Origin: Alphaproteobacteria bacterium | Lineage (GTDB): Bacteria; Pseudomonadota; Alphaproteobacteria; Micavibrionales; Micavibrionaceae | Direction: 5' to 3' | Length of the DNA stretch: 56,475 bases | Assembly: GCA_020442475.1 (NCBI GenBank) | Contig: JAGRKA010000009.1 | Span: 1-56,475 of the forward strand | In this document: positions 1-56,475 of the stretch, one piece after another | Position numbering within the stretch: position 1 is the stretch's first letter | Layout: each line of letters begins with the position of its first letter | Notes under the pieces: generated by a model | Database searches by the model: none | What the model saw: the letters and a program-made list of their open reading frames with translations, nothing else | Told to the model about the DNA's origin: nothing | Position numbers and translations under genes: made by a program

Positions 1-805
1 TATCGACTTCCGCGCCGGGTTCGACGAACGGGAAAAAGGAGGGGCGGAACCGGACCGGCAAATCATCGATCTTGAAAAAGGCCCGCACGAAATCGGTCAG
101 ACAGCCTTTCAGATGGCCCATATGGACATCCTTGTCGATATAAAGGCACTCCATCTGGTGGAACATCGGCGTGTGCGTCATATCCCAATCGGAGCGGTAA
201 CAACGCCCGAAACAGATCGTTTTGATCGGCGGCGCATGCTCTTCCATATGACGAATCTGGACGGAGGAGGTATGCGTGCGCAGCAGCTTTTTCGCGCGCT
301 CACCCTGTTCATCCGCATCTTCGGGTAGAAAAAACGTGTCTTGCATCTCGCGCGCGGGGTGGCCGGGCGGGAAGTTCAGCGCGGTGAAATTATGCCAGTC
401 ATCCTCAATGTCCGGCCCTTCCGCGACGCTAAAACCCATTGCGCCGAAAATCGTGACCAGCTCTTCCATCGTTTGAGAGATCGGGTGAATATGGCCCTTG
501 CGCTCTGGGCGTACGGACAGGGTAATATCGAGCGTTTCTTCAGCGAGTTTCTGGTCGAGCGCCTGTTTTTTGAGTGCGCTTTCCTGCCGCTCAATCAAGG
601 CGGCGATCTCGTCTTTCAACGCGTTCAGAAGCGGCCCCTGCTCGCGGCGCTCTTCGGGGGTCATTGTACCCAGCATTTTCATCAGGCCGGTAATCCGCCC
701 TTTTTTGCCCAAGGCCGAAACGCGAATATCATCAAGGGCCTGTAGATCGCCCGTTGCCTCGATCGCCTGTGCCAGCTCTGTCTTTAACGCTTGAATATCA
801 CTCAT
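1..805 (-). CDS. pheS: Phenylalanine–tRNA ligase alpha subunit (partial, C-terminus beyond window)
   Basis: Alpha subunit of the cytoplasmic PheST synthetase, which charges tRNA-Phe. The first 268 residues are visible and the gene runs off the left edge. The start is ATG at 805 (MSDIQALKTELAQAIEATGD). Residues 1-85 look like the usual N-terminal coiled coil that grips tRNA. The class II catalytic core follows, with GPDIEDDWHNFTALN, HPAREMQDTFF and motif 2 (CFGRCYRSDWDMTHTPMFHQ) near residue 200. This is typical PheS. It is the last visible member of a minus-strand series (ettA, Ter-like, antiporter, terD), 54 bases after terD; it is not preceded by rpmI–rplT as in many bacteria. pheT would be expected beyond the edge. 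Identity is secure; operon membership is inferred from spacing only. Confidence 0.95.
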   Translation of the reverse strand, partial: MSDIQALKTELAQAIEATGDLQALDDIRVSALGKKGRITGLMKMLGTMTPEERREQGPLLNALKDEIAALIERQESALKKQALDQKLAEETLDITLSVRPERKGHIHPISQTMEELVTIFGAMGFSVAEGPDIEDDWHNFTALNFPPGHPAREMQDTFFLPEDADEQGERAKKLLRTHTSSVQIRHMEEHAPPIKTICFGRCYRSDWDMTHTPMFHQMECLYIDKDVHMGHLKGCLTDFVRAFFKIDDLPVRFRPSFFPFVEPGAEVD

Positions 806-859
806 AACGCGAAGAGTTATAACCGTTTCATTTCGCTTTTGGAAGCGTTTTAGGCACGC

Positions 860-1498
860 CTACTGCGCGCCGATGATAATGCCCGTTCGCGTGGCAATCT
901 CGGCCAGGCCGCCTTCCAGCATCTCGGCCATGGGTCTGAAATGCCATTTCGGGCCCTCACGGGTGAGCGTCGCCGCAATCACACCGGTTTCAGGGCGTCC
1001 CTCAAGGTCTTTGTCCATATTGTAGCGCACAAGCTCGTAATTCGTATCCGCATTCATGACCCGGAGATAAGCGTTGCGGACCTGTCCAAGATTTTGCTCT
1101 TTTTCAAAACCCTTATAGACTGAAATCACAAGATAAATCTGCATAACCTCATAGGAAACAGCATGCAAATCTATCGTTACGGTCTCGTCGTCGCCGTCTC
1201 CGGCGCCCGTGCGGCTGTCCCCGTGATGCTTGACAGCGCCGTCCAGTATGACGGGGTTATTGTAGAAGACAAAATCCTCATCCGCTTGCGTTTGCCCATG
1301 CTTATCGACAAAAAACAGACTAAGATCCAAATCCAGAACGTCCGCGTCAAAAGCGTTTACATCCCATCCAGCGCCGATGATGATATTGTGCAAAGAGGGA
1401 TCTTTAGCCATCAGGTTCATATCGTCGCCGATGACCACTTTGTTATCGTCGATCTGAACCTCTTTGCCCTCAAAGCGCGTATCGAAAATATCGCTCAT
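860..1498 (-). CDS. TerD-family calcium-binding stress protein
   Basis: A 212-residue protein of the TerD family, first described in tellurite resistance operons; characterised members bind Ca2+. The family core is clear: an IIIGAGWDV segment near residue 40, LDLDLSLFFVD near 55, and the acidic signature GDSRTGAGDGDDETVTIDL near residues 95-113, which holds the calcium ligands in known structures. The start ATG at 1498 follows a purine-rich AGAGAG. It lies 65 bases downstream of the Ca2+/cation antiporter and 54 bases upstream of pheS on the same strand. A second, more divergent Ter-like gene lies on the other side of the antiporter. Known of the family: soluble cytoplasmic proteins, often near membrane transporters. 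Inferred: a calcium- or stress-related role with the antiporter. No tellurite-reductase-like genes are nearby. Confidence 0.9.
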   Translation of the reverse strand: MSDIFDTRFEGKEVQIDDNKVVIGDDMNLMAKDPSLHNIIIGAGWDVNAFDADVLDLDLSLFFVDKHGQTQADEDFVFYNNPVILDGAVKHHGDSRTGAGDGDDETVTIDLHAVSYEVMQIYLVISVYKGFEKEQNLGQVRNAYLRVMNADTNYELVRYNMDKDLEGRPETGVIAATLTREGPKWHFRPMAEMLEGGLAEIATRTGIIIGAQ

Positions 1499-1563
1499 AA
1501 AATCTCTCTGTTGCGGTTATTGCCGTTTAGGACGTCATCTTCTTAGGATACATGCTTAACCCC

Positions 1564-2544
1564 TCAGGAGCCAATATATATCGCGTAAATATATATATTG
1601 TAGATGACATAGCCCGCCATAAACGCAAACCCGACAGGCTTCGAAATTCGGTTGTAAAAGAGCAGAAGCCCTGCGAACATGACGCTGACCAGTCCGACGA
1701 TCCATATATCCAGACTGACCAGTTGCGGAGCAAAAGAGCCTTCGACAATCGGTTTTGCAATAGCTGTCAGACCGATGATCATCAGAATATTGAACACGTT
1801 CGAGCCGATAATATTGCCCAGAACCATATCGCTATGGCCTTTGCGGCCGGCGATGATAGAGGTGGAAAGCTCCGGCAGGGAGGTTCCCAGCGCGATAACA
1901 CTCAGCCCGATTACCGCATCGGGAACGCCGATAATCAAGGCGCTCGTTTTTGCGCCGTGAACCAGAAACTGCGCGCCCAGCGCGATCCCGACAAGCCCCA
2001 TGGCAAGAAACCCATAAGCTTGTGCCGGTTTTGAAAATCCGGGCTCATCCTCTTCGGGCGGCGGCATTTCTCCGCTTTTGGCCATTTTATACTGCAAGGA
2101 TACATAAACGATCAGAACAGCGACCATCCCTAGCCCCGCCAACCGTCCGATCTCACCGGAAAACAGCAAAAGCCCAAGCAAAACCGTTGCAGCAAGCATC
2201 ATGGTTAAATCTTTTAAGACGGCCTTCGATTTCGTCACAAGCGGCGTGAAAATCGCGCACAGACCGATTACGAACAGAATATTGGCGATATTGGAGCCCA
2301 GCACGTTCCCGAGCGCGATCCCCGGAGAACCCTCAAGGTTGGCCAGAATAGAAACGATCAGCTCCGGTAGGGAGGTACCGAAAGCAATGATCGTGAAACC
2401 GACCAGAAGCGGGGAAATTCCAAGCTTTCGGGCGATAAAAACGGAAGAATCTACGGTCCAGTCTCCACCTTTGACTAACAGGACAATGCCTGCGAGCATC
2501 GCGCCCGCCGAGAGGATAAGGGCCTGTGATAAAGTCATGTCCAT
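1564..2544 (-). CDS. Calcium/sodium antiporter (CaCA superfamily, YrbG/CaxA type)
   Basis: A 326-residue inner-membrane cation exchanger expected to move Ca2+ against Na+ or H+. It has two homologous halves of about five membrane segments, each containing the alpha-repeat signature: FTIIAFGTSLPEL near residue 40 and LSVIALGTSLPEL near 220. The halves are joined by an acidic cytoplasmic loop (PPPEEDEPG). The start is ATG at 2544, preceded by AAAGAG eight bases upstream; an ATG two codons later is an alternative. The frame stays open further upstream, but that stretch reads as non-membrane sequence unlike the family. It is flanked on the same strand by two Ter-family genes (76 and 65 bases away), an arrangement suggesting a shared calcium role. 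The C-terminus (YNIYIYAIYIGS) is Ile/Tyr-rich, coded by an AT-rich stretch at 1575-1605. Confidence 0.93.
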   Translation of the reverse strand: MDMTLSQALILSAGAMLAGIVLLVKGGDWTVDSSVFIARKLGISPLLVGFTIIAFGTSLPELIVSILANLEGSPGIALGNVLGSNIANILFVIGLCAIFTPLVTKSKAVLKDLTMMLAATVLLGLLLFSGEIGRLAGLGMVAVLIVYVSLQYKMAKSGEMPPPEEDEPGFSKPAQAYGFLAMGLVGIALGAQFLVHGAKTSALIIGVPDAVIGLSVIALGTSLPELSTSIIAGRKGHSDMVLGNIIGSNVFNILMIIGLTAIAKPIVEGSFAPQLVSLDIWIVGLVSVMFAGLLLFYNRISKPVGFAFMAGYVIYNIYIYAIYIGS

Positions 2545-2620
2545 CAATGGTACTCTTTCATACGTGTGAGAGGCAGGTTTGGAGACAATGCAAGCGCATT
2601 TTACCCATAGAGACGTTATT

Positions 2621-3361
2621 CTACTTCTTTCCGTCGCTCCATTCCAGACCGAAACCGAAAGCGCGGTCCATTTCTGCATGGCCGGGGAAATACTCCGTGT
2701 AATTGGTTAGTTTAATGCCGCCACGTACATTCTCCAGACCGCCAACGGCACACAGCGAAAGCGCATCATTGTAGGCGCCCAGCGTGACAACCAGATCGTC
2801 TTCTCCGGGCACGTCGAGGATAATCTTCGGGTTGATCTGTGCCCAGTTGGGTGCGCCGTCATAAATATAGATATAAACGAGAAGGCGTTGAATTTCGCTC
2901 CAATGTGCGCCGTTTACAAGGATATACTCATCATGCCCTTCCGCATCCCCCGTGCGCTCGTCTCCTGACAGGGCGATATAGGGAGGTTCCTCATAATGGC
3001 CGAACTTTTCCCCGAAAGCCTGTATGGCTCCTCGGGTACCATCTTTAAGCTCGTACAGGCAGCCTATATCAAGGTCCACGCCCGTACTCGTGGCTTTTTT
3101 CAGCAGCTTCCCGAAAAAGCCGGATTGTTCGACAAGGATGTTGTCCCACGCCACGCCGATGAGAATAGACTCGAACCCTTCCGGACCGGGAGACACAGCG
3201 ATTGACTGGCCGGGTTCGCGGAGAAATTCGCAGTTCTCCGGATCAAAGCTGACCTCACGTTTGCCTGCCGCGCCCAGCGCTGCGCCGTGCCCTGAAAAAC
3301 TTGCACGACTGCGCGTAGCGTCAATCAGTGAATCGGCGGATGTTTTATCTTTTCCAGACAT
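2621..3361 (-). CDS. Divergent Ter-family (TerA/TerD-like) protein
   Basis: A 246-residue protein with recognisable Ter-domain features: ESILIGVAWD near residue 50, GVDLDIGCLYEL near 80, and IALSGDERTGDAEGHDEYI near 115, a degenerate version of the acidic calcium-binding signature (GEGDGDDE in typical members). The second half (LLVYIYIYDGAPNWAQ, LTLGAYND-like segments) also matches the Ter fold. The first 30 residues are polar and probably flexible. The start chosen is ATG at 3361; a TTG at 3415 in the same frame with GAGGGG just upstream is an alternative giving 18 extra residues. It lies 76 bases upstream of the antiporter and 99 bases downstream of ettA on the same strand. Family membership is confident; whether it still binds Ca2+ is uncertain because two acidic positions are changed. 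Confidence 0.8.
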   Translation of the reverse strand: MSGKDKTSADSLIDATRSRASFSGHGAALGAAGKREVSFDPENCEFLREPGQSIAVSPGPEGFESILIGVAWDNILVEQSGFFGKLLKKATSTGVDLDIGCLYELKDGTRGAIQAFGEKFGHYEEPPYIALSGDERTGDAEGHDEYILVNGAHWSEIQRLLVYIYIYDGAPNWAQINPKIILDVPGEDDLVVTLGAYNDALSLCAVGGLENVRGGIKLTNYTEYFPGHAEMDRAFGFGLEWSDGKK

Positions 3362-3422
3362 AGCAAGGCCAGCATAGCACTCCGCCCGCGCTTTGTCATC
3401 TAGAGCAAGCAGCAAAGCAGCC

Positions 3423-3443
3423 CCTCCCCCCTCAAGGGGGAGG
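3423..3443. repeat. GC-rich hairpin after ettA
   Basis: CCTCCCCC (3423-3430) and GGGGGAGG (3436-3443) form an 8-bp perfect stem with a 5-base loop, 18 bases past the ettA stop. No run of T follows in the direction of transcription, so it is a weak terminator candidate at best. It may instead stabilise the ettA 3' end or be a copy of a short dispersed repeat. Confidence 0.4.
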
Positions 3444-3460
3444 AGGTTAAGAGAAAAGCT

Positions 3461-5140
3461 CTATCCGGCCTTGCGCAGCGGTTTGTATTTAATGCGGTGC
3501 GGCTGGTTTGCGTCTTGCCCCATCCGGCGTTTGTAATCAGCCTCGTAATCCTCATAGTTGCCTTCGAACCATGTAACCTGCGAATCGCCTTCAAAAGCCA
3601 GAATGTGCGTAGCCAGTCGGTCAAGGAACCAGCGATCGTGCGAAATCACAACCACGCAGCCTGGAAAGCACTCCAGTGCCTCTTCAAGCGCCGCCAGTGT
3701 TTCCGTATCCAGATCGTTCGTCGGCTCATCGAGCAGGATTACATTCGCCTCGGATTTCAGCATTTTTGCGAGGTGAACCCGGTTCCTCTGCCCGCCTGAC
3801 AGATTTTTGACAAGTTGTTGCTGATCCGGGCCCCGGAAGTTAAAGGCGGAGACGTACGCCCGGCTCTGCATTTCGATCTTGCCGAGCTTGATAATATCCG
3901 TCCCACCGGAGATTTCTTCCCAGACCGTTTTGCCACCATCCAGAGAATCTCGGCTTTGATCCACATAGCCGAGCTTGACCGTATCTCCAACCTTAAAGCT
4001 CCCGGAATCGGGTTTTTCCGTTCCGGTAATCATTTTAAAGAGGGTCGTTTTCCCGGCCCCGTTCGGACCGATCACACCCACAATGCCGCCGGGCGGCAGC
4101 TTGAATGACAAATCTTCGATCAAAAGCTGGTCTCCGAAACCTTTGCTGACATGGCTGGCTTCGATCACCAGATCGCCAAGGCGCGGCGGCGTGGGGATAA
4201 CGATCTGCGCGTTACGCTTATCCAGCTTTTCCGATTCGGCCAGCAAATCTTCGTAGGCCTGTACGCGGGCCTTGGATTTTTTCCGGCGGCCCTCGGGTGT
4301 ACGCTGGATCCACTCCAACTCCCGGTCGAGGGTTTTCTGGCGGTTTTCCTGCTGCTTTTCTTCCTGTGCCATACGCTTGCGTTTGGCTTCCAGATAGGCG
4401 GAATAATTCCCCTCATAAGGAATGGCCCGCCCACGATCGATCTCCAAAATCCAGCCTGTGACGTTGTCGAGGAAATACCGGTCGTGCGTCACCATTACGA
4501 CTGCGCCCGTATAATCGCCTAGAAAGCGCTGGAGCCAAGCCACGCTTTCGGCATCGAGGTGGTTAGTCGGTTCGTCCAGCAGCAGCAAATCAGGTTTTTC
4601 CAACAGCAGCTTGCACAATGCGACGCGTCTTTTTTCGCCGCCCGACAGCTTGTCGATAGAGGCGTCTCCCGGCGGGCAGCGCAGCGCGTCCATAGCGATT
4701 TCAACCGTACGGTCTAACTCCCAGCCATCCGCTGCGTCGATTTTTTCCTGTAAATCGCCCATCTCTTCGGTCAGCGCCTCGAAATCGGCATCCGGTTCGG
4801 CCATCGCCGCCGCAACTTCGTTATAGCGGTCAACCATGGCTTTAATGTCGCGAAGACCTTCGAGGACGTTTTCCTGTACGTTTTTAGAAGGGTCGAGGCG
4901 CGGCTCCTGCTCCAGATAGCCCACGCGTGCGCCTTTGGCCACCCAGGCCTCGCCTGTATAATCCTTGTCTACACCTGCCATGAGCCGCAGTAAGGTCGAT
5001 TTTCCGGCGCCGTTTGGTCCTAAAACACCGATCTTTGCGCCGGGGAAGAAGCTGAGCGTAACGTTCTCAAGAACTTTTTTCCCGCTTCCATAGGCCTTTG
5101 TCAGCCCGTTCATCACATAAACATATTCGTAAGACGCCAT
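3461..5140 (-). CDS. ettA: Energy-dependent translational throttle protein EttA (ABC-F)
   Basis: A 559-residue soluble ABC-F ATPase that binds the ribosomal E site and gates entry into elongation according to ATP/ADP ratio. It has two complete ATPase modules and no membrane segments. Module 1: GPNGAGKST (about 41-49), [20 protein letters not shown]. Module 2: GPNGAGKTT (about 358), [19 protein letters not shown]. The linker between them carries the charged 'arm' and the interdomain segment ([27 protein letters not shown]), and the spacing and length match EttA rather than other ABC-F proteins. The start ATG at 5140 gives [18 protein letters not shown], typical of EttA. It is the first gene of the minus-strand series ending in pheS, and is divergent from the XRE gene at 5301. 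Confidence 0.95.
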
Positions 5141-5248
5141 GACCCTGCCTTGTTCATTTGGTTGAAATCTGAAAAATCTCTATAGCACGCCCTGTTTGTA
5201 ACGGGGAAGAGCGCTTTTCCGGAAAAACTCGCTTTTTTCCAATTCTGT

Positions 5249-5276
5249 TTGACTTTTCGGACCTCTGCCGTATCTT
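5249..5276 (+). promoter_or_regulatory. Candidate promoter for the XRE–amgK pair
   Basis: TTGACT (5249-5254) and TATCTT (5271-5276) are separated by 16 bases, about 25 bases before the XRE start codon. Five of six -35 bases and four of six -10 bases match the sigma-70 consensus. GGGAG about seven bases before the ATG supplies the ribosome site. Confidence 0.5.
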
Positions 5277-5300
5277 TTTCAGGAATAGGGAGTAAAATAT

Positions 5301-5978
5301 ATGCTGACAGTCGAGCAATGTCGGAGCGCCCGCGGTCTTTTGGGCTGGACTCAGCAGGATCTTGCCGAAGCGTCCGGCTTGTCGAAAACGGCAATCAATA
5401 ATTTTGAAAAGGGCCGTTCGGACATCAAGGCCGAGTCTTTAAATGCCGTGCAGGTGGCATTTGAAAGCGCCGATATTGAGTTTCTTGGCCATGACGGGTT
5501 ACGCCGGAAAACCGACTATGTCCGAATGCTCAGGGGTGCCGTAGCGATCAACGATATTTTCGGCGATATCAACGCTCTTCTTCGTGAAGGGCGAACGGAT
5601 ATCATGATCCGGAATATGCACGCGGACCTTGAAAAACATATCTTTCCTGAAAAACGGGAGGAGCATATGGCACTGCTGGCCGCATACGGAGAGAATACGC
5701 CTGAGCGGCTTTTATGCGCACAAGGACAGCCGGCACCCTCTATTCCGGGGGCGCGGACCCGCTGGTTGCCGGAAGACAGCTTTGAAAAAGGCGTGACGAC
5801 CTTTCTGTACGGTGACAAGCTTGCGATCGGTCTGTGGGAGCATGTCTTGTTCATGATTGTCAGCAATATGGACGCGTACAAGGCCGAACGCCGCCGCTTC
5901 GAAGGCCTTTGGGCAAGCGCGCAGGCACTGCCTGCGGAGGATACGGCCCGTCAAGATAAACGCTCCGGTCATTCATGA
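5301..5978 (+). CDS. XRE-family transcriptional regulator with C-terminal sensor-like region
   Basis: A 225-residue DNA-binding protein. Residues 4-60 are a Cro/CI-type helix-turn-helix (ARGLLGWTQQDLAEASGLSK then INNFEKGRSDIKAESLNAV), including the usual 'GWTQQDLA' and 'NFEKGR' positions. After about residue 70 the sequence leaves the XRE fold. The C-terminal 60 residues (KGVTTFLYGDKLAIGLWEHV, then AERRRFEGLWASA) resemble the effector-type tail found on some bacterial regulators that ends in an 'F..LW' helix; I do not recognise a named domain. Its stop overlaps the amgK start by four bases (ATGA), so the two are translationally coupled. Inferred: it may autoregulate and control amgK in response to a cell-wall or sugar signal. 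The start has a good GGGAG site. Confidence 0.8.
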   Translation: MLTVEQCRSARGLLGWTQQDLAEASGLSKTAINNFEKGRSDIKAESLNAVQVAFESADIEFLGHDGLRRKTDYVRMLRGAVAINDIFGDINALLREGRTDIMIRNMHADLEKHIFPEKREEHMALLAAYGENTPERLLCAQGQPAPSIPGARTRWLPEDSFEKGVTTFLYGDKLAIGLWEHVLFMIVSNMDAYKAERRRFEGLWASAQALPAEDTARQDKRSGHS

Positions 5979-6970
5979 GCGAAGACAATCAACCAGCATT
6001 CGCCGCTTTTCTGAAACAAACGGGTTGGCGCTGTGAGGCACCGGTATCTTGCGACGTATCGCCGCGCCGCTATTACCGTGTGTCTGGAAAGGGCGCGCAG
6101 GCGATCTTGATGGATGCCTCGGCGGCAGAAGACAGGTGCGAGATTTTCGATTTTATCCGGATTGCAAGCTGGCTGAACGATACCGGGTTAAAAGCGCCTG
6201 AAATTTTCGATGCGGCGCCGGAGGATGGATTCCTCATTTTGGAAGATTTCGGCGATATCTCGTTCGGTGCTGCCCTTGCTACAGAGAATCCGGCACTTCT
6301 TTATGAAACGGCACGATCCGTTTTGGCGCATATGGCCCGGCAGGACTCTGTGAGTCTTGCTTTACCGGATTTTTTTGAGAGCGCTATTTACAAGAAACGG
6401 GATCAGTTTATCGAATGGTATGCCCCCCTTGTGCGGCCCGGTGCGCAAAACGCGCTTGACGGCTACCGGGCTGTATGGACAGAAATTGAATCTGCCCTGC
6501 CGCCTTGTCCTCAGGGTTTTGTGCATGGCGACTATCATGCGGAAAATCTTATGCGTCTTCCCGGCGCACTGCTTCCGGACCTCAAAAGCCTTGGCCTTCT
6601 GGATTTTCAGAGTGCACTCTACGGTCCGCTTCCTTACGATCTGGGCAATCTGCTGGAAGATGCGCGGCGCGATATTCCGTGTGACCTGCGCGAGGAGGCG
6701 CTTTCCGGCTATGACGAGCCGTTCCTGCTCTGGTACCGCGTTTTGACAACGCAGTTCCATTGCCGGGTGGCGGGGCTGTTTATCAAGCTGGCGGCAGAGC
6801 AGGGCCGCAGCGAATATCTGATCCATGTGCCGCGTTTGCAGCGTTATATCGCAGAAGCACTCGAAACGCCCGTTTTAGAACCCCTGAAGCGCTTTCTTAC
6901 GCAGGAGGGAATTCATACGGATGTCCCGCTTGATTTGTCCGGGCTTGCACTCGCTGCAAAGGAAGCTTAG
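5975..6970 (+). CDS. amgK: N-acetylmuramate/N-acetylglucosamine kinase AmgK (APH fold)
   Basis: A 331-residue kinase of the aminoglycoside-phosphotransferase fold. AmgK phosphorylates the anomeric carbon of recycled MurNAc or GlcNAc, providing the substrate for MurU. The catalytic loop is HGDYHAENL with Asp186 and Asn191, followed by the metal-binding LLDFQSALYGPLPYDLGNLL and the LLEDARRDIP stretch characteristic of AmgK rather than antibiotic kinases. The N-lobe shows SPRRYYRV and LILEDFGDISFG. It overlaps the XRE regulator by four bases. In many alphaproteobacteria this gene sits between tsaE and murU; here those two are adjacent at 22557-23755 and amgK is some 16 kb away. Function is assigned by sequence likeness; substrate preference cannot be read from sequence. 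Confidence 0.82.
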   Translation: MSEDNQPAFAAFLKQTGWRCEAPVSCDVSPRRYYRVSGKGAQAILMDASAAEDRCEIFDFIRIASWLNDTGLKAPEIFDAAPEDGFLILEDFGDISFGAALATENPALLYETARSVLAHMARQDSVSLALPDFFESAIYKKRDQFIEWYAPLVRPGAQNALDGYRAVWTEIESALPPCPQGFVHGDYHAENLMRLPGALLPDLKSLGLLDFQSALYGPLPYDLGNLLEDARRDIPCDLREEALSGYDEPFLLWYRVLTTQFHCRVAGLFIKLAAEQGRSEYLIHVPRLQRYIAEALETPVLEPLKRFLTQEGIHTDVPLDLSGLALAAKEA

Positions 6971-6990
6971 AAAGGGGTTCGGGTATCTGA

Positions 6991-8247
<1,257 letters not shown>

Positions 8248-8258
8248 TCCCCGGCGAT

Positions 8259-8282
8259 ACGACAGCTAATCCAGCCTGTCGT
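8259..8282. terminator. Convergent hairpin between aat and plsY
   Basis: ACGACAG (8259-8265) and CTGTCGT (8276-8282) form a 7-bp perfect stem with a 10-base loop in the 70-base gap between two converging genes. There is no T run on either side, so it may act as a weak or Rho-assisted bidirectional stop. Confidence 0.35.
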
Positions 8283-8317
8283 CCCGTACCCCGGAGGCCT
8301 TTCTTTGGAATGACCTG

Positions 8318-8944
8318 TTATGCCTGTGTTTTCCCGGCCCCGATTTTCGGCTCCTCGCCCTTGAGAAGGCGGTCGATATTCCCCTTATGCCGCCAGAAAA
8401 CGAGGAGCGCGATCAGGATCGTTATGATCCCCGGCATGGGGCCGTAAATCAGGAAAGCCGCCAGTGGGGCAATTGCGACCGCACACAAGGCGGCGAGAGA
8501 GGAAATACGGAAAAATCCGGCGACGATCCCCCATGTACACACGGCCACAAACCCGGCCCACGGCGTAGCCACCAGCAACACGCCCAGCGTTGTAGCCACG
8601 CCCTTTCCACCCTTAAATTTCAGCCAGACCGGGAAGCAATGGCCGAGGATGGCGCCAAATCCGAAGGAAAGGGCCATAACATTGTAAAAATCTTCTGAAA
8701 CTGCTGGGTCCGGCGTATCCTGTATAACAAAAAAGGCAAGCAGAAAAATCGGAATCGCCCCTTTTCCGGCATCCAGAATCAATGTCGCCGCAGCCAGAGC
8801 CTTATTCCCCGTTCGCAGCACATTCGTTGCCCCGATATTGCCCGACCCTATTTTGCGGATATCGCCGTAACCAAACAAACGAGCAAGAATAAGACCGAAA
8901 GGAACAGAACCAACCAGATAACCCACAATAAAAAGAACGCTCAT
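8318..8944 (-). CDS. plsY: Acyl-phosphate:glycerol-3-phosphate acyltransferase PlsY
   Basis: A 208-residue inner-membrane enzyme that transfers the acyl group of acyl-phosphate to glycerol-3-phosphate, the first committed step in phospholipid synthesis. Three family motifs are present: GSGNIGATNVLRTG near residue 36, the phosphate loop GHCFPVWLKFKGGKGVATTLG near residue 100, and the short third motif in the C-terminal helix region (LLVFWRHKGNIDRLLKGEEPK). There are five or so hydrophobic segments, matching the family. The start ATG at 8944 lies four bases after the pyrB stop, so pyrB and plsY form one transcript. In many alphaproteobacteria pyrB(-pyrC)-plsY continues into dprA–topA; here dprA–topA is 27 kb away. 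Confidence 0.95.
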   Translation of the reverse strand: MSVLFIVGYLVGSVPFGLILARLFGYGDIRKIGSGNIGATNVLRTGNKALAAATLILDAGKGAIPIFLLAFFVIQDTPDPAVSEDFYNVMALSFGFGAILGHCFPVWLKFKGGKGVATTLGVLLVATPWAGFVAVCTWGIVAGFFRISSLAALCAVAIAPLAAFLIYGPMPGIITILIALLVFWRHKGNIDRLLKGEEPKIGAGKTQA

Positions 8945-8948
8945 CCTT

Positions 8949-9857
8949 CTAATCTCCTACCAGCATATCCAGCACCGCCATACGGGTCGGTATGCCGTTC
9001 GCGACCTGCTTGAGGATCAAGCTCCGCGCCGGGTCTTCAGCCAGATCATCACTCATTTGTAAACCACGAACCAACGGCCCCGGGTCCATGATCATAGCCT
9101 TGGGCGCAAACCGGTCCACGATCGCCGTAGTCAGGCCGTATTCATTGAAATATGCCGTATCCGAAGCAATCAACGCCGTATCCATGCGCTCCTTTTGCAG
9201 GCGCAGCGTCATGATGACATCGGCGCCCGGCAACCCCATTTCAAGGCTTGAAAATTTCTCAACCCCCTCCGCCGGGAGCTTTTCCGGCATCAGAATCTCA
9301 GGCGCAATGACCCGCACATGCGCCCCCATGCGCGTTAGAAGCTCTATGTTAGAGGAGGCCACGCGGCTATGTGCGATATCGCCGACAATGGCGACGCAGA
9401 GCCCCTCCAGCGTACCGAAATGCCGGCGCATGGTGAGCGCGTCCAGCAAGGCCTGCGTCGGATGCTCCCGCCAGCTATCGCCACCGTTAATCACCGGGCA
9501 GGGAGCGCGTTTTGCAACAACGAGCGGCGCGCCGTATTCGCTATGACGCATAACGATCGCATCCGGCTTCATAGCGCAGAGCGTGTCGATCGTATCGAGA
9601 AAATTCTCGCCCTTGGACAAGGAGCTTGTCTCAAGATCCCAGTTCACAACCTCAGCGCCCAGCCGTTTGGCAGCCATCTCAAACGAGATCAAGGTCCGGG
9701 TCGAGTTCTCGAAAAACAGGTGCAAAATCAGCTTATGCCGGAGCCGCTCGCGGTCCCAGTCTTTTTCCTGCAAAGCCCGCACGTAAAACTCTGCCCGGTC
9801 CAAAATGGCCAGAATAGCGTCCTTATCAAGTGCGTCTATGCCGAGTAAGTGTTTCAT
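8949..9857 (-). CDS. pyrB: Aspartate carbamoyltransferase catalytic chain
   Basis: A 302-residue catalytic subunit joining carbamoyl phosphate and aspartate in pyrimidine synthesis. The carbamoyl-phosphate loop FFENSTRTLISFE, KGENFLDT, MRHSEYGAPL, EHPTQALLD, the HSRVASSN arginine and LRLQKER are all in place, so the known catalytic residues look intact. One odd point: the usually conserved 'HPGP.NRG.E' stretch near residue 258 reads MDPGPLVRGLQM, with Asp for His and Val for Asn. No regulatory chain (pyrI) or pyrC is adjacent. It is co-transcribed with plsY and divergent from sdhB across a 190-base gap, in which I see no convincing promoter hexamers for either direction. Confidence 0.93.
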   Translation of the reverse strand: MKHLLGIDALDKDAILAILDRAEFYVRALQEKDWDRERLRHKLILHLFFENSTRTLISFEMAAKRLGAEVVNWDLETSSLSKGENFLDTIDTLCAMKPDAIVMRHSEYGAPLVVAKRAPCPVINGGDSWREHPTQALLDALTMRRHFGTLEGLCVAIVGDIAHSRVASSNIELLTRMGAHVRVIAPEILMPEKLPAEGVEKFSSLEMGLPGADVIMTLRLQKERMDTALIASDTAYFNEYGLTTAIVDRFAPKAMIMDPGPLVRGLQMSDDLAEDPARSLILKQVANGIPTRMAVLDMLVGD

Positions 9858-10047
9858 GATCAGATATACCCCGGGTGCAGGATTTACGAGTGTCGCTTCA
9901 TTTTGACCCTAAGGGCAAATTGCAAAAAGTCCAGCCCTGTTTTAAGGCCCCGGCTTTCTATGCCTTATTAAAATTCATGCCCGCCCCTATTCACACAGCG
10001 CAAGTGATTGTGTAGGATAAGCTCCGATCTACTGAATGAGGCGCCTC

Positions 10048-10842
10048 ATGGTCCATTTTACACTGCCGCAGCACTCGAAAATCACCGGAGAGGGGAAAAA
10101 GCACCAAGCCCCGGAAGGCGCGGCGCACAAACGTGTTTTTAAAACATATCGCTGGAATCCAGACGATGCGGATAATCCCCGTATCGATGAGTTCGAGATT
10201 GATCTGGATAAATGCGGCCCGATGGTTCTGGATGCGCTCATCTATATCAAGGACAATATCGATTCGACCCTGACCTTCCGGCGCTCCTGCCGGGAAGGAA
10301 TTTGCGGCTCCTGCGCGATGAATATCGACGGGACGAATACGCTGGCCTGCACGAAGGCGATCGAGGATTGCAGCGGCGATATCAAGATTACGCCTTTGCC
10401 GCATATGCCGGTCGTTAAAGACCTCGTCCCCGATCTGAACCATGTTTACGCCCAATATACGAGCATCGAGCCGTGGATGAAGACCGAAAGCCCCGCGCCT
10501 GAGCGTGAGCGGCTACAATCGGCGGAAGATGCGAACCTCCTTAACGGCGAGGACGGCCACGGCCCTGCCGGCTGTATTCTATGCTTTTGCTGCTCGACCT
10601 CCTGCCCGTCCTACTGGTGGAACGGCGACCGCTTCCTCGGCCCGGCCATCCTGCTTCAGGCTTATCGTTGGATTGCAGATACGCGCGACGAGGCTACCGG
10701 GGAGCGGCTGGATGTACTGGAAGACCCTTTCAAGCTCTATCGCTGCCACACGATCATGAACTGCACCAATACCTGCCCGAAGGGCCTGAACCCGGCCAAG
10801 GCAATCGCCGAGATCAAAAAACTGATGGTTGCCCGCAGATAA
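10048..10842 (+). CDS. sdhB: Succinate dehydrogenase iron–sulfur subunit
   Basis: The 264-residue iron–sulfur subunit of complex II, carrying electrons from SdhA flavin to ubiquinone at the inner membrane. All three cluster motifs are visible: CREGICGSC with a later Cys for [2Fe-2S] near residues 76-96, [16 protein letters not shown] for [4Fe-4S] near 176, and [17 protein letters not shown] for [3Fe-4S] near 234. ATG at 10048 is chosen because GAGG lies six bases upstream; an in-frame ATG at 10036 is less well placed. sdhC, sdhD and sdhA are not nearby: this is an isolated subunit gene, as also happens in some Rickettsiales. It is divergent from pyrB, and the next gene has its own promoter. 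Confidence 0.95.
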
Positions 10843-10874
10843 CATTTATATATCAATATCTTATGAGCATTCCG

Positions 10875-10904
10875 TTGACACAAGGCACCCGAGTCGCGGA
10901 TAAT
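10875..10904 (+). promoter_or_regulatory. Strong candidate promoter for the 10959 gene
   Basis: TTGACA (10875-10880, perfect consensus) and GATAAT (10899-10904, five of six) are 18 bases apart, in the gap after sdhB and about 55 bases before the start codon of the hypothetical gene at 10959. This indicates separate transcription rather than read-through from sdhB. Confidence 0.6.
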
Positions 10905-10958
10905 GATCTTAAAAAAAGAGCTTATAAAAAAGCATACATATATAAAGAGGGTGTCATT

Positions 10959-11618
10959 ATGAACAACAGGCTATCTCAGCCCGCAGCGCGGGTCCGCAGT
11001 GATTTTTCGTATACGCTAACCGAAGCTCTTCATTATCTTTACATGATCGAACTGGATGGCGCCGGACTAGCAGATATGGCCTGCGCCTTGATAGAGCGCG
11101 CGCAAAGCCTTGTTGATGAGAGCGAAAAAACGAGATGGAAAAGCGTGCAGGAAGATGAGTTGGATCAAACAATCCGTCAAATGGATTTCGCCGATTATCT
11201 GGCTTCGTCGGCTGAAAAGCGTCTGGAGCTGCTCTCTACGTCCGATCCGGAATTGTCACGACACCAGAGCGAATACAGGCGGATCAAAAACACGATCCAT
11301 ATGATGTATAATATTGCAGACATGCCCGAAGACGAAGAGCCGGACTACGAAACGACACTGGGATTTATAGGGGAAATCGAAGATGAGCTGCTCTCTCAGG
11401 GGATAGGCCGGGAAGTTCTGGCCCGCGTTTTTGCCGATTGCGCCTTCATTTGCGCCAGAAGCGCTCCGGTTGAAAAATTCATAGAATTCTGCACGGACCT
11501 TCTGGAGACATTTGGGGAAGACGGCGTTTTTGAACCGGCTCCCGATCAGGGTATGAATTATGCCGCCGGAATCCTGCTACAGGCTCTCCATATCCCGTCT
11601 TCAAGCTGTATCCATTGA
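10959..11618 (+). CDS. Hypothetical acidic helical protein
   Basis: A 219-residue protein I do not recognise. ATG at 10959 is preceded by AAAGAGGG seven bases upstream, and a good promoter lies at 10875-10904. There is no signal peptide or membrane segment. It is rich in Glu, Asp, Leu and Ala and appears mostly helical (TEALHYLYMIELDGAGLADM, SAEKRLELLSTSDPEL, LGFIGEIEDELLSQGIGREV). The frame stays open upstream across sdhB, but that portion is simply an alternative reading of sdhB. It lies between sdhB and fmt with no overlap to either. Cytoplasmic location is inferred. It could be a lineage-specific regulator or scaffold; nothing visible decides. Confidence 0.7.
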   Translation: MNNRLSQPAARVRSDFSYTLTEALHYLYMIELDGAGLADMACALIERAQSLVDESEKTRWKSVQEDELDQTIRQMDFADYLASSAEKRLELLSTSDPELSRHQSEYRRIKNTIHMMYNIADMPEDEEPDYETTLGFIGEIEDELLSQGIGREVLARVFADCAFICARSAPVEKFIEFCTDLLETFGEDGVFEPAPDQGMNYAAGILLQALHIPSSSCIH

Positions 11619-11649
11619 CGAACGGGTGAGGCACGCTTAAAACCGTGTC

Positions 11650-12627
11650 ATGGTGACGACACACCCTTTACGTATTATCTTTATGGGAACACCGGATTTC
11701 GCGGTGCCCGCCTTACGTGCGCTTGATGAAAGCGCGCATGAGGTCGTCTGCGTTTACACCCAGCCCCCCCGGCCCAAAGGACGCGGGCATATGCTCCAAT
11801 CTTCTCCTGTCCATCTTTACGCGCAAGATCATGGAATTGAGGTCCGTACACCCCGCTCCTTGAAAAATAAGGACGCGCAAGATGAGTTTATCGCGCTAAA
11901 TGCCGATATCGCTATTGTCGCCGCCTATGGGCTTATTCTTCCTAAACCCGTGCTGGACGCACCACGTCACGGTTGCCTGAATATTCACGCTTCACTTCTG
12001 CCACGCTGGCGGGGGGCATCCCCTATCCAGCGGGCAATCTGGGCGGGCGATGCACAGACGGGCGTAACGATCATGCAAATGGATGAAGGGCTGGATACGG
12101 GCGGCATGATTGCCGCACACGCAATCGCGATCACAGGCAAGACGACGGCGTCTTCCTTGCATGATGCGTTGTGTGATATCGGCGGGGCGATGATTCTTGA
12201 AACGGTCAACGCACTGGCAGCGGGTAAAACGCTTCCGGCAACGCCGCAGGACGATGCACAAAGCATCTACGCACCGCTCCTGACCAAAGAAGACGGACGG
12301 ATTGACTGGCACAAAAATGCTACGGAGATTGACAGGCAAGTCCGCGCCTTAAACCCTTGGCCGGGTGTATGGACGGAGACAAAAAGCAGCGAACGCCTGA
12401 AAATTCTGGAAGCCCGCCCTGTCTCTATGCCCTACCCCGATTATATCGGCCTGTTGTGCGGAGAGGGAGAAGCAGCAGGAACACTCCTCGATAAAAAAGG
12501 CCTGACCTTATGCGGTGGTCGGACGGTTCTACAAATCATAAAGATCCAGCCCGCCGGCAAGAAGCCTATGGATATCGCCTCAGCCCTTAATGGTGGCTAC
12601 GTTACAATCGGGGATGTTCTGGCATGA
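11650..12627 (+). CDS. fmt: Methionyl-tRNA formyltransferase
   Basis: A 325-residue enzyme that formylates Met-tRNAfMet using 10-formyl-tetrahydrofolate for translation initiation. The N-terminal formyltransferase domain begins RIIFMGTPDFAVPALRAL and carries the catalytic Asn-His-Asp set in LNIHASLLPRWRGASPIQRA and TGVTIMQMDEGLDTGGM. The C-terminal tRNA-binding domain starts near residue 205 (YAPLLTKEDGRIDW; VRALNPWPG). ATG at 11650 has an adjacent in-frame GTG alternative at 11653. Its stop overlaps the transporter gene by four bases. fmt and truA are commonly paired; here an EamA transporter is inserted between them with overlaps at both ends. def is not adjacent. Confidence 0.95.
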   Translation: MVTTHPLRIIFMGTPDFAVPALRALDESAHEVVCVYTQPPRPKGRGHMLQSSPVHLYAQDHGIEVRTPRSLKNKDAQDEFIALNADIAIVAAYGLILPKPVLDAPRHGCLNIHASLLPRWRGASPIQRAIWAGDAQTGVTIMQMDEGLDTGGMIAAHAIAITGKTTASSLHDALCDIGGAMILETVNALAAGKTLPATPQDDAQSIYAPLLTKEDGRIDWHKNATEIDRQVRALNPWPGVWTETKSSERLKILEARPVSMPYPDYIGLLCGEGEAAGTLLDKKGLTLCGGRTVLQIIKIQPAGKKPMDIASALNGGYVTIGDVLA

Positions 12628-13493
12628 GCGAAAATCATGCCGGATTTCTAGCCATCGCCATGTGGTCTGTGGCTAATCTTCTGATTACCTTCACGGGTGA
12701 TACGCCGTCTTTCCTGCTTGGATTTTTAGTCATGGTTCCCGGCGGATTGCTTTTGCTTTTCGCCGATTTAAGACAGGGACAAAAATTGCGGCATATCTAT
12801 AAGCAGCCGCTTCCCGTTTATGTGATTACGCTGGGTGGAATCGGCGGCTACATCATGCTGCATTATCTTGCTTTTAAAATGGCCTCGCCGTTCGAGGTTA
12901 ATGTCCTCGATTATACATGGCCGTTATTCCTTATTATATTCTCTGTTTTTATGCACAAAATTTCTTTATCGCCCTTTCATGTTGCGGGCTTGCTTATGGG
13001 GTTTTGCGGAACAGTTTTTTTGTTTCTCCATGGCATAAAAGGTTTTAACCCGGAAGAAGGACTAGGCTATATCCTCTCTCTTACGGGTGCCGCGCTCTTT
13101 GGCCTTTATAGCGCTTTGACAAAAAAACACAGCCTCCCGCCCGGTTTTATCGGGCTTGTTTTTATTCTGGTTGGCAGCTTTTCCTTGCTTCTCCATCTGG
13201 GGTTTGAAGACAGGTTTTGGCCCTCTACGCTTCCTGTCTGGGCGGCGATCAGCGGCCTCGCCATTATTCGTATCGCTTATGCTCTGTGGGATTACGCCAT
13301 GACGGGAGAAGATACTGCCATGCTGGCATCCTTGTCTTATCTTTTGCCGCTAACTTCAACGCTGCTGTTCATCGTATTTGACCGAGTGCCCCTCACGCCA
13401 TGGACAGGGTTGGGCGGCATACTGATTATCGCAGGATGCCTGACAGTCAATTACACGAAGCTGCGCAGCATTTTGAATTGGGGCCGGGCATGA
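12624..13493 (+). CDS. EamA/DMT-superfamily transporter
   Basis: A 289-residue inner-membrane protein with about ten hydrophobic segments arranged as two EamA repeats (residues about 5-135 and 145-285). The second repeat ends with the usual LLPLTSTLLFIVFDRVPLTP and GGILIIAGCLTVNY pattern. Members of this superfamily export metabolites, amino acids or drugs; the substrate cannot be told from sequence. Segments such as FEVNVLDYTWPLFLIIFSVF and MASPFEVN resemble the YdcZ/YtfF-like aromatic exporter subgroup (recollection). It overlaps fmt by four bases at its start (ATGA) and truA by four at its end, so translation of all three is coupled. Confidence 0.85.
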   Translation: MSENHAGFLAIAMWSVANLLITFTGDTPSFLLGFLVMVPGGLLLLFADLRQGQKLRHIYKQPLPVYVITLGGIGGYIMLHYLAFKMASPFEVNVLDYTWPLFLIIFSVFMHKISLSPFHVAGLLMGFCGTVFLFLHGIKGFNPEEGLGYILSLTGAALFGLYSALTKKHSLPPGFIGLVFILVGSFSLLLHLGFEDRFWPSTLPVWAAISGLAIIRIAYALWDYAMTGEDTAMLASLSYLLPLTSTLLFIVFDRVPLTPWTGLGGILIIAGCLTVNYTKLRSILNWGRA

Positions 13494-14257
13494 TGCAACG
13501 CTATAAACTTACTATCGAATATCGCGGGACGGATTACGCAGGCTGGCAACGCCAGAAGGACGCCCGCTCTATCCAGCAGGAAATCGAAGAGGCGATCTTC
13601 GCCTTTAGCGGTCAGGACGCTACGATTCACGCCGCCGGTCGGACGGATGCGGGCGTCCATGCGCGCGGGCAGGTCGCCCACGTTGATCTGTCCCCTCTTA
13701 AAAAGCCCATGGACCCGTTCGAAATCACAAAAGCGATCAATGCGTTCCTAATTGAAAAATCTATATCTGTCCTCTCTGCAGAACCAGTAGAGGAAGATTT
13801 TCATGCCCGTTTTGCTGCACAAAATAAACTTTATATCTACCGTATTTTAAATCGCCCTGCGCTGGCCGCGCTTGAAAAAAATCTGGTATGGCATGTTAAA
13901 CAACCACTTGATGTCCGCGCCATGCACGAAGCTGCGCAGATTTTAACAGGCTATCACGATTTTACGACCTTTCGCGGGTCGCAATGTCAGGCGAAATCTC
14001 CGGAACGTACGCTGGACCGGCTTGATATTTACGAGCGTCCTTATGATTCCTGCGGTGGGTGCGAGATTATCATAGAGGCGGAAGCGCGGTCCTTTTTGCA
14101 TCATCAGGTCCGTAACATGGTCGGCACGCTATCCCTGATCGGTCTTGGAAAATGGACGGCAAAAAATCTGGGCGACGCTCTCAAGGCCTGTGACCGAACG
14201 CAAGGCGGCCCCAGCGCGCCGGCGGCAGGCCTCTATCTGGTCCGTGTGGATTATTGA
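13490..14257 (+). CDS. truA: tRNA pseudouridine(38-40) synthase TruA
   Basis: A 255-residue enzyme that isomerises uridines 38-40 in the tRNA anticodon arm. The start is ATG at 13490, overlapping the transporter stop in an ATGA, followed at once by a second ATG; the sequence MMQRYKLTIEYRGTDYAGWQ is a standard TruA N-terminus. The catalytic Asp53 is in AAGRTDAGVHARGQVAH. Other motifs are FHARFAAQNKLYIYRI, HDFTTFRGSQCQAKSPERT and SFLHHQVRNMVGTL near the C-terminus. Length fits the family. It is the last gene of the fmt–transporter–truA unit, and the next gene converges on it with a 23-base gap. Confidence 0.96.
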   Translation: MMQRYKLTIEYRGTDYAGWQRQKDARSIQQEIEEAIFAFSGQDATIHAAGRTDAGVHARGQVAHVDLSPLKKPMDPFEITKAINAFLIEKSISVLSAEPVEEDFHARFAAQNKLYIYRILNRPALAALEKNLVWHVKQPLDVRAMHEAAQILTGYHDFTTFRGSQCQAKSPERTLDRLDIYERPYDSCGGCEIIIEAEARSFLHHQVRNMVGTLSLIGLGKWTAKNLGDALKACDRTQGGPSAPAAGLYLVRVDY

Positions 14258-14280
14258 TCGAAACCCGGAAAAGAATGGAA

Positions 14281-14637
14281 CTAACGGCGCCCGAACTCCC
14301 AGGCCTTATCGTCATCAATACGGCTAACCGTAATTTCATACTCTCCGCCCTTACGGAGACGGGAAAGGACGGCATCTCTATCGGAGTTTTTATGGCTTTT
14401 GCTCGCGGCCTTATCAAAAACCTGTGCAGGTGCGTATATGGGACTATCCGGAGAAATATCCTGCGGGAAAAAATTCCCCCGGTCATAATAATGAGCTTTT
14501 TGACCAACGCCAGGCTTTTGCAGACGAAGCTTCGTCCAGCTATTCCCGTTAAACAGGATGCTGATGGATTCACCTGTTTTCTTGATGTCCGCCAGAAAAT
14601 AAAGCGGACTTTTTTCATACCGTCGTACTCTAGACAT
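14281..14637 (-). CDS. Small hypothetical protein with palindrome over its ribosome site
   Basis: A 118-residue basic, soluble-looking protein starting at ATG 14637 (MSRVRRYEKSPLYFLADIKK). I do not recognise a family. It has a predicted beta-rich centre (ESISILFNGNSWTKLRLQKP) and a charged C-terminus (SRLRKGGEYEITVSRIDDDK). There is no signal peptide or membrane segment. AAGGAG lies six bases before the start and forms part of a perfect 10-bp inverted repeat (14638-14665). TTGACA on the minus strand at 14688-14683 with an extended -10 (TGCTAGGAC) suggests its own promoter, separate from mlaC 72 bases upstream. Regulation by a repressor or by sequestering the ribosome site is inferred; the function is unknown. 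Confidence 0.7.
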   Translation of the reverse strand: MSRVRRYEKSPLYFLADIKKTGESISILFNGNSWTKLRLQKPGVGQKAHYYDRGNFFPQDISPDSPIYAPAQVFDKAASKSHKNSDRDAVLSRLRKGGEYEITVSRIDDDKAWEFGRR

Positions 14638-14665
14638 AGGACACTCCTTTTTAGGGGAGTGTCCT
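14638..14665. promoter_or_regulatory. Perfect 10-bp inverted repeat over RBS / candidate operator
   Basis: AGGACACTCC (14638-14647) and GGAGTGTCCT (14656-14665) are perfect inverted copies with an 8-base spacer. In the minus-strand mRNA the second arm contains the GGAG ribosome site and abuts the ATG at 14637. Upstream, TTGACA (14688-14683), a 16-base spacer and the extended -10 TGC-TAGGAC (-10 hexamer 14666-14661) place the palindrome over the -10/start region. It can be read as a repressor operator or as a translation-blocking hairpin. Confidence 0.6.
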
Positions 14666-14709
14666 AGCACAAAAAAACACTATGTCAATAATTTTATGGG
14701 AAAATTAGT

Positions 14710-15405
14710 TTAAAGCGAGTCCTGCTGCTCCAGATGAGCAAGCAACACTTCGACCTTACCGCCGCCACGCTGGATCACGGATGCGAAATCAGAGCGTTGG
14801 GTAACACCCATACTGACGCCCTCGACAATTACGTCGATAACCTTATAACGGTTATTTTTGTGACGGACCCGCCAATCAACCTGAATTTCCGGGCCGCCGC
14901 CATCCGGCACGATAAACGATGTAACCAGTACGTCTGTTTTTCCTTCCGCACGCGATGAGCGCACTTCGACTTTCTCACCTTTATATTCGCTAAAACGGGA
15001 GGAGTAGACATCGACAACCATGTCACGGAACAGCTCCAGATAACGCTTTTGCTCTTCTGCTGTTGCAACGCGCCAATAACGACCCAAAGAAAAGCGTCCG
15101 ATCGTGTTCATATCGAAGCTGTCTTGTAAGAGGGTACGGAACTCTTTTTTTCGTTGGGTTTCCGTTAGGGTCGTATCGCTTAAAAACGTAATGCCACGGC
15201 GGGCCGTATCACTGATGAAGTCTTCGGCCCCCTGAAGAAGAGCTGTATTTTCATCCGTGCTGACAAGGGAGATCGCTCCTCTAAAAGACGCTCCGGCGGT
15301 AAAAGAAGGGGGGGAAAGCACCCCGGCCAGCGCGCCGGTTGCCGTCCCCACGGTCAACAGTGCCACACCTCCCAAGGCCGCCAAAACCAAGTTTCGACTA
15401 GACAT
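14710..15405 (-). CDS. mlaC: Phospholipid-binding periplasmic protein MlaC
   Basis: A 231-residue periplasmic shuttle of the Mla (Ttg2D) family that carries phospholipid between the outer-membrane MlaA complex and the inner-membrane MlaFEDB transporter. ATG at 15405 has GAGG six bases upstream; residues 1-29 are a signal peptide (LVLAALGGVALLTVGTATGA with cleavage near ALAG). The family core follows: GAEDFISDTARRGITFL, FRTLLQDSFDMNTIGRFSLG, RYWRVATAEEQKRYLELF and the C-terminal VDWRVRHKNNRYKVIDVIVE and GVSMGVTQRSDFASVI. It lies 31 bases downstream of mlaA on the same strand, so the two are co-transcribed. The mlaFED genes are not in the window. Confidence 0.92.
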   Translation of the reverse strand: MSSRNLVLAALGGVALLTVGTATGALAGVLSPPSFTAGASFRGAISLVSTDENTALLQGAEDFISDTARRGITFLSDTTLTETQRKKEFRTLLQDSFDMNTIGRFSLGRYWRVATAEEQKRYLELFRDMVVDVYSSRFSEYKGEKVEVRSSRAEGKTDVLVTSFIVPDGGGPEIQVDWRVRHKNNRYKVIDVIVEGVSMGVTQRSDFASVIQRGGGKVEVLLAHLEQQDSL

Positions 15406-15436
15406 AGAACACCTCTTCATATTTGAAAACCGACTT

Positions 15437-16207
15437 TTAAAAATCGTCATAATCCGGGATCGCAACAGCACTGTTTTCATCCCTGACCATAGCTTCGCGA
15501 CGCTGATAGTACGTACTGCGCACGGCTGCATAATAGTCAATGGAACTATGCTCAAGGTCAGCCAGAACATCCAGAAGCGATTCACGCAAAACCAGATAAT
15601 CCGCCCCGACTTTCGTATAGTAAAGCCACTCCTGATCCGTGTTAAACAGATACCAGCGCAAAGGATCGGCTAAAGAGTCGACCGCATATCCGGCATAATC
15701 CCGCAAAGAGGACGGGCCAAGAACGGGCACGACCAGATAAGGACCGTGACCGACCCCCCAGACGCCAAGTGTTTGGCCGAAATCTTCCTGCTCATATTCT
15801 ATGCCTTCACGGCCCGCGATGTCAAAAATACCGCCAACCCCGATCAGCGTATTAACCGCCGTGCGTACTGCGACATCACCTGCTCCATCGACATCGCCCT
15901 GCAAAAGCTGGTTTGCAAATGTCACCGGGCTTTTAAGATTTCGTAGAAAATTGCTGAAACCCGTCCGGGCGGGTTTGGGTACGGCGGCCCGGTATCCCTT
16001 AACCACCGGATGAATTACGGCGTCATCAACTGCATTGTTAAAGGCAAAAACTTTCCGGTTGGAGGATTCAAAGGGGTCTGAAATCTCAACAACGTCACCT
16101 AAAGCACCGCTGTCCTGGCCCTGCTGCGCGGTCGTGCCGGCACAAGACGCCAAGAGAACTGTGGCCATGCACAGACTCACCCATAATAATAAGCTGTTTT
16201 CCTTCAT
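15437..16207 (-). CDS. mlaA: Outer-membrane lipoprotein MlaA (VacJ)
   Basis: A 256-residue lipoprotein that removes phospholipids from the outer leaflet of the outer membrane. ATG at 16207 begins a lipoprotein signal (MKENSLLLWVSLCMATVLLA) with a lipobox ending at the Cys of LLASCAG. The mature part is standard MlaA: DPFESSNRKVFAFNNAVDD, RAAVPKPARTGFSNFLRNLK, SPVTFANQLLQGDVDGAGD, then EDFGQTLGVWGVGHGPYLVV and LGPSSLRDYAGYAVDSLADP. The start has only a weak ribosome site (GGTATGAG close to the ATG). The 280 bases upstream (16208-16487) hold no gene; the short symmetric sequence CCGTACGGACCGTATGG at 16213-16229 is the only structure I noted there. Confidence 0.94.
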   Translation of the reverse strand: MKENSLLLWVSLCMATVLLASCAGTTAQQGQDSGALGDVVEISDPFESSNRKVFAFNNAVDDAVIHPVVKGYRAAVPKPARTGFSNFLRNLKSPVTFANQLLQGDVDGAGDVAVRTAVNTLIGVGGIFDIAGREGIEYEQEDFGQTLGVWGVGHGPYLVVPVLGPSSLRDYAGYAVDSLADPLRWYLFNTDQEWLYYTKVGADYLVLRESLLDVLADLEHSSIDYYAAVRSTYYQRREAMVRDENSAVAIPDYDDF

Positions 16208-16487
16208 CTCATACCGTACGGACCGTATGGCCTTCGCTCTCACTCCAAGCATTTTACACCCTCAATATCTGGTTTATATTCTCTATTAAGTCAAGTCTGG
16301 AAATACGCAGGGAACACAGCTTGTTAGTTAGTTCATTCCTAGTAAAACACAGCCGGCTTACTAAAATCTTAACAAACACGGGCTCCCTATAAAATGAAGG
16401 AAAAGGCGGGAGTCGAATAAACAGATATATCCTTTTCCCTCCTATTTTTAAGGGGCACCCGCTGGAAAGCGAACCTTTCGCGCTCCC

Positions 16488-18110
16488 TTACTGTGCCGCA
16501 ACACGGCCTTCTAAAAGCCTGATTTGCTCTTCGTAGCGTAAGCGCTGAAGCTCTTTATCTTCCTGAGCCTCTTTCAATTGCTGCTCGAGCGCAGAAAGAC
16601 GGCCAAGCTGGGCCTCGTCTGTTACGCGCGGGTCAAACAACATGGATTCCAATTCTTTTTTCTCCACATCGCACTGCGCGCGTTCTTTCTGGATTTGCTG
16701 CCCAAGCCGCTTAATCTGACGCTCAGCTTCATTAAACTGCATGGTGGCCTGCTCAAGATTCCAGTTTTCGGAAGAGATGCTCAGCCGCTCATGCTCAGAC
16801 TCTTTCAAGGCGCTCTCCAGCTCATCATTCAAGGCAGCATTTTCCGTTTTCAATTTTTGCAGTTCATCTTCGAGCCGCGAAATTGTCTCCCCATAGCCTC
16901 CGGGAACACCTGCAGGCTCAACACGGTCGAGTGTCTCGGATGTGAGGTCCAGCTCTGCCTTTGCAACTTCGCGGTTAATTTTCATTTCCGGTGTCTTATA
17001 GCGGACAGGTTCCGCAGATTTCACAGGAGGTACGGCCTTTACATCTTCTAAAGGCCGGCCATTTGTCGATTCAGACATGTCTGCCTGATCCGTATCCATT
17101 TCTCTATCAATAGGTGAAAGCGTATCAAGCGCAGCAACCTTTTCATTTTTCTCGACAGGCATAGCTTGCGGATCTGTAGGCGCCGGCAACAGACTTTCAT
17201 TTTCTCCGGCAGGGGGCATAGCCAGCATTTTCCGTGAAGAAGAGGGACGCTCGTCTATAGCAATGATATCCGGATTATTGGCAATGTCCTCAGCCAATTG
17301 TTCCGAAAGGCGCTTCCGGGAAGAGGGTGCGGCATCGGTGGAGGGCACTGCTGTACCAGATTTGGCCTCCGCACCGATCGGAGCCAAAGCTGCCATGTCC
17401 GGTTCCGGAACACCCGGCAATTCAGGCAGGACCTCCTGAATCGGAACATTTTGAGTTTCAGCCTGCTCATAGGCGATGGACTCATTCATCCTGAAGATTT
17501 CGGCCTCCGGTGCCGGCGAGGGTGTTATGCCTGAACCCGCATCCGCTGTTTGAGGCGCCGCTGTCTTCGCTGCCGGTGCGGCATTGAAAGGCCCGCCCGC
17601 CATGCAGCGTTCAAAATTCTTGGCTGCTGCGGCAAAGCCGGTCAGGTAAAAGCGGAAATGGTTTTCTTCGATCTTCATATCCAGAACAGGCGACTGGCTC
17701 AGCGCCTTGTAGAAATCCTTCTGCCCCTTCAGGCGGATACTCAAAGTGCTCTGCTGGGCCGCTTCCGCGCTCAGCATTTTGCTTTCCACGCCGGGAACGC
17801 TCAGGGACACGTCATAGGTTTTTCCTGTTTCAAACACATTTTGCCGGAAATCGACATTCAGGGTTTCAACCCAGTTTCCCGAACCGTCAAAGCGCATGAT
17901 GTAGTGATTGTTGAATTCGCTTTGGACAAAGCACTGTGCCGCTCCGCCTGCCGCCGTTACGCCGGGGGTGGAACCGGATGTCCAAGCCTGTACGGGATAA
18001 AAAGAAATCTCCGGCTCTGTCGCCGATGCTGCACCGCTTGCCATGGAAACTAAAAGAGCTGCGCCTGCCGCAGCCTTAAGAAGAGAGTATCTGAAACCTG
18101 TTCGTGCCAT
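16488..18110 (-). CDS. Secreted protein with unknown N-domain, disordered linker and C-terminal coiled coil
   Basis: A 540-residue exported protein. ATG at 18110 with AGGCG upstream starts a signal peptide (FRYSLLKAAAGAALLVSMAS, cleavage near AASA). Residues about 35-175 form a compact domain with two Cys (AAQCFVQSEFNNHYIMRFDG; NFERCMAGGPFN) that I cannot name; its 'measure of response' layout recalls invasion-associated-B-like periplasmic domains, but weakly. Residues 175-410 are Ala/Pro/Glu-rich and probably disordered. Residues about 415-540 are a long heptad-rich coiled coil (SRLEDELQKLKTENAALNDE; EAERQIKRLGQQIQKERAQC). It is transcribed alone. The architecture suggests a periplasmic scaffold or envelope-spanning tether; the function is not established. 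Confidence 0.75.
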   Translation of the reverse strand: MARTGFRYSLLKAAAGAALLVSMASGAASATEPEISFYPVQAWTSGSTPGVTAAGGAAQCFVQSEFNNHYIMRFDGSGNWVETLNVDFRQNVFETGKTYDVSLSVPGVESKMLSAEAAQQSTLSIRLKGQKDFYKALSQSPVLDMKIEENHFRFYLTGFAAAAKNFERCMAGGPFNAAPAAKTAAPQTADAGSGITPSPAPEAEIFRMNESIAYEQAETQNVPIQEVLPELPGVPEPDMAALAPIGAEAKSGTAVPSTDAAPSSRKRLSEQLAEDIANNPDIIAIDERPSSSRKMLAMPPAGENESLLPAPTDPQAMPVEKNEKVAALDTLSPIDREMDTDQADMSESTNGRPLEDVKAVPPVKSAEPVRYKTPEMKINREVAKAELDLTSETLDRVEPAGVPGGYGETISRLEDELQKLKTENAALNDELESALKESEHERLSISSENWNLEQATMQFNEAERQIKRLGQQIQKERAQCDVEKKELESMLFDPRVTDEAQLGRLSALEQQLKEAQEDKELQRLRYEEQIRLLEGRVAAQ

Positions 18111-18314
18111 AATCGCCTGTCCCGAAATATGATAAATCCCGCATGCGAGTCGCGGGCGCCCTCCACACACTAACATTGTGGCCCGGCCCGTCAATCCCTT
18201 TTAACCCTTCAAAAGCATCAGAAAAACGATGTTATAGGCCTGTGCCCCCTTTTCTAAATCAGCTTATCGGGTAAAATGAAGCTGTTACACAGCGAATCAG
18301 TTTTTGGAGGCCTT

Positions 18315-18617
18315 ATGTCCCTGGACGACATCACGAAAAATATTCAGCAAAAAATGGCGATGGCTGCGGGCCTTCAAGCCAAAGTTAAGTTCGATTTCGG
18401 TGATGACGGGCTGGTTTTTGTCGATACGACCCAAAATCCACCCCTGATTTCCCATGATGACGGCGATGCTGACACTGTTCTGGCCTGCTCAATCGATACT
18501 TTTCAGAAATTAATGAACGGAACGCAGGACCCTAATATCGCCTTTATGACCGGTAAGCTCAAAATCAAGGGCAATATGGGATTGGCCATGAAACTGAACA
18601 GCATTCTTGAGGATTAG
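18315..18617 (+). CDS. SCP2 sterol-binding-domain protein
   Basis: A 100-residue stand-alone SCP2 (sterol carrier protein-2-like) domain. ATG at 18315 has GGAGG four to five bases upstream. Family features include AKVKFDFGDDGLVFVDTTQN, DTVLACSIDTFQKLMNGTQD, and the closing PNIAFMTGKLKIKGNMGLAM segment that lines the lipid tunnel. These small bacterial proteins bind fatty acyl or sterol-like ligands in the cytoplasm. The rhomboid gene follows nine bases later on the same strand, so the two are probably co-transcribed. The gap upstream to the secreted coiled-coil gene is a divergent promoter region of about 200 bases with no clear hexamers noted. Confidence 0.9.
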   Translation: MSLDDITKNIQQKMAMAAGLQAKVKFDFGDDGLVFVDTTQNPPLISHDDGDADTVLACSIDTFQKLMNGTQDPNIAFMTGKLKIKGNMGLAMKLNSILED

Positions 18618-18626
18618 CGTTTCAAC

Positions 18627-19421
18627 ATGAGCGGTAAAAAGCTGAACGGATCGGGAAAAGGTACGGACGGGAAAAATTCTCCACCCCCCGGTGTTATCGA
18701 ATTCCCGTCTTCGGCAGAGCGTGCCCGGCGGCGCAAAGAACAAGAAGAAGACGAGAAAAGGATTCGCGCCGAATACAGAGCTGCTCAAAAGGCTGCAACG
18801 GGACCGCTTTTCAATATCGGGAATATTCCGCCCTTCGCCCGGTTTTTTTGTGCCGCGATCATTGTCGCGCACGTGATTCTGTTCGTTTTTCTGGATGCGG
18901 GGGAGCGGCTTAAAATTCTGTACGATCTCGGCTTTATTCCAGGCGCCTTTACCGGCACCTATGAAGGGCACTGGACGAACTGGCTCTCTCCGTTCACCCA
19001 CATGCTGATTCACGGCGGCTGGATGCATATGGCGATTAACGCACTGATGGGGCTGGCGCTGTGCACTTTCTTCGAGCGGCATTTCGGGACGCGTACAGCA
19101 GTTTTGTTCGTTCTACTCTGCGGCCTGAGCGGCGCACTTATCTATTTTGTGCTTAACCCGTTTACCACGGCCCCGGTTATAGGTGCCTCCGGTGCGACAA
19201 GCGGCCTTTTTGCCGCCGTACTTTTGTTGCTCTCACAAAATGGACAAATGGGCCAGATTGGACGGAAAGGCCCTTGGCCTATAATTGCAATCTGGGCGGT
19301 TCTCATGACGCTGATCGGCCTGATAGGCGGCGGCGGAATCGCCTGGCAAGCGCATCTGGGCGGCTTTTTGGCCGGGGCAGGCCTGACAGCTTTGATGCTG
19401 AAAGGAAAGTTAAAGCTTTGA
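18627..19421 (+). CDS. Rhomboid-family intramembrane serine protease
   Basis: A 264-residue membrane protease that cuts within transmembrane helices. A charged cytoplasmic N-tail (residues 1-55, with ERARRRKEQEEDEKRIRAEY) precedes six membrane segments. The catalytic serine is Ser188 in IGASGATSGLF and the catalytic histidine is His243 in WQAHLGGFLAGAGLTA. The oxyanion/loop L1 region NWLSPFTHMLIHGGWMHMAI carries the expected His-His-x-Asn-like features (HGGWMHMAIN). ATG at 18627 follows the SCP2 gene by nine bases. Substrate is unknown. It is followed after 12 bases by an AT-rich orphan gene on the same strand. Confidence 0.93.
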   Translation: MSGKKLNGSGKGTDGKNSPPPGVIEFPSSAERARRRKEQEEDEKRIRAEYRAAQKAATGPLFNIGNIPPFARFFCAAIIVAHVILFVFLDAGERLKILYDLGFIPGAFTGTYEGHWTNWLSPFTHMLIHGGWMHMAINALMGLALCTFFERHFGTRTAVLFVLLCGLSGALIYFVLNPFTTAPVIGASGATSGLFAAVLLLLSQNGQMGQIGRKGPWPIIAIWAVLMTLIGLIGGGGIAWQAHLGGFLAGAGLTALMLKGKLKL

Positions 19422-19433
19422 TAAGAGCTGGTT

Positions 19434-20060
19434 ATGCTTGATGATAATAAAACAATTGTAACTCCTCTTGTTTCTGCGGCTTTTTTACAAGCCTTTCATC
19501 AGTATCCTGAACAGCATAAGAAATGGATAAATATATCTTTCAAATTAGGCAGTAAGCTGCCTAATTCCTCATTATTACAATCTATGCAAGACGCAGGCCA
19601 CTTAGATCTTTTGTTAAGGTGTATGGAAAAAGAGCTTTCAGAAAACGCATGCAGCGAAGATTTTTATTTATTTTCTCACCTCCTTTTTCTTTCAGAGCTT
19701 TGGATCGGTCATGTATATGAAATTATTCGGGTTACAAAGGAACGGAAACTTATACCTAAAAGTCTAGATTTTGAAGCATTAGCACATGATTTTCGCCTTC
19801 TACGTATACCAATTGAAAAGCATGAAATTGCTCAAGATAACCAGTTAAGAGGGGAGCTTTTTCTAGAAAAAACCCCTCCTAAAACAAGTGACCGCCCTCA
19901 GAGATACTCTAAAGATGACATTAAACGTGGTTACAAAATGGTAAAAAGGGTTTCAGAGACTGGTTCTGCCATGTGGCTTACAATTGATATTAAGAATCAA
20001 CAATCTCGGTGGATTGAGCGGTTGAGTTTATCTGAAAAAATTTTAACCCTCAATTTTTAG
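19434..20060 (+). CDS. AT-rich hypothetical protein, possibly transferred
   Basis: A 208-residue protein I do not recognise. Codon use is markedly AT-rich compared with both neighbours (many AAA, TTT, ATT, TTA codons), suggesting recent acquisition. There is no signal peptide or membrane segment. It is predicted mostly helical, with a hydrophobic middle (EDFYLFSHLLFLSELWIGHV) and a basic stretch near residue 160 (RYSKDDIKRGYKMVKRVSET). ATG at 19434 has AAGAG seven bases upstream and lies 12 bases after the rhomboid gene. An AT-rich hairpin with a short T run follows the stop. Its start near the upstream operon and its own terminator are what one expects of a cargo gene inserted at the end of an operon. 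Confidence 0.65.
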   Translation: MLDDNKTIVTPLVSAAFLQAFHQYPEQHKKWINISFKLGSKLPNSSLLQSMQDAGHLDLLLRCMEKELSENACSEDFYLFSHLLFLSELWIGHVYEIIRVTKERKLIPKSLDFEALAHDFRLLRIPIEKHEIAQDNQLRGELFLEKTPPKTSDRPQRYSKDDIKRGYKMVKRVSETGSAMWLTIDIKNQQSRWIERLSLSEKILTLNF

Positions 20061-20062
20061 AC

Positions 20063-20083
20063 AAAGATATAAAATATCTTTTT
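20063..20083 (+). terminator. AT-rich hairpin after the 19434 gene
   Basis: AAAGATAT (20063-20070) and ATATCTTT (20074-20081) form an 8-bp stem with a 3-base loop, running into TT. Weak by base composition but correctly placed three bases after the stop. Confidence 0.4.
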
Positions 20084-20110
20084 GCCTCAGATTGGCCAAC
20101 AGCTTTATCA

Positions 20111-20746
20111 TTAGCGTTTTTTCCCCTGTTTCAGCAAAACTCGGATATGCGGCATACCGGTTTTCTCCTCATATTTCTCGTAATATTGTTGATGATAATC
20201 CTCACCTTTCCAGAAAGTTCCAGCCGGCTCGATCGTTGTCGTAATCTGTTTTTTAAACATTTTGTTCATCTCAAGATAGTCGATCATATCCTGCGCAGCC
20301 TTTTTCTGCGCTTCGTCATGATAATAAACGACCGACCGGTATTGCGGGCCAAGATCAACGCCCTGACCATCTATCTGCGTCGGATCATGTGCCTTGGTAA
20401 AGAAAAATTCCAGCAAATCACGATAGCTGACTTTCGCGGGATCGAACGTGACCTCAACGGCCTCAGCATGGCCGGTTGTTCCAGTCGTAACATCCCGGTA
20501 AGAGGGCGCGTCCAGATCTCCGCCCGTATAGCCGACCCGCGTATATAGCACACCGTTCAGCGCCCTGAATTCGCTTTCAAGGCACCAAAAACAGCCGCCT
20601 GCGAATGTCGCAACAGGATAGTTTTCCGGCTTTTTATCCATCAGATCGGCTCCTTTCATCATGGCGGCCTGCGGTGCAGATAAGGCCAGTACGGCCAAAA
20701 CCGTACCTGTAACAACCAATAATATGGCGTTCCTGAAAAATCTCAT
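20111..20746 (-). CDS. msrA: Peptide-methionine (S)-S-oxide reductase, exported/membrane-anchored
   Basis: A 211-residue MsrA that reduces methionine-S-sulfoxide in proteins. The catalytic Cys52 is in FAGGCFWCLESEF; GYTGGDLDAPSYRDVTTGTT, GHAEAVEVTFDP and GPQYRSVVYYHDEAQ are standard. ATG at 20746 has a near-perfect AAGGAGGTG seven bases upstream. Residues 6-28 form a hydrophobic export or anchor segment (AILLVVTGTVLAVLALSAPQ), so the enzyme probably works in the periplasm, unlike the usual cytoplasmic form. There is no C-terminal recycling Cys pair. It is divergent from ampD, with 61 bases between the two start codons. No msrB is adjacent. Confidence 0.93.
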   Translation of the reverse strand: MRFFRNAILLVVTGTVLAVLALSAPQAAMMKGADLMDKKPENYPVATFAGGCFWCLESEFRALNGVLYTRVGYTGGDLDAPSYRDVTTGTTGHAEAVEVTFDPAKVSYRDLLEFFFTKAHDPTQIDGQGVDLGPQYRSVVYYHDEAQKKAAQDMIDYLEMNKMFKKQITTTIEPAGTFWKGEDYHQQYYEKYEEKTGMPHIRVLLKQGKKR

Positions 20747-20807
20747 AGCGCAGCACCTCCTTAAGCTTTTATTCGGCTCCGGGCAAAAAAATGTTACAAA
20801 GGAAGAT

Positions 20808-21545
20808 ATGAAGAAAGATACGACAACATATTCTCCTAATTTTGATGAACGGGCGAACGGGCAGTCCCCATCCATTGTGTTGCTCCATTATACGGGCATG
20901 CGCACAGCCTGTGAAGCGCTGGAGCGGCTTTGTGACCCGAACGCCAAGGTCAGCGCACACTATGTCGTAGATGAGGATGGACACGTACGGGCGCTTGTCG
21001 TGGAGGATAAGCGCGCCTGGCATGCCGGCCTGTCCTTCTGGGGCGGTGAAAGAGACATCAATTCGGCCTCGATAGGCATTGAAATCGTTAATCCGGGACA
21101 TGAATTTGGCTACCGGGTTTTTCCGCAGGCGCAGATTGACGCCGTGATTGCTCTTTGCGCAGATATCAAGGCCCGCCAAAATATACCGACCGATCGGTTT
21201 CTTGCACATTCTGATGTATCTCCGGCCCGAAAAACCGATCCCGGTGAGCTTTTTCCTTGGGAAGAACTTGCTGCAAAAGGGTTTGGTCTCTGGCCCTCCG
21301 CGCAAGAACGAGAGGAAGACAAGCAGGCTGCCTCCGAATTATGTGCGGACCCAGAGGTTTTTAAGAGCGCTCTAGTAAAATTTGGGTATGATCCGGATGT
21401 ACGAGCAGATATCCTGACAACTGCCTTTCACCGGCATTTCTGTCCGGACAAAATCCTGCAAGGCGCTTCGCCTCATGTTCCAAATGAGGATAGTGCCGTA
21501 CGTCTTTTATCGCTCCTGCGGCAAAAGGGCGTACGTACGGCTTGA
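20808..21545 (+). CDS. N-acetylmuramoyl-L-alanine amidase (AmpD-like)
   Basis: A 245-residue zinc amidase of the amidase_2 fold that cleaves the lactyl-amide bond in anhydro-muropeptides. The zinc ligands are visible in SIVLLHYTGM (His), RAWHAGLSFWGG nearby, and FLAHSDVSPARKTDPGELFP (His...Asp/Lys). After the catalytic domain, residues 165-245 resemble a small peptidoglycan-binding-like helical domain. There is no signal peptide, so it acts in the cytoplasm on imported muropeptides. ATG at 20808 has AAAGGAAG upstream. It fits with AmgK and MurU in this window as a cell-wall recycling route. Its stop codon overlaps the -35 of the rnpB promoter. Confidence 0.9.
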   Translation: MKKDTTTYSPNFDERANGQSPSIVLLHYTGMRTACEALERLCDPNAKVSAHYVVDEDGHVRALVVEDKRAWHAGLSFWGGERDINSASIGIEIVNPGHEFGYRVFPQAQIDAVIALCADIKARQNIPTDRFLAHSDVSPARKTDPGELFPWEELAAKGFGLWPSAQEREEDKQAASELCADPEVFKSALVKFGYDPDVRADILTTAFHRHFCPDKILQGASPHVPNEDSAVRLLSLLRQKGVRTA

Positions 21546-21570
21546 AAAAACCTGAAAATCAAGGCATAGT
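21542..21570 (+). promoter_or_regulatory. Candidate rnpB promoter
   Basis: TTGAAA (21542-21547) and CATAGT (21565-21570) are 17 bases apart and place the start of transcription close to 21578-21580, where the first strand of the RNase P terminal stem begins. The -35 overlaps the ampD stop codon. Confidence 0.5.
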
Positions 21571-21579
21571 GCCGCCATA

Positions 21580-21991
<412 letters not shown>

Positions 21992-22014
21992 TATTTTTTC
22001 TACAATAAAAGCGC

Positions 22015-22443
22015 TTACTCGAAACACAGCGCTTTGGTGTCAGTCCCGCCTTCCGGTTTGAAATGACCCTGAATAACGATCTCACCTTGATCGATCCGGG
22101 TCCGGCAGGAGAAGATCGGCACCAGCGTCCGCAAGGTCAGCTCAAGCTTCCGGCCCGGCCAGAACGGCCCGTAAGAGCAAAATTCCGCCCGGTCGGTCGG
22201 GTACCCTGTTTCAGGATTGGTAGACCCGGCCTCAAGCAGCTTGAAGTTGGAACGGTGACGGGCTCTGATCCCATCGTCACGCGTATAATAATCGGTCGAA
22301 AAGCTGCCATAAACGCTGTAAGGCGCCTCGTTGCGCAGGACGAAGCAAATCGGGTCCTGCACGATATCCAGATTTTCGTTCTGGGCGCGAGCAAGGAGCG
22401 GAAAAACCAGCATAAACATCAGCGCGAAGATAAAAATTCTCAT
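22015..22443 (-). CDS. Small secreted protein, unknown
   Basis: A 142-residue exported protein. Residues 1-20 are a clear signal peptide (MRIFIFALMFMLVFPLLARA, cleavage before QNENLD). The mature part has four Cys (DPICFVLRNEAPYS, AEFCSYGPFWPG, PIFSCRTRIDQ, KALCFE at the very end), likely forming two disulfides in the periplasm, and a beta-rich look. I have a general memory of similar proteins in alphaproteobacteria but cannot name a family. ATG at 22443; upstream is the 113-base divergent gap to tsaE. It converges on rnpB with 23 bases between. Confidence 0.75.
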   Translation of the reverse strand: MRIFIFALMFMLVFPLLARAQNENLDIVQDPICFVLRNEAPYSVYGSFSTDYYTRDDGIRARHRSNFKLLEAGSTNPETGYPTDRAEFCSYGPFWPGRKLELTLRTLVPIFSCRTRIDQGEIVIQGHFKPEGGTDTKALCFE

Positions 22444-22556
22444 TTCTTTATTATATCAGAGCGTACGCTCAAGAGATAGGGGAAGCGATTGTGCGGCGCG
22501 TTGAAAGCTGTTGCGCGCTCTTGAGCTTTCGCCTGCGCTGACTGTATAGTCGGGCT

Positions 22557-23000
22557 ATGGAGACGGACATCGAGATTGAAAACGAACAGGCGATGGAGGC
22601 GGCTGCGCAGCGCCTTGCAGGCTACCTTGAAAACGGCGATATTGTGCTTTTACACGGGCCGCTGGGTGCGGGAAAAAGTGTTTTCGCCCGCGCCCTTATC
22701 CGTACGCTTTCGGGCGACCCGGCTCTCGAAGTGCCCAGCCCTACTTTTACGCTCGTCCAATATTACGAAAGCGAAAAAGGCCCGCTCTGGCACTATGACC
22801 TTTACCGGATCGAGGATTATGAAGAGATTTTACCTCTCGGCTGGGAGGACTCTCTGGCCGATGGAATTACGATCGTGGAGTGGCCGGAGCGGCTTGGCCC
22901 CCTGAAACCTCTTCATGCTCTGGACATTCATATTCACCCGGTTCAGGATAAACCGGAAAAACGGATTCTCCGTATGGATAGTGACAGGCTGTCTGTATAA
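22557..23000 (+). CDS. tsaE: tRNA threonylcarbamoyladenosine biosynthesis ATPase TsaE
   Basis: A 147-residue P-loop ATPase that works with TsaB and TsaD to make t6A37 in tRNAs reading ANN codons. The Walker A is HGPLGAGKSVFARALIR (Gly34-Ser41). VPSPTFTLVQYYES carries the switch-like Thr, followed by HYDLYRIEDYEEILPLGWED and TIVEWPERLG, both hallmarks of TsaE. ATG at 22557. It heads the run tsaE–murU–addB–addA–trxA. The alphaproteobacterial order normally has amgK between tsaE and murU; here only 11 bases separate them. Confidence 0.95.
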   Translation: METDIEIENEQAMEAAAQRLAGYLENGDIVLLHGPLGAGKSVFARALIRTLSGDPALEVPSPTFTLVQYYESEKGPLWHYDLYRIEDYEEILPLGWEDSLADGITIVEWPERLGPLKPLHALDIHIHPVQDKPEKRILRMDSDRLSV

Positions 23001-23011
23001 AGGATGATAAG

Positions 23012-23755
23012 ATGAATGGACCTTCACAAGCTTTTGTTCTGGCGGCCGGCCTTGGAACGCGTATGCGGCCCCTGACCGATGAGCGCCCAAAGCCGCTGGT
23101 GGAGCTGGCCGGACGCTCGTTACTGGAACGTACGCTTGACCATCTTGAGGCGGCTTGCATTTCGGATGTTGTGATTAACACCCATTACAAGGCCGATCAG
23201 ATTGAAACGCGGCTAAAGGAGCGGACTGCGCCACAAATCAGCCTCTCATTCGAGCCTGAATTGCTGGAGACGGGCGGCGGAATCAAAAAGGCTTTACCTC
23301 ATTTCAATGGTGATTTTTTCGTGCTGGGTGGTGATGGATTCTGGGAGGATCGGCCCGATGCCGAAAACGGCAACGCGCTGCACGCGCTGGCACAGAGCTG
23401 GCGGCCCGAAGAGATGGATATCCTTATGCTTTTACAGCCTGTGGAGCGTATGGCCCTCACGCAGGGCATTGGAGATTATCATCTGGATGCCCAAGGCCGG
23501 GCCGTACGTGCGCACGACAAAAGCGGTGCGTACATGTTTACAGGTATGCGGATCAATAAGCCGGATATTTTCAACAATACGCCGGAAGGCCCCTTCTCTT
23601 ATCTGGATTTGATGGACGAGGCCCAGCGCAAAGGAAGACTCTACGGGCTGGTTTATCGAGGGGACTGGCATCATATCAGCACACCCGAAGATGTCGAACG
23701 CGTACAGGCCGCTATCCTTTCCCGCATGGCTGCCCCCAAACGGGCCATGCCATGA
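23012..23755 (+). CDS. murU: N-acetylmuramate-1-phosphate uridylyltransferase MurU
   Basis: A 247-residue nucleotidyltransferase that converts MurNAc-1-phosphate to UDP-MurNAc in peptidoglycan recycling, the step after AmgK. The nucleotide-binding signature LAAGLGTRMRPLTDERPKPL (residues 10-29) is followed by VVINTHYKADQIE, ETGGGIKKALPHF and FFVLGGDGFWED. The C-terminal part has GAYMFTGMRI, DLMDEAQRKGRLYGLVYRGD and WHHISTPEDVERVQ, as in MurU and related sugar-phosphate uridylyltransferases. ATG at 23012 follows AAGGAT. It overlaps addB by four bases. Assignment to MurU rather than a mannose-1-P guanylyltransferase rests on context (tsaE, addAB) and on amgK elsewhere in the window. Confidence 0.85.
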   Translation: MNGPSQAFVLAAGLGTRMRPLTDERPKPLVELAGRSLLERTLDHLEAACISDVVINTHYKADQIETRLKERTAPQISLSFEPELLETGGGIKKALPHFNGDFFVLGGDGFWEDRPDAENGNALHALAQSWRPEEMDILMLLQPVERMALTQGIGDYHLDAQGRAVRAHDKSGAYMFTGMRINKPDIFNNTPEGPFSYLDLMDEAQRKGRLYGLVYRGDWHHISTPEDVERVQAAILSRMAAPKRAMP

Positions 23756-26739
23756 GCGCTGAAAATAATCAAAGCGTACGTACGGACACTCACAGATCAG
23801 GGCTTTTTTCCATCCCGGCAGGTATCCCTTTCGCGCGGGCGCTCGCTGCACAACTGCTTTTTGAAACGCAGGACAATCCTGAAAACCTCTCCCGCTATAA
23901 GATTCTGCTACCGACACGCCGGGCCTGCCGTACGCTGCAAGAGAGCTTTCTGCGCCTGAGTGAAAAGCAAGCGGTTTTGCTACCGCGTTTACAACCGCTT
24001 GGCGATGTTGACGAAGATGAATTGTCTTTGAGTTTAGCCGGGCAGGCAGGCCTTTCAAAATTTTTAGAGATCCCGCCTGCCATGCCGCCCTTGCAGCGCC
24101 AAATTTTGCTAGCGCGACTGATTGCCGGACGGCAGGATTTTACGCAAGGATTCGATCGGGCATTAGCCTTGGCCGCCGCTTTGGGGTACTTAATGGACCA
24201 GATCCACACTGAAGGATTGGATATGGCGGATATGGCCGCCCTGGTCCCTAATGAATTCGCCTCCCACTGGCAAATTACGCTGCGCTTTTTGGAGATTCTG
24301 AGCATCGAGTGGCCGAAAATTCTGGCGGAAAGCGGCCTGATTGAAGCAGCAGACCGGCGCAACCGTTTAATGAACGCGCTGAGTGATTTCTGGGAAGAGA
24401 ATCCACCCGAAATGCCGGTTATAGCTGCCGGATCGACAGGCTCAATTCCTGCAACGGGCCGTTTGCTGGGGGTTATAGCCGGTCTTCCACAAGGGCGGGT
24501 TGTTCTGCCGGGGCTGGATACGCAGATGGATACGCAAAGCTGGGACGCGCTCGAGGAAACGCATCCCCAATTCGGTCTGAAACAGCTTTTGGAGCGCATT
24601 GCCGTTTCCCGCCAATCCGTAAAACTATGGCCTGCACAGGATTATGGTACCGGACCGGCGCGGCGTATGCTGGCATCGGAAATTATGCGCCCGGCAGCAA
24701 CAAGCGCGCGCTGGATGGATTTAGGACAGGATGCGGCGCAAAAACCGCTTTTGGAAGCAGCGCTGGCCGGGATATCCCTTTATGAATGCGATCATGAGCG
24801 GGATGAGGCCGAGTTGATCGCCCTCCTGATGCGGGAAACGCTCGAGACACCGGGCAAAACGGCAGCGCTTGTTACCCCTAGCCGTACTTTGGCGCAAAGG
24901 GTACGGGCCGCAGCAAAGCGCTGGAATATCGCACTGGACGATTCGGCAGGGCGACCTCTGTCCCGAACGCAAGCCGGAACGTTTGCTTTGGCCGTTCATG
25001 AGGCAGCCAGAACGGCCCTTGCGCCCGTTGCGCTTTTGTCTTTGCTCAAACATCCGCTTTGCCGGACCGAACTCGATCCCGTCATCTACAAGGCTGCTAT
25101 AACCGCACTCGAAAAGGATGCTTTGCGCGGTATGCGGCCCGCTCCCGGATTGGAAGGGCTAGCCGCACGGCTGGGCCAAAAACCATCTCTCTTAGAGACG
25201 CTTGAAACAGCCCTTGGGCCTTTATGTGCATTATATGAGACAGGTAGGTCCTTGGATTTTGGGGCCTTGCTGGATACACATTTACGGGTCTGTGAAGCGC
25301 TTTGCACTGATCCGGCACTCCTTTGGAGCAATGAGGATGGCCGCGCGCTCGCAGGCCTTTTCACGGCACTGGTCGAACAAGCGCCCTTTATGCCTGCCGT
25401 AACACCCCACGCCTATGGTGCCGCGCTAGAACAGCTTACCGGGCAAGTGACGATCCGGCCCTCTTACGGGATGCATCCGCGCTTGATGATTCTGGGCCAG
25501 CTTGAAGCCCGTCTGATTGAGGCTGATTTTGTCATTTTAGGCGGGCTGAATGAGGGAACATGGCCGCCGGAAACGGGTCATGACCCGTTTATGTCTCGGC
25601 CCATGCGTCGGGACTTTGGTCTGCCTACACCTGAGCGTGCGGTAGGGCTGGCAGCTCATGATTTTACGCAAGGGCTGTGCATGGAAAATGTTGCTCTGAC
25701 CCGTTCACGAAAGGTTTCAGGTGCGCAGAGCGTTCCTGCGCGCTGGCTGCAAAGGCTGGATACGATTCTGGAAGCTGCCGCTCTTCCGCGCCATATTTTG
25801 ACCCGCTTTGAACCTGTGGCATGGGCTAAAGCCATGGATCATGTCACAGCCTTTTATCCGGCAGCCCGCCCTGCACCGCGCCCACCCCTCGAAAGCCGGC
25901 CCCGCCGTCTGTCCGTGACAAAAATCGAGACATGGCTGAAAGATCCTTATGCGATTTATGCTCGCCATATCCTTAAGCTCACTCCTCTTGACGATCTTGA
26001 TAAACAGCCGGATGCCGCTCTTTATGGGCAGGTTTTGCATGCCATACTTGATCAATTCGCGCGCGATTTCCCGGATGCTCTGCCGGATGATGCTGCAAAT
26101 AGGCTCGAAGAGATCGCCAGGGCTGTGGTTGCCGAGCACCACGATGATCCGGCGCTTTGGAGCTTTTGGTGGCCACGTTTTTCGAAAATCGCGCACTGGC
26201 TGGCCGAACATGAAAAGACATGGCGGGGGGATGGCGCAAAACTTTTGGGAACCGAAATTCGCGGTGAAATGGGCATACAAACGGCGAATGGAAAAGCCTT
26301 TACCCTCAGCGCGATCGCCGACCGCATTGACAGACTTGTAGACGGGCAGGCGGCGATTATCGACTATAAATCGGGCGGCACTTATAGCCAGAAAGGGATT
26401 AAGGAGGGTGGAGCGCCTCAATTACCGCTCGAAGCCCTCATTCTCTCTCGGGGCGGTTTTGGCGGGCTGCCTGCGATGGAAACAGGCTTTATGGGGTACT
26501 GGATTCTAACGGGTGGCACGCAGCCCGGCGATGCGGGAAAAGCTGTCACCGAAGGAATCGATGAGATTGTCTTACAAACTGAAACACGTCTAAAAACCCT
26601 GATCGACCGCTTTGATGACCCGCAAACGCCGTATCTCAGCCTGCCTCGTCCGGACAAGACTCCACGGTTCAACGATTACGAGCATCTGGCCCGCGTTCGG
26701 GAGTGGAGCGTTCTGGATAGCGCGGAGGACGCAGCATGA
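23752..26739 (+). CDS. addB: Double-strand break repair protein AddB
   Basis: A 995-residue subunit of the AddAB helicase–nuclease that resects double-strand ends for RecA loading. The N-terminal inactivated helicase part begins around residue 15 (LFSIPAGIPFARALAAQLLF) with KILLPTRRACRTLQESFLRL. A central stretch (ADFVILGGLNEGTWPPETGH; DPFMSRPMRRDFGLPTPERA) is typical of AddB. The C-terminal PD-(D/E)XK nuclease domain starts near 720 (LSVTKIETWLKDPYAIYARH) and has the catalytic AIIDYKSGG near residue 873. It overlaps murU by four bases at the start (ATGA) and addA by four at the end. Length is usual for alphaproteobacteria. Confidence 0.94.
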   Translation: MSAENNQSVRTDTHRSGLFSIPAGIPFARALAAQLLFETQDNPENLSRYKILLPTRRACRTLQESFLRLSEKQAVLLPRLQPLGDVDEDELSLSLAGQAGLSKFLEIPPAMPPLQRQILLARLIAGRQDFTQGFDRALALAAALGYLMDQIHTEGLDMADMAALVPNEFASHWQITLRFLEILSIEWPKILAESGLIEAADRRNRLMNALSDFWEENPPEMPVIAAGSTGSIPATGRLLGVIAGLPQGRVVLPGLDTQMDTQSWDALEETHPQFGLKQLLERIAVSRQSVKLWPAQDYGTGPARRMLASEIMRPAATSARWMDLGQDAAQKPLLEAALAGISLYECDHERDEAELIALLMRETLETPGKTAALVTPSRTLAQRVRAAAKRWNIALDDSAGRPLSRTQAGTFALAVHEAARTALAPVALLSLLKHPLCRTELDPVIYKAAITALEKDALRGMRPAPGLEGLAARLGQKPSLLETLETALGPLCALYETGRSLDFGALLDTHLRVCEALCTDPALLWSNEDGRALAGLFTALVEQAPFMPAVTPHAYGAALEQLTGQVTIRPSYGMHPRLMILGQLEARLIEADFVILGGLNEGTWPPETGHDPFMSRPMRRDFGLPTPERAVGLAAHDFTQGLCMENVALTRSRKVSGAQSVPARWLQRLDTILEAAALPRHILTRFEPVAWAKAMDHVTAFYPAARPAPRPPLESRPRRLSVTKIETWLKDPYAIYARHILKLTPLDDLDKQPDAALYGQVLHAILDQFARDFPDALPDDAANRLEEIARAVVAEHHDDPALWSFWWPRFSKIAHWLAEHEKTWRGDGAKLLGTEIRGEMGIQTANGKAFTLSAIADRIDRLVDGQAAIIDYKSGGTYSQKGIKEGGAPQLPLEALILSRGGFGGLPAMETGFMGYWILTGGTQPGDAGKAVTEGIDEIVLQTETRLKTLIDRFDDPQTPYLSLPRPDKTPRFNDYEHLARVREWSVLDSAEDAA

Positions 26740-29700
26740 GTATCGAAACGCACGGGACTCAAAATACGGTTCACTCCGAGGATCGTATGGGTTCATCTGA
26801 ACCGGGATCGCACCGTGCGCCTGATCCGAACGTTCTTCAACGCAGGGCTTCCGCCCCGTTCTCTTCCGTCTGGGTCGGCGCCTCCGCGGGAACAGGCAAA
26901 ACGAAAGTTCTTACAGACAGAGTTCTCCGGCTGCTTTTGCCGCGCGAGGATGGCAGCGCCGGAACGCCGGCGCACAGAATTTTGTGTCTGACCTTCACCA
27001 AGGCGGGCGCCAGCGAAATGGCCTTGCGGATCAACCGGATTTTAGGCCGTTGGGCGGTTTTACCCCTGGATATGGCTGAACAACACGGTGGAAATACAAA
27101 AGACAGCACCGGCGGTAAAACGCTGCGCAGTGAATTGCAGAGCTTGTTGGGCCGATCCCCCGGAGAGGCCGAGATTGGTGCAGCCCGCCGTCTGTTCGCC
27201 GAAGTCATTGATACGCCCGGCGGGCTGAACATCATGACAATCCATTCTTTCTGCCAATCCGTTTTGGGGCGCTTTCCGCTGGAGGTAGGCCTCGTTCCCG
27301 GATTTGGCGTTGCAGAAGAGCGGCAGGCAAAGGCTTTGCTGGAAGAGGCTTGTCAGCAGGTTTTTGCAACCGCTATCGCGGATAAGGCGTCTTTTCTCTA
27401 CGGCGCGCTTGGCCGGATCGCCTCCGATATTCACGAAAGCGGTTTCCGCCAGCTCATTCAGGCGCTTGTCGCTGAACGGCGCCAGCTCAAGCACTTGTTA
27501 CGCAGGCATTTTTGTGTAGAAGGGCTTTACACCGAAACATGCCGCACTTTGGATATTTCCGCAGGACAGACGCCTGAAACCGTGCTCGCTGCTCATTGTG
27601 CGGATAATGCTTTCGATAAAGAAAGCCTGAGCTGGATGGCCGGAATTTTGGGCGAATCCGATAAGAAAACGGATATGCAGGCCGCAGAGGCCCTCTCAAG
27701 CTGGATTTACACTGATTTCGATACGCGCGTGACCCTTTTTAGCGCCTATACGTCTGTTTTTCTGACACAGAAGGGGGAGCTTCGAAAAAAGGCAGCGAGT
27801 AAGGCTGTAACAGACACTTACCCCGAAATTGAGGGTATTTTTCAGCAAGAAGGTGAGCGGATTCAAAATGTGCTGGAGGTGCAAAAAAAGGTTCATTGCG
27901 CCGCCTTGACCCGCGATCTTTTTGCATTGGGTGAATCCGTCCTAAACCGCTATGACAGTCTCAAAGCGGAACAAGGCGTACTGGATTTTGACGATCTCAT
28001 TTTCGAGACTCTTGACCTGCTGAAAGGGCGCGCTGACACGGCAGGCGCAAGCGGCGGGCAATGGGTCCAATATAAGCTCGACCGCGGGCTGGAGCATATT
28101 CTTGTCGATGAGGCGCAGGATACGAATCCGGAGCAATGGGCGATCGTTGAAGCGCTGTGCGATGAATTTTTTGCCGGACGCAGCGCCGGAGAAAGAGAGC
28201 GCACGATTTTTAGCGTTGGGGACGAAAAACAATCTATTTACGGTTTTCAGCGCGCTTCCCCCGAAGAGTTTGCACGGATGCACGCCTATTTTGCCACGCG
28301 GGTTAGACAAGCTGGGGCCTGCTGGGAAACGGTGAAGCTCAATATCTCCTTTCGATCCGTCAAAAGCGTTTTGGCCGCGGTAGACAGCGTATTCGAATCT
28401 ATGTCCGCTTTCGGGGGCACGGACGGCGACCCGGTCAGGCACCATTCTTTCCGCCGCGGACAGGCCGGGCTTGTCGAGCTTTGGCCGCTTTTCGAAGATG
28501 ATGAAGCCTCGCAGGAGGATTTATGGACTCCACCGCTACAGGCGCAGGATAAAATCACAGGCACCGCGCGGCTGGCTGCTCATATCGCTGGAACGGTCCG
28601 CAAATGGCTGGACGAAGGGGAAATGCTGCCCTCCAGAGGCCGTCCACTCAGACCCGGCGATATCATGGTTCTTGTCAGGACCCGCACGGCCTTTACACAC
28701 CAACTGACCCGTGCCCTGAAGGCGCAGGGCGTGCTGGTAGGCGGTGTGGACAGGATCGTTCTTAACGACCAGATCGCCGTTCAGGATATGCTGGCCTGCG
28801 CATCCTTTGCGCTGCTGCCGGAAGACGATCTAACGCTGGCCTGTTTGTTGAAATCGCCTTTGATCAACCTGAGTGAAGAGGCGCTCTATGATTTGGCTTA
28901 CGGGCGCTCCGGCTCTCTTTGGGAGCGTGTGAAGACCCAAGCCGCTCCTGCAGTGCGGGAGTATCTGGCCATGCTGATCGAGGAAGGACGGCGTTCCACA
29001 CCTTACGATTTTCTATCCATAATTTTGCAAAGACCGTGTCCGGCGGAGTCCAGGAGCGGCTTGCGGGCTTTCAAAAAGCGGCTGGGAGAGGATGCGCTCG
29101 AAGTTCTGGATGAGCTGTTGAACAGCGCGCTTGAGTTCGAACGTCTCCATATGCCGTTACTCCAGCTCTTCCTCCAATGGCAAAAAGAGGGCGGCGGCGA
29201 TATCAAGCGTGAGGACGAAGACGGTGCAGACCATGTGCGTATCCTGACAGTGCATGGCTCCAAGGGTCTTCAGGCTCCGGTCGTAATTTTACCCGACACG
29301 ACCTCTTCTCCGGGTCAAAGCCGGGGTAACAGGCCGGGCGAGCGTATATTATGGCCTGATAAAACCGGACTGGATATCCCGCTCTGGTCGCCGCGTACGG
29401 AGTGCGATTACGCAACGTACAGCCGTGCGGCGGAAGCGCTTCGGGCGCGTGAGATCGCCGAATATGATCGGCTGCTTTATGTCGCGATGACCCGCGCGGA
29501 AGACAGGCTGTATGTCGGCGGTGCGCTCAAAAGCAAAGAGTTGCAGGATGGGTGCTGGTATGAGCGTATCCGGACCGGGCTGGAGCGGCTGCCGGATATT
29601 GAGCAACTGGACGGCGGTGGGTTACGTCTTGGCAATCCGCAGCTTCATGATCCGGACAGACCGGACGTAAAACCCGATACCCCAAGCATGCCAACGACCC

Positions 29701-30302
29701 CGCCCGCATGGCTTGGACAGACCGCACCACAAGAGCAAGCCTTACAAGCCGCGCTTGCCCCCTCCCGGCTCGAAGACGCCTCGGACTCTGCCTTATCGCC
29801 GCTCAAGGGCGCGGATGATTTCCGTTTCCGGCGCGGAAATTTGACCCATAAGCTCCTTGAGATTTTGCCGGACCTGCCTCTTGAAGCTCGGGCGCAAGCT
29901 ACAAACCGCTTTTTGGGCCGGAACGCGCCGGATCTGGATGAATTTTTATGCGCAGACATTGCCGCCGAAACGCTCGCCTTGCTGGAGCACCCCGAATTCG
30001 CGCCCTTATTCGGACCGGATTCTCTGGCTGAAGCGCCTGTCGCGGGCTTTTTGCCGGATGGCACGCCGGTCCGGGGACAAGTGGACCGCTTATTGATCGG
30101 GCCGGATGATATCTGGATTATCGACTATAAAACAAACCGTCCGCCGCCGAAAACCCCGGAAGAGGTCCCGCAAATCTACCGCGCCCAGCTTAAAAGCTAC
30201 GCCGCTATTCTGTCACAGATCTATCCGGGGCGTGTCCTTCATGCGGGATTGCTCTGGACGGACGGACCATGCCTTATGCCTATTGATCTGAAAGGCGTGT
30301 AG
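26736..30302 (+). CDS. addA: Double-strand break repair helicase AddA
   Basis: A 1188-residue UvrD-family helicase with a C-terminal nuclease, partner of AddB. Motif I is WVGASAGTGKTKVLTDRVLR near residue 47; motif Ia LCLTFTKAGASEM; motif II ILVDEAQDTNPEQW near 455; motif III FSVGDEKQSIYGFQRASPEE; motif V LTVHGSKGLQAPVVILPDT; motif VI RLLYVAMTRAEDRLYVGG. The nuclease domain has DIWIIDYKTNRPPP near residue 1125. The start at 26736 has GGAGG seven bases upstream and overlaps addB; an internal ATG at 26790 also has a reasonable site. trxA follows after 38 bases. Confidence 0.95.
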   Translation: MSIETHGTQNTVHSEDRMGSSEPGSHRAPDPNVLQRRASAPFSSVWVGASAGTGKTKVLTDRVLRLLLPREDGSAGTPAHRILCLTFTKAGASEMALRINRILGRWAVLPLDMAEQHGGNTKDSTGGKTLRSELQSLLGRSPGEAEIGAARRLFAEVIDTPGGLNIMTIHSFCQSVLGRFPLEVGLVPGFGVAEERQAKALLEEACQQVFATAIADKASFLYGALGRIASDIHESGFRQLIQALVAERRQLKHLLRRHFCVEGLYTETCRTLDISAGQTPETVLAAHCADNAFDKESLSWMAGILGESDKKTDMQAAEALSSWIYTDFDTRVTLFSAYTSVFLTQKGELRKKAASKAVTDTYPEIEGIFQQEGERIQNVLEVQKKVHCAALTRDLFALGESVLNRYDSLKAEQGVLDFDDLIFETLDLLKGRADTAGASGGQWVQYKLDRGLEHILVDEAQDTNPEQWAIVEALCDEFFAGRSAGERERTIFSVGDEKQSIYGFQRASPEEFARMHAYFATRVRQAGACWETVKLNISFRSVKSVLAAVDSVFESMSAFGGTDGDPVRHHSFRRGQAGLVELWPLFEDDEASQEDLWTPPLQAQDKITGTARLAAHIAGTVRKWLDEGEMLPSRGRPLRPGDIMVLVRTRTAFTHQLTRALKAQGVLVGGVDRIVLNDQIAVQDMLACASFALLPEDDLTLACLLKSPLINLSEEALYDLAYGRSGSLWERVKTQAAPAVREYLAMLIEEGRRSTPYDFLSIILQRPCPAESRSGLRAFKKRLGEDALEVLDELLNSALEFERLHMPLLQLFLQWQKEGGGDIKREDEDGADHVRILTVHGSKGLQAPVVILPDTTSSPGQSRGNRPGERILWPDKTGLDIPLWSPRTECDYATYSRAAEALRAREIAEYDRLLYVAMTRAEDRLYVGGALKSKELQDGCWYERIRTGLERLPDIEQLDGGGLRLGNPQLHDPDRPDVKPDTPSMPTTPPAWLGQTAPQEQALQAALAPSRLEDASDSALSPLKGADDFRFRRGNLTHKLLEILPDLPLEARAQATNRFLGRNAPDLDEFLCADIAAETLALLEHPEFAPLFGPDSLAEAPVAGFLPDGTPVRGQVDRLLIGPDDIWIIDYKTNRPPPKTPEEVPQIYRAQLKSYAAILSQIYPGRVLHAGLLWTDGPCLMPIDLKGV

Positions 30303-30340
30303 GCTTATATCTGTTGAAAAAGGAAAGGAACATCACACCC

Positions 30341-30661
30341 ATGTCAAGCGTAGCCGTTAATGATGAAAAGTTTGAATCCGAAGTCCTGCAAGCCGACCTG
30401 CCTGTACTGGTCGATTTCTGGGCTGAATGGTGCGGGCCGTGCAAGGCGCTTTCACCTCTGGTCGATGAACTGGCCTCCGAACTGTCCGGCAAGGTGAAGG
30501 TTGTGAAGGTCAATATTGACGAATCACCCGAAGCACCCTCGAAATACGGGGTGCGCGGTATTCCGACCCTGATGCTTTTCAAGGGCGGCAAAGTTGTCGA
30601 TACGCGCGTGGGCGGTATGCCGAAAAGCCAGCTTGCCGAATGGGTCGAGGACACACTCTAG
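30341..30661 (+). CDS. trxA: Thioredoxin
   Basis: A 106-residue cytoplasmic thioredoxin. Active site WAEWCGPCKALSP with the two redox Cys near residues 31 and 34; cis-Pro loop VRGIPTLMLFKGG near residue 73. ATG at 30341 with AAGGAA ten bases upstream is preferred over an in-frame ATG at 30314. It is the last gene of the tsaE–addA run; addA–trxA adjacency is common in alphaproteobacteria. It converges on the unknown gene at 30676 with a 14-base gap. Confidence 0.96.
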   Translation: MSSVAVNDEKFESEVLQADLPVLVDFWAEWCGPCKALSPLVDELASELSGKVKVVKVNIDESPEAPSKYGVRGIPTLMLFKGGKVVDTRVGGMPKSQLAEWVEDTL

Positions 30662-30675
30662 ACCGCTTCGAAAGG

Positions 30676-31581
30676 TCAGGACAGGCCTGCTTCTCTCAAG
30701 ACGGAGGCAGGCACGCGCTTAATATCATCAAGGATTAAACTTGATAGTGTCCGCTCAAGCCCTCCGATCACGGCAGGAATCGAAACTTCCTCATGCCGGT
30801 CCCCTATCGGCTCGAGAATCATCTGCTGCAGGTTAGCTGAGCTTATCTTGAACCTGAAAATAGCCGCATGCTCCCCGAACTTAACGGAGAGTTGAGGCTC
30901 GTTTCTGTCTTTTATGAAGAGCGTCCCCGAACAGCCTTCGCCTATATCTTTGATATCAACACTATAGGTCTTTGAGAGCGTGCTCGCTTGTTCCGGGCTT
31001 TTTTTACCGTCTTTTTGAGCGGCCAGATTAAAGGCAGATCCTAAAAGTTTGCGGGGCAATAGTGGTGATACCGGGGAAGACCCTGCATGGCTTACGCTCT
31101 CCCCGGACACATCGGCTCGTTGTGTTTTCGGAAGTGCTCGCGTCCCAGCTACCGGTTCACCACCTTGAGGGTGCGTTAAAAGAGCATGAACAGATTCTTC
31201 AGTCTCAAGAGTATACCCCTTGGACAGTATCTTTGAAGAAACGCTTACCAACACCGCCGCCGCCTTTTCAGGATCGACATTATCTTTTGTCTGAAGAACG
31301 AAATGCCCATGGTCACCTTTCTCAAACGAAAAGGATACCTGCTGTTCAGTATCGGAAGATATGATGTGGACAGGGCCGTTACCCGTTCTCACAATCGCAG
31401 AGATCTCCGGCTCATCTGCCCCTCGATTTTGAAAAACGGCTTTAAAGGGAAATGCTTCCGCTCCAAGACACTTTGCGGAGTCCTCTAAAAATCCGGGGAT
31501 CTGCATGATAATAGTATCGGCAATCGCCTTCAATCTGACCTCTGGCGTTGCCTCTTCGGATACAGGGTTCAATAAGGCCAT
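30676..31581 (-). CDS. Hypothetical two-part cytoplasmic protein
   Basis: A 301-residue protein I do not recognise. ATG at 31581. The N-terminal half (residues 1-130) and the C-terminal part (about 205-301) look folded and are separated by a Ser/Ala/Pro/Gly-rich linker (about 140-185). The C-terminal part (TYSVDIKDIGEGCSGTLFIK; IFRFKISSANLQQMILEPIG) has a beta-barrel-like rhythm that faintly recalls PilZ-type or flagellar-brake domains, but the RxxxR and DxSxxG motifs are absent, so I do not assign it. There is no signal peptide or membrane segment. It is a single gene, convergent with trxA; upstream is the long non-coding stretch with a candidate small RNA. Confidence 0.65.
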   Translation of the reverse strand: MALLNPVSEEATPEVRLKAIADTIIMQIPGFLEDSAKCLGAEAFPFKAVFQNRGADEPEISAIVRTGNGPVHIISSDTEQQVSFSFEKGDHGHFVLQTKDNVDPEKAAAVLVSVSSKILSKGYTLETEESVHALLTHPQGGEPVAGTRALPKTQRADVSGESVSHAGSSPVSPLLPRKLLGSAFNLAAQKDGKKSPEQASTLSKTYSVDIKDIGEGCSGTLFIKDRNEPQLSVKFGEHAAIFRFKISSANLQQMILEPIGDRHEEVSIPAVIGGLERTLSSLILDDIKRVPASVLREAGLS

Positions 31582-31673
31582 GGTAATACTCTGCTTACGC
31601 TCTTTCCTATGAGGGTCTGTTCAAGCTGATATACGGTTATTGTCATATTTTCAATATCTTTTACAGAAAAATA

Positions 31674-31702
31674 TTGCTTTTACATAAAATTTTATATATT
31701 CT
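31674..31702 (+). promoter_or_regulatory. Candidate promoter for the small RNA
   Basis: TTGCTT (31674-31679) and TATTCT (31697-31702), 17 bases apart, in an AT-rich stretch. Transcription would begin near 31709 and reach the terminator at 31865-31888. Confidence 0.4.
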
Positions 31703-31708
31703 AAAAAT

Positions 31709-31888
31709 ATAAGGTCAGTGCGCAAGAGAATTTAAGAACCGGCCATATGCCCGAGGGAACGGGGTTGTTTTTGAAGGTGGGCCAATTTTTATAACGGACC
31801 GGTTCTATGTGGGGATTTCAGCAGGCCTGGTTTTGACGTTTCATCCAATCTGGTACCAACTATAGCCGCCTTCGGGCGGTTTTTTTTC
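31709..31888 (+). ncRNA. Candidate small RNA, about 180 nt
   Basis: A stretch with no credible gene that ends in a textbook intrinsic terminator (31865-31888). It contains a perfect 8-bp stem, AGAACCGG (31735-31742) with CCGGTTCT (31799-31806), enclosing GCCC/GGGC pairing (31749-31752 with 31779-31782). A promoter-like pair lies just upstream. I compared it mentally with 6S, SRP, tmRNA and common riboswitches and found no match. The nearest downstream gene starts nearly 400 bases later beyond repeats, so an independent RNA is likelier than a leader. Confidence 0.45.
31865..31888 (+). terminator. Strong intrinsic terminator
   Basis: GCCGCC, a TTCG tetraloop, GGCGGT, then an unbroken run of eight T (31880-31887). 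It has the classical form and faces the plus strand; no protein gene lies immediately before it. Confidence 0.85.
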
Positions 31889-31935
31889 GTTACAACATAA
31901 TTATAGCTTGGCTGATATAACTTGATTCGAAAAAT

Positions 31936-32019
31936 CGTCATTGCGAGGAGGCGTAGCCGACGAAGCAATCCAGCATCGTAACTGGATTGCCGCGCATCCT
32001 TCAGATGCTCGCAAGGACA
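31936..32019. repeat. Palindromic repeat, copy 1 (about 84 bp)
   Basis: Two 38-base arms (31936-31973 and 31982-32019) are inverted imperfect copies around an 8-base loop. Both arms share TTGCGAG near the outside and GCAATCCAG near the loop. This is the 'CATTGCGAGGAG…GAAGCAATCCAG' type of dispersed palindrome seen in many bacterial genomes. The outer 16 bases (CGTCATTGCGAGGAGG) recur exactly, inverted, at 45654-45669. Confidence 0.8.
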
Positions 32020-32073
32020 ATATTGTATGATCATTTTGTACGCGATCCACATAAGGTCAGCCGCTTTGCGGCC

Positions 32074-32129
32074 GGCATTCCCGGATTCCCGCTGTTTTAG
32101 GTTCGCTGTGCTTCCCCGCGGGGACGACG
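32074..32129. repeat. Degenerate second palindrome next to copy 1
   Basis: GGCATTCCCGGATTCCCGCT at 32074-32093 and, inverted, GCTTCCCCGCGGGGACGACG at 32110-32129 resemble the arms of the widespread 'GTCATTCCCGCGAAAGCGGGAATCC' palindrome, partly decayed. The remaining gap sequence to 32201 shows nothing else I can support. Confidence 0.5.
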
Positions 32130-32201
32130 ATAAGAGGGTGTTCAATTTTTAACTGGAATGACTATATCCTCATAAAATATCAACGCAACATCATAAAAAG
32201 T

Positions 32202-32230
32202 TTGAAAATTACATTATAATTCTGTATGTT
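32202..32230 (+). promoter_or_regulatory. Candidate promoter for the hydrolase gene
   Basis: TTGAAA (32202-32207) and TATGTT (32225-32230) with a 17-base spacer, 34 bases before the start codon at 32265. The region is very AT-rich, so chance matches are possible. Confidence 0.4.
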
Positions 32231-32264
32231 GAAACAAAGTGTCTGAGTTATAGAAAGTGTATGT

Positions 32265-33533
32265 ATGGCCGCTGCGCTCGAAAATGCCGTCCAGACTATC
32301 GGGAAGCCCTTTAGGGGTCTTTCCGACGCTTTTCGAGCAAAAATGGGCACGTTATCTGTCAAATTTACACAAATTGCGCAGGCTCTATCCCCGGACCATC
32401 AAAAAGCGCTCCAACAAGAGCGGGAAGAGCTTGCAAACCGGTCTTTACCCGAAAGCTGGGTTCAAAAAACACTGAATGTTGGGGGACACGACTCTTTATA
32501 CACACTCTCGAAGGCTGAAAATCCGCAATTTACGCTCCTTAAAGTTCTGGGCCTTCATTCCGGCCAAGCCTTTTTTGACAAGCAGGTTGAAGATTATAAT
32601 CAGGCCGGTGCCGATGTTGCCATGCTGCGCCTCCCGGAAAATGTAGAGCCGGGCGATAATATTGCCACGGCTGTCATGAGGCTGGGGCAAAAAACGCTTT
32701 CAGACGTACACCCGGATATGGAAGACCTTCTTGAGAATGAAGATAATCCATTGATTCTCCACGGCCATTCAACAGGGGGGCTTTTGTTGCTTCACTCCGT
32801 GCTAAGGGAGATATCACGGAAAACGAAAAGCCCGGATGATGCTCCGATCAGCAAAGCCTCGGCTATTATTCTTGAATCGCCTTTTGTCCGGATGAGCACG
32901 ATACCCCATATTCCTGAAACGCTTGATAAACTATTGTGCCGCTATTTAAATTATTACGGGCAGAAAAATGCTGACTTGAAAACGAATGAAACCACGCTGG
33001 GTAAGCTACATACAGTTTTCAATATCGTGACCGGGAAAATGTCCACCGTATATAGTTCCGATCAGGAACCCTATTGCGCCGAAGTTCTCCATCTGAACGA
33101 GTACGGGCAGGCCGTGATGCGGAAGGCAGAGCGTATAGCCGAACAGATCAAAGCCAATCCGGACGCCTACAACATCCCGAATATAGCGATCAAGATTATT
33201 GCCTCTCGCGATGATCCTTTTGCCCGCTACGAAGATACGGTTAAAATAGCTGAATTGCTGCATGAGATCGGGTTTAAGGTCAGTATTGAGAGCCTCCCGG
33301 GGGCAGCACATACATCTTCTTTGGAGGTACCGGGCGTAGCAAAGCGTATGCTAGGCTGGATCAAAGGGTTTGCAGCGGAAGCGCGGCGCGATCATGCATC
33401 CCCGGTGCAACCGGTACCGAGGGCGGCTACAAGAACAGCAGGGTTTGAAATATCTGAAACCCTCGATCTACCGGACAACATGCCGCCACCTGTCACCCAG
33501 GCCGTTTACGGCGATAACACGATGCATATATAA
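32265..33533 (+). CDS. Alpha/beta-hydrolase (serine aminopeptidase/lysophospholipase-like)
   Basis: A 422-residue protein with an alpha/beta-hydrolase core. The nucleophile elbow is LILHGHSTGGLLLLHSVLRE with Ser169. A probable acid Asp follows in KIIASRDDPFARYEDTVKIA (near residue 315) and a His in SLPGAAHTSSLEVPGVAKRM (near 348), the expected order. The N-terminal 80 residues are extra and helical; the C-terminal 50 residues are low-complexity and Pro-rich. There is no signal peptide. It resembles serine-aminopeptidase S33/monoacylglycerol-lipase-type enzymes; substrate unknown. ATG at 32265 has a weak ribosome site (GAAAG). It stands alone after repeats and converges on cysS. Confidence 0.78.
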   Translation: MAAALENAVQTIGKPFRGLSDAFRAKMGTLSVKFTQIAQALSPDHQKALQQEREELANRSLPESWVQKTLNVGGHDSLYTLSKAENPQFTLLKVLGLHSGQAFFDKQVEDYNQAGADVAMLRLPENVEPGDNIATAVMRLGQKTLSDVHPDMEDLLENEDNPLILHGHSTGGLLLLHSVLREISRKTKSPDDAPISKASAIILESPFVRMSTIPHIPETLDKLLCRYLNYYGQKNADLKTNETTLGKLHTVFNIVTGKMSTVYSSDQEPYCAEVLHLNEYGQAVMRKAERIAEQIKANPDAYNIPNIAIKIIASRDDPFARYEDTVKIAELLHEIGFKVSIESLPGAAHTSSLEVPGVAKRMLGWIKGFAAEARRDHASPVQPVPRAATRTAGFEISETLDLPDNMPPPVTQAVYGDNTMHI

Positions 33534-33556
33534 GGCTTGGTTGCTATTTGAACGCC

Positions 33557-34948
33557 TTAGACCCGCCGCCAAATCGGTCCGGAGGGCGTATCCTCAATCG
33601 TGATGCCTTTGGCGGCAAGCTCGTCCCGAATTTCATCAGCACGGGCAAAGTTTCTATCGGTTTTAGCCTGTGTGCGTTCGGCAAGCAGCGCCTCAATCCA
33701 GCCATTATCGCCGTTGCTGCCCGCTTCTTGTGCAAACGAATCCTCCGGCGTTATGCCCAGCAAAGAGAGCGTATTCAGTAAGGTCGCTTTCAAAACGGGC
33801 TGCGCAGTATCTTCGGCCTTGCGGATGTCTCCAAGAACATCTCCAAGCTTCGTAAAGGCCAGCGGCGTATTCAGATCGTCGCACAAAGCAGCTAATACAG
33901 CTGTGTCCGGCTCTTTCACGGTTTCATCTACCGGCACGTCCTTCAACGTTTCGAGTGCACGGGTCATTTTCTCATACAGCTTTTCCGCCTGATGTAAAAT
34001 TTGCGCATTCCAGTCGAGCGGTTTCCGGTAATGTGCCGAGAGCAGCGCCAGACGGATCACCTGTCCGTAAGAAGCTTTATGCTGCGCGATTTCGTCATGG
34101 ACCAGCACAACATTGCCCAGCGATTTGGACATTTTCTCGCCTTCGACCGTAACGAAGCCGTTATGAACCCACATTTTTGCAAAGGCGGATAAATCCTCTT
34201 CCGCCCCGCTGGCGCAGCAGCTTTGTGCAATTTCATTTTCGTGATGCGGGAATTTGAGGTCGGCCCCGCCGCCATGAATATCGAAGGGCAGACCCAGATG
34301 TGTCTGTGCCATAGCCGAGCATTCAATATGCCAGCCTGGCCTTCCGTACCCCCATGGGGAGTCCCAGCCGGGCTCATCCCCGGAAGAAGGTTTCCAGAGC
34401 ACGAAATCCGCCGGGTCTTTTTTATAGGAGGCAACTTCAACCCGTGCGCCCGCGATCTGTTCGTCCCGGCTACGCCCGGACAATCCGCCATAGGCCGGAA
34501 AAGAGGGCACATGAAACAGCGCATGCCCGTCCGCCGCATAAGCGTGCCCCTTCTCGATCAAGGCCTCGATCAGCGCGATCATATGCGTAATATGGGTGGT
34601 GGCCAGCGGCTGAATATCAGGCGCGGCCACGCCGAGCGCTTTCATATCCTCATTATAAACCTGTGCGTATTTCTTCGTAATTTCGTCAATCGAAGCACCA
34701 CTTTCCCGCGCGGCAGCAATAATTTTATCATCCACGTCGGTAATATTGGAAACGTAAGTCACTTTCGGGTACAGCGTCCGCAAGAGCCGCACCAGCAAAT
34801 CGAAGACGACCGCCATGCGCGCATTGCCGATATGGGCGTAGTTATAGACCGTCGGGCCGCAAGCATACAGGCGCACATGGGCCGGATCTAACGGCGTAAA
34901 AATATCTTTTTTGCGGCTCAGCGTATTGTAAAGTTGTAAAGCAGCCAT
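33557..34948 (-). CDS. cysS: Cysteine–tRNA ligase
   Basis: A 463-residue class I synthetase charging tRNA-Cys. ATG at 34948 with GAGG five bases upstream is chosen; the upstream open frame is not CysS-like. It has the zinc Cys in RLYACGPTVYNYAHIGNAR, where the HIGH-equivalent is HIGN (about residues 34-43), the EMP-type segment WHIECSAMAQTHLG, DLKFPHHENEIAQSC with zinc His, and the KMSKS loop EGEKMSKSLGN near residue 267. The C-terminal anticodon-binding helices end with ...KGITIEDTPSGPIWRR, a typical CysS ending. It is divergent from folE, with 89 bases between starts. Confidence 0.96.
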   Translation of the reverse strand: MAALQLYNTLSRKKDIFTPLDPAHVRLYACGPTVYNYAHIGNARMAVVFDLLVRLLRTLYPKVTYVSNITDVDDKIIAAARESGASIDEITKKYAQVYNEDMKALGVAAPDIQPLATTHITHMIALIEALIEKGHAYAADGHALFHVPSFPAYGGLSGRSRDEQIAGARVEVASYKKDPADFVLWKPSSGDEPGWDSPWGYGRPGWHIECSAMAQTHLGLPFDIHGGGADLKFPHHENEIAQSCCASGAEEDLSAFAKMWVHNGFVTVEGEKMSKSLGNVVLVHDEIAQHKASYGQVIRLALLSAHYRKPLDWNAQILHQAEKLYEKMTRALETLKDVPVDETVKEPDTAVLAALCDDLNTPLAFTKLGDVLGDIRKAEDTAQPVLKATLLNTLSLLGITPEDSFAQEAGSNGDNGWIEALLAERTQAKTDRNFARADEIRDELAAKGITIEDTPSGPIWRRV

Positions 34949-35037
34949 ATATTCCTCGCGGGTCAGTGTCGTTTTTACTGGAAAGTAAGGGAAATAAACG
35001 CTAAGACCAACGAAAATTTTGCGAAAGGCCGAAAAGA

Positions 35038-35649
35038 ATGACCTCGAAGATCGTATCTTGCACAACGCGCGCTGACGACCAGCGCCCGGACAGGGAGGCC
35101 GCAGAGGCCGCCGTTAAGACTTTGTTGCGTTATATCGGCGAAAATCCGGACCGCGAGGGCCTGCGTGAAACGCCTGCACGGGTTGTCCGCGCCTATGACG
35201 AATTTTTCGCAGGCTATGAACAGAGCGCGAAGTCCGAGCTGCTCAAGACATTCGAGGATATCAAGGATTTTGACGATATCGTGCTGGTCAAGGATATCGA
35301 TTTCGCGTCCCATTGCGAACATCACATGGTTCCGATCATCGGCAAGGCTCACGTGGCCTACTGGCCGGACAAAAAAGTCGTCGGGATCAGCAAGCTGGCC
35401 CGCGTGGTTGACATTCATGCCCGCCGCCTGACCTCTCAGGAAAACATGACAAGCCAGATCGCACAGATCATCGACGAAACCCTTAAACCCAAAGGCGTTG
35501 CCGTCAAGATTGAAGCCGATCACCAATGCATGTCGATCCGCGGCGTCAATAAGGGCGCGTCTTCGACTGTCACGACAAGCTTTTCCGGGATTTTCAAAAA
35601 AGATAAAGATGCACAACGGCGTTTCCTCGATATGACAGCCCGCTATTAG
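35038..35649 (+). CDS. folE: GTP cyclohydrolase I
   Basis: A 203-residue homodecameric enzyme that converts GTP to dihydroneopterin triphosphate, the first step of folate synthesis. Zinc-binding and catalytic motifs are present: [20 protein letters not shown] (Cys and His ligands), [20 protein letters not shown], and [20 protein letters not shown] (Cys and Gln). ATG at 35038 with AAAGG eight bases upstream. It is divergent from cysS and followed 35 bases later by a ferredoxin on the same strand. A complete, typical type IA FolE. Confidence 0.96.
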
Positions 35650-35684
35650 GATCACGCGGCAACACCGGGTAAGAAGATACGCAT

Positions 35685-36023
35685 ATGCCTAAAGTCACGT
35701 TTTTATTCAAGGACGGTTCCCGGCGCGAAGTTGATGCATCGGCAAACTGGTCAATCATGCAAATTGCCGTCGATAACGGTATTGAAGAGATCGAGGGGGC
35801 TTGCGGCGGTTCTATGGCCTGTGCCACATGCCATATCTATGTCCATCCGGACTGGGCTGCGCGGGTCGAGGCGCAGGACAATGAAAAATCCGATGAAGAG
35901 GAAGACATTCTCGATACGGCCTTTGATATCCGCGAACAGTCGCGTCTGGGCTGTCAGATCAAGATTACGGAAGCGCTCGACGGGCTTATCGTCGCGCTTC
36001 CCGGCACGGATACGGGCTGGTAA
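35685..36023 (+). CDS. [2Fe-2S] ferredoxin (adrenodoxin/Fdx type)
   Basis: A 112-residue plant/vertebrate-type ferredoxin. Cluster ligands are Cys40, Cys46, Cys49 (GACGGSMACATCHIYVH) and Cys90 (SRLGCQIKI), the spacing seen in adrenodoxin-like proteins used in iron–sulfur cluster assembly or with cytochromes P450. An acidic stretch (DNEKSDEEEDILDTAFDIRE) is the usual partner-binding face. ATG at 35685. It lies 35 bases after folE. hscA/hscB/isc genes are not adjacent, so the partner is not visible here. Confidence 0.93.
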   Translation: MPKVTFLFKDGSRREVDASANWSIMQIAVDNGIEEIEGACGGSMACATCHIYVHPDWAARVEAQDNEKSDEEEDILDTAFDIREQSRLGCQIKITEALDGLIVALPGTDTGW

Positions 36024-36081
36024 GATCATATATAGCCGATCCTCTATAAAATGATCGCAAAGCAAATATCATTACAAGCCG

Positions 36082-36104
36082 CCAGCGGGAGCGCGGCAAC
36101 CCGG
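36082..36104. repeat. Partial palindromic repeat, copy 3
   Basis: CCAGCGGGAGCGCGGC (36082-36097) is identical to 45581-45596 inside the element between chaperone and usher genes; here it is followed by AACCCGG rather than GATCCAG. It appears to be one arm of the same repeat family, in the 185-base gap before dprA. The rest of the gap holds nothing I can support. Confidence 0.6.
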
Positions 36105-36208
36105 TTTGTCAGCAGCCTTGGGATTGATGAGTTTATTATAAGACGATATGTTGGATTGTTACGTTAGGCTCGAAGGCCTTTCTCATAATGATATTTTGGG
36201 AAAATGAT

Positions 36209-37354
36209 ATGCTGCAAGACCTGAATTTCAAGGCGAAACAGGAAGTTTCAGACGCCGAAAAGCTCGCATGGTTGCGCCTTGCCCGGACAGATACGGTCGG
36301 GCCTGTTACGTTCCGGAAGCTGATCGAGTCTTTCGGAAGTGCCTTAGCGGCGCTCGAAGCCCTGCCGGAGCTTTCAAAACGCGGCGGACGCAAAAAGCCG
36401 CTCACGCCCCCACCGGCCCATATCGTTGAGCGCGAATTCCGAGCTTTGCAGAAAATGGGCGGGCAGATCGTCACTCTGGCCTGTTCGGACTATCCACCGC
36501 TGCTCGCCGCGTGCGAGGATGCACCGCCCGTCCTGTCCGTCCTTGGTGATCCGGCCCTGATGCAAAAGCCTTGCACTGCGCTGGTGGGCGCACGCAACGC
36601 CTCAATTAACGGGCGTAAGCTGGCGGAAAAGCTGGCGCGAGATCTGGGCGCAGCCGGGCAGGTCATTGTCTCCGGCTTGGCGCGGGGGATCGATACGGCG
36701 GCCCATAAGGGCGCGCTGGAGAACGGAACGATCGCCGTTGTCGCGGGCGGGATCGACGTGATCTACCCGGAAGAGAATGCGGGCCTTTACGAACAGATCC
36801 GGGAAAAGGGCTGTATCGTTGCTGAAAGCCCGCTGGGCCAGAAACCCTTCGCGCAGAGTTTTCCGCGCCGGAACAGGATTGTTTCCGGTCTATCCGCCGC
36901 AACTGTCATCATCGAGGCCACGATGCGCTCAGGCTCTCTGATTACGGCAAGGCTGGCCGGGGAGCAGGGACGGGAGGTGCTGGCCGTACCGGGTTCGCCC
37001 TTTGATCCAAGGGCGGCGGGGCCAAATGCGCTGATTCGTGACGGGGCCGTCCTTATCCGGGGCGCGGATGACGTTCTGGAGGCCCTGCGTAGCCTGTCCG
37101 GACACATGCTTCGTGAGCCGACCGCTGCCCCCGCCTTTTTCACACAAGAGCCTGTTTTTACAGGTGAAGAGGCACCTGCGAACCTCCATGACACGGTCGT
37201 ATCGCATTTGTCCTTTACCCCTATTACGGTTGACGAATTGCTCCGGGCATGCCATGTGACTATTCCTGTGCTCCAGACAATTTTGCTGGAGTTGGAGCTT
37301 GCGGGCCGGATTAAACGCCTGCCGGGAAACAGGGTCAGTTTGCTGGAAGAGTGA
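36209..37354 (+). CDS. dprA: DNA-processing protein DprA
   Basis: A 381-residue protein that binds incoming single-stranded DNA and loads RecA during transformation. A short N-terminal SAM-like region (KLAWLRLARTDTVGPVTFRK) precedes the Rossmann-like core: LVGARNASINGRKLAEKLAR, VSGLARGIDTAAHKGALENG, TIAVVAGGIDVIYPEENAGL, FPRRNRIVSGLSAATVIIEA, SGSLITARLAGEQGREVLAV and VPGSPFDPRAAGPNALIRDG. Residues 320-381 are the winged-helix DML1-like domain (SFTPITVDELLRACHVTIPV). ATG at 36209 with GGGA upstream is preferred over an in-frame ATG at 36188. Normally dprA and topA are adjacent; here a repeat-bracketed GxxExxY gene lies between. Confidence 0.94.
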   Translation: MLQDLNFKAKQEVSDAEKLAWLRLARTDTVGPVTFRKLIESFGSALAALEALPELSKRGGRKKPLTPPPAHIVEREFRALQKMGGQIVTLACSDYPPLLAACEDAPPVLSVLGDPALMQKPCTALVGARNASINGRKLAEKLARDLGAAGQVIVSGLARGIDTAAHKGALENGTIAVVAGGIDVIYPEENAGLYEQIREKGCIVAESPLGQKPFAQSFPRRNRIVSGLSAATVIIEATMRSGSLITARLAGEQGREVLAVPGSPFDPRAAGPNALIRDGAVLIRGADDVLEALRSLSGHMLREPTAAPAFFTQEPVFTGEEAPANLHDTVVSHLSFTPITVDELLRACHVTIPVLQTILLELELAGRIKRLPGNRVSLLEE

Positions 37355-37364
37355 AGATCATTTG

Positions 37365-37820
37365 AACCACGAAGTACACGAAGGTCACGAAGATGTATGA
37401 GGCCCGCAAAAGCCATATCGCAGAAGACGATGTCTCGAAAAAAGTTGTTGATTGCGCTTTTCGTGTGCATCAGCAGCTTGGACCCGGCCTTTTGGAGAAT
37501 GCTTATGAAGAATGTTTGTGTATTCTGCTCCGCAAAGAAAATATCCCTTTTCAAAGACAGCTACAGATGCCGCTTACCTTTGAAAAGCAGAAAGTCGATG
37601 TTGGATACCGTATAGATATACTTGTACAAAATGAATTAATCGTCGAGCTTAAAAGTGTTGAAAAAATTATACCATTGCACCAAGCACAAATTTTAACCTA
37701 TATGCGTTTATCCAGAATAGGCACCGGTTTATTAATAAATTTTAATTCAAAGATGTTCAAAGATGGTATTAGACGTTTTGTGCTTTAAAACCCTTCGTGA
37801 TCTTCGTGCGCTTCGTGGTT
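37365..37820. mobile_element. Putative mobile unit: GxxExxY gene between 28-bp inverted repeats
   Basis: The left repeat (37365-37392) ends one base before the ATG at 37393; the right repeat (37793-37820) begins four bases after the stop. Reversed, the right repeat matches the left at 25 of 28 positions (both begin AACCACGAAG and end TCACGAAG). Each repeat is itself three CACGAAG units on a 9-base period. The 456-bp block sits between the dprA stop (37354) and the topA start (37841) and is AT-richer than both. No target duplication was obvious. Confidence 0.6.
37393..37788 (+). CDS. GxxExxY protein (PD-(D/E)XK_3-like)
   Basis: A 131-residue member of the small GxxExxY family, named for the motif seen here as GPGLLENAYEECL (about residues 31-43). 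The middle has a nuclease-fold look: DVGYRIDILVQNELIVELKS gives an I-D…E-L-K pattern like the D…ExK core of PD-(D/E)XK enzymes, followed by HQAQILTYMRLSRIGTGLLI. Known: members often occur in several copies per genome; their biochemical role is not established. Composition is AT-rich, unlike dprA and topA. There is no ordinary ribosome site: the left inverted repeat (CACGAAG units) occupies that place, and read in another frame it encodes NHEVHEGHED, similar to the N-terminal extension of some family members, but this frame meets a stop just after. Confidence 0.85.
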   Translation: MYEARKSHIAEDDVSKKVVDCAFRVHQQLGPGLLENAYEECLCILLRKENIPFQRQLQMPLTFEKQKVDVGYRIDILVQNELIVELKSVEKIIPLHQAQILTYMRLSRIGTGLLINFNSKMFKDGIRRFVL

Positions 37821-37840
37821 AAGAAATAGGGAACTGAAAT

Positions 37841-40459
37841 TTGACCTCTAACCTTGTCATTGTGGAATCGCCGGCAAAGGCCAAGACCATCGCGAAATAT
37901 CTCGGGCCGGGCTACGAGGTGCTGGCATCTTACGGCCATATCCGCGATCTGGTGAATAAGGACGGCTCTGTCCTGCCCGATGACGATTTTGCGATGCGCT
38001 GGCAACTCGGCGAGCGGTCCGACAAGAACGTCAAGGATATCAAAAAGGCCGTTAAAAACGCCGATACGCTCTGGCTCGCCCCCGACCCCGACCGCGAGGG
38101 AGAGGCAATCGCCTGGCATGTCTGCGAGGTTCTGAGCGATGACGGTTTGCTGGAGGGGAAAACCGTCCGGCGGGTCACCTTTAACGAAATCACGAAAAAG
38201 GCCGTGCAGGCCGCCTTCAAAAACGCCCGCGAGCTGGACAGGCCGCTCATCGAGGCCTATCTGGCGCGCCGCGCACTGGATTATCTTGTAGGGTTTAACC
38301 TCTCGCCGGTTCTTTGGCGCAAACTGCCCGGCTCCCGATCCGCAGGGCGCGTACAGTCCGTGGCACTACGTCTGATTTGCGAACGCGAAGCCGAGATCGA
38401 AGCCTTCAGGGCACAGGAATATTGGAGCATCGATACGAAGCTCCACACGGAAGACGGCGTGCCCTTTATGGCTCGCCTGACCCATATTGCCGGGAACAAG
38501 CTGGACAAGCTGTCTATCGGCTCCGAAGGGGAAGCTCAAAAAGCTGTCGAACGAATACGGCACAAGACTCTGTCGATCCAGAAAATTGAGAAAAAGCAGG
38601 TCCGCCGCAATCCCGCCCCGCCTTTTATTACCTCGTCCCTGCAAATGGAGGCCTCACGCAAGTTGGGTTTCTCTGCGGCCCAAACGATGCGGCTTGCCCA
38701 AAGGCTTTATGAAGGAGCCTCCATCGACGGGGAAAATGTCGGGTTGATCACCTATATGAGGACGGACGGCACGACCTTATCCGAAGATGCGGTGGTCCAA
38801 TGCCGCGATCTGATTAAAAAGGATTACGGCGACCGTTATCTGCCGGATGCGCCCCGGCTGTATAAGTCTAAAGCCAAGAACGCACAGGAAGCGCACGAAG
38901 CCATCCGCCCCACCGCTCTGACACGGACTCCGGGGTCTTTGCGGGGGCAGATCGAGGATGACCAGCTCCGCCTGTATGAGTTGATCTGGAAACGGACGAT
39001 GGCCTCCCAGATGGAAAACGCCGTGATGGATCAAATGGCGGTCGATATTTCCGACGGGACGGACGATATCGTGCTACGGGCGAACGGCTCTGTTGTGACA
39101 TTTGACGGGTTTTTGACGCTTTATCACGAAGATAAGAGCGACGATGAAACGCAGGACGATGACAATGACCGCCGCCTGCCACCGATGAAAGAGGGCGAGA
39201 AAACGAAGCTGGTCGATGTTCTGCCCGAACAGCATTTCACCCAGCCGCCGCCACGCTATTCCGAGGCTTCGCTGGTCAAGAAAATGGAAGAGCTGGGGAT
39301 CGGACGCCCCTCCACCTACGCCTCGATCCTGCAGGTTTTGCGCGACCGCGATTACGTGACGATGGATAAAAGGCGTTTTGTGCCTGAGGATCGTGGCCGG
39401 CTCGTGACAACCTTTTTGACCAAGTTCTTCCGCAGATATGTCGATTACGATTTTACAGCGAATATGGAAGAAGAGCTTGATGCGATTGCCTCCGGCCATG
39501 TGATGTGGAAGGAGGCCTTGCGCCAGTTCTGGAACGATTTTAGAGCTGCTGTGGAGGAGACGAAGGGCCTGACGATCACGCAGGTCATCGACCATCTGGA
39601 TGAAGAGCTGGGGCCGCACTTCTTCCCGCCGGAAGAAGGGCACGATGTACGCGAGTGTCAGGCCTGTAAGGATAATGCGGCGCTGCCGCCCGGACGGCTT
39701 GGACTTAAGCTTGGGAAATTCGGCGCCTTTATCGGTTGTTCAAACTATCCGGAATGCCGTTTTACCAAGCCGCTGATCGTACCGGACAAGGACGGGGAGC
39801 AGGAAGGCGGAGAATTTGCCGCGCTGGCCAACGAGCCGAAAATTCTCGGCCAAGAGCCGGGAACAGGCCGGAGTGTGAGTTTGCGCCGGGGGCCGTACGG
39901 TCCCTATGTCCAGATCGACGCCCCGCCTGAAACGGCTGAAGCGGAAGCTGAACGGCTCAAGGTTTATGATGCGGCACTCGAAGACTGGAAAGAGGCCAAG
40001 AAGGTTGCCAAAGCAGCCGGAGAGAAGGCCCCGAAAAAACCGCCCAAACCGTCTGCGCCGAAGCCGAAACGGCAAGGCGTTCCCAAAGAGATGGCTCTGG
40101 CCGATGTGACGCTGGAGGCGGCGCTGAAATTGCTGGCTTTGCCGCGTGATGTGGGCTTGCACCCGGAAACAGGCGAAATGATTCAGGCCGGGATCGGGCG
40201 TTTTGGCCCCTATCTGCTGCACCAGAAAGTCTATAGCTCTATCCGTAAATCGGATGGGGACGATGTGATGACGATCGGCCTGAACCGTGCCGTGTCTTTG
40301 ATCGCCGACGCGGCGGAACGCCGCGCCAAGCGCGAGGCGGAGGGTAAGAGCCGGAAAAAACCTTCCGGCCCGGCAGCCTCAAAGAAAAAGGCGGCACCTA
40401 AAAGCCGCACGAAGAGCAAAGCCAAGAGTAAAGCCAAGAGTAAAGCAAAGAGTAAATAA
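37841..40459 (+). CDS. topA: DNA topoisomerase I
   Basis: An 872-residue type IA topoisomerase relaxing negative supercoils. The start is TTG at 37841 with AGGGAAC upstream; MTSNLVIVESPAKAKTIAKY is the Toprim beginning. DPDREGEAIAWHV carries the metal-binding acids. The nucleophile Tyr305 is in VGLITYMRTDGTTLSED. A C-terminal zinc-ribbon-like repeat is seen at ECQACKDNAALPPGRLGLKL with IGCSNYPECRFTKPL. The final 60 residues are basic, ending in Lys-Ser/Lys-Ala repeats from a 12-base tandem repeat at 40415-40456. Usual partner dprA is separated by the GxxExxY unit. Confidence 0.95.
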   Translation: MTSNLVIVESPAKAKTIAKYLGPGYEVLASYGHIRDLVNKDGSVLPDDDFAMRWQLGERSDKNVKDIKKAVKNADTLWLAPDPDREGEAIAWHVCEVLSDDGLLEGKTVRRVTFNEITKKAVQAAFKNARELDRPLIEAYLARRALDYLVGFNLSPVLWRKLPGSRSAGRVQSVALRLICEREAEIEAFRAQEYWSIDTKLHTEDGVPFMARLTHIAGNKLDKLSIGSEGEAQKAVERIRHKTLSIQKIEKKQVRRNPAPPFITSSLQMEASRKLGFSAAQTMRLAQRLYEGASIDGENVGLITYMRTDGTTLSEDAVVQCRDLIKKDYGDRYLPDAPRLYKSKAKNAQEAHEAIRPTALTRTPGSLRGQIEDDQLRLYELIWKRTMASQMENAVMDQMAVDISDGTDDIVLRANGSVVTFDGFLTLYHEDKSDDETQDDDNDRRLPPMKEGEKTKLVDVLPEQHFTQPPPRYSEASLVKKMEELGIGRPSTYASILQVLRDRDYVTMDKRRFVPEDRGRLVTTFLTKFFRRYVDYDFTANMEEELDAIASGHVMWKEALRQFWNDFRAAVEETKGLTITQVIDHLDEELGPHFFPPEEGHDVRECQACKDNAALPPGRLGLKLGKFGAFIGCSNYPECRFTKPLIVPDKDGEQEGGEFAALANEPKILGQEPGTGRSVSLRRGPYGPYVQIDAPPETAEAEAERLKVYDAALEDWKEAKKVAKAAGEKAPKKPPKPSAPKPKRQGVPKEMALADVTLEAALKLLALPRDVGLHPETGEMIQAGIGRFGPYLLHQKVYSSIRKSDGDDVMTIGLNRAVSLIADAAERRAKREAEGKSRKKPSGPAASKKKAAPKSRTKSKAKSKAKSKAKSK
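40415..40456 (+). repeat. 12-bp tandem repeat encoding the TopA basic tail
   Basis: Three and a half near-identical units of AG(C/T)AAAGC(C/A)AAG encode the KSKAKSKAKSK tail of TopA up to the stop. Copy number could vary by slippage in steps of four residues. Confidence 0.8.
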
Positions 40460-40467
40460 TCAAAGCG

Positions 40468-41214
40468 CTAACGGGCGATCAAGACCTTATAGAACACATA
40501 CTCCGGCCCGGCGGTTCTTTGGAAACAGGCCGAGCTTTTGCCGACCAGCGCACTGCCCCCGGCCTCGTCGCCGATCGTTGCGCTATAGCCGAATGCGCCG
40601 ATATAGCGGGTTTGACCCATATCGGTATCGGTCGGCGGCGCAGCGCCGGATGCCGTCACATCCAGCAGATCATTAATCTCCTGACAAACAGACAGGCTCA
40701 ACTCGTCCACAACCAGAATCAAATCCGCGCAAGCAGCGGCAGCGCATGTTGTCCCGACCTGCTCAATTTCATTGTCGCCGTAAATATGCCACAGATTATC
40801 CGGAGAGGCGCTGCTATCCATCGCTTCGGCGGGTGCGCTGGTCCAGTTGACCCCGCCGCCGGACGGGTGAAAGATTTTATGCAGATCGTCGCTGCATCCT
40901 GCATGGTTATAGTTTGCACCACCCCAGCCGCTATGATCAAAACACAGCTCGCTTGGTTTGACGCCGCGCAGTCGTAGCTGTGCAACCGCCGTACTCAGTG
41001 CATTGCTGAAATCGATCAACTCGCTGGCTGAAAGACGAGCCCGCTCAGCGTTCAAATTATCCGTACTGCTCCGCCCGCCGCGTGTCACCGCATAGGATAG
41101 CGCCGCCAAAAGCGCAACAGCGATCAGGATATAGAATAAGACATTGCCGGACTCAGAGACGCGTTTCTTCTGCTGACGCCTACCGGACCGTGAAGGGATA
41201 AAACCGGTTATCAT
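40468..41214 (-). CDS. Membrane-anchored pilin-like hypothetical protein
   Basis: A 248-residue protein with a basic N-terminus (SRSGRRQQKKRVSES) followed by one membrane helix (GNVLFYILIAVALLAALSYA) and a large outer domain with several Cys (ELCFDHSGWGG, HAGCSDDLHK, TTCAAAACADLIL, SVCQEINDLL, SSACFQRTAG). The layout resembles type IV pilin-like pseudopilins, though the G|xxxxE prepilin-peptidase site is not exact. ATG at 41214; a TTG at 41220 overlapping the stop of the preceding gene (TTGA) is an alternative. It is downstream of, and coupled to, the 142-residue gene. I recall similar proteins in Micavibrio-like alphaproteobacteria; function unknown. Confidence 0.7.
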   Translation of the reverse strand: MITGFIPSRSGRRQQKKRVSESGNVLFYILIAVALLAALSYAVTRGGRSSTDNLNAERARLSASELIDFSNALSTAVAQLRLRGVKPSELCFDHSGWGGANYNHAGCSDDLHKIFHPSGGGVNWTSAPAEAMDSSASPDNLWHIYGDNEIEQVGTTCAAAACADLILVVDELSLSVCQEINDLLDVTASGAAPPTDTDMGQTRYIGAFGYSATIGDEAGGSALVGKSSACFQRTAGPEYVFYKVLIAR

Positions 41215-41216
41215 GT

Positions 41217-41636
41217 TCAAGATGATATATCAGCCAGAAAGGCTTTGAAATCCTCTTCGTTTGATTTCGGGATATGGACGGGCATTTTGCCAAGGCCGCG
41301 ATCGGCCATAACCAGAAAAACGGCCCGTCCGCTGCCGATTTCTACGTTATCCATGAGGCCGATCCCTAAAACAGGCTTTGGAAGCGCGCGGCCTTGGCGA
41401 ATCTTATCTTCCACGGCCTGCCTTAAAACGCGCTCGTTTTCGGGGAGCTCCTGAAGAGTTTTAATCCGCCCGTCACGCCATATCCATTCGAAGCTGAACA
41501 GCGATTCGCGCCAGCTTTCAAGGATATCCGGTACCCGAATAATAATCTCCATATAACGGTGCGGATTGGCCAGCGCGGCCTCATGATCCTCAAACACGAT
41601 CTGCGTGTGATTTTCGATATGCGGCCCCGAATTCAT
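41217..41636 (-). CDS. Hypothetical cytoplasmic protein
   Basis: A 139-residue acidic protein of unknown family. ATG at 41636 with AGGGTG eight bases upstream; an in-frame GTG at 41645 adds three residues. There is no signal peptide. A motif-poor alpha/beta pattern is seen (YMEIIIRVPDILESWRESLF; PKPVLGIGLMDNVEIGSGRA; AVFLVMADRGLGKMPVHIPK). Its stop overlaps or abuts the start of the pilin-like gene, so the two are co-expressed. It is divergent from the zinc-ribbon gene at 41727. Confidence 0.65.
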   Translation of the reverse strand: MNSGPHIENHTQIVFEDHEAALANPHRYMEIIIRVPDILESWRESLFSFEWIWRDGRIKTLQELPENERVLRQAVEDKIRQGRALPKPVLGIGLMDNVEIGSGRAVFLVMADRGLGKMPVHIPKSNEEDFKAFLADISS

Positions 41637-41726
41637 ACTGTGCACACCCTATTTGTTTTGAATCCTTTTCCCTCTTCCTTTATAAACGAAAGAGGCATAA
41701 GAAACCGTAAATGGATTATGGAACAT

Positions 41727-41894
41727 ATGAGCATTCAGAAGCTGGAAATCATCCCTGTCGATCCCGGTGCAGACGGCGTCTCCTGTGACGGCGGCGGCGG
41801 TCCTTTGGGGCATCCGAAAGTCTGGTACAGCTTTGATAAGGCCTCATCTATAGAGTGCGGCTATTGCAGCCGTCTTTTCACAAAAGACCAATAA
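41727..41894 (+). CDS. Zinc-finger (zf-CHCC) domain protein
   Basis: A 55-residue protein with one zf-CHCC domain, the fold of complex I subunit NDUFS6. Ligands are Cys (VSCDGGGGPLGHP), His in GHPKVWYSF, and Cys-x2-Cys in IECGYCSRLF. In alphaproteobacteria such stand-alone proteins are widespread and thought to be linked with complex I. ATG at 41727 gives a length matching relatives; ATG at 41718 is possible. It converges on the usher gene with a 62-base gap. Confidence 0.85.
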   Translation: MSIQKLEIIPVDPGADGVSCDGGGGPLGHPKVWYSFDKASSIECGYCSRLFTKDQ

Positions 41895-41956
41895 GCGCAG
41901 CAGACTTACCCTCTTTCCGAATTTCGATAGCTTAAGAAAAACCGGCCTGACGCGGT

Positions 41957-44900
41957 TTATTTCGTGCGGATGAAATCAACGTAAATCCGGTCCGGCAACC
42001 CGTTCTCAGCCGGGATATCGGCATTGTAGAAAACTTTCACGGATGTGCGTGCGGTAAGCCGCAGCCGTGAACCGGTGCCGTCCGCTGAAGGCAGGACTTC
42101 GAAGCCGCTGAAAAGCGGGTGATTTTCAAAATTATAATCGCGTGGTGCATTCCAGACTGTACTTGGCAGATCGATGTTGATAATGTGCCCTCCATCTTCA
42201 CTGCTTAAGGTGTAACCGGCCGGGCCGGAGAGATCCATGACAAGGCGAACCTTGTATGGATGCTCCCCGAACCGTACGGCTCCGACGACGGGTTGGACTC
42301 CGTCATCGGAAGAGAGTGGGTCAGACTGCTTTGTGACATCGGCATCTGGAGCGTGGTTGGTATGGGCTACTCTACCACGATCTCCGTCATCTGAGTTCTC
42401 AGATGCCGACACTTCCTCAGTCTGCCCGAGGAGTTGAAGATCCGTGCCATAGGCAAACAGATCTTCGGAAGTCACCCTAACGGTTGCGGGTGGTACAAAA
42501 ACTTGATGGGAAGGATGCGCACGGACCGTATAGGTTCCGGGCTTCACAAACTCGAAAACGTAATAGCCGTCCGAGAGCGTTGTCGCTTCGGCGACCGGCT
42601 GGCCGTTTTCGTTTAAAAGCTGGATGATCACGCCGGGCACGGCACGGCCATCCGGGAAACGAATCACGCCGTCAATGCTGCCAGTCTGGATCAGCGCATA
42701 GTTGACGAGCGGTTTTGTGCGCGGCCTCAGGATCGTGCGGTAGCCGTCCTTAAGGCCTGCCAGAAACGGGTTGGGCAAGGAGTCCTGATCGACTTTGATC
42801 TCGGCAAGACCGGGTGGCCCCGCACCGAGAATTTCGATATAGCCCTCCGCATCGGATCTGTCGCTCCGGGCGCGGTTGATGAAGACTCGCCCGCCCTCAA
42901 CCGGCTTATCTTCAGTGTCGAAAACGCCGTTCATATTAAGATCTTCGAACAAGCGAATTTTCAGGGCCGTATTGAAGCCGGTATATTCGCTTGTGAAGAT
43001 ATAATTATCGTCTTCACCGTCGGGACCGAAGGTCGTGCTGGCGCGCACCAGCATATCGAAACCGTCCTGACGGCTCCAGCCCGTATCAATCCCGCCGGTA
43101 AACGTCCCGAAATCGTAGGCCGCGCCGAGCGTAACATTTGTTTGTGAGGAATCTTCAATACCTTGACGCGCATCCAGAGTCGCGCTGAACTTATCATGAT
43201 CGGTATAGCGTAAATTCAGACGGGAGAAATCCAGCCCGTTTTTCGGATAAACATCGTAATCGAGCGTCGTGCGCATGTGCAGCCGGTCGGACAGAGGCGT
43301 GCTGACGCTGAACTGCCCGGTCGTGGATTCGTGCTTATTATTACGGTGAGCGACGATAAGGCTGTTATTAAAATTGAACTGGCCAATCCCTAAAGAATTC
43401 TGAAGTGTGGTATTCGTATTGCTGTCGCCATCCTCCCGTTTCGTATGCCGTGTCCGGAAATTGATTCCGGTCTGGCCGAAAGACAGGTTAAAGGATTTAG
43501 CGGCACGGAACTCGCCTTCAAACGTCTTGGCGTTATCGCCGAACCCGGCTTCGCGGCTTTCGAAATCCCGGAAAACGGAAGCCCGGACATTCGTATTCAC
43601 ACCGGCGAAGCTGCGTGTGAAGCGTGTATCGAGCACTTCCCCACCGCCTTGCTGCTTATAGGCCTCGACTTGTCCCAAACCACCGAGCGCGTTAAACTCA
43701 GCCCCAACGGTCGCGTAGGTTTCAGACGAATCGTCAACCGGTGTCCGGTTCAGTGTCGCAAAACCCGTCAGCCAGTGATTGATCCCGCGGTTAACTCGTA
43801 AATAGCCGGATAGGCCTTCATTCCGGCCGCCCTTCGGCCCCCGATCATCTACATCGAATAAAGGCTGACGGAAATCGATCAGCCCGGCTTCAAAATTCGT
43901 TTCACCGGGACGCAGCCTGTTAGTCTTGATCTGGAAGTCCCGTGTTTCCTCGATTACTTCACCCTGCGGCCCGTACAGAACAATCCGCATCTGGTTGCGG
44001 CCATACTGCAAGGGAACGGACTCAAAGCGGTACTCACCACGCTCGTCGATAAAACCGAAATCCAGAAGCTCGTTACCGCGATAAATCTCGACTTCCCAAC
44101 CGGGCTGACCGGTTCCCTGAATCGTCACCTCGTCAAAAGACTGACTCCCGGTCGTTGTTGAGGCCGAAGACAGATACAGGCCGCGCCCGAAAAGCGTCTT
44201 GTCGATCAGAGGGGAGGGTTTTGCAGATACATCCCCGGCCTGTGCAAGCTTAAGACCGAAAGGCAGTGCACCGTCTCCGAAGTTCCGGCGGGTCAGGCGC
44301 AGTCGCAAATCCTGTAATTCCGGCTTATTTCCGGTATCATAATACATATTCGCCGTATAATCGGCGCTGGTTCCGAAAAGATCCCCGAAACCGGAAACCG
44401 TCGTAGAGCTGGTCAGACCGTTCGCCCCGTCCATTGCCGTTTGCTCGGACAGGTTGAACATATGGGGCGCGAACAGGCGGTATGTATTGGGAATAAACTC
44501 AAGATCCAGCGCACCCGCTTCATCTCCGTCTTCCAGAGAGGATTGGCGCTGGCGCCTTTCTTTTTCAAGTTCGTAGGGCAGTTTTTTGCGGGTATTGATG
44601 TCCAGCGTCAGATCGGAGAAATCAAGCTCAACATCAAGCGGGAGAATTTGGTTAAGTATATCGGTCCGTACATAGAAGTCACCGAGTCCCTGACCGATAT
44701 CTCTGACGATAACACTGCCCTCCGGCAAATCGGTCCGCTGGCCCAAAACTGTGAAAAAGCCGTTTTGGACATCAAGGCTGTACGTGTTTTCAGGATCATA
44801 GAACGTACCGTGAACCGTCCGGGCCTGTAGATTTCCTTCGCTTGGGAATTTAACAATCCGCGTCAACTCCAGCAGCGGAATATAATTATCCATCCCTTTT

Positions 44901-45292
44901 TGCAAGCCGACGACAACCGGCGCGAGGATGTCGCTCTTGCGGCGGACCCTGATAATCAAATCATATGTTTCACCATCATCCGGAAATGCAAAAACGCCGT
45001 CCACATCCTGTGCGGCCGGTTCGAGTGCATTCAAGGGTTCGGCTTCTCCGCTTTCAGCGGAAACAGCCGTTTCGGACGCAGGAAAGGGTTCGGCGATTTC
45101 TGTGGCAGAAACGCCTTGAGCAATACGCAACTCTTCGGATACGACACGATGCGTATCCTGATTTGCCGCCTGTACCGTCACCTCTTCGGCGGCCAAAGCC
45201 GGAAGCGCATAACATGACGCCGCGAAAAGCACACAAGCCATCGCAACGCACATCGTGCGTCCCAGAATATCCCAACAATGATATTTGCCCAT
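41957..45292 (-). CDS. Usher-like outer-membrane protein with C-terminal AMIN-like domain
   Basis: An 1111-residue exported protein. Signal peptide at residues 14-35 (CVAMACVLFAASCYALPALA; the start may be ATG 45292 or 45253). Residues about 105-260 form a periplasmic N-domain (YDLIIRVRRKSDILAPVVVG). From about 270 the sequence has alternating barrel strands; residues about 385-455 are an inserted plug-like beta-sandwich (TIQGTGQPGWEVEIYRGNEL), then the barrel continues to about 780. Then come an SdrD/B-like repeat with LFEDLNMNGVFDTED, a carboxypeptidase-regulatory-like domain (SIDGVIRFPDGRAVPGVIIQ), a disordered linker, and an AMIN-like domain (about 1000-1111; YKVRLVMDLSGPAGYTL). It is downstream of chaperone and subunit genes. 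Function as a non-canonical usher is inferred from architecture and context. Confidence 0.78.
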   Translation of the reverse strand: MGKYHCWDILGRTMCVAMACVLFAASCYALPALAAEEVTVQAANQDTHRVVSEELRIAQGVSATEIAEPFPASETAVSAESGEAEPLNALEPAAQDVDGVFAFPDDGETYDLIIRVRRKSDILAPVVVGLQKGMDNYIPLLELTRIVKFPSEGNLQARTVHGTFYDPENTYSLDVQNGFFTVLGQRTDLPEGSVIVRDIGQGLGDFYVRTDILNQILPLDVELDFSDLTLDINTRKKLPYELEKERRQRQSSLEDGDEAGALDLEFIPNTYRLFAPHMFNLSEQTAMDGANGLTSSTTVSGFGDLFGTSADYTANMYYDTGNKPELQDLRLRLTRRNFGDGALPFGLKLAQAGDVSAKPSPLIDKTLFGRGLYLSSASTTTGSQSFDEVTIQGTGQPGWEVEIYRGNELLDFGFIDERGEYRFESVPLQYGRNQMRIVLYGPQGEVIEETRDFQIKTNRLRPGETNFEAGLIDFRQPLFDVDDRGPKGGRNEGLSGYLRVNRGINHWLTGFATLNRTPVDDSSETYATVGAEFNALGGLGQVEAYKQQGGGEVLDTRFTRSFAGVNTNVRASVFRDFESREAGFGDNAKTFEGEFRAAKSFNLSFGQTGINFRTRHTKREDGDSNTNTTLQNSLGIGQFNFNNSLIVAHRNNKHESTTGQFSVSTPLSDRLHMRTTLDYDVYPKNGLDFSRLNLRYTDHDKFSATLDARQGIEDSSQTNVTLGAAYDFGTFTGGIDTGWSRQDGFDMLVRASTTFGPDGEDDNYIFTSEYTGFNTALKIRLFEDLNMNGVFDTEDKPVEGGRVFINRARSDRSDAEGYIEILGAGPPGLAEIKVDQDSLPNPFLAGLKDGYRTILRPRTKPLVNYALIQTGSIDGVIRFPDGRAVPGVIIQLLNENGQPVAEATTLSDGYYVFEFVKPGTYTVRAHPSHQVFVPPATVRVTSEDLFAYGTDLQLLGQTEEVSASENSDDGDRGRVAHTNHAPDADVTKQSDPLSSDDGVQPVVGAVRFGEHPYKVRLVMDLSGPAGYTLSSEDGGHIINIDLPSTVWNAPRDYNFENHPLFSGFEVLPSADGTGSRLRLTARTSVKVFYNADIPAENGLPDRIYVDFIRTK

Positions 45293-45531
45293 GAACCAGA
45301 GCAGAGAAAGTAGTAATAGAATAGCCCACCCGAATCATAACATGTCCGGATTTGCGGCAATCATTTCTTGTCCTGGACCCCCATTTTATCCACAGATTTA
45401 TCAAATCTTTACGCACAAGGATGTAAGCAAGCCGCCCAAGGGGGGGGTATGGGCATTTATAGCTATAAGTTCATATACTTAAGACCTCTCCCTTATCACG
45501 GAAGAGGCCTCATCATTTTAAGATGGTTAAG
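45293..45531. other. Non-coding part of the chaperone–usher gap
   Basis: No gene is visible. A near-perfect 8-bp hairpin, CCTCTCCC (45485-45492) with GGAAGAGG (45500-45507), one mismatch, and a G-run (45440-45447) beside GCCGCCC are the only structures noted. On the minus strand, TATGAT with TTGCCG about 16 bases upstream (within 45332-45359) could be a promoter for the usher gene, but the match is modest. Confidence 0.35.
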
Positions 45532-45728
45532 CTGTAATTTTTGATTGCGTTGGTTTATAAAAAATCTTCATCGTGAACGACCAGCGGGAGCGCGGCGATC
45601 CAGCTATAAGACTTTACGATTTAAAGATGGATTGCCGCATCGGCGCTAACACACCTCCTCGCAATGACGAGGGAATCTGTAATCGCCAGAAATCAAAAAA
45701 CTGTAAACAACGCGATCAAAAATTACAG
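45532..45728. mobile_element. MITE-like element, 197 bp, 24-bp terminal inverted repeats
   Basis: The left end (45532-45555) and right end (45705-45728) are inverted copies, 22 of 24 positions identical, both starting CTGTAATTTTTGAT at the outside. Inside lies a second palindrome containing CCAGCGGGAGCGCGGC (45581-45596) and, inverted, CGTCATTGCGAGGAGG (45654-45669), each shared exactly with other gaps of the window. There is no transposase. It separates the chaperone gene from the usher gene. Confidence 0.6.
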
Positions 45729-45741
45729 TTAAGCCCTAAAT

Positions 45742-46575
45742 TTAACGGCTGACAGGAGTTTCCGCAATTGTCCGATCTCTGTACTCAAAATCGTCAATGC
45801 CAATCAGCTTATAAGTCAAAGATGTACAGCCGGACGCCGAGAAATCTTCGGGGATCGCGAGCTCCCGGTCGATTGAACGCCCTTCGGTAAAGATACGAAC
45901 TGTCGGCAACGTCCAGCTTTTCGGTGTACCACCGGCCTGTCCGCATTCCAGCTCTGATTTTGCATACACGCTGCGCGTGCTGGCGTTAGCGATCTTCACG
46001 TTGAGCATATCACGTCCGTTCTTTTTGCCTAAAACCGCACTTGTTACACTCATATCAAGCGCCGTTTGCCCATGACGCATAAAAACAGGAATCGAGACAT
46101 TCGCGCGGATTTCAAAAACGCCCTTAAGACCGGGCTGTGCCGCGTCGTCCGCGCCCTCATCTCCTGCCGCCGGTTCCGCCTCGATCAGAAAATGAGAATG
46201 ATATTCTCCGTCCGGCAAATCAGCGGGACGCTGTACGAGAATACGGACCTTTTGGTAAGATTTTGGCTTAAGCACCACCTGCCGTGGCGAAAAACGGAGC
46301 ATGTCCTGCGCAGGCTTGTAGCCGGGGACCGTTTCTCCTTCCGCCAGAAGCTCAATACTCCCCCCCGGTTTTTGTGCTCGGTTTTCCCAGCTAAAGCGGT
46401 AGACCATCGTTTTGTCTGTTCCGTTATGAATGGTGATCTGTGCGGCACGGCGGGCATCATCGATCATCACGCGCTTGGGCGAAACAAACGTCGCTAGCGC
46501 CGGAGCTGCCAGACCGCAAACCAGAAGCGCGCCAACAGCGAAAATAAGACCGAATCTATATGGCTGCCTACCCAT
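45742..46575 (-). CDS. PapD-like periplasmic fimbrial chaperone
   Basis: A 277-residue periplasmic chaperone. Signal peptide residues 1-29 (FGLIFAVGALLVCGLAAPAL, cleavage near ALAT). It has two Ig-like domains: ATFVSPKRVMIDDARRAAQI opens domain 1 with TIHNGTDKTMVYRFSWENRA, then MLRFSPRQVVLKPKSYQKVR with VRILVQRPADLPDGEYHSHF, the family's G1-type and loop region. Domain 2 begins near residue 145 (FEIRANVSIPVFMRHGQTAL). Such chaperones hold subunits by donor-strand complementation. ATG at 46575 is 41 bases after the DUF4402 stop, so both are co-transcribed. The usher gene follows after a 449-base gap. Confidence 0.88.
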   Translation of the reverse strand: MGRQPYRFGLIFAVGALLVCGLAAPALATFVSPKRVMIDDARRAAQITIHNGTDKTMVYRFSWENRAQKPGGSIELLAEGETVPGYKPAQDMLRFSPRQVVLKPKSYQKVRILVQRPADLPDGEYHSHFLIEAEPAAGDEGADDAAQPGLKGVFEIRANVSIPVFMRHGQTALDMSVTSAVLGKKNGRDMLNVKIANASTRSVYAKSELECGQAGGTPKSWTLPTVRIFTEGRSIDRELAIPEDFSASGCTSLTYKLIGIDDFEYRDRTIAETPVSR

Positions 46576-46616
46576 GATGATATATCTCCTCTATTTTTTC
46601 TTCCGCCCAATGTCGT

Positions 46617-47126
46617 CTAATTGGCTGATATCGTAACATTCCCGGTATAGGTCCCGAGCGATAGTCCCTTATTGAAATGAAAGGTTCCACCAATATCCAG
46701 CGTTACGGTATTGGAAACTTCCGTAGGCGTAAAGGTGAATTGTGTTTTAGGCGTTGCAGCGCCGCTATGCTGCATGACAAAGCCGTCGACTTTGGCCGTG
46801 CTTGTGCCTGAAACGATATTGATAGAGGTATTCGTAAAGGTAACAACAACACTTGCGGTTGGTGCCAGCGGACTCGAAAACACCCGGCAACGTCCTGCCT
46901 GAGGCGGTGCCGAAGACACCAGACAGCCGCTCAGCATCGTCGAGCTGTCCGGGTTAATGACCAGCGAGCCTGTACCGCAAGCAGCATGCGAGCCGACATA
47001 AAGTTTTTGCGAGCAGGTAACCTTGACCTGCGCCCGTGCCGTCATGCACGAAACGGCGCTCAGAGCCAATGTCGAGATCGTTACCAGTACGGTTTTCTGT
47101 TTGCTCTTTTTTCTGCGGGCGCTCAT
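46617..47126 (-). CDS. DUF4402-type fibre subunit
   Basis: A 169-residue exported protein of the DUF4402 type. Signal peptide with basic start (MSARRKKSKQKTVLVTISTL) and cleavage near ARAQ (residue 33). The mature part is beta-rich with Thr/Ser-rich strands (VVVTFTNTSINIVSGTSTAK), TPKTQFTFTPTEVSNTVTLD and the closing GGTFHFNKGLSLGTYTGNVTI, the most conserved end of this domain. Four Cys probably form disulfides. DUF4402 proteins are commonly next to PapD-like chaperones and are regarded as pilin-like. It is the first gene of the minus-strand trio with chaperone and usher, and divergent from the SET-domain gene. Confidence 0.88.
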   Translation of the reverse strand: MSARRKKSKQKTVLVTISTLALSAVSCMTARAQVKVTCSQKLYVGSHAACGTGSLVINPDSSTMLSGCLVSSAPPQAGRCRVFSSPLAPTASVVVTFTNTSINIVSGTSTAKVDGFVMQHSGAATPKTQFTFTPTEVSNTVTLDIGGTFHFNKGLSLGTYTGNVTISAN

Positions 47127-47251
47127 GGCAGTGCACGGTCCTGTGTAGAATCTCCTCTATCAATAAAATAGAAGCTTGTTGATTGCCACCACCAATTTAT
47201 AATGCGAATTTCACAAACCATAAAAACAGCATAAGGAGCAACGCGCAAACC

Positions 47252-48475
47252 ATGGCGATCATAGAAGCGGATAATCCCGAAATCGGCGCCGAACTGCGCA
47301 GGCTTGAAGAACTCGTCGAACAAGGCGGCGGCGGAATGCATTCCGACGTCGTTCTTTATGCGGATTGTCACGGGCTTGGAGTCAGAACGCGAGAGCCTAT
47401 GCCCAGAGGCAAAGAAATTATTCGCCTGTCCCGTAAAATTCTTCTCCCTGAGGATTGTTACAATATCCGGGTTGAACAAGGCGCATTCTCGGTGAATTTT
47501 GAAAATAATGCGGGGTTTTCGTCCCTCCAGAAAGAGCTTACGGACTGCATGATCCGGCTCTATAATTTTACGGACAAGGTCGGATTTCAGAAAAAAGTGT
47601 CTTTTTTGCTGTCTATTGCACCCTATCCGGACTTGACGGATCATTTGTTCCGTGGCCGGCATATCAGTGATTTAATGCTCAAATGGCGACCACGGCTTGA
47701 AGATCCCTCCTTGTCCGAGGACACGCTGAACGATTTTATCACAGAGACGTTTCTCAAAACCCGGCATCTGGGGTATGAAGATAGAATTCGTGCATCTAAC
47801 GTCAGTATCCTGATGCCGGTGGTTGATTTTATGAACCATCATTGGGAAGGAGCGGCCTTTAATGTCGGGCTGGGCGTTCGTCCCGGCGATCTGGCAGTCA
47901 TGAGCAGCCAGCCTGTGCCGGAGAGTACCGACTGCTATGCATTTTATGGGATCATGGACGCATTTGATACGCTTGTGCGTTATGATTTTATCGATGAGAG
48001 CGCGCCGGTCGTCCGCTCTATCCCTCTTGAACTGGAAGCGCCGGGATTGGGTACGATCAAAATCGACAGCCAGACCGGCGCGATCAACCGCAAAAAGCTG
48101 GAAGGCAAGCTCGCCGATATGAGCCGCTTCATCCCCGTTATGACAGTTGATCGCGAAAAACGGATCTTGTCGGCCTCTCATGTCATGATCCCGGTTAAAG
48201 GATCGCGTAGAGCTCTCCGCCGCGCCCTGTACATCCTTTTGACTAATCTGGCCGGGAAGGAAATCGAATCCGCGATCTGGAAAAGCTGGGTTAGGGAAGC
48301 TGAAGCCACGATCCTTGAGAAAAACAAGCTCTATTACGAGGAGCTGGCAAAGCTGAGCGAACGTTCTATCCGTGAAAAGGGTCCAGATGAAGGCCTGAAA
48401 CGAATTGCCGCGTTGGCCGCCCTCCAGCTTGAAAAACTCGAACGCTACGCTGCACCGCAAGAGGCTGCGGCATGA
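47252..48475 (+). CDS. SET-domain protein (SETD6/Rubisco-LSMT-like methyltransferase)
   Basis: A 407-residue protein with the SET fold as split in plant LSMT and SETD6. The N-part has HGLGVRTREPMPRGKEIIRL (family pattern G.G…A…I..GE.ll..P), an iSET insert, then the cofactor motif VVDFMNHHWEGAAFNV (Asp192, Asn195, His196) and YAFYGIMDAFDTLVRYDFID (Tyr232, Gly233), which match the 'D..NH' and 'YG..…LL..YGF' signatures. The C-terminal half (about 270-407) is helical, like the LSMT substrate-binding domain. ATG at 47252; AAGGAG lies 13 bases upstream, an unusually long gap. It overlaps the dehydrogenase gene by four bases. The substrate is unknown. Confidence 0.75.
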   Translation: MAIIEADNPEIGAELRRLEELVEQGGGGMHSDVVLYADCHGLGVRTREPMPRGKEIIRLSRKILLPEDCYNIRVEQGAFSVNFENNAGFSSLQKELTDCMIRLYNFTDKVGFQKKVSFLLSIAPYPDLTDHLFRGRHISDLMLKWRPRLEDPSLSEDTLNDFITETFLKTRHLGYEDRIRASNVSILMPVVDFMNHHWEGAAFNVGLGVRPGDLAVMSSQPVPESTDCYAFYGIMDAFDTLVRYDFIDESAPVVRSIPLELEAPGLGTIKIDSQTGAINRKKLEGKLADMSRFIPVMTVDREKRILSASHVMIPVKGSRRALRRALYILLTNLAGKEIESAIWKSWVREAEATILEKNKLYYEELAKLSERSIREKGPDEGLKRIAALAALQLEKLERYAAPQEAAA

Positions 48476-49461
48476 CGGATCAATCCGCTTTAGCCCTTAC
48501 CCACGGCGTTTTTCTCGATATGGAGACATATGCATCAGACCGTATTGATCTGAGCGCCTTGCGGGCCTGTCTTGATGACTGGACGATCTACGAACGGACC
48601 TCTCCTGCTGAAATTGCACCACGTCTTCAGGACGCACAGGTTCTTGTGACAAATAAGGCGCTGATAACCCGTGATATTCTGGAGGCCGCCCCTGCGCTCA
48701 AGCTGATCGTCGTCGGGGCGACAGGCGTGAACAATATCGATCTGGACGCCGCCCGCGATCTGGGACTCCGGGTCTGCAATATTCGCGGTTATAGCACGCC
48801 TTCGGTCGTCCAGCATGTATTTGCCTTTATCCTTGCACTGGCGACGCGCCTCCCGGCCTATCATGCGGCGGTCCAAAGCGGCGCATGGGCTAAAAACCCG
48901 TTTTTCTGCCTGCTGGATTATCCGGTCGTGGAGATCGCGGGCAAAACGATCGGCATCGTCGGTTATGGGGATCTGGGCCATGCTGTTGAGCATGTTGCGC
49001 GAGCCTTCGGCATGGAAGTATTGATTGCCGAGCGCAAGGGCGCGGGGGGAGAGGAGCGGCGAGACGGGCGGCTGCCGTTCGAAGAGGTCCTCAGCCGTGC
49101 CGATATCGTCACCGTTCATTGTCCGCTGAGTGAAGACACGCGCGGCCTGATCGGAGAGAAAGAGCTGGCGCAGATGAAAAAAAGCGCCTTTCTGATTAAC
49201 ACAGCGCGCGGCGGAATTGTCGATGAAGCAGCGCTGGCGCAGGCTTTAAGAACCGGCACGATCGCAGGTGCAGGTATTGACGTGCTGTCAAAGGAACCGC
49301 CGTCCGAAGGCAACCCGTTGCTGGCGGCTGATATTCCGAATTTGCTGATCACGCCGCACACAGCCTGGGCCAGCAATGAAGCCATCCAGCGGCTTATGGA
49401 CCAGATCGCGGAAACAATTCTGGCCTTTAAGAGCGGACAACCCCGCAATATTGTGGTTTAA
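48472..49461 (+). CDS. D-2-hydroxyacid dehydrogenase (hydroxypyruvate/glycerate type)
   Basis: A 329-residue NAD(P)-dependent dehydrogenase reducing 2-ketoacids such as hydroxypyruvate or glyoxylate. The Rossmann motif is TIGIVGYGDLGHAVEHVARA near residue 160. The catalytic Arg is in INTARGGIVDEAALAQAL (about 244), Glu in GIDVLSKEPPSEGNP (about 272), His in NLLITPHTAWASNEAIQRL (about 298). GVNNIDLDAARDLGLRVCNI and GYSTPSVVQHVFAFI are typical. It overlaps the SET gene by four bases, implying coupled translation. Substrate preference within the family is not resolved. Confidence 0.92.
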   Translation: MTDQSALALTHGVFLDMETYASDRIDLSALRACLDDWTIYERTSPAEIAPRLQDAQVLVTNKALITRDILEAAPALKLIVVGATGVNNIDLDAARDLGLRVCNIRGYSTPSVVQHVFAFILALATRLPAYHAAVQSGAWAKNPFFCLLDYPVVEIAGKTIGIVGYGDLGHAVEHVARAFGMEVLIAERKGAGGEERRDGRLPFEEVLSRADIVTVHCPLSEDTRGLIGEKELAQMKKSAFLINTARGGIVDEAALAQALRTGTIAGAGIDVLSKEPPSEGNPLLAADIPNLLITPHTAWASNEAIQRLMDQIAETILAFKSGQPRNIVV

Positions 49462-49470
49462 ACTGGTTTC

Positions 49471-50595
49471 ATGTCTTTTATCGAGTCTTTAAGGCTCCAT
49501 CATTTCCGGTCTTACGAACAGGCCCGGCTTGAAAATCTGCCGCCGGGTTTCGTTGTGCTTTACGGGGCGAACGGGGCGGGTAAAACCAACATTCTCGAAG
49601 CCGTTTCCCTGCTTTCACCGGGGCGGGGCCTACGCGGTGCCCGGATGCGCGATATCCAGCGCAATGAAGAACCCTCTGAAAACTGGGCTGTCTCGGCTTT
49701 AATCAAGGATGCACACGGTATTGAAGTTCGACTGGGTACCGGCGCGGCAGCTCAGAGTGAGAAACGCGTAATCCGGATTAACGGCGAAACGGCGAAAAAT
49801 CAGGCTGCTCTGGCTGATTATCTGGCCTGTGTGTGGCTGACGCCGCAAATGGACAGGCTGTTTCTCGAGTCTTCGCGGGAGAGGCGTAAATTTCTCGACC
49901 GGCTGGTTTTCGCGTTTGATCCCGGCCATTCAGGGCGGAGCACCCGCTATGAAAACGCAATGCGCCAGCGCTCCAAACTCCTGAGTGAAGGCAAAGGTGA
50001 GCCTGCATGGCTGGCCTCTCTTGAATCACAAATGGCAGAAACAGGCACCGCGATTGCTGCGGCCCGGCTTGAGTTTACGAACCGGCTGCAAGCTGCCTGT
50101 AAAAATGCGGCGCAGGATCATTTTCCCCGCGCGGAATTAACCGTGAAAGGCACGCTTGAAAGCCTGCTGGAAACGATGCCTGCTCTTGAGGTCGAAGATT
50201 TTTTCAAAAACCGGCTGGCCGACAGTCGCGGTGTCGATATGCTGACGGGTGGGGCGGCGGTCGGGCCTCATAAATCCGATCTGGATGTTCTCTATGCCGC
50301 TAAAAACATGCAAGCTGACCAATGCTCAACCGGTGAGCAAAAGGCGCTCCTGATCGGGATCGTTCTTGCCCATGCCCGCCTGATCACTGCGGAACGCGGT
50401 CATCCGCCGGTTTTGCTTCTGGACGAGGTTGCCGCCCATCTGGACGAAAAACGCCGTGCTGCCCTGTATGAAGCGCTGGAAAAGCTGGGCGGGCAGGTCT
50501 GGCTCACAGGAACGGATTACTCGCTTTTTGAAGCGGCCCAGAGCAAAGGTTCTTTTTTCGAAATCCGGGATGGCGAAGCAGTCAGAAACCCTTAG
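49471..50595 (+). CDS. recF: DNA replication and repair protein RecF
   Basis: A 374-residue SMC-like ATPase that with RecO and RecR loads RecA at gaps. Walker A VVLYGANGAGKTNILEAVSL near residue 33, followed by LLSPGRGLRGARMRDIQRNE; the signature QCSTGEQKALLIGIVLAHAR and Walker B PPVLLLDEVAAHLDEKRRAA are in place, and the C-terminal D-loop GGQVWLTGTDYSLFEA. ATG at 49471 lies nine bases after the dehydrogenase stop. It is not in the dnaA–dnaN–gyrB cluster seen in many bacteria; here it ends the SET–dehydrogenase run. Confidence 0.95.
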   Translation: MSFIESLRLHHFRSYEQARLENLPPGFVVLYGANGAGKTNILEAVSLLSPGRGLRGARMRDIQRNEEPSENWAVSALIKDAHGIEVRLGTGAAAQSEKRVIRINGETAKNQAALADYLACVWLTPQMDRLFLESSRERRKFLDRLVFAFDPGHSGRSTRYENAMRQRSKLLSEGKGEPAWLASLESQMAETGTAIAAARLEFTNRLQAACKNAAQDHFPRAELTVKGTLESLLETMPALEVEDFFKNRLADSRGVDMLTGGAAVGPHKSDLDVLYAAKNMQADQCSTGEQKALLIGIVLAHARLITAERGHPPVLLLDEVAAHLDEKRRAALYEALEKLGGQVWLTGTDYSLFEAAQSKGSFFEIRDGEAVRNP

Positions 50596-50702
50596 ATCGC
50601 TTCGCTTGGAAAGCTCTTGCTTGACAAACAGGGCCCGATAAAGGAAAAGGCAGAGGCTGGTCCATATATTTCGGCCCGCGTGAAATCTGTACAGGAAAGA
50701 TT

Positions 50703-52766
50703 ATGAACAACGCCTTTGGAACCACACCGGAAAGCGACTACCTGCCTGATATTCAGGATGTCCTGAATATCCTGCGGGGGCATATAAAGCTGATCGTTGC
50801 GATTGTAGCTGTCTCCTGCATCATCGGCTTTACGATCGTGATGACAAGGCCGGTTTATTACCGTGCCGCGGCCACCGTGATCGTCGACGACCATAATGTC
50901 GAGCTGAAAAATTTTGAAGATGTTACAAAAAGTGGGAAATTCGACAACTGGACAATCCAGACAGAAGTTAAAATGATCCTCTCGCCTTCTCTGGCCCGGC
51001 AGACAATATCCGATATCGATCTGGCGGCTGAAGAGGAATTTTCCGATTTTAAGAATGACGACCCGAAGCTTGTTTCTGTTTTTCTGGACCGCTTATCGGC
51101 TGCGGCGCAAGGCGAATCGCGGGTGATCGAAGTCGGGTTCAAAGCTAAAGACCGAACGCTGGCTGCAAAAATTGCCAATGCCCATGTTGATAACTATCTG
51201 AAATCACAGGTTGATTTTAAAAAGAAACGGATAGAACAACTCAAAACATGGTTTGAAGACAAGGTCCGCGAGCTAAAAATCGATGTCATGAACAAATCAC
51301 GGGCCGTCGGAGAATTCAGAGCCCGTGAGGATCTGGCAATTGGAAAAGATTCTCAGGAGCTTGTTTATCAGGAAATCACCAGTGTTTCCGAACAACTCAG
51401 CCCCGTACGCGTCCGGAAGTACGACGTACAGGCCAAGCTTGAAGCGGTTGAAGCTGCACGGGCAGCAGGCCTGCCCGACTCGATTGCCGATATCGTGCAG
51501 TCTCCCTTGATTCAGGAGCTCAAAAAACAGCGCAGCACTGTTTCGCAAGAAGTCCAATCCATGCAGACCGCATACGGTCGTAACCACCCCAAATTAAAAG
51601 CCGCACAGCGCCAGCTTTCGCGCATTGACGCCGCTATTGCAGAAGAAACGAAAAATATCACCTCTTCACTTGAAAACGATCTGGCCGCTGCGCAGGCTCA
51701 GGAAGATCTACTCAGCGACCGGCTGACAACTCTGAAAAGGCAAGCTGACGATCTGCGCATGAAATCGGTGACTCTCGATAGCTTGCTTGTCGAACAGGAA
51801 GCCAGTCAGAAGATTCTTGATAATTTTCTGGCCAATTTTGAAAATATCCAAAGTCAGGTGAACTTCATCCGCCCGGATGCGGCCATTCTTTCCCCTGCTG
51901 CGCCGGCCATTTACCCGGCTGGAATCGGGAAGAAAATCCTCCTCTTTATCGTCGTGGCTTTCTCCGGCAGTCTGGCGCTGGCAGCCGCTTTTATGATTGA
52001 AATTCTTCACAACGGTCCGAAAGACTTCAAAAGCGTGCGTAGAATGGGCCAAACCCCGCTGGGCATTATACCTGAGGTGGACGGGCCTCTGCGGATTATG
52101 GAGAGTGGTGCGCGTTCAAGCCTGAAAGAGGCGATCAAGCAGATTTATATGGGGCACATGATCGGAAGCCCTGCGAAAAGCTTCCTCATCACATCGGCTT
52201 TACCACAGGAAGGCCGCACGACCTTCACACTGTTGCTTGCGCATTATCTGGCGTCCGCAGGCCATAAAGTACTCGTGATCGATGCGGATTACCTCAAACC
52301 GTCTTTGGGTAAAATTGCGGGGATCGGTCTGGGGCCGGGCCTATCGGATTTGCTGGCCGGGCAGGCCGCACTTGATGAAACGCTTCATGAGCATCCCGGC
52401 GGCTTTACCGTTATGGGTGTCGGGACCGGTGAACGGAAATCCCCGCAAGCGCTAAACCCTGACAACCTTCGGGCGCTGCTGGACGGGCTAAAAGACGACT
52501 ATTCGCATATCCTGATCGATTCCGGCCCGATTATGGCCCGGACAGAGGCCGTCGCTCTCGCAGCCCGCACAGATAGCGTTATCGTCGTGACTAAATGGCT
52601 TAAAACCTCTAAAGAGGATCTGGCGGCGACGCTCGATCTACTGAAAAATCTTCCGGCTTCAATTCTGGGTGTTGTGCTCAATCAGGTCGATATCGGTCTC
52701 TACAAATCCAAAACCGGCGTTTCGGATTTCCTTTTACCCAATCCGAATATTGTAAAAGCGGCCTGA
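50703..52766 (+). CDS. Wzz/BY-kinase-like exopolysaccharide chain-length protein
   Basis: A 687-residue inner-membrane protein. Residues 1-50 and 410-435 carry the two membrane helices (LIVAIVAVSCIIGFTIVMTR; ILLFIVVAFSGSLALAAAFM) of a Wzz-type domain with a long periplasmic coiled coil between. Residues 485-687 form a cytoplasmic P-loop domain like bacterial tyrosine kinases: ITSALPQEGRTTFTLLLAHY for Walker A, VLVIDADYLKPSLGK for Walker A', and HILIDSGPIMAR for Walker B. The usual Walker A Lys is Arg505. The C-terminal Tyr cluster is missing: only one Tyr (IGLYKSKTG). No glycosyltransferases are nearby. It is probably a polysaccharide length regulator with altered or lost kinase activity. Confidence 0.85.
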   Translation: MNNAFGTTPESDYLPDIQDVLNILRGHIKLIVAIVAVSCIIGFTIVMTRPVYYRAAATVIVDDHNVELKNFEDVTKSGKFDNWTIQTEVKMILSPSLARQTISDIDLAAEEEFSDFKNDDPKLVSVFLDRLSAAAQGESRVIEVGFKAKDRTLAAKIANAHVDNYLKSQVDFKKKRIEQLKTWFEDKVRELKIDVMNKSRAVGEFRAREDLAIGKDSQELVYQEITSVSEQLSPVRVRKYDVQAKLEAVEAARAAGLPDSIADIVQSPLIQELKKQRSTVSQEVQSMQTAYGRNHPKLKAAQRQLSRIDAAIAEETKNITSSLENDLAAAQAQEDLLSDRLTTLKRQADDLRMKSVTLDSLLVEQEASQKILDNFLANFENIQSQVNFIRPDAAILSPAAPAIYPAGIGKKILLFIVVAFSGSLALAAAFMIEILHNGPKDFKSVRRMGQTPLGIIPEVDGPLRIMESGARSSLKEAIKQIYMGHMIGSPAKSFLITSALPQEGRTTFTLLLAHYLASAGHKVLVIDADYLKPSLGKIAGIGLGPGLSDLLAGQAALDETLHEHPGGFTVMGVGTGERKSPQALNPDNLRALLDGLKDDYSHILIDSGPIMARTEAVALAARTDSVIVVTKWLKTSKEDLAATLDLLKNLPASILGVVLNQVDIGLYKSKTGVSDFLLPNPNIVKAA

Positions 52767-52826
52767 TCAAGCTATTCTGAGGTGATCTGACCGGAATTCC
52801 TCCGGCCTTTTTCCGCAGAATATCGT

Positions 52827-54386
52827 ATGAAAACCCTGTCTTTAATTCTCTGGCTGCTCTGCCTGTGCTTTTTTGCCGCCTTGTCCCTGATTCCCGAGCT
52901 GCTTCCGGCTTCGGGCGGAACGGACAAGATTTTGCACCTGCTCGGCTACACGATGCTCGCGCTCTTTCCGGCTTTATCTTTCAAATCCCGTCGCGCCAAA
53001 ATTTTAACGGCCTGCCTCTTATTTTGTGGTGGAGTCGGCGCCGAGTTTCTACAGGAGATCATTGGCGGGCGAACAGGGTCCATATCGGACGCGGCGGCGA
53101 ACATGGCCGGGATTGCCTTAGGGTTTATCACAGCCTTCTTTTTGCGTAAGGGTTGGAACGCCGTACCCGCGATATGCGCTGTCCTGCTGTTTACGCCGTG
53201 CCTCAGCTTCGCACAGGCGCAATTTCCCGACGATCTGATGCAGATCAAGCCGCGCATCGCAAAACCCGGCACAGATAGGGGAATCCGCGCAGGTGCCTTT
53301 CTTTTAAACCCGGAAATCGGTTTGAGCGCGACCTATGACGATAACGTGCTACGCGCCCCAAGCCGCCGGGAAAGCGATATCGTGGAGAACATAAAACCCT
53401 CATTATCCGCCCAATCCGACTGGAACCGCCATGCGCTTTTCCTGTCTGCTGACGGGAACTTAGGATATTACCGCCACAATACGCTGGACGATTATAAGGA
53501 TTATACGTTAAGCGCGGTCGGGCGCTATGATCTTGCCTATGAGACATATCTTCATGCCGCTTTGATGAAAAACCGCCAGTTTCTAGGATTCGGCAACGCA
53601 GATGACCCGGATGTCAGCAGAAACGGCAGTGTGACCATTCAGACGCAGGAGGCCGGTTTTGTTCGGACGCTGGGGCGGATCTGGCTCAAGATATTTGGCC
53701 GGAAAGAGCAGGCGGATTACAGTTTCGGCACTAGCGGTGCAGGCAGTAACGAATATAGCCGCCGGGACACGGAAAACGGCGAAATATTCCTCGGCTACGC
53801 CTATATACCGGGCAATATTCTATACGTGAATGCCGCGCGGGATATCAGCGACTACGACCTGAGCGCCGGAGGCGTCCGGCACGCCAGGGGGCTGGATCTC
53901 CGGGCAGGTTTAAAAATCGCTCCAAACGGGCCGTTCAGAGGCGGTATCTTCGCCGGATATCTCCGCCGGGATCACGACGATATCATGCAGGATACGGATA
54001 GCCGTTTCATCGGCGGCGATTTGTACTGGACACCGACAAGGCTGACGCAGCTTTCCCTGAGCGCCAACCGGCGTTTTATTGATACGCTAACGCTTGATAG
54101 CGCGGGTATTTTCCAGTCCCGTTACCAGTTCGCTCTGGATAATTCTTTCACGACCCGGCTGCGCGGCGGTTTTTTCGCAGGGCTGGAGGATAACGACTAC
54201 CTCGTCGCTCATGATGCGGCAGGCCGGACGAACCAGACCTACTATACCGGGCTTCAAGGCAGCTACGAGCCGTCCGATGCGCTGGCGCTGCAAGCGCGTT
54301 ACGATTTCCGGAAACGTTTTTCCGATCGGGACGGCGATGAATACCGGAATAACCGGATATTTCTGTCAATCATTTACAGATATTAG
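52827..54386 (+). CDS. VanZ-like domain fused to an outer-membrane beta-barrel
   Basis: A 519-residue chimera. Residues 1-105 look like a VanZ-type membrane domain with about four segments (LSLILWLLCLCFFAALSLIP; DKILHLLGYTMLALFPALSF; SDAAANMAGIALGFITAFFL), including the family's D-K-x-x-H and E-x-x-Q (EFLQEIIGGRTGSISDAAAN). Residues 106-131 read as an internal signal peptide (WNAVPAICAVLLFTPCLSFA then QAQ). Residues about 150-519 are a BBP2/OMP-type beta-barrel ending in NRIFLSIIYRY, with the terminal aromatic expected for outer-membrane insertion. The frame is uninterrupted. It lies 60 bases after the Wzz-like gene, so a role in polysaccharide secretion is likely by context. Confidence 0.75.
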   Translation: MKTLSLILWLLCLCFFAALSLIPELLPASGGTDKILHLLGYTMLALFPALSFKSRRAKILTACLLFCGGVGAEFLQEIIGGRTGSISDAAANMAGIALGFITAFFLRKGWNAVPAICAVLLFTPCLSFAQAQFPDDLMQIKPRIAKPGTDRGIRAGAFLLNPEIGLSATYDDNVLRAPSRRESDIVENIKPSLSAQSDWNRHALFLSADGNLGYYRHNTLDDYKDYTLSAVGRYDLAYETYLHAALMKNRQFLGFGNADDPDVSRNGSVTIQTQEAGFVRTLGRIWLKIFGRKEQADYSFGTSGAGSNEYSRRDTENGEIFLGYAYIPGNILYVNAARDISDYDLSAGGVRHARGLDLRAGLKIAPNGPFRGGIFAGYLRRDHDDIMQDTDSRFIGGDLYWTPTRLTQLSLSANRRFIDTLTLDSAGIFQSRYQFALDNSFTTRLRGGFFAGLEDNDYLVAHDAAGRTNQTYYTGLQGSYEPSDALALQARYDFRKRFSDRDGDEYRNNRIFLSIIYRY

Positions 54387-54523
54387 AACGCATCATTATT
54401 TGAAACAGCCCCTTCAATCCGGTTTTTGTAACAAAACGCAACAAAGTTTGACTTGTCTGCCGGAGCGATATTCGTCATATTCCCTCGCGAAAGAGGCTCC
54501 AACATAAAAGGCGGATATCTAAT

Positions 54524-56359
54524 ATGTGCGGGATTATCGGAATATTGGGCGAAAAAGATGTCGCCCCCTTGCTTTTGGAAGGCCTCAAACGGCTGGAATA
54601 TCGCGGTTATGACAGCGCCGGGATTGCGACGCTGGATAACGGCCATATCGAGCGGTGCCGTGCGGAGGGAAAAATTGTTAATCTGGACCGCAAGCTCCAC
54701 GATCAGCCTTTGAAAGGGCTGGCGGGCATCGGCCATACGCGCTGGGCAACACACGGCCTGCCTAATGAGAGCAACGCACATCCTCATGCCACGGCCAAAG
54801 CCGCCGTCGTCCATAACGGGATCATTGAAAATTACGCGGCGCTGAAGGAAGAGCTGGAAGCGCTGCAATGCCGGTTTGAAACGGACACGGATACGGAAGT
54901 CATCGTCCATCTTGTAACGCATTACCTGACGCAGGGCCTGCCTCCCCGCGAAGCGGCGGCTAAGACCTTTGAAAGACTGGAGGGCGCTTTTGCCGTCGTT
55001 CTGATTTTCGCAGGCGAGCAGGATCTCATGATCGGCTGTCGTCAGGGTACGCCTCTGGCTATCGGGTACGGAGACGGCGAGATGTTTATGGCTTCGGATT
55101 CTTATGCGCTGGCACCCCTGACACGTAAAATCTGTTTTCTGGAAGACGGCGACCGGGTCGAAATGACCCGTACGGGTGCGCGCATTCTCAGCAACGATAA
55201 TGTCGAGGTTGAGCGCCCCGTGCGCGTGACCGCGCAATCCGGCGCAACGCAGGGCAAAGGCCAGTACGACCATTTCATGCTGAAGGAGATTTACGAACAG
55301 CCCGCCGTGATTGCCGATACGCTCGGCTCCTATGTGAATCCGGCGACCGGGCGGATTAATATCCCCGACACAATTCTTGAGGCCCTGACCGCCGCGCCGC
55401 GCCTAACGCTTGTGGCCTGCGGAACGGCTTATTACGCCTGCATGGTCGCGAAATACTGGTTCGAGCAGGTCGCACGGATTCCTTGTGAGATTGATGTCGC
55501 GTCCGAGTTTCGCTACCGGGAAGCCCCGATGCCTGCGGGCGGCGTCTCAATTTTTGTCTCTCAATCCGGAGAAACGCTCGATACGCTGGAAGCCCTGCGC
55601 TATGCGAAATCGCAAGGGCAGACAATTCTGTCTATCGTCAACGCAATTGAAAGCACGATTGAGCGCGAAAGCGACCTTGTGCTGCACACGCTGGCCGGTC
55701 CGGAAATTGGCGTGGCCTCGACCAAGGCCTTCACAACCCAGATTACGACGCTGGCCTGTCTGGCTTTTGCTGCTGCGCGGGCCAGAAAAGAAATCACCAG
55801 AGAGCAGATGAGCCAGATCGGAGAAGCCTTACGTCACGTGCCGAAGCTTGTTGCGGAAATTCTTGGCCATGACAGCGCCATTCGTATGATTGCGCGGGAT
55901 TCCGTCATTACCGGCGCGCGGGATATGCTGTATCTCGGACGGGGCAATCTCTATCCGATCGCTCTGGAAGGGGCGCTCAAGATCAAGGAAATTTCCTATA
56001 TCCATGCGGAAGGCTATGCCGCCGGGGAAATGAAGCACGGCCCAATCGCGTTGATCGACGACAAAGTCCCCGTTGTGGTGATCGCACCGTCAAATGATCC
56101 GCTTTTTGAGAAAAACGCCTCAAACCTCCGGGAAACAGTCGCGCGGGGCGGTCAGATTCTCCTGATATCGGATACGGAAGGCTGCGAAAAGCTGAAAGAC
56201 TACGCCCGCTGGTCCGTTGCACTTGATGCAATCGAGCCGTTTATCGCGCCGATCCTGTACGCCGTACCGGTGCAGCTCTTGGCCTACCATGTTGCCGTTG
56301 CCAAAGGGACGGATGTTGACCAGCCTCGAAACCTAGCCAAATCCGTCACGGTGGAGTAG
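54524..56359 (+). CDS. glmS: Glutamine–fructose-6-phosphate aminotransferase (isomerizing)
   Basis: A 611-residue enzyme making glucosamine-6-phosphate from fructose-6-phosphate and glutamine, the first step to UDP-GlcNAc. The N-terminal nucleophile follows the Met: MCGIIGILGEKDVAPLLLEG; TRWATHGLPNESNAHPH and NGIIENYAALKEELEA are the Ntn glutaminase signatures. Two SIS domains follow (VACGTAYYACMVAKYWFEQV; SVITGARDMLYLGRGNLYPI; AEGYAAGEMKHGPIALIDD) and the terminus ends DQPRNLAKSVTVE. The 137-base gap upstream has TTGACT (54448-54453) but no convincing -10. It supplies amino sugar for the wall that AmpD, AmgK and MurU recycle. Confidence 0.97.
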   Translation: MCGIIGILGEKDVAPLLLEGLKRLEYRGYDSAGIATLDNGHIERCRAEGKIVNLDRKLHDQPLKGLAGIGHTRWATHGLPNESNAHPHATAKAAVVHNGIIENYAALKEELEALQCRFETDTDTEVIVHLVTHYLTQGLPPREAAAKTFERLEGAFAVVLIFAGEQDLMIGCRQGTPLAIGYGDGEMFMASDSYALAPLTRKICFLEDGDRVEMTRTGARILSNDNVEVERPVRVTAQSGATQGKGQYDHFMLKEIYEQPAVIADTLGSYVNPATGRINIPDTILEALTAAPRLTLVACGTAYYACMVAKYWFEQVARIPCEIDVASEFRYREAPMPAGGVSIFVSQSGETLDTLEALRYAKSQGQTILSIVNAIESTIERESDLVLHTLAGPEIGVASTKAFTTQITTLACLAFAAARARKEITREQMSQIGEALRHVPKLVAEILGHDSAIRMIARDSVITGARDMLYLGRGNLYPIALEGALKIKEISYIHAEGYAAGEMKHGPIALIDDKVPVVVIAPSNDPLFEKNASNLRETVARGGQILLISDTEGCEKLKDYARWSVALDAIEPFIAPILYAVPVQLLAYHVAVAKGTDVDQPRNLAKSVTVE

Positions 56360-56398
56360 TGGCACTCAGGCCGCCTGTACCCCCGTTTCAAAAAAAGT

Positions 56399-56427
56399 TT
56401 GACAAATTAGGAATTGTATCCTAATTT
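56399..56427 (+). promoter_or_regulatory. Promoter with symmetric operator at the right edge
   Basis: TTGACA (56399-56404) and TAATTT (56422-56427) are 17 bases apart. Between and overlapping them, AAATTAGGA (56404-56412) and TCCTAATTT (56419-56427) are perfect 9-bp inverted copies with a 6-base spacer. A dimeric repressor (for example MarR- or XRE-type) bound here would block RNA polymerase. The controlled gene lies beyond the window on the plus strand. Confidence 0.7.
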
Positions 56428-56475
56428 TGAGCCGGATCGATCTGCACGGGAATGGTCGAAGATCGCCGGTTGAGG

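Follow-up and report, generated by a model that had tools for sequence, protein, structure and literature searches.

The DUF4402, chaperone and usher genes

The window, that is, the whole 56,475-nucleotide stretch of DNA that was analysed, comes from a relative of Micavibrio, a predatory bacterium, and carries genes for a DUF4402 subunit, a PapD-like chaperone and an 1111-residue predicted usher. All three are on the minus strand at the positions first noted, and the DUF4402–chaperone–usher neighbourhood proposed in the initial annotation is supported. The features of the locus are as follows:

46617–47126, minus strand: DUF4402 pilin-like subunit whose N-terminus is short and which is predicted to be the tip or first subunit (Pfam E 5e-9; comparison of DUF4402 kinds)
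45742–46575, minus strand: PapD-like periplasmic chaperone, 277 aa (AlphaFold2; Foldseek)
41957–45292, minus strand: predicted divergent outer-membrane usher with C-terminal AMIN, 1111 aa (ORF; AlphaFold2; Foldseek and VIA to FimD and PapC; hhalign)
44597–44968, minus strand: N-terminal periplasmic domain, residues 109–232, located where ushers have their chaperone-binding NTD (pLDDT mostly >89)
43025–44461, minus strand: 24-strand β-barrel, residues 278–756 (AlphaFold2 strand list; alignment to FimD 3ohn)
43928–44131, minus strand: plug, residues 388–455, between barrel strands 6 and 7 (AlphaFold2; hhalign; a Big_6 hint from Pfam)
42728–42970, minus strand: first C-terminal β-sandwich, in the CTD1 position, residues 775–855 (AlphaFold2 and structural alignment)
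42434–42709, minus strand: second C-terminal β-sandwich, in the CTD2 position, residues 862–953 (CarboxypepD_reg/SdrD_B, Pfam E 4e-14; AlphaFold2 and structural alignment)
42302–42424, minus strand: flexible linker, residues 957–997 (pLDDT <50)
41963–42295, minus strand: AMIN domain, residues 1000–1110 (VIA-align to AmiC 4bin; hhalign to amidase AMINs)

The strand and order of the genes are those of the single minus-strand run described initially, but one shared transcript is not assured, since the usher and chaperone genes are separated by 449 bp, and this gap contains a repeat that is dispersed genome-wide. A scan for promoters and terminators gave results at chance level.

The chaperone had no PapD match in Pfam. 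Its computed AlphaFold2 model (pLDDT 93) gave the chaperone–usher chaperones FimC, CsuC, CfaA and Caf1M as top Foldseek matches, with E values of about 1e-10 to 3e-9, and a PapD-like chaperone gene was found in most related loci. The DUF4402 subunits fall into two kinds, with and without a long N-terminal extension. That of the window has a short N-terminus in which no donor strand is obvious; the second DUF4402 is unlinked. Both observations would suit a barrel whose export product is not a donor-strand fibre but, for instance, individual DUF4402 adhesins, and fibre assembly is itself something that we infer. However, most loci with full flanks contain both DUF4402 kinds along with a PapD-like chaperone, a fibre-like arrangement, and we consider non-fibre export improbable.

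Structure of the usher

In the AlphaFold2 model of the 1111-residue protein (pLDDT 84, pTM 0.63), the barrel has 24 strands and is interrupted between strands 6 and 7 by a plug of six strands, which hhalign paired with the plugs of canonical ushers. The barrel with an usher-like plug, originally read from the sequence, thus survived testing. The barrel aligned to the FimD translocation domain (3ohn) with Z 19.5 and an rmsd of 5.0 over 376 residues, and by VIA structural alignment, residues 267–954 of the model corresponded to FimD residues 132–833. The best 18 Foldseek matches of the model were all FimD or PapC (E down to 2e-28), VIA comparison with known ushers gave Z up to 20.1, and the hhalign comparison of the usher profile with canonical ushers reached prob 99.5 and E 1e-22. 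Residues 109–232 form a confidently predicted domain without a separate fold match; weak Cu_amine_oxidN1 matches occurred in several homologues. By predicted fold and by profile, the 41957–45292 product belongs among the genuine ushers, although it has diverged very far from them.

With Pfam alone, the usher would have gone unrecognised, and so would the AMIN domain: the PF00577 Usher family had no match in this protein or anywhere in its genome. Sequence and profile searches of the PDB retrieved no usher, just SdrD/NOMO-like sandwich domains, and structure prediction was therefore needed. Searches of PHROGs and NCBIfam yielded nothing useful. EcpC of E. coli K-12, included as a yardstick for alternative ushers, was a weak match (hhalign prob 28).

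The initial annotation of the usher has to be corrected on one point. It had placed SdrD/B-like and carboxypeptidase-regulatory-like domains after the barrel instead of the usher C-domains, but the two sandwiches sit at the CTD1 and CTD2 positions of FimD, and the structural alignment rules out an exotic replacement of this kind. In the model, the usual usher C-domains are present, and the AMIN domain is added after CTD2 on a flexible linker.

The protein thus resembles the FimD and PapC ushers in its 24 strands, its plug between strands 6 and 7, its two C-terminal sandwiches and its adjoining PapD-like chaperone gene, but differs in sequence (about 10–12% identity, no PF00577 match), in the linker and AMIN domain that follow CTD2, and in being associated with DUF4402 subunits rather than fimbrillins. 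The archaic Csu-type systems share small Ig-like subunits and a chaperone, CsuC, that the chaperone in the window resembles; unlike them, the window has DUF4402 rather than spore-coat-U subunits and a putative wall-binding tail, and we do not assign it to the Csu clade.

The C-terminal AMIN domain

The tail was compared with known AMIN domains by structure and by profile. It aligned to AmiC (4bin) with Z 15.3 and an rmsd of 2.1 over 109 residues (VIA-align), and to the AMIN domains of amidases from related genomes with prob 99.5 and E 1.5e-22 (hhalign). The AMIN-like domain first proposed at residues 1000–1111 was therefore upheld by the fold test. Scores against Pfam PF11741 were 13.7–17.3 bits, under the curated cut-off of 20.5, while some homologous AMIN proteins encoded separately (see below) scored above it. 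The domain shares its fold and profile family with AmiC-type amidases, but the usher has no amidase domain. Papers report peptidoglycan binding by the AMIN domains of AmiC and PilQ; the tail of the usher most likely binds peptidoglycan.

We rejected chance or a gene-fusion artefact as the origin of the tail, since it recurs in 31 distinct ushers and these tails group together on the AMIN tree (support 87).

AMIN and SPOR tails among related ushers

The query was matched in 42 of 47 good-quality related genomes, some of these matches being AMIN-only. We surveyed the tails of 98 distinct related ushers and found AMIN at the end of 31, all of them Micavibrio-like. Seven others ended in a SPOR domain and 20 in a SPOR-like domain (about 27 together); these came from Desulfobacterota, Gammaproteobacteria, other Alphaproteobacteria and a second Micavibrio-like clade. 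A Pfam scan of 82 tails (E ≤0.05) detected AMIN in 26 and SPOR in eight; OmpA, LysM, PG_binding or other wall-binding domains were detected in none. Judged from these sequences, the recurrence of the AMIN tail exceeds chance.

PF05036 SPOR was above the cut-off in the tails of the related ushers L116, L118, L119, L131 and L141, and was not matched by Pfam in the tails of the second Micavibrio-like clade. In profile–profile comparison with true SPOR, the SPOR-like tails gave prob 72–94 and E values from 3e-5 to 1e-7, with controls at prob 2.3 or less. On the strength of such profiles, we call the second-clade tails SPOR-like only.

Thirteen of the 17 second-clade loci encode, within about 2.5 kb, a lipobox-bearing AMIN protein separate from the usher, sometimes on the same strand as the chaperone and pilin genes. 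With a coiled coil, a proline-rich stretch and an AMIN domain, this companion resembles a lipoprotein of the outer membrane. Of nine short-tailed relatives of the AMIN-clade ushers, six also have a separate AMIN lipoprotein in the locus. In Thalassomonas, Psychromonas and Marinomonas, SPOR proteins are encoded next to the usher.

We also weighed a role in which the tail binds a protein partner, such as an amidase system or the AMIN lipoprotein, and helps in the assembly or quality control of the usher instead of contacting the wall. Such pairing could occur in loci that have both a fused AMIN domain and a separate AMIN lipoprotein (L031, L032, L033, L071, L073, L075–L077). However, for the majority of AMIN-tailed ushers the locus contains no companion, and the companion in the window's genome is on another contig. 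Furthermore, the same position is held in other lineages by SPOR, whose fold is unrelated and whose ligand is a glycan, and a protein partner therefore appears quite unlikely to be what the tail binds. Many ushers, among them those of sphingomonads and some Rhodospirillales, have neither tail nor companion, and therefore the basic machine does not need wall binding.

Proposed wall attachment and placement of the usher

We consider it probable that the locus encodes a divergent chaperone–usher fibre system in which the AMIN tail holds the pore to the wall and installs the machine where the cell divides. The chaperone would hand DUF4402 subunits to the usher, which would thread them through its plugged 24-strand pore, while the AMIN tail, on its flexible linker, would bind peptidoglycan and keep the pore close to the wall. 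Since AMIN has a preference for the peptidoglycan of septa and poles, it would bring the machine to the division site, and fibres would then emerge at new poles of the cell, much as PilQ acts for type IV pili. Tethering to the wall or to division sites had been suggested at the outset; we still infer it, now with strong comparative support from the recurrent AMIN and SPOR tails, the companions and the lack of any other wall-binding tail type among the tails scanned.

AMIN and SPOR are the two modules known as marks of septal peptidoglycan. The tail could instead be a general mechanical anchor, with AMIN or SPOR bracing the pore against the pull on the fibre and having no preference for septum or pole. 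The length of the linker (39–168 aa in the 31 AMIN-tailed ushers, median 56) would suit such a role, and the coiled coil, proline-rich and AMIN build of the companion resembles other wall tethers. Nevertheless, OmpA, LysM and PG_binding are the usual general anchors, and in the 82 tails scanned it is just the two septal modules that were found; we regard a purely mechanical role as somewhat unlikely.

Placement at the division site has a parallel in PilQ, the secretin of type IVa pili, which is likewise an outer-membrane pore for fibre export and whose AMIN domains bind peptidoglycan at the septum and poles (PMC10653833, PMC5285504). PilQ requires these domains to reach the septum and poles, although some PilQ proteins bearing AMIN belong to non-polar systems (PMC10653833). 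PilQ forms an oligomeric secretin and has its AMIN domains at the N-terminus, whereas the usher is a predicted monomeric barrel with one AMIN domain at the C-terminus; the likeness is one of working principle, not of descent. SPOR is described as binding denuded glycans enriched at the septum (PMC6895207). The related ushers with SPOR in place of AMIN share this module with FtsN, RlpA and other SPOR proteins, but here the carrier is an usher with no enzyme or divisome part attached. The pairing of this usher family with AMIN or SPOR modules is repeated, as the computed comparisons show. We tentatively raise a broader reading, to which we give somewhat less than even chances: that in a widespread branch of chaperone–usher machines these modules, acquired more than once, direct the machine to the division site, so that fibres would arise from new poles through a placement signal convergent with that of type IV pili.

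No prior description of an usher with an AMIN or SPOR tail was found in open-access papers. Full-text searches of these gave no papers on chaperone–usher systems with AMIN or on DUF4402; by title and abstract, nothing relevant was found on ushers with SPOR, Sphingomonas or septal peptidoglycan, and the M. aeruginosavorus genome paper mentions no usher. Pfam-based surveys miss this branch, which does not carry the signature by which ushers are normally recognised.

To our knowledge, the accepted view is that chaperone–usher pores lie in the outer membrane and do not touch the wall, and little is known about their placement on the cell. The recurrent AMIN or SPOR tail offers a direct, testable answer for one usher branch, and suggests, from sequence comparison, that fibres may be built at chosen cell sites. 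Two unrelated fibre machines may thus share one cell-wall address. Micavibrio relatives feed while attached to prey cells, and in these organisms an adhesive fibre at the pole would readily suggest itself as a candidate organ of prey attachment.

The locus and its surroundings

The window's genome amounts to 2.1 Mb, and its nearest named relatives are Micavibrio-type Alphaproteobacteria. The three genes that the initial annotation had placed in one run were confirmed:

41957-45292, minus strand, usher of 1111 residues
45742-46575, minus strand, chaperone
46617-47126, minus strand, DUF4402 subunit

Pfam gave no name to the 45742-46575 product. Its AlphaFold2 model (55 homologues, pLDDT 93) found its best solved-structure matches in FimC, CsuC, CfaA, Caf1M and PapD, all chaperones of the chaperone–usher pathway, and the protein is a PapD-like chaperone.

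In the 449 bp gap between usher and chaperone genes, at 45580-45680 (seed 45655-45669), lies a repeat that is dispersed in the genome, CGTCATTGCGAGGAG continued by a GCGGCAATCCA-like stretch. A further copy lies at 31936-31950, and the genome holds 31 copies at ≤1 mismatch, compared to none for the reversed control. Divergent from the DUF4402 gene is a gene for a SET-domain-like protein (47183-48475; 14 bits in Pfam, under the cut-off), and genes of similar length, about 400 codons, at the equivalent position in several AMIN-type loci (L031, L032, L033, L037, L038 and L043) look like its counterparts. Downstream of the usher, on the minus strand, 40468-41645 encodes two proteins of 250 and 142 residues that match no Pfam family; the N-terminal start of the former resembles a type IV prepilin.

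The usher fold

Sequence searches of the PDB returned no usher match for the 1111-residue protein, PF00577 did not match it, and no PF00577 usher was found anywhere in the window's genome. It was modeled with AlphaFold2 from 65 homologues (pLDDT 84, pTM 0.63), with low confidence limited to the N-terminal leader and the linkers.

Domains of the usher in the AlphaFold2 model; strands were counted from the secondary structure of this predicted model, not from an experimental structure
Residues 109-232, N-domain
Ending at residue 756, barrel, six strands before the plug and eighteen after
Residues 388-455, six-strand plug
Residues 775-855 and 862-953, two sandwich domains
Residues 957-997, disordered linker
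Residues 1002-1109, last domain

The 18 best Foldseek matches were all FimD or PapC (E 2e-28 to 2e-14), and VIA-align gave Z 20.1 against FimD. In most FimD rows of the VIA-align output, model residues 267-954 align with FimD 132-833, so that the two sandwich domains occupy the positions of CTD1 and CTD2. The usher profile also matched canonical alphaproteobacterial ushers, plug included (probability 99.5, E 1e-22). The protein is an usher by fold and by descent, but lies outside PF00577 as curated. No fold match specific to the N-domain was obtained; in the corresponding region (44597-44968), several homologues match Cu_amine_oxidN1, up to E 2e-6, which is unexpected for an usher N-terminus.

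The AMIN tail

Residues 1000-1110 superimpose on AMIN from E. coli AmiC with Z 15.3 and an rmsd of 2.1 over 109 residues. When the tails of 13 ushers from this group were compared as a profile, they matched amidase AMIN domains of related genomes (probability 99.5, E 1.5e-22) and those carried by stand-alone proteins of the loci (probability 99.8, E 4e-30), but neither SPOR nor CarboxypepD_reg.

Of 58 related genomes, 51 contain a match to the query, in some cases to AMIN only. Forty neighbourhoods of the order and 79 loci from named genomes yielded 98 ushers after removal of copies; the genomes used are mostly metagenome assemblies. AMIN tails were present in 31, all within one Micavibrio-like clade, SPOR-like tails in 20, SPOR tails in seven (five Desulfobacterota, one gammaproteobacterium and one member of the Rhodospirillales) and neither in 40, Sphingomonads included. 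"SPOR-like" denotes tails without a Pfam match above the cut-off that are nevertheless similar to true SPOR by profile (probability 72-94, E 3e-5 to 1e-7, run with negative controls); their profile retrieves true SPOR proteins. A class-wide sample added Alphaproteobacteria in which two or three units, SPOR or SPOR-like, are present. The Desulfobacterota ushers (L118, L116, L117, L124 and L131; 1270-1380 residues) carry a C-terminal run of up to three SPOR domains. A Pfam scan of 82 tails at E 0.05 or better detected AMIN in 26, SPOR in eight and no other wall-binding domain.

Scored on a quick tree of the barrel part, tail labels changed 11 times, compared to 47.8 times when shuffled. Since the 31 fused AMIN tails form one group on the AMIN-domain tree (support 87), a single gain in the Micavibrio-like group, followed by losses, would be the simplest history. 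Each of the 31 is preceded by a linker of 39-168 residues. In two related genomes the usher is broken into two reading frames (L058:4396-7629 and L046:4695-7667) beside seemingly intact chaperone and pilin genes, which may reflect sequencing error or a pseudogene.

Companion AMIN proteins

A separate AMIN protein is encoded near the usher in 13 of the 17 loci from a second Micavibrio-like clade, in 8 of the 31 with AMIN-tailed ushers and in six of nine short-tailed relatives, usually within about 2.5 kb (about 7 kb in L038 and L090). By estimate rather than formal test, this proximity is far above chance, because, with one to three Pfam AMIN genes placed at random in a 2 Mb genome, no more than a few per cent of cases would have one within a few kb of the usher. 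Twenty-one companions, read by eye, have a lipobox-like N-terminus, a coiled-coil-like and a proline-rich stretch, and AMIN last. In loci L051 and L057, the companion gene directly follows the chaperone gene on the strand shared with two DUF4402 genes, and the usher is divergent. The window's genome encodes its companion on a different contig (L201:7178-8245). Away from any usher, it also encodes a second short AMIN protein (L202:8449-9120, 223 residues, lipobox-like start), which outscores the companion against the amidase AMIN profile. SPOR proteins neighbour the usher in Thalassomonas, Marinomonas and Psychromonas.

DUF4402 subunits

Most loci with full flanks encode two DUF4402 proteins. 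In the chaperone-adjacent one, the first strand often begins almost at the N-terminus; in the other, the N-terminus is longer and shows hydrophobic residues in alternation. Measured from the predicted signal-peptide cleavage site, the FG motif lies at a median distance of 17 vs 29 residues, respectively, by a crude predictor and with overlapping groups. This pattern fits a short tip subunit lacking a donor strand and a long, polymerising subunit possessing one. The DUF4402 protein of the window is of the short kind; its long counterpart is encoded elsewhere in the genome (G000:C46:9307-9753), with a match under the Pfam cut-off.

A proposed placement of the usher

In the open-access literature, we found no paper connecting chaperone–usher systems with AMIN and none mentioning DUF4402; papers containing both usher and SPOR were off subject, judged by title and abstract. 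PilQ depends on its AMIN domains to arrive at septum and poles (PMC10653833), these domains bind septal and polar peptidoglycan (PMC10653833, PMC5285504), and the ligand of SPOR domains is glycans stripped of peptides, which are enriched at the septum (PMC6895207). The likeness to PilQ would be one of placement principle.

Most likely, chaperone-bound DUF4402 subunits would be exported via the plugged barrel. The C-domains of ushers face the periplasm, and during export the tail would most likely keep the usher attached to the wall. Such a tail could serve as a mere anchor; that AMIN and SPOR occupy the tail position, and no general wall anchor does, favours placement over mere anchoring, short of proof. 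With placement, the tail would most likely load the usher at the division site, and the usher would be left at the new poles.
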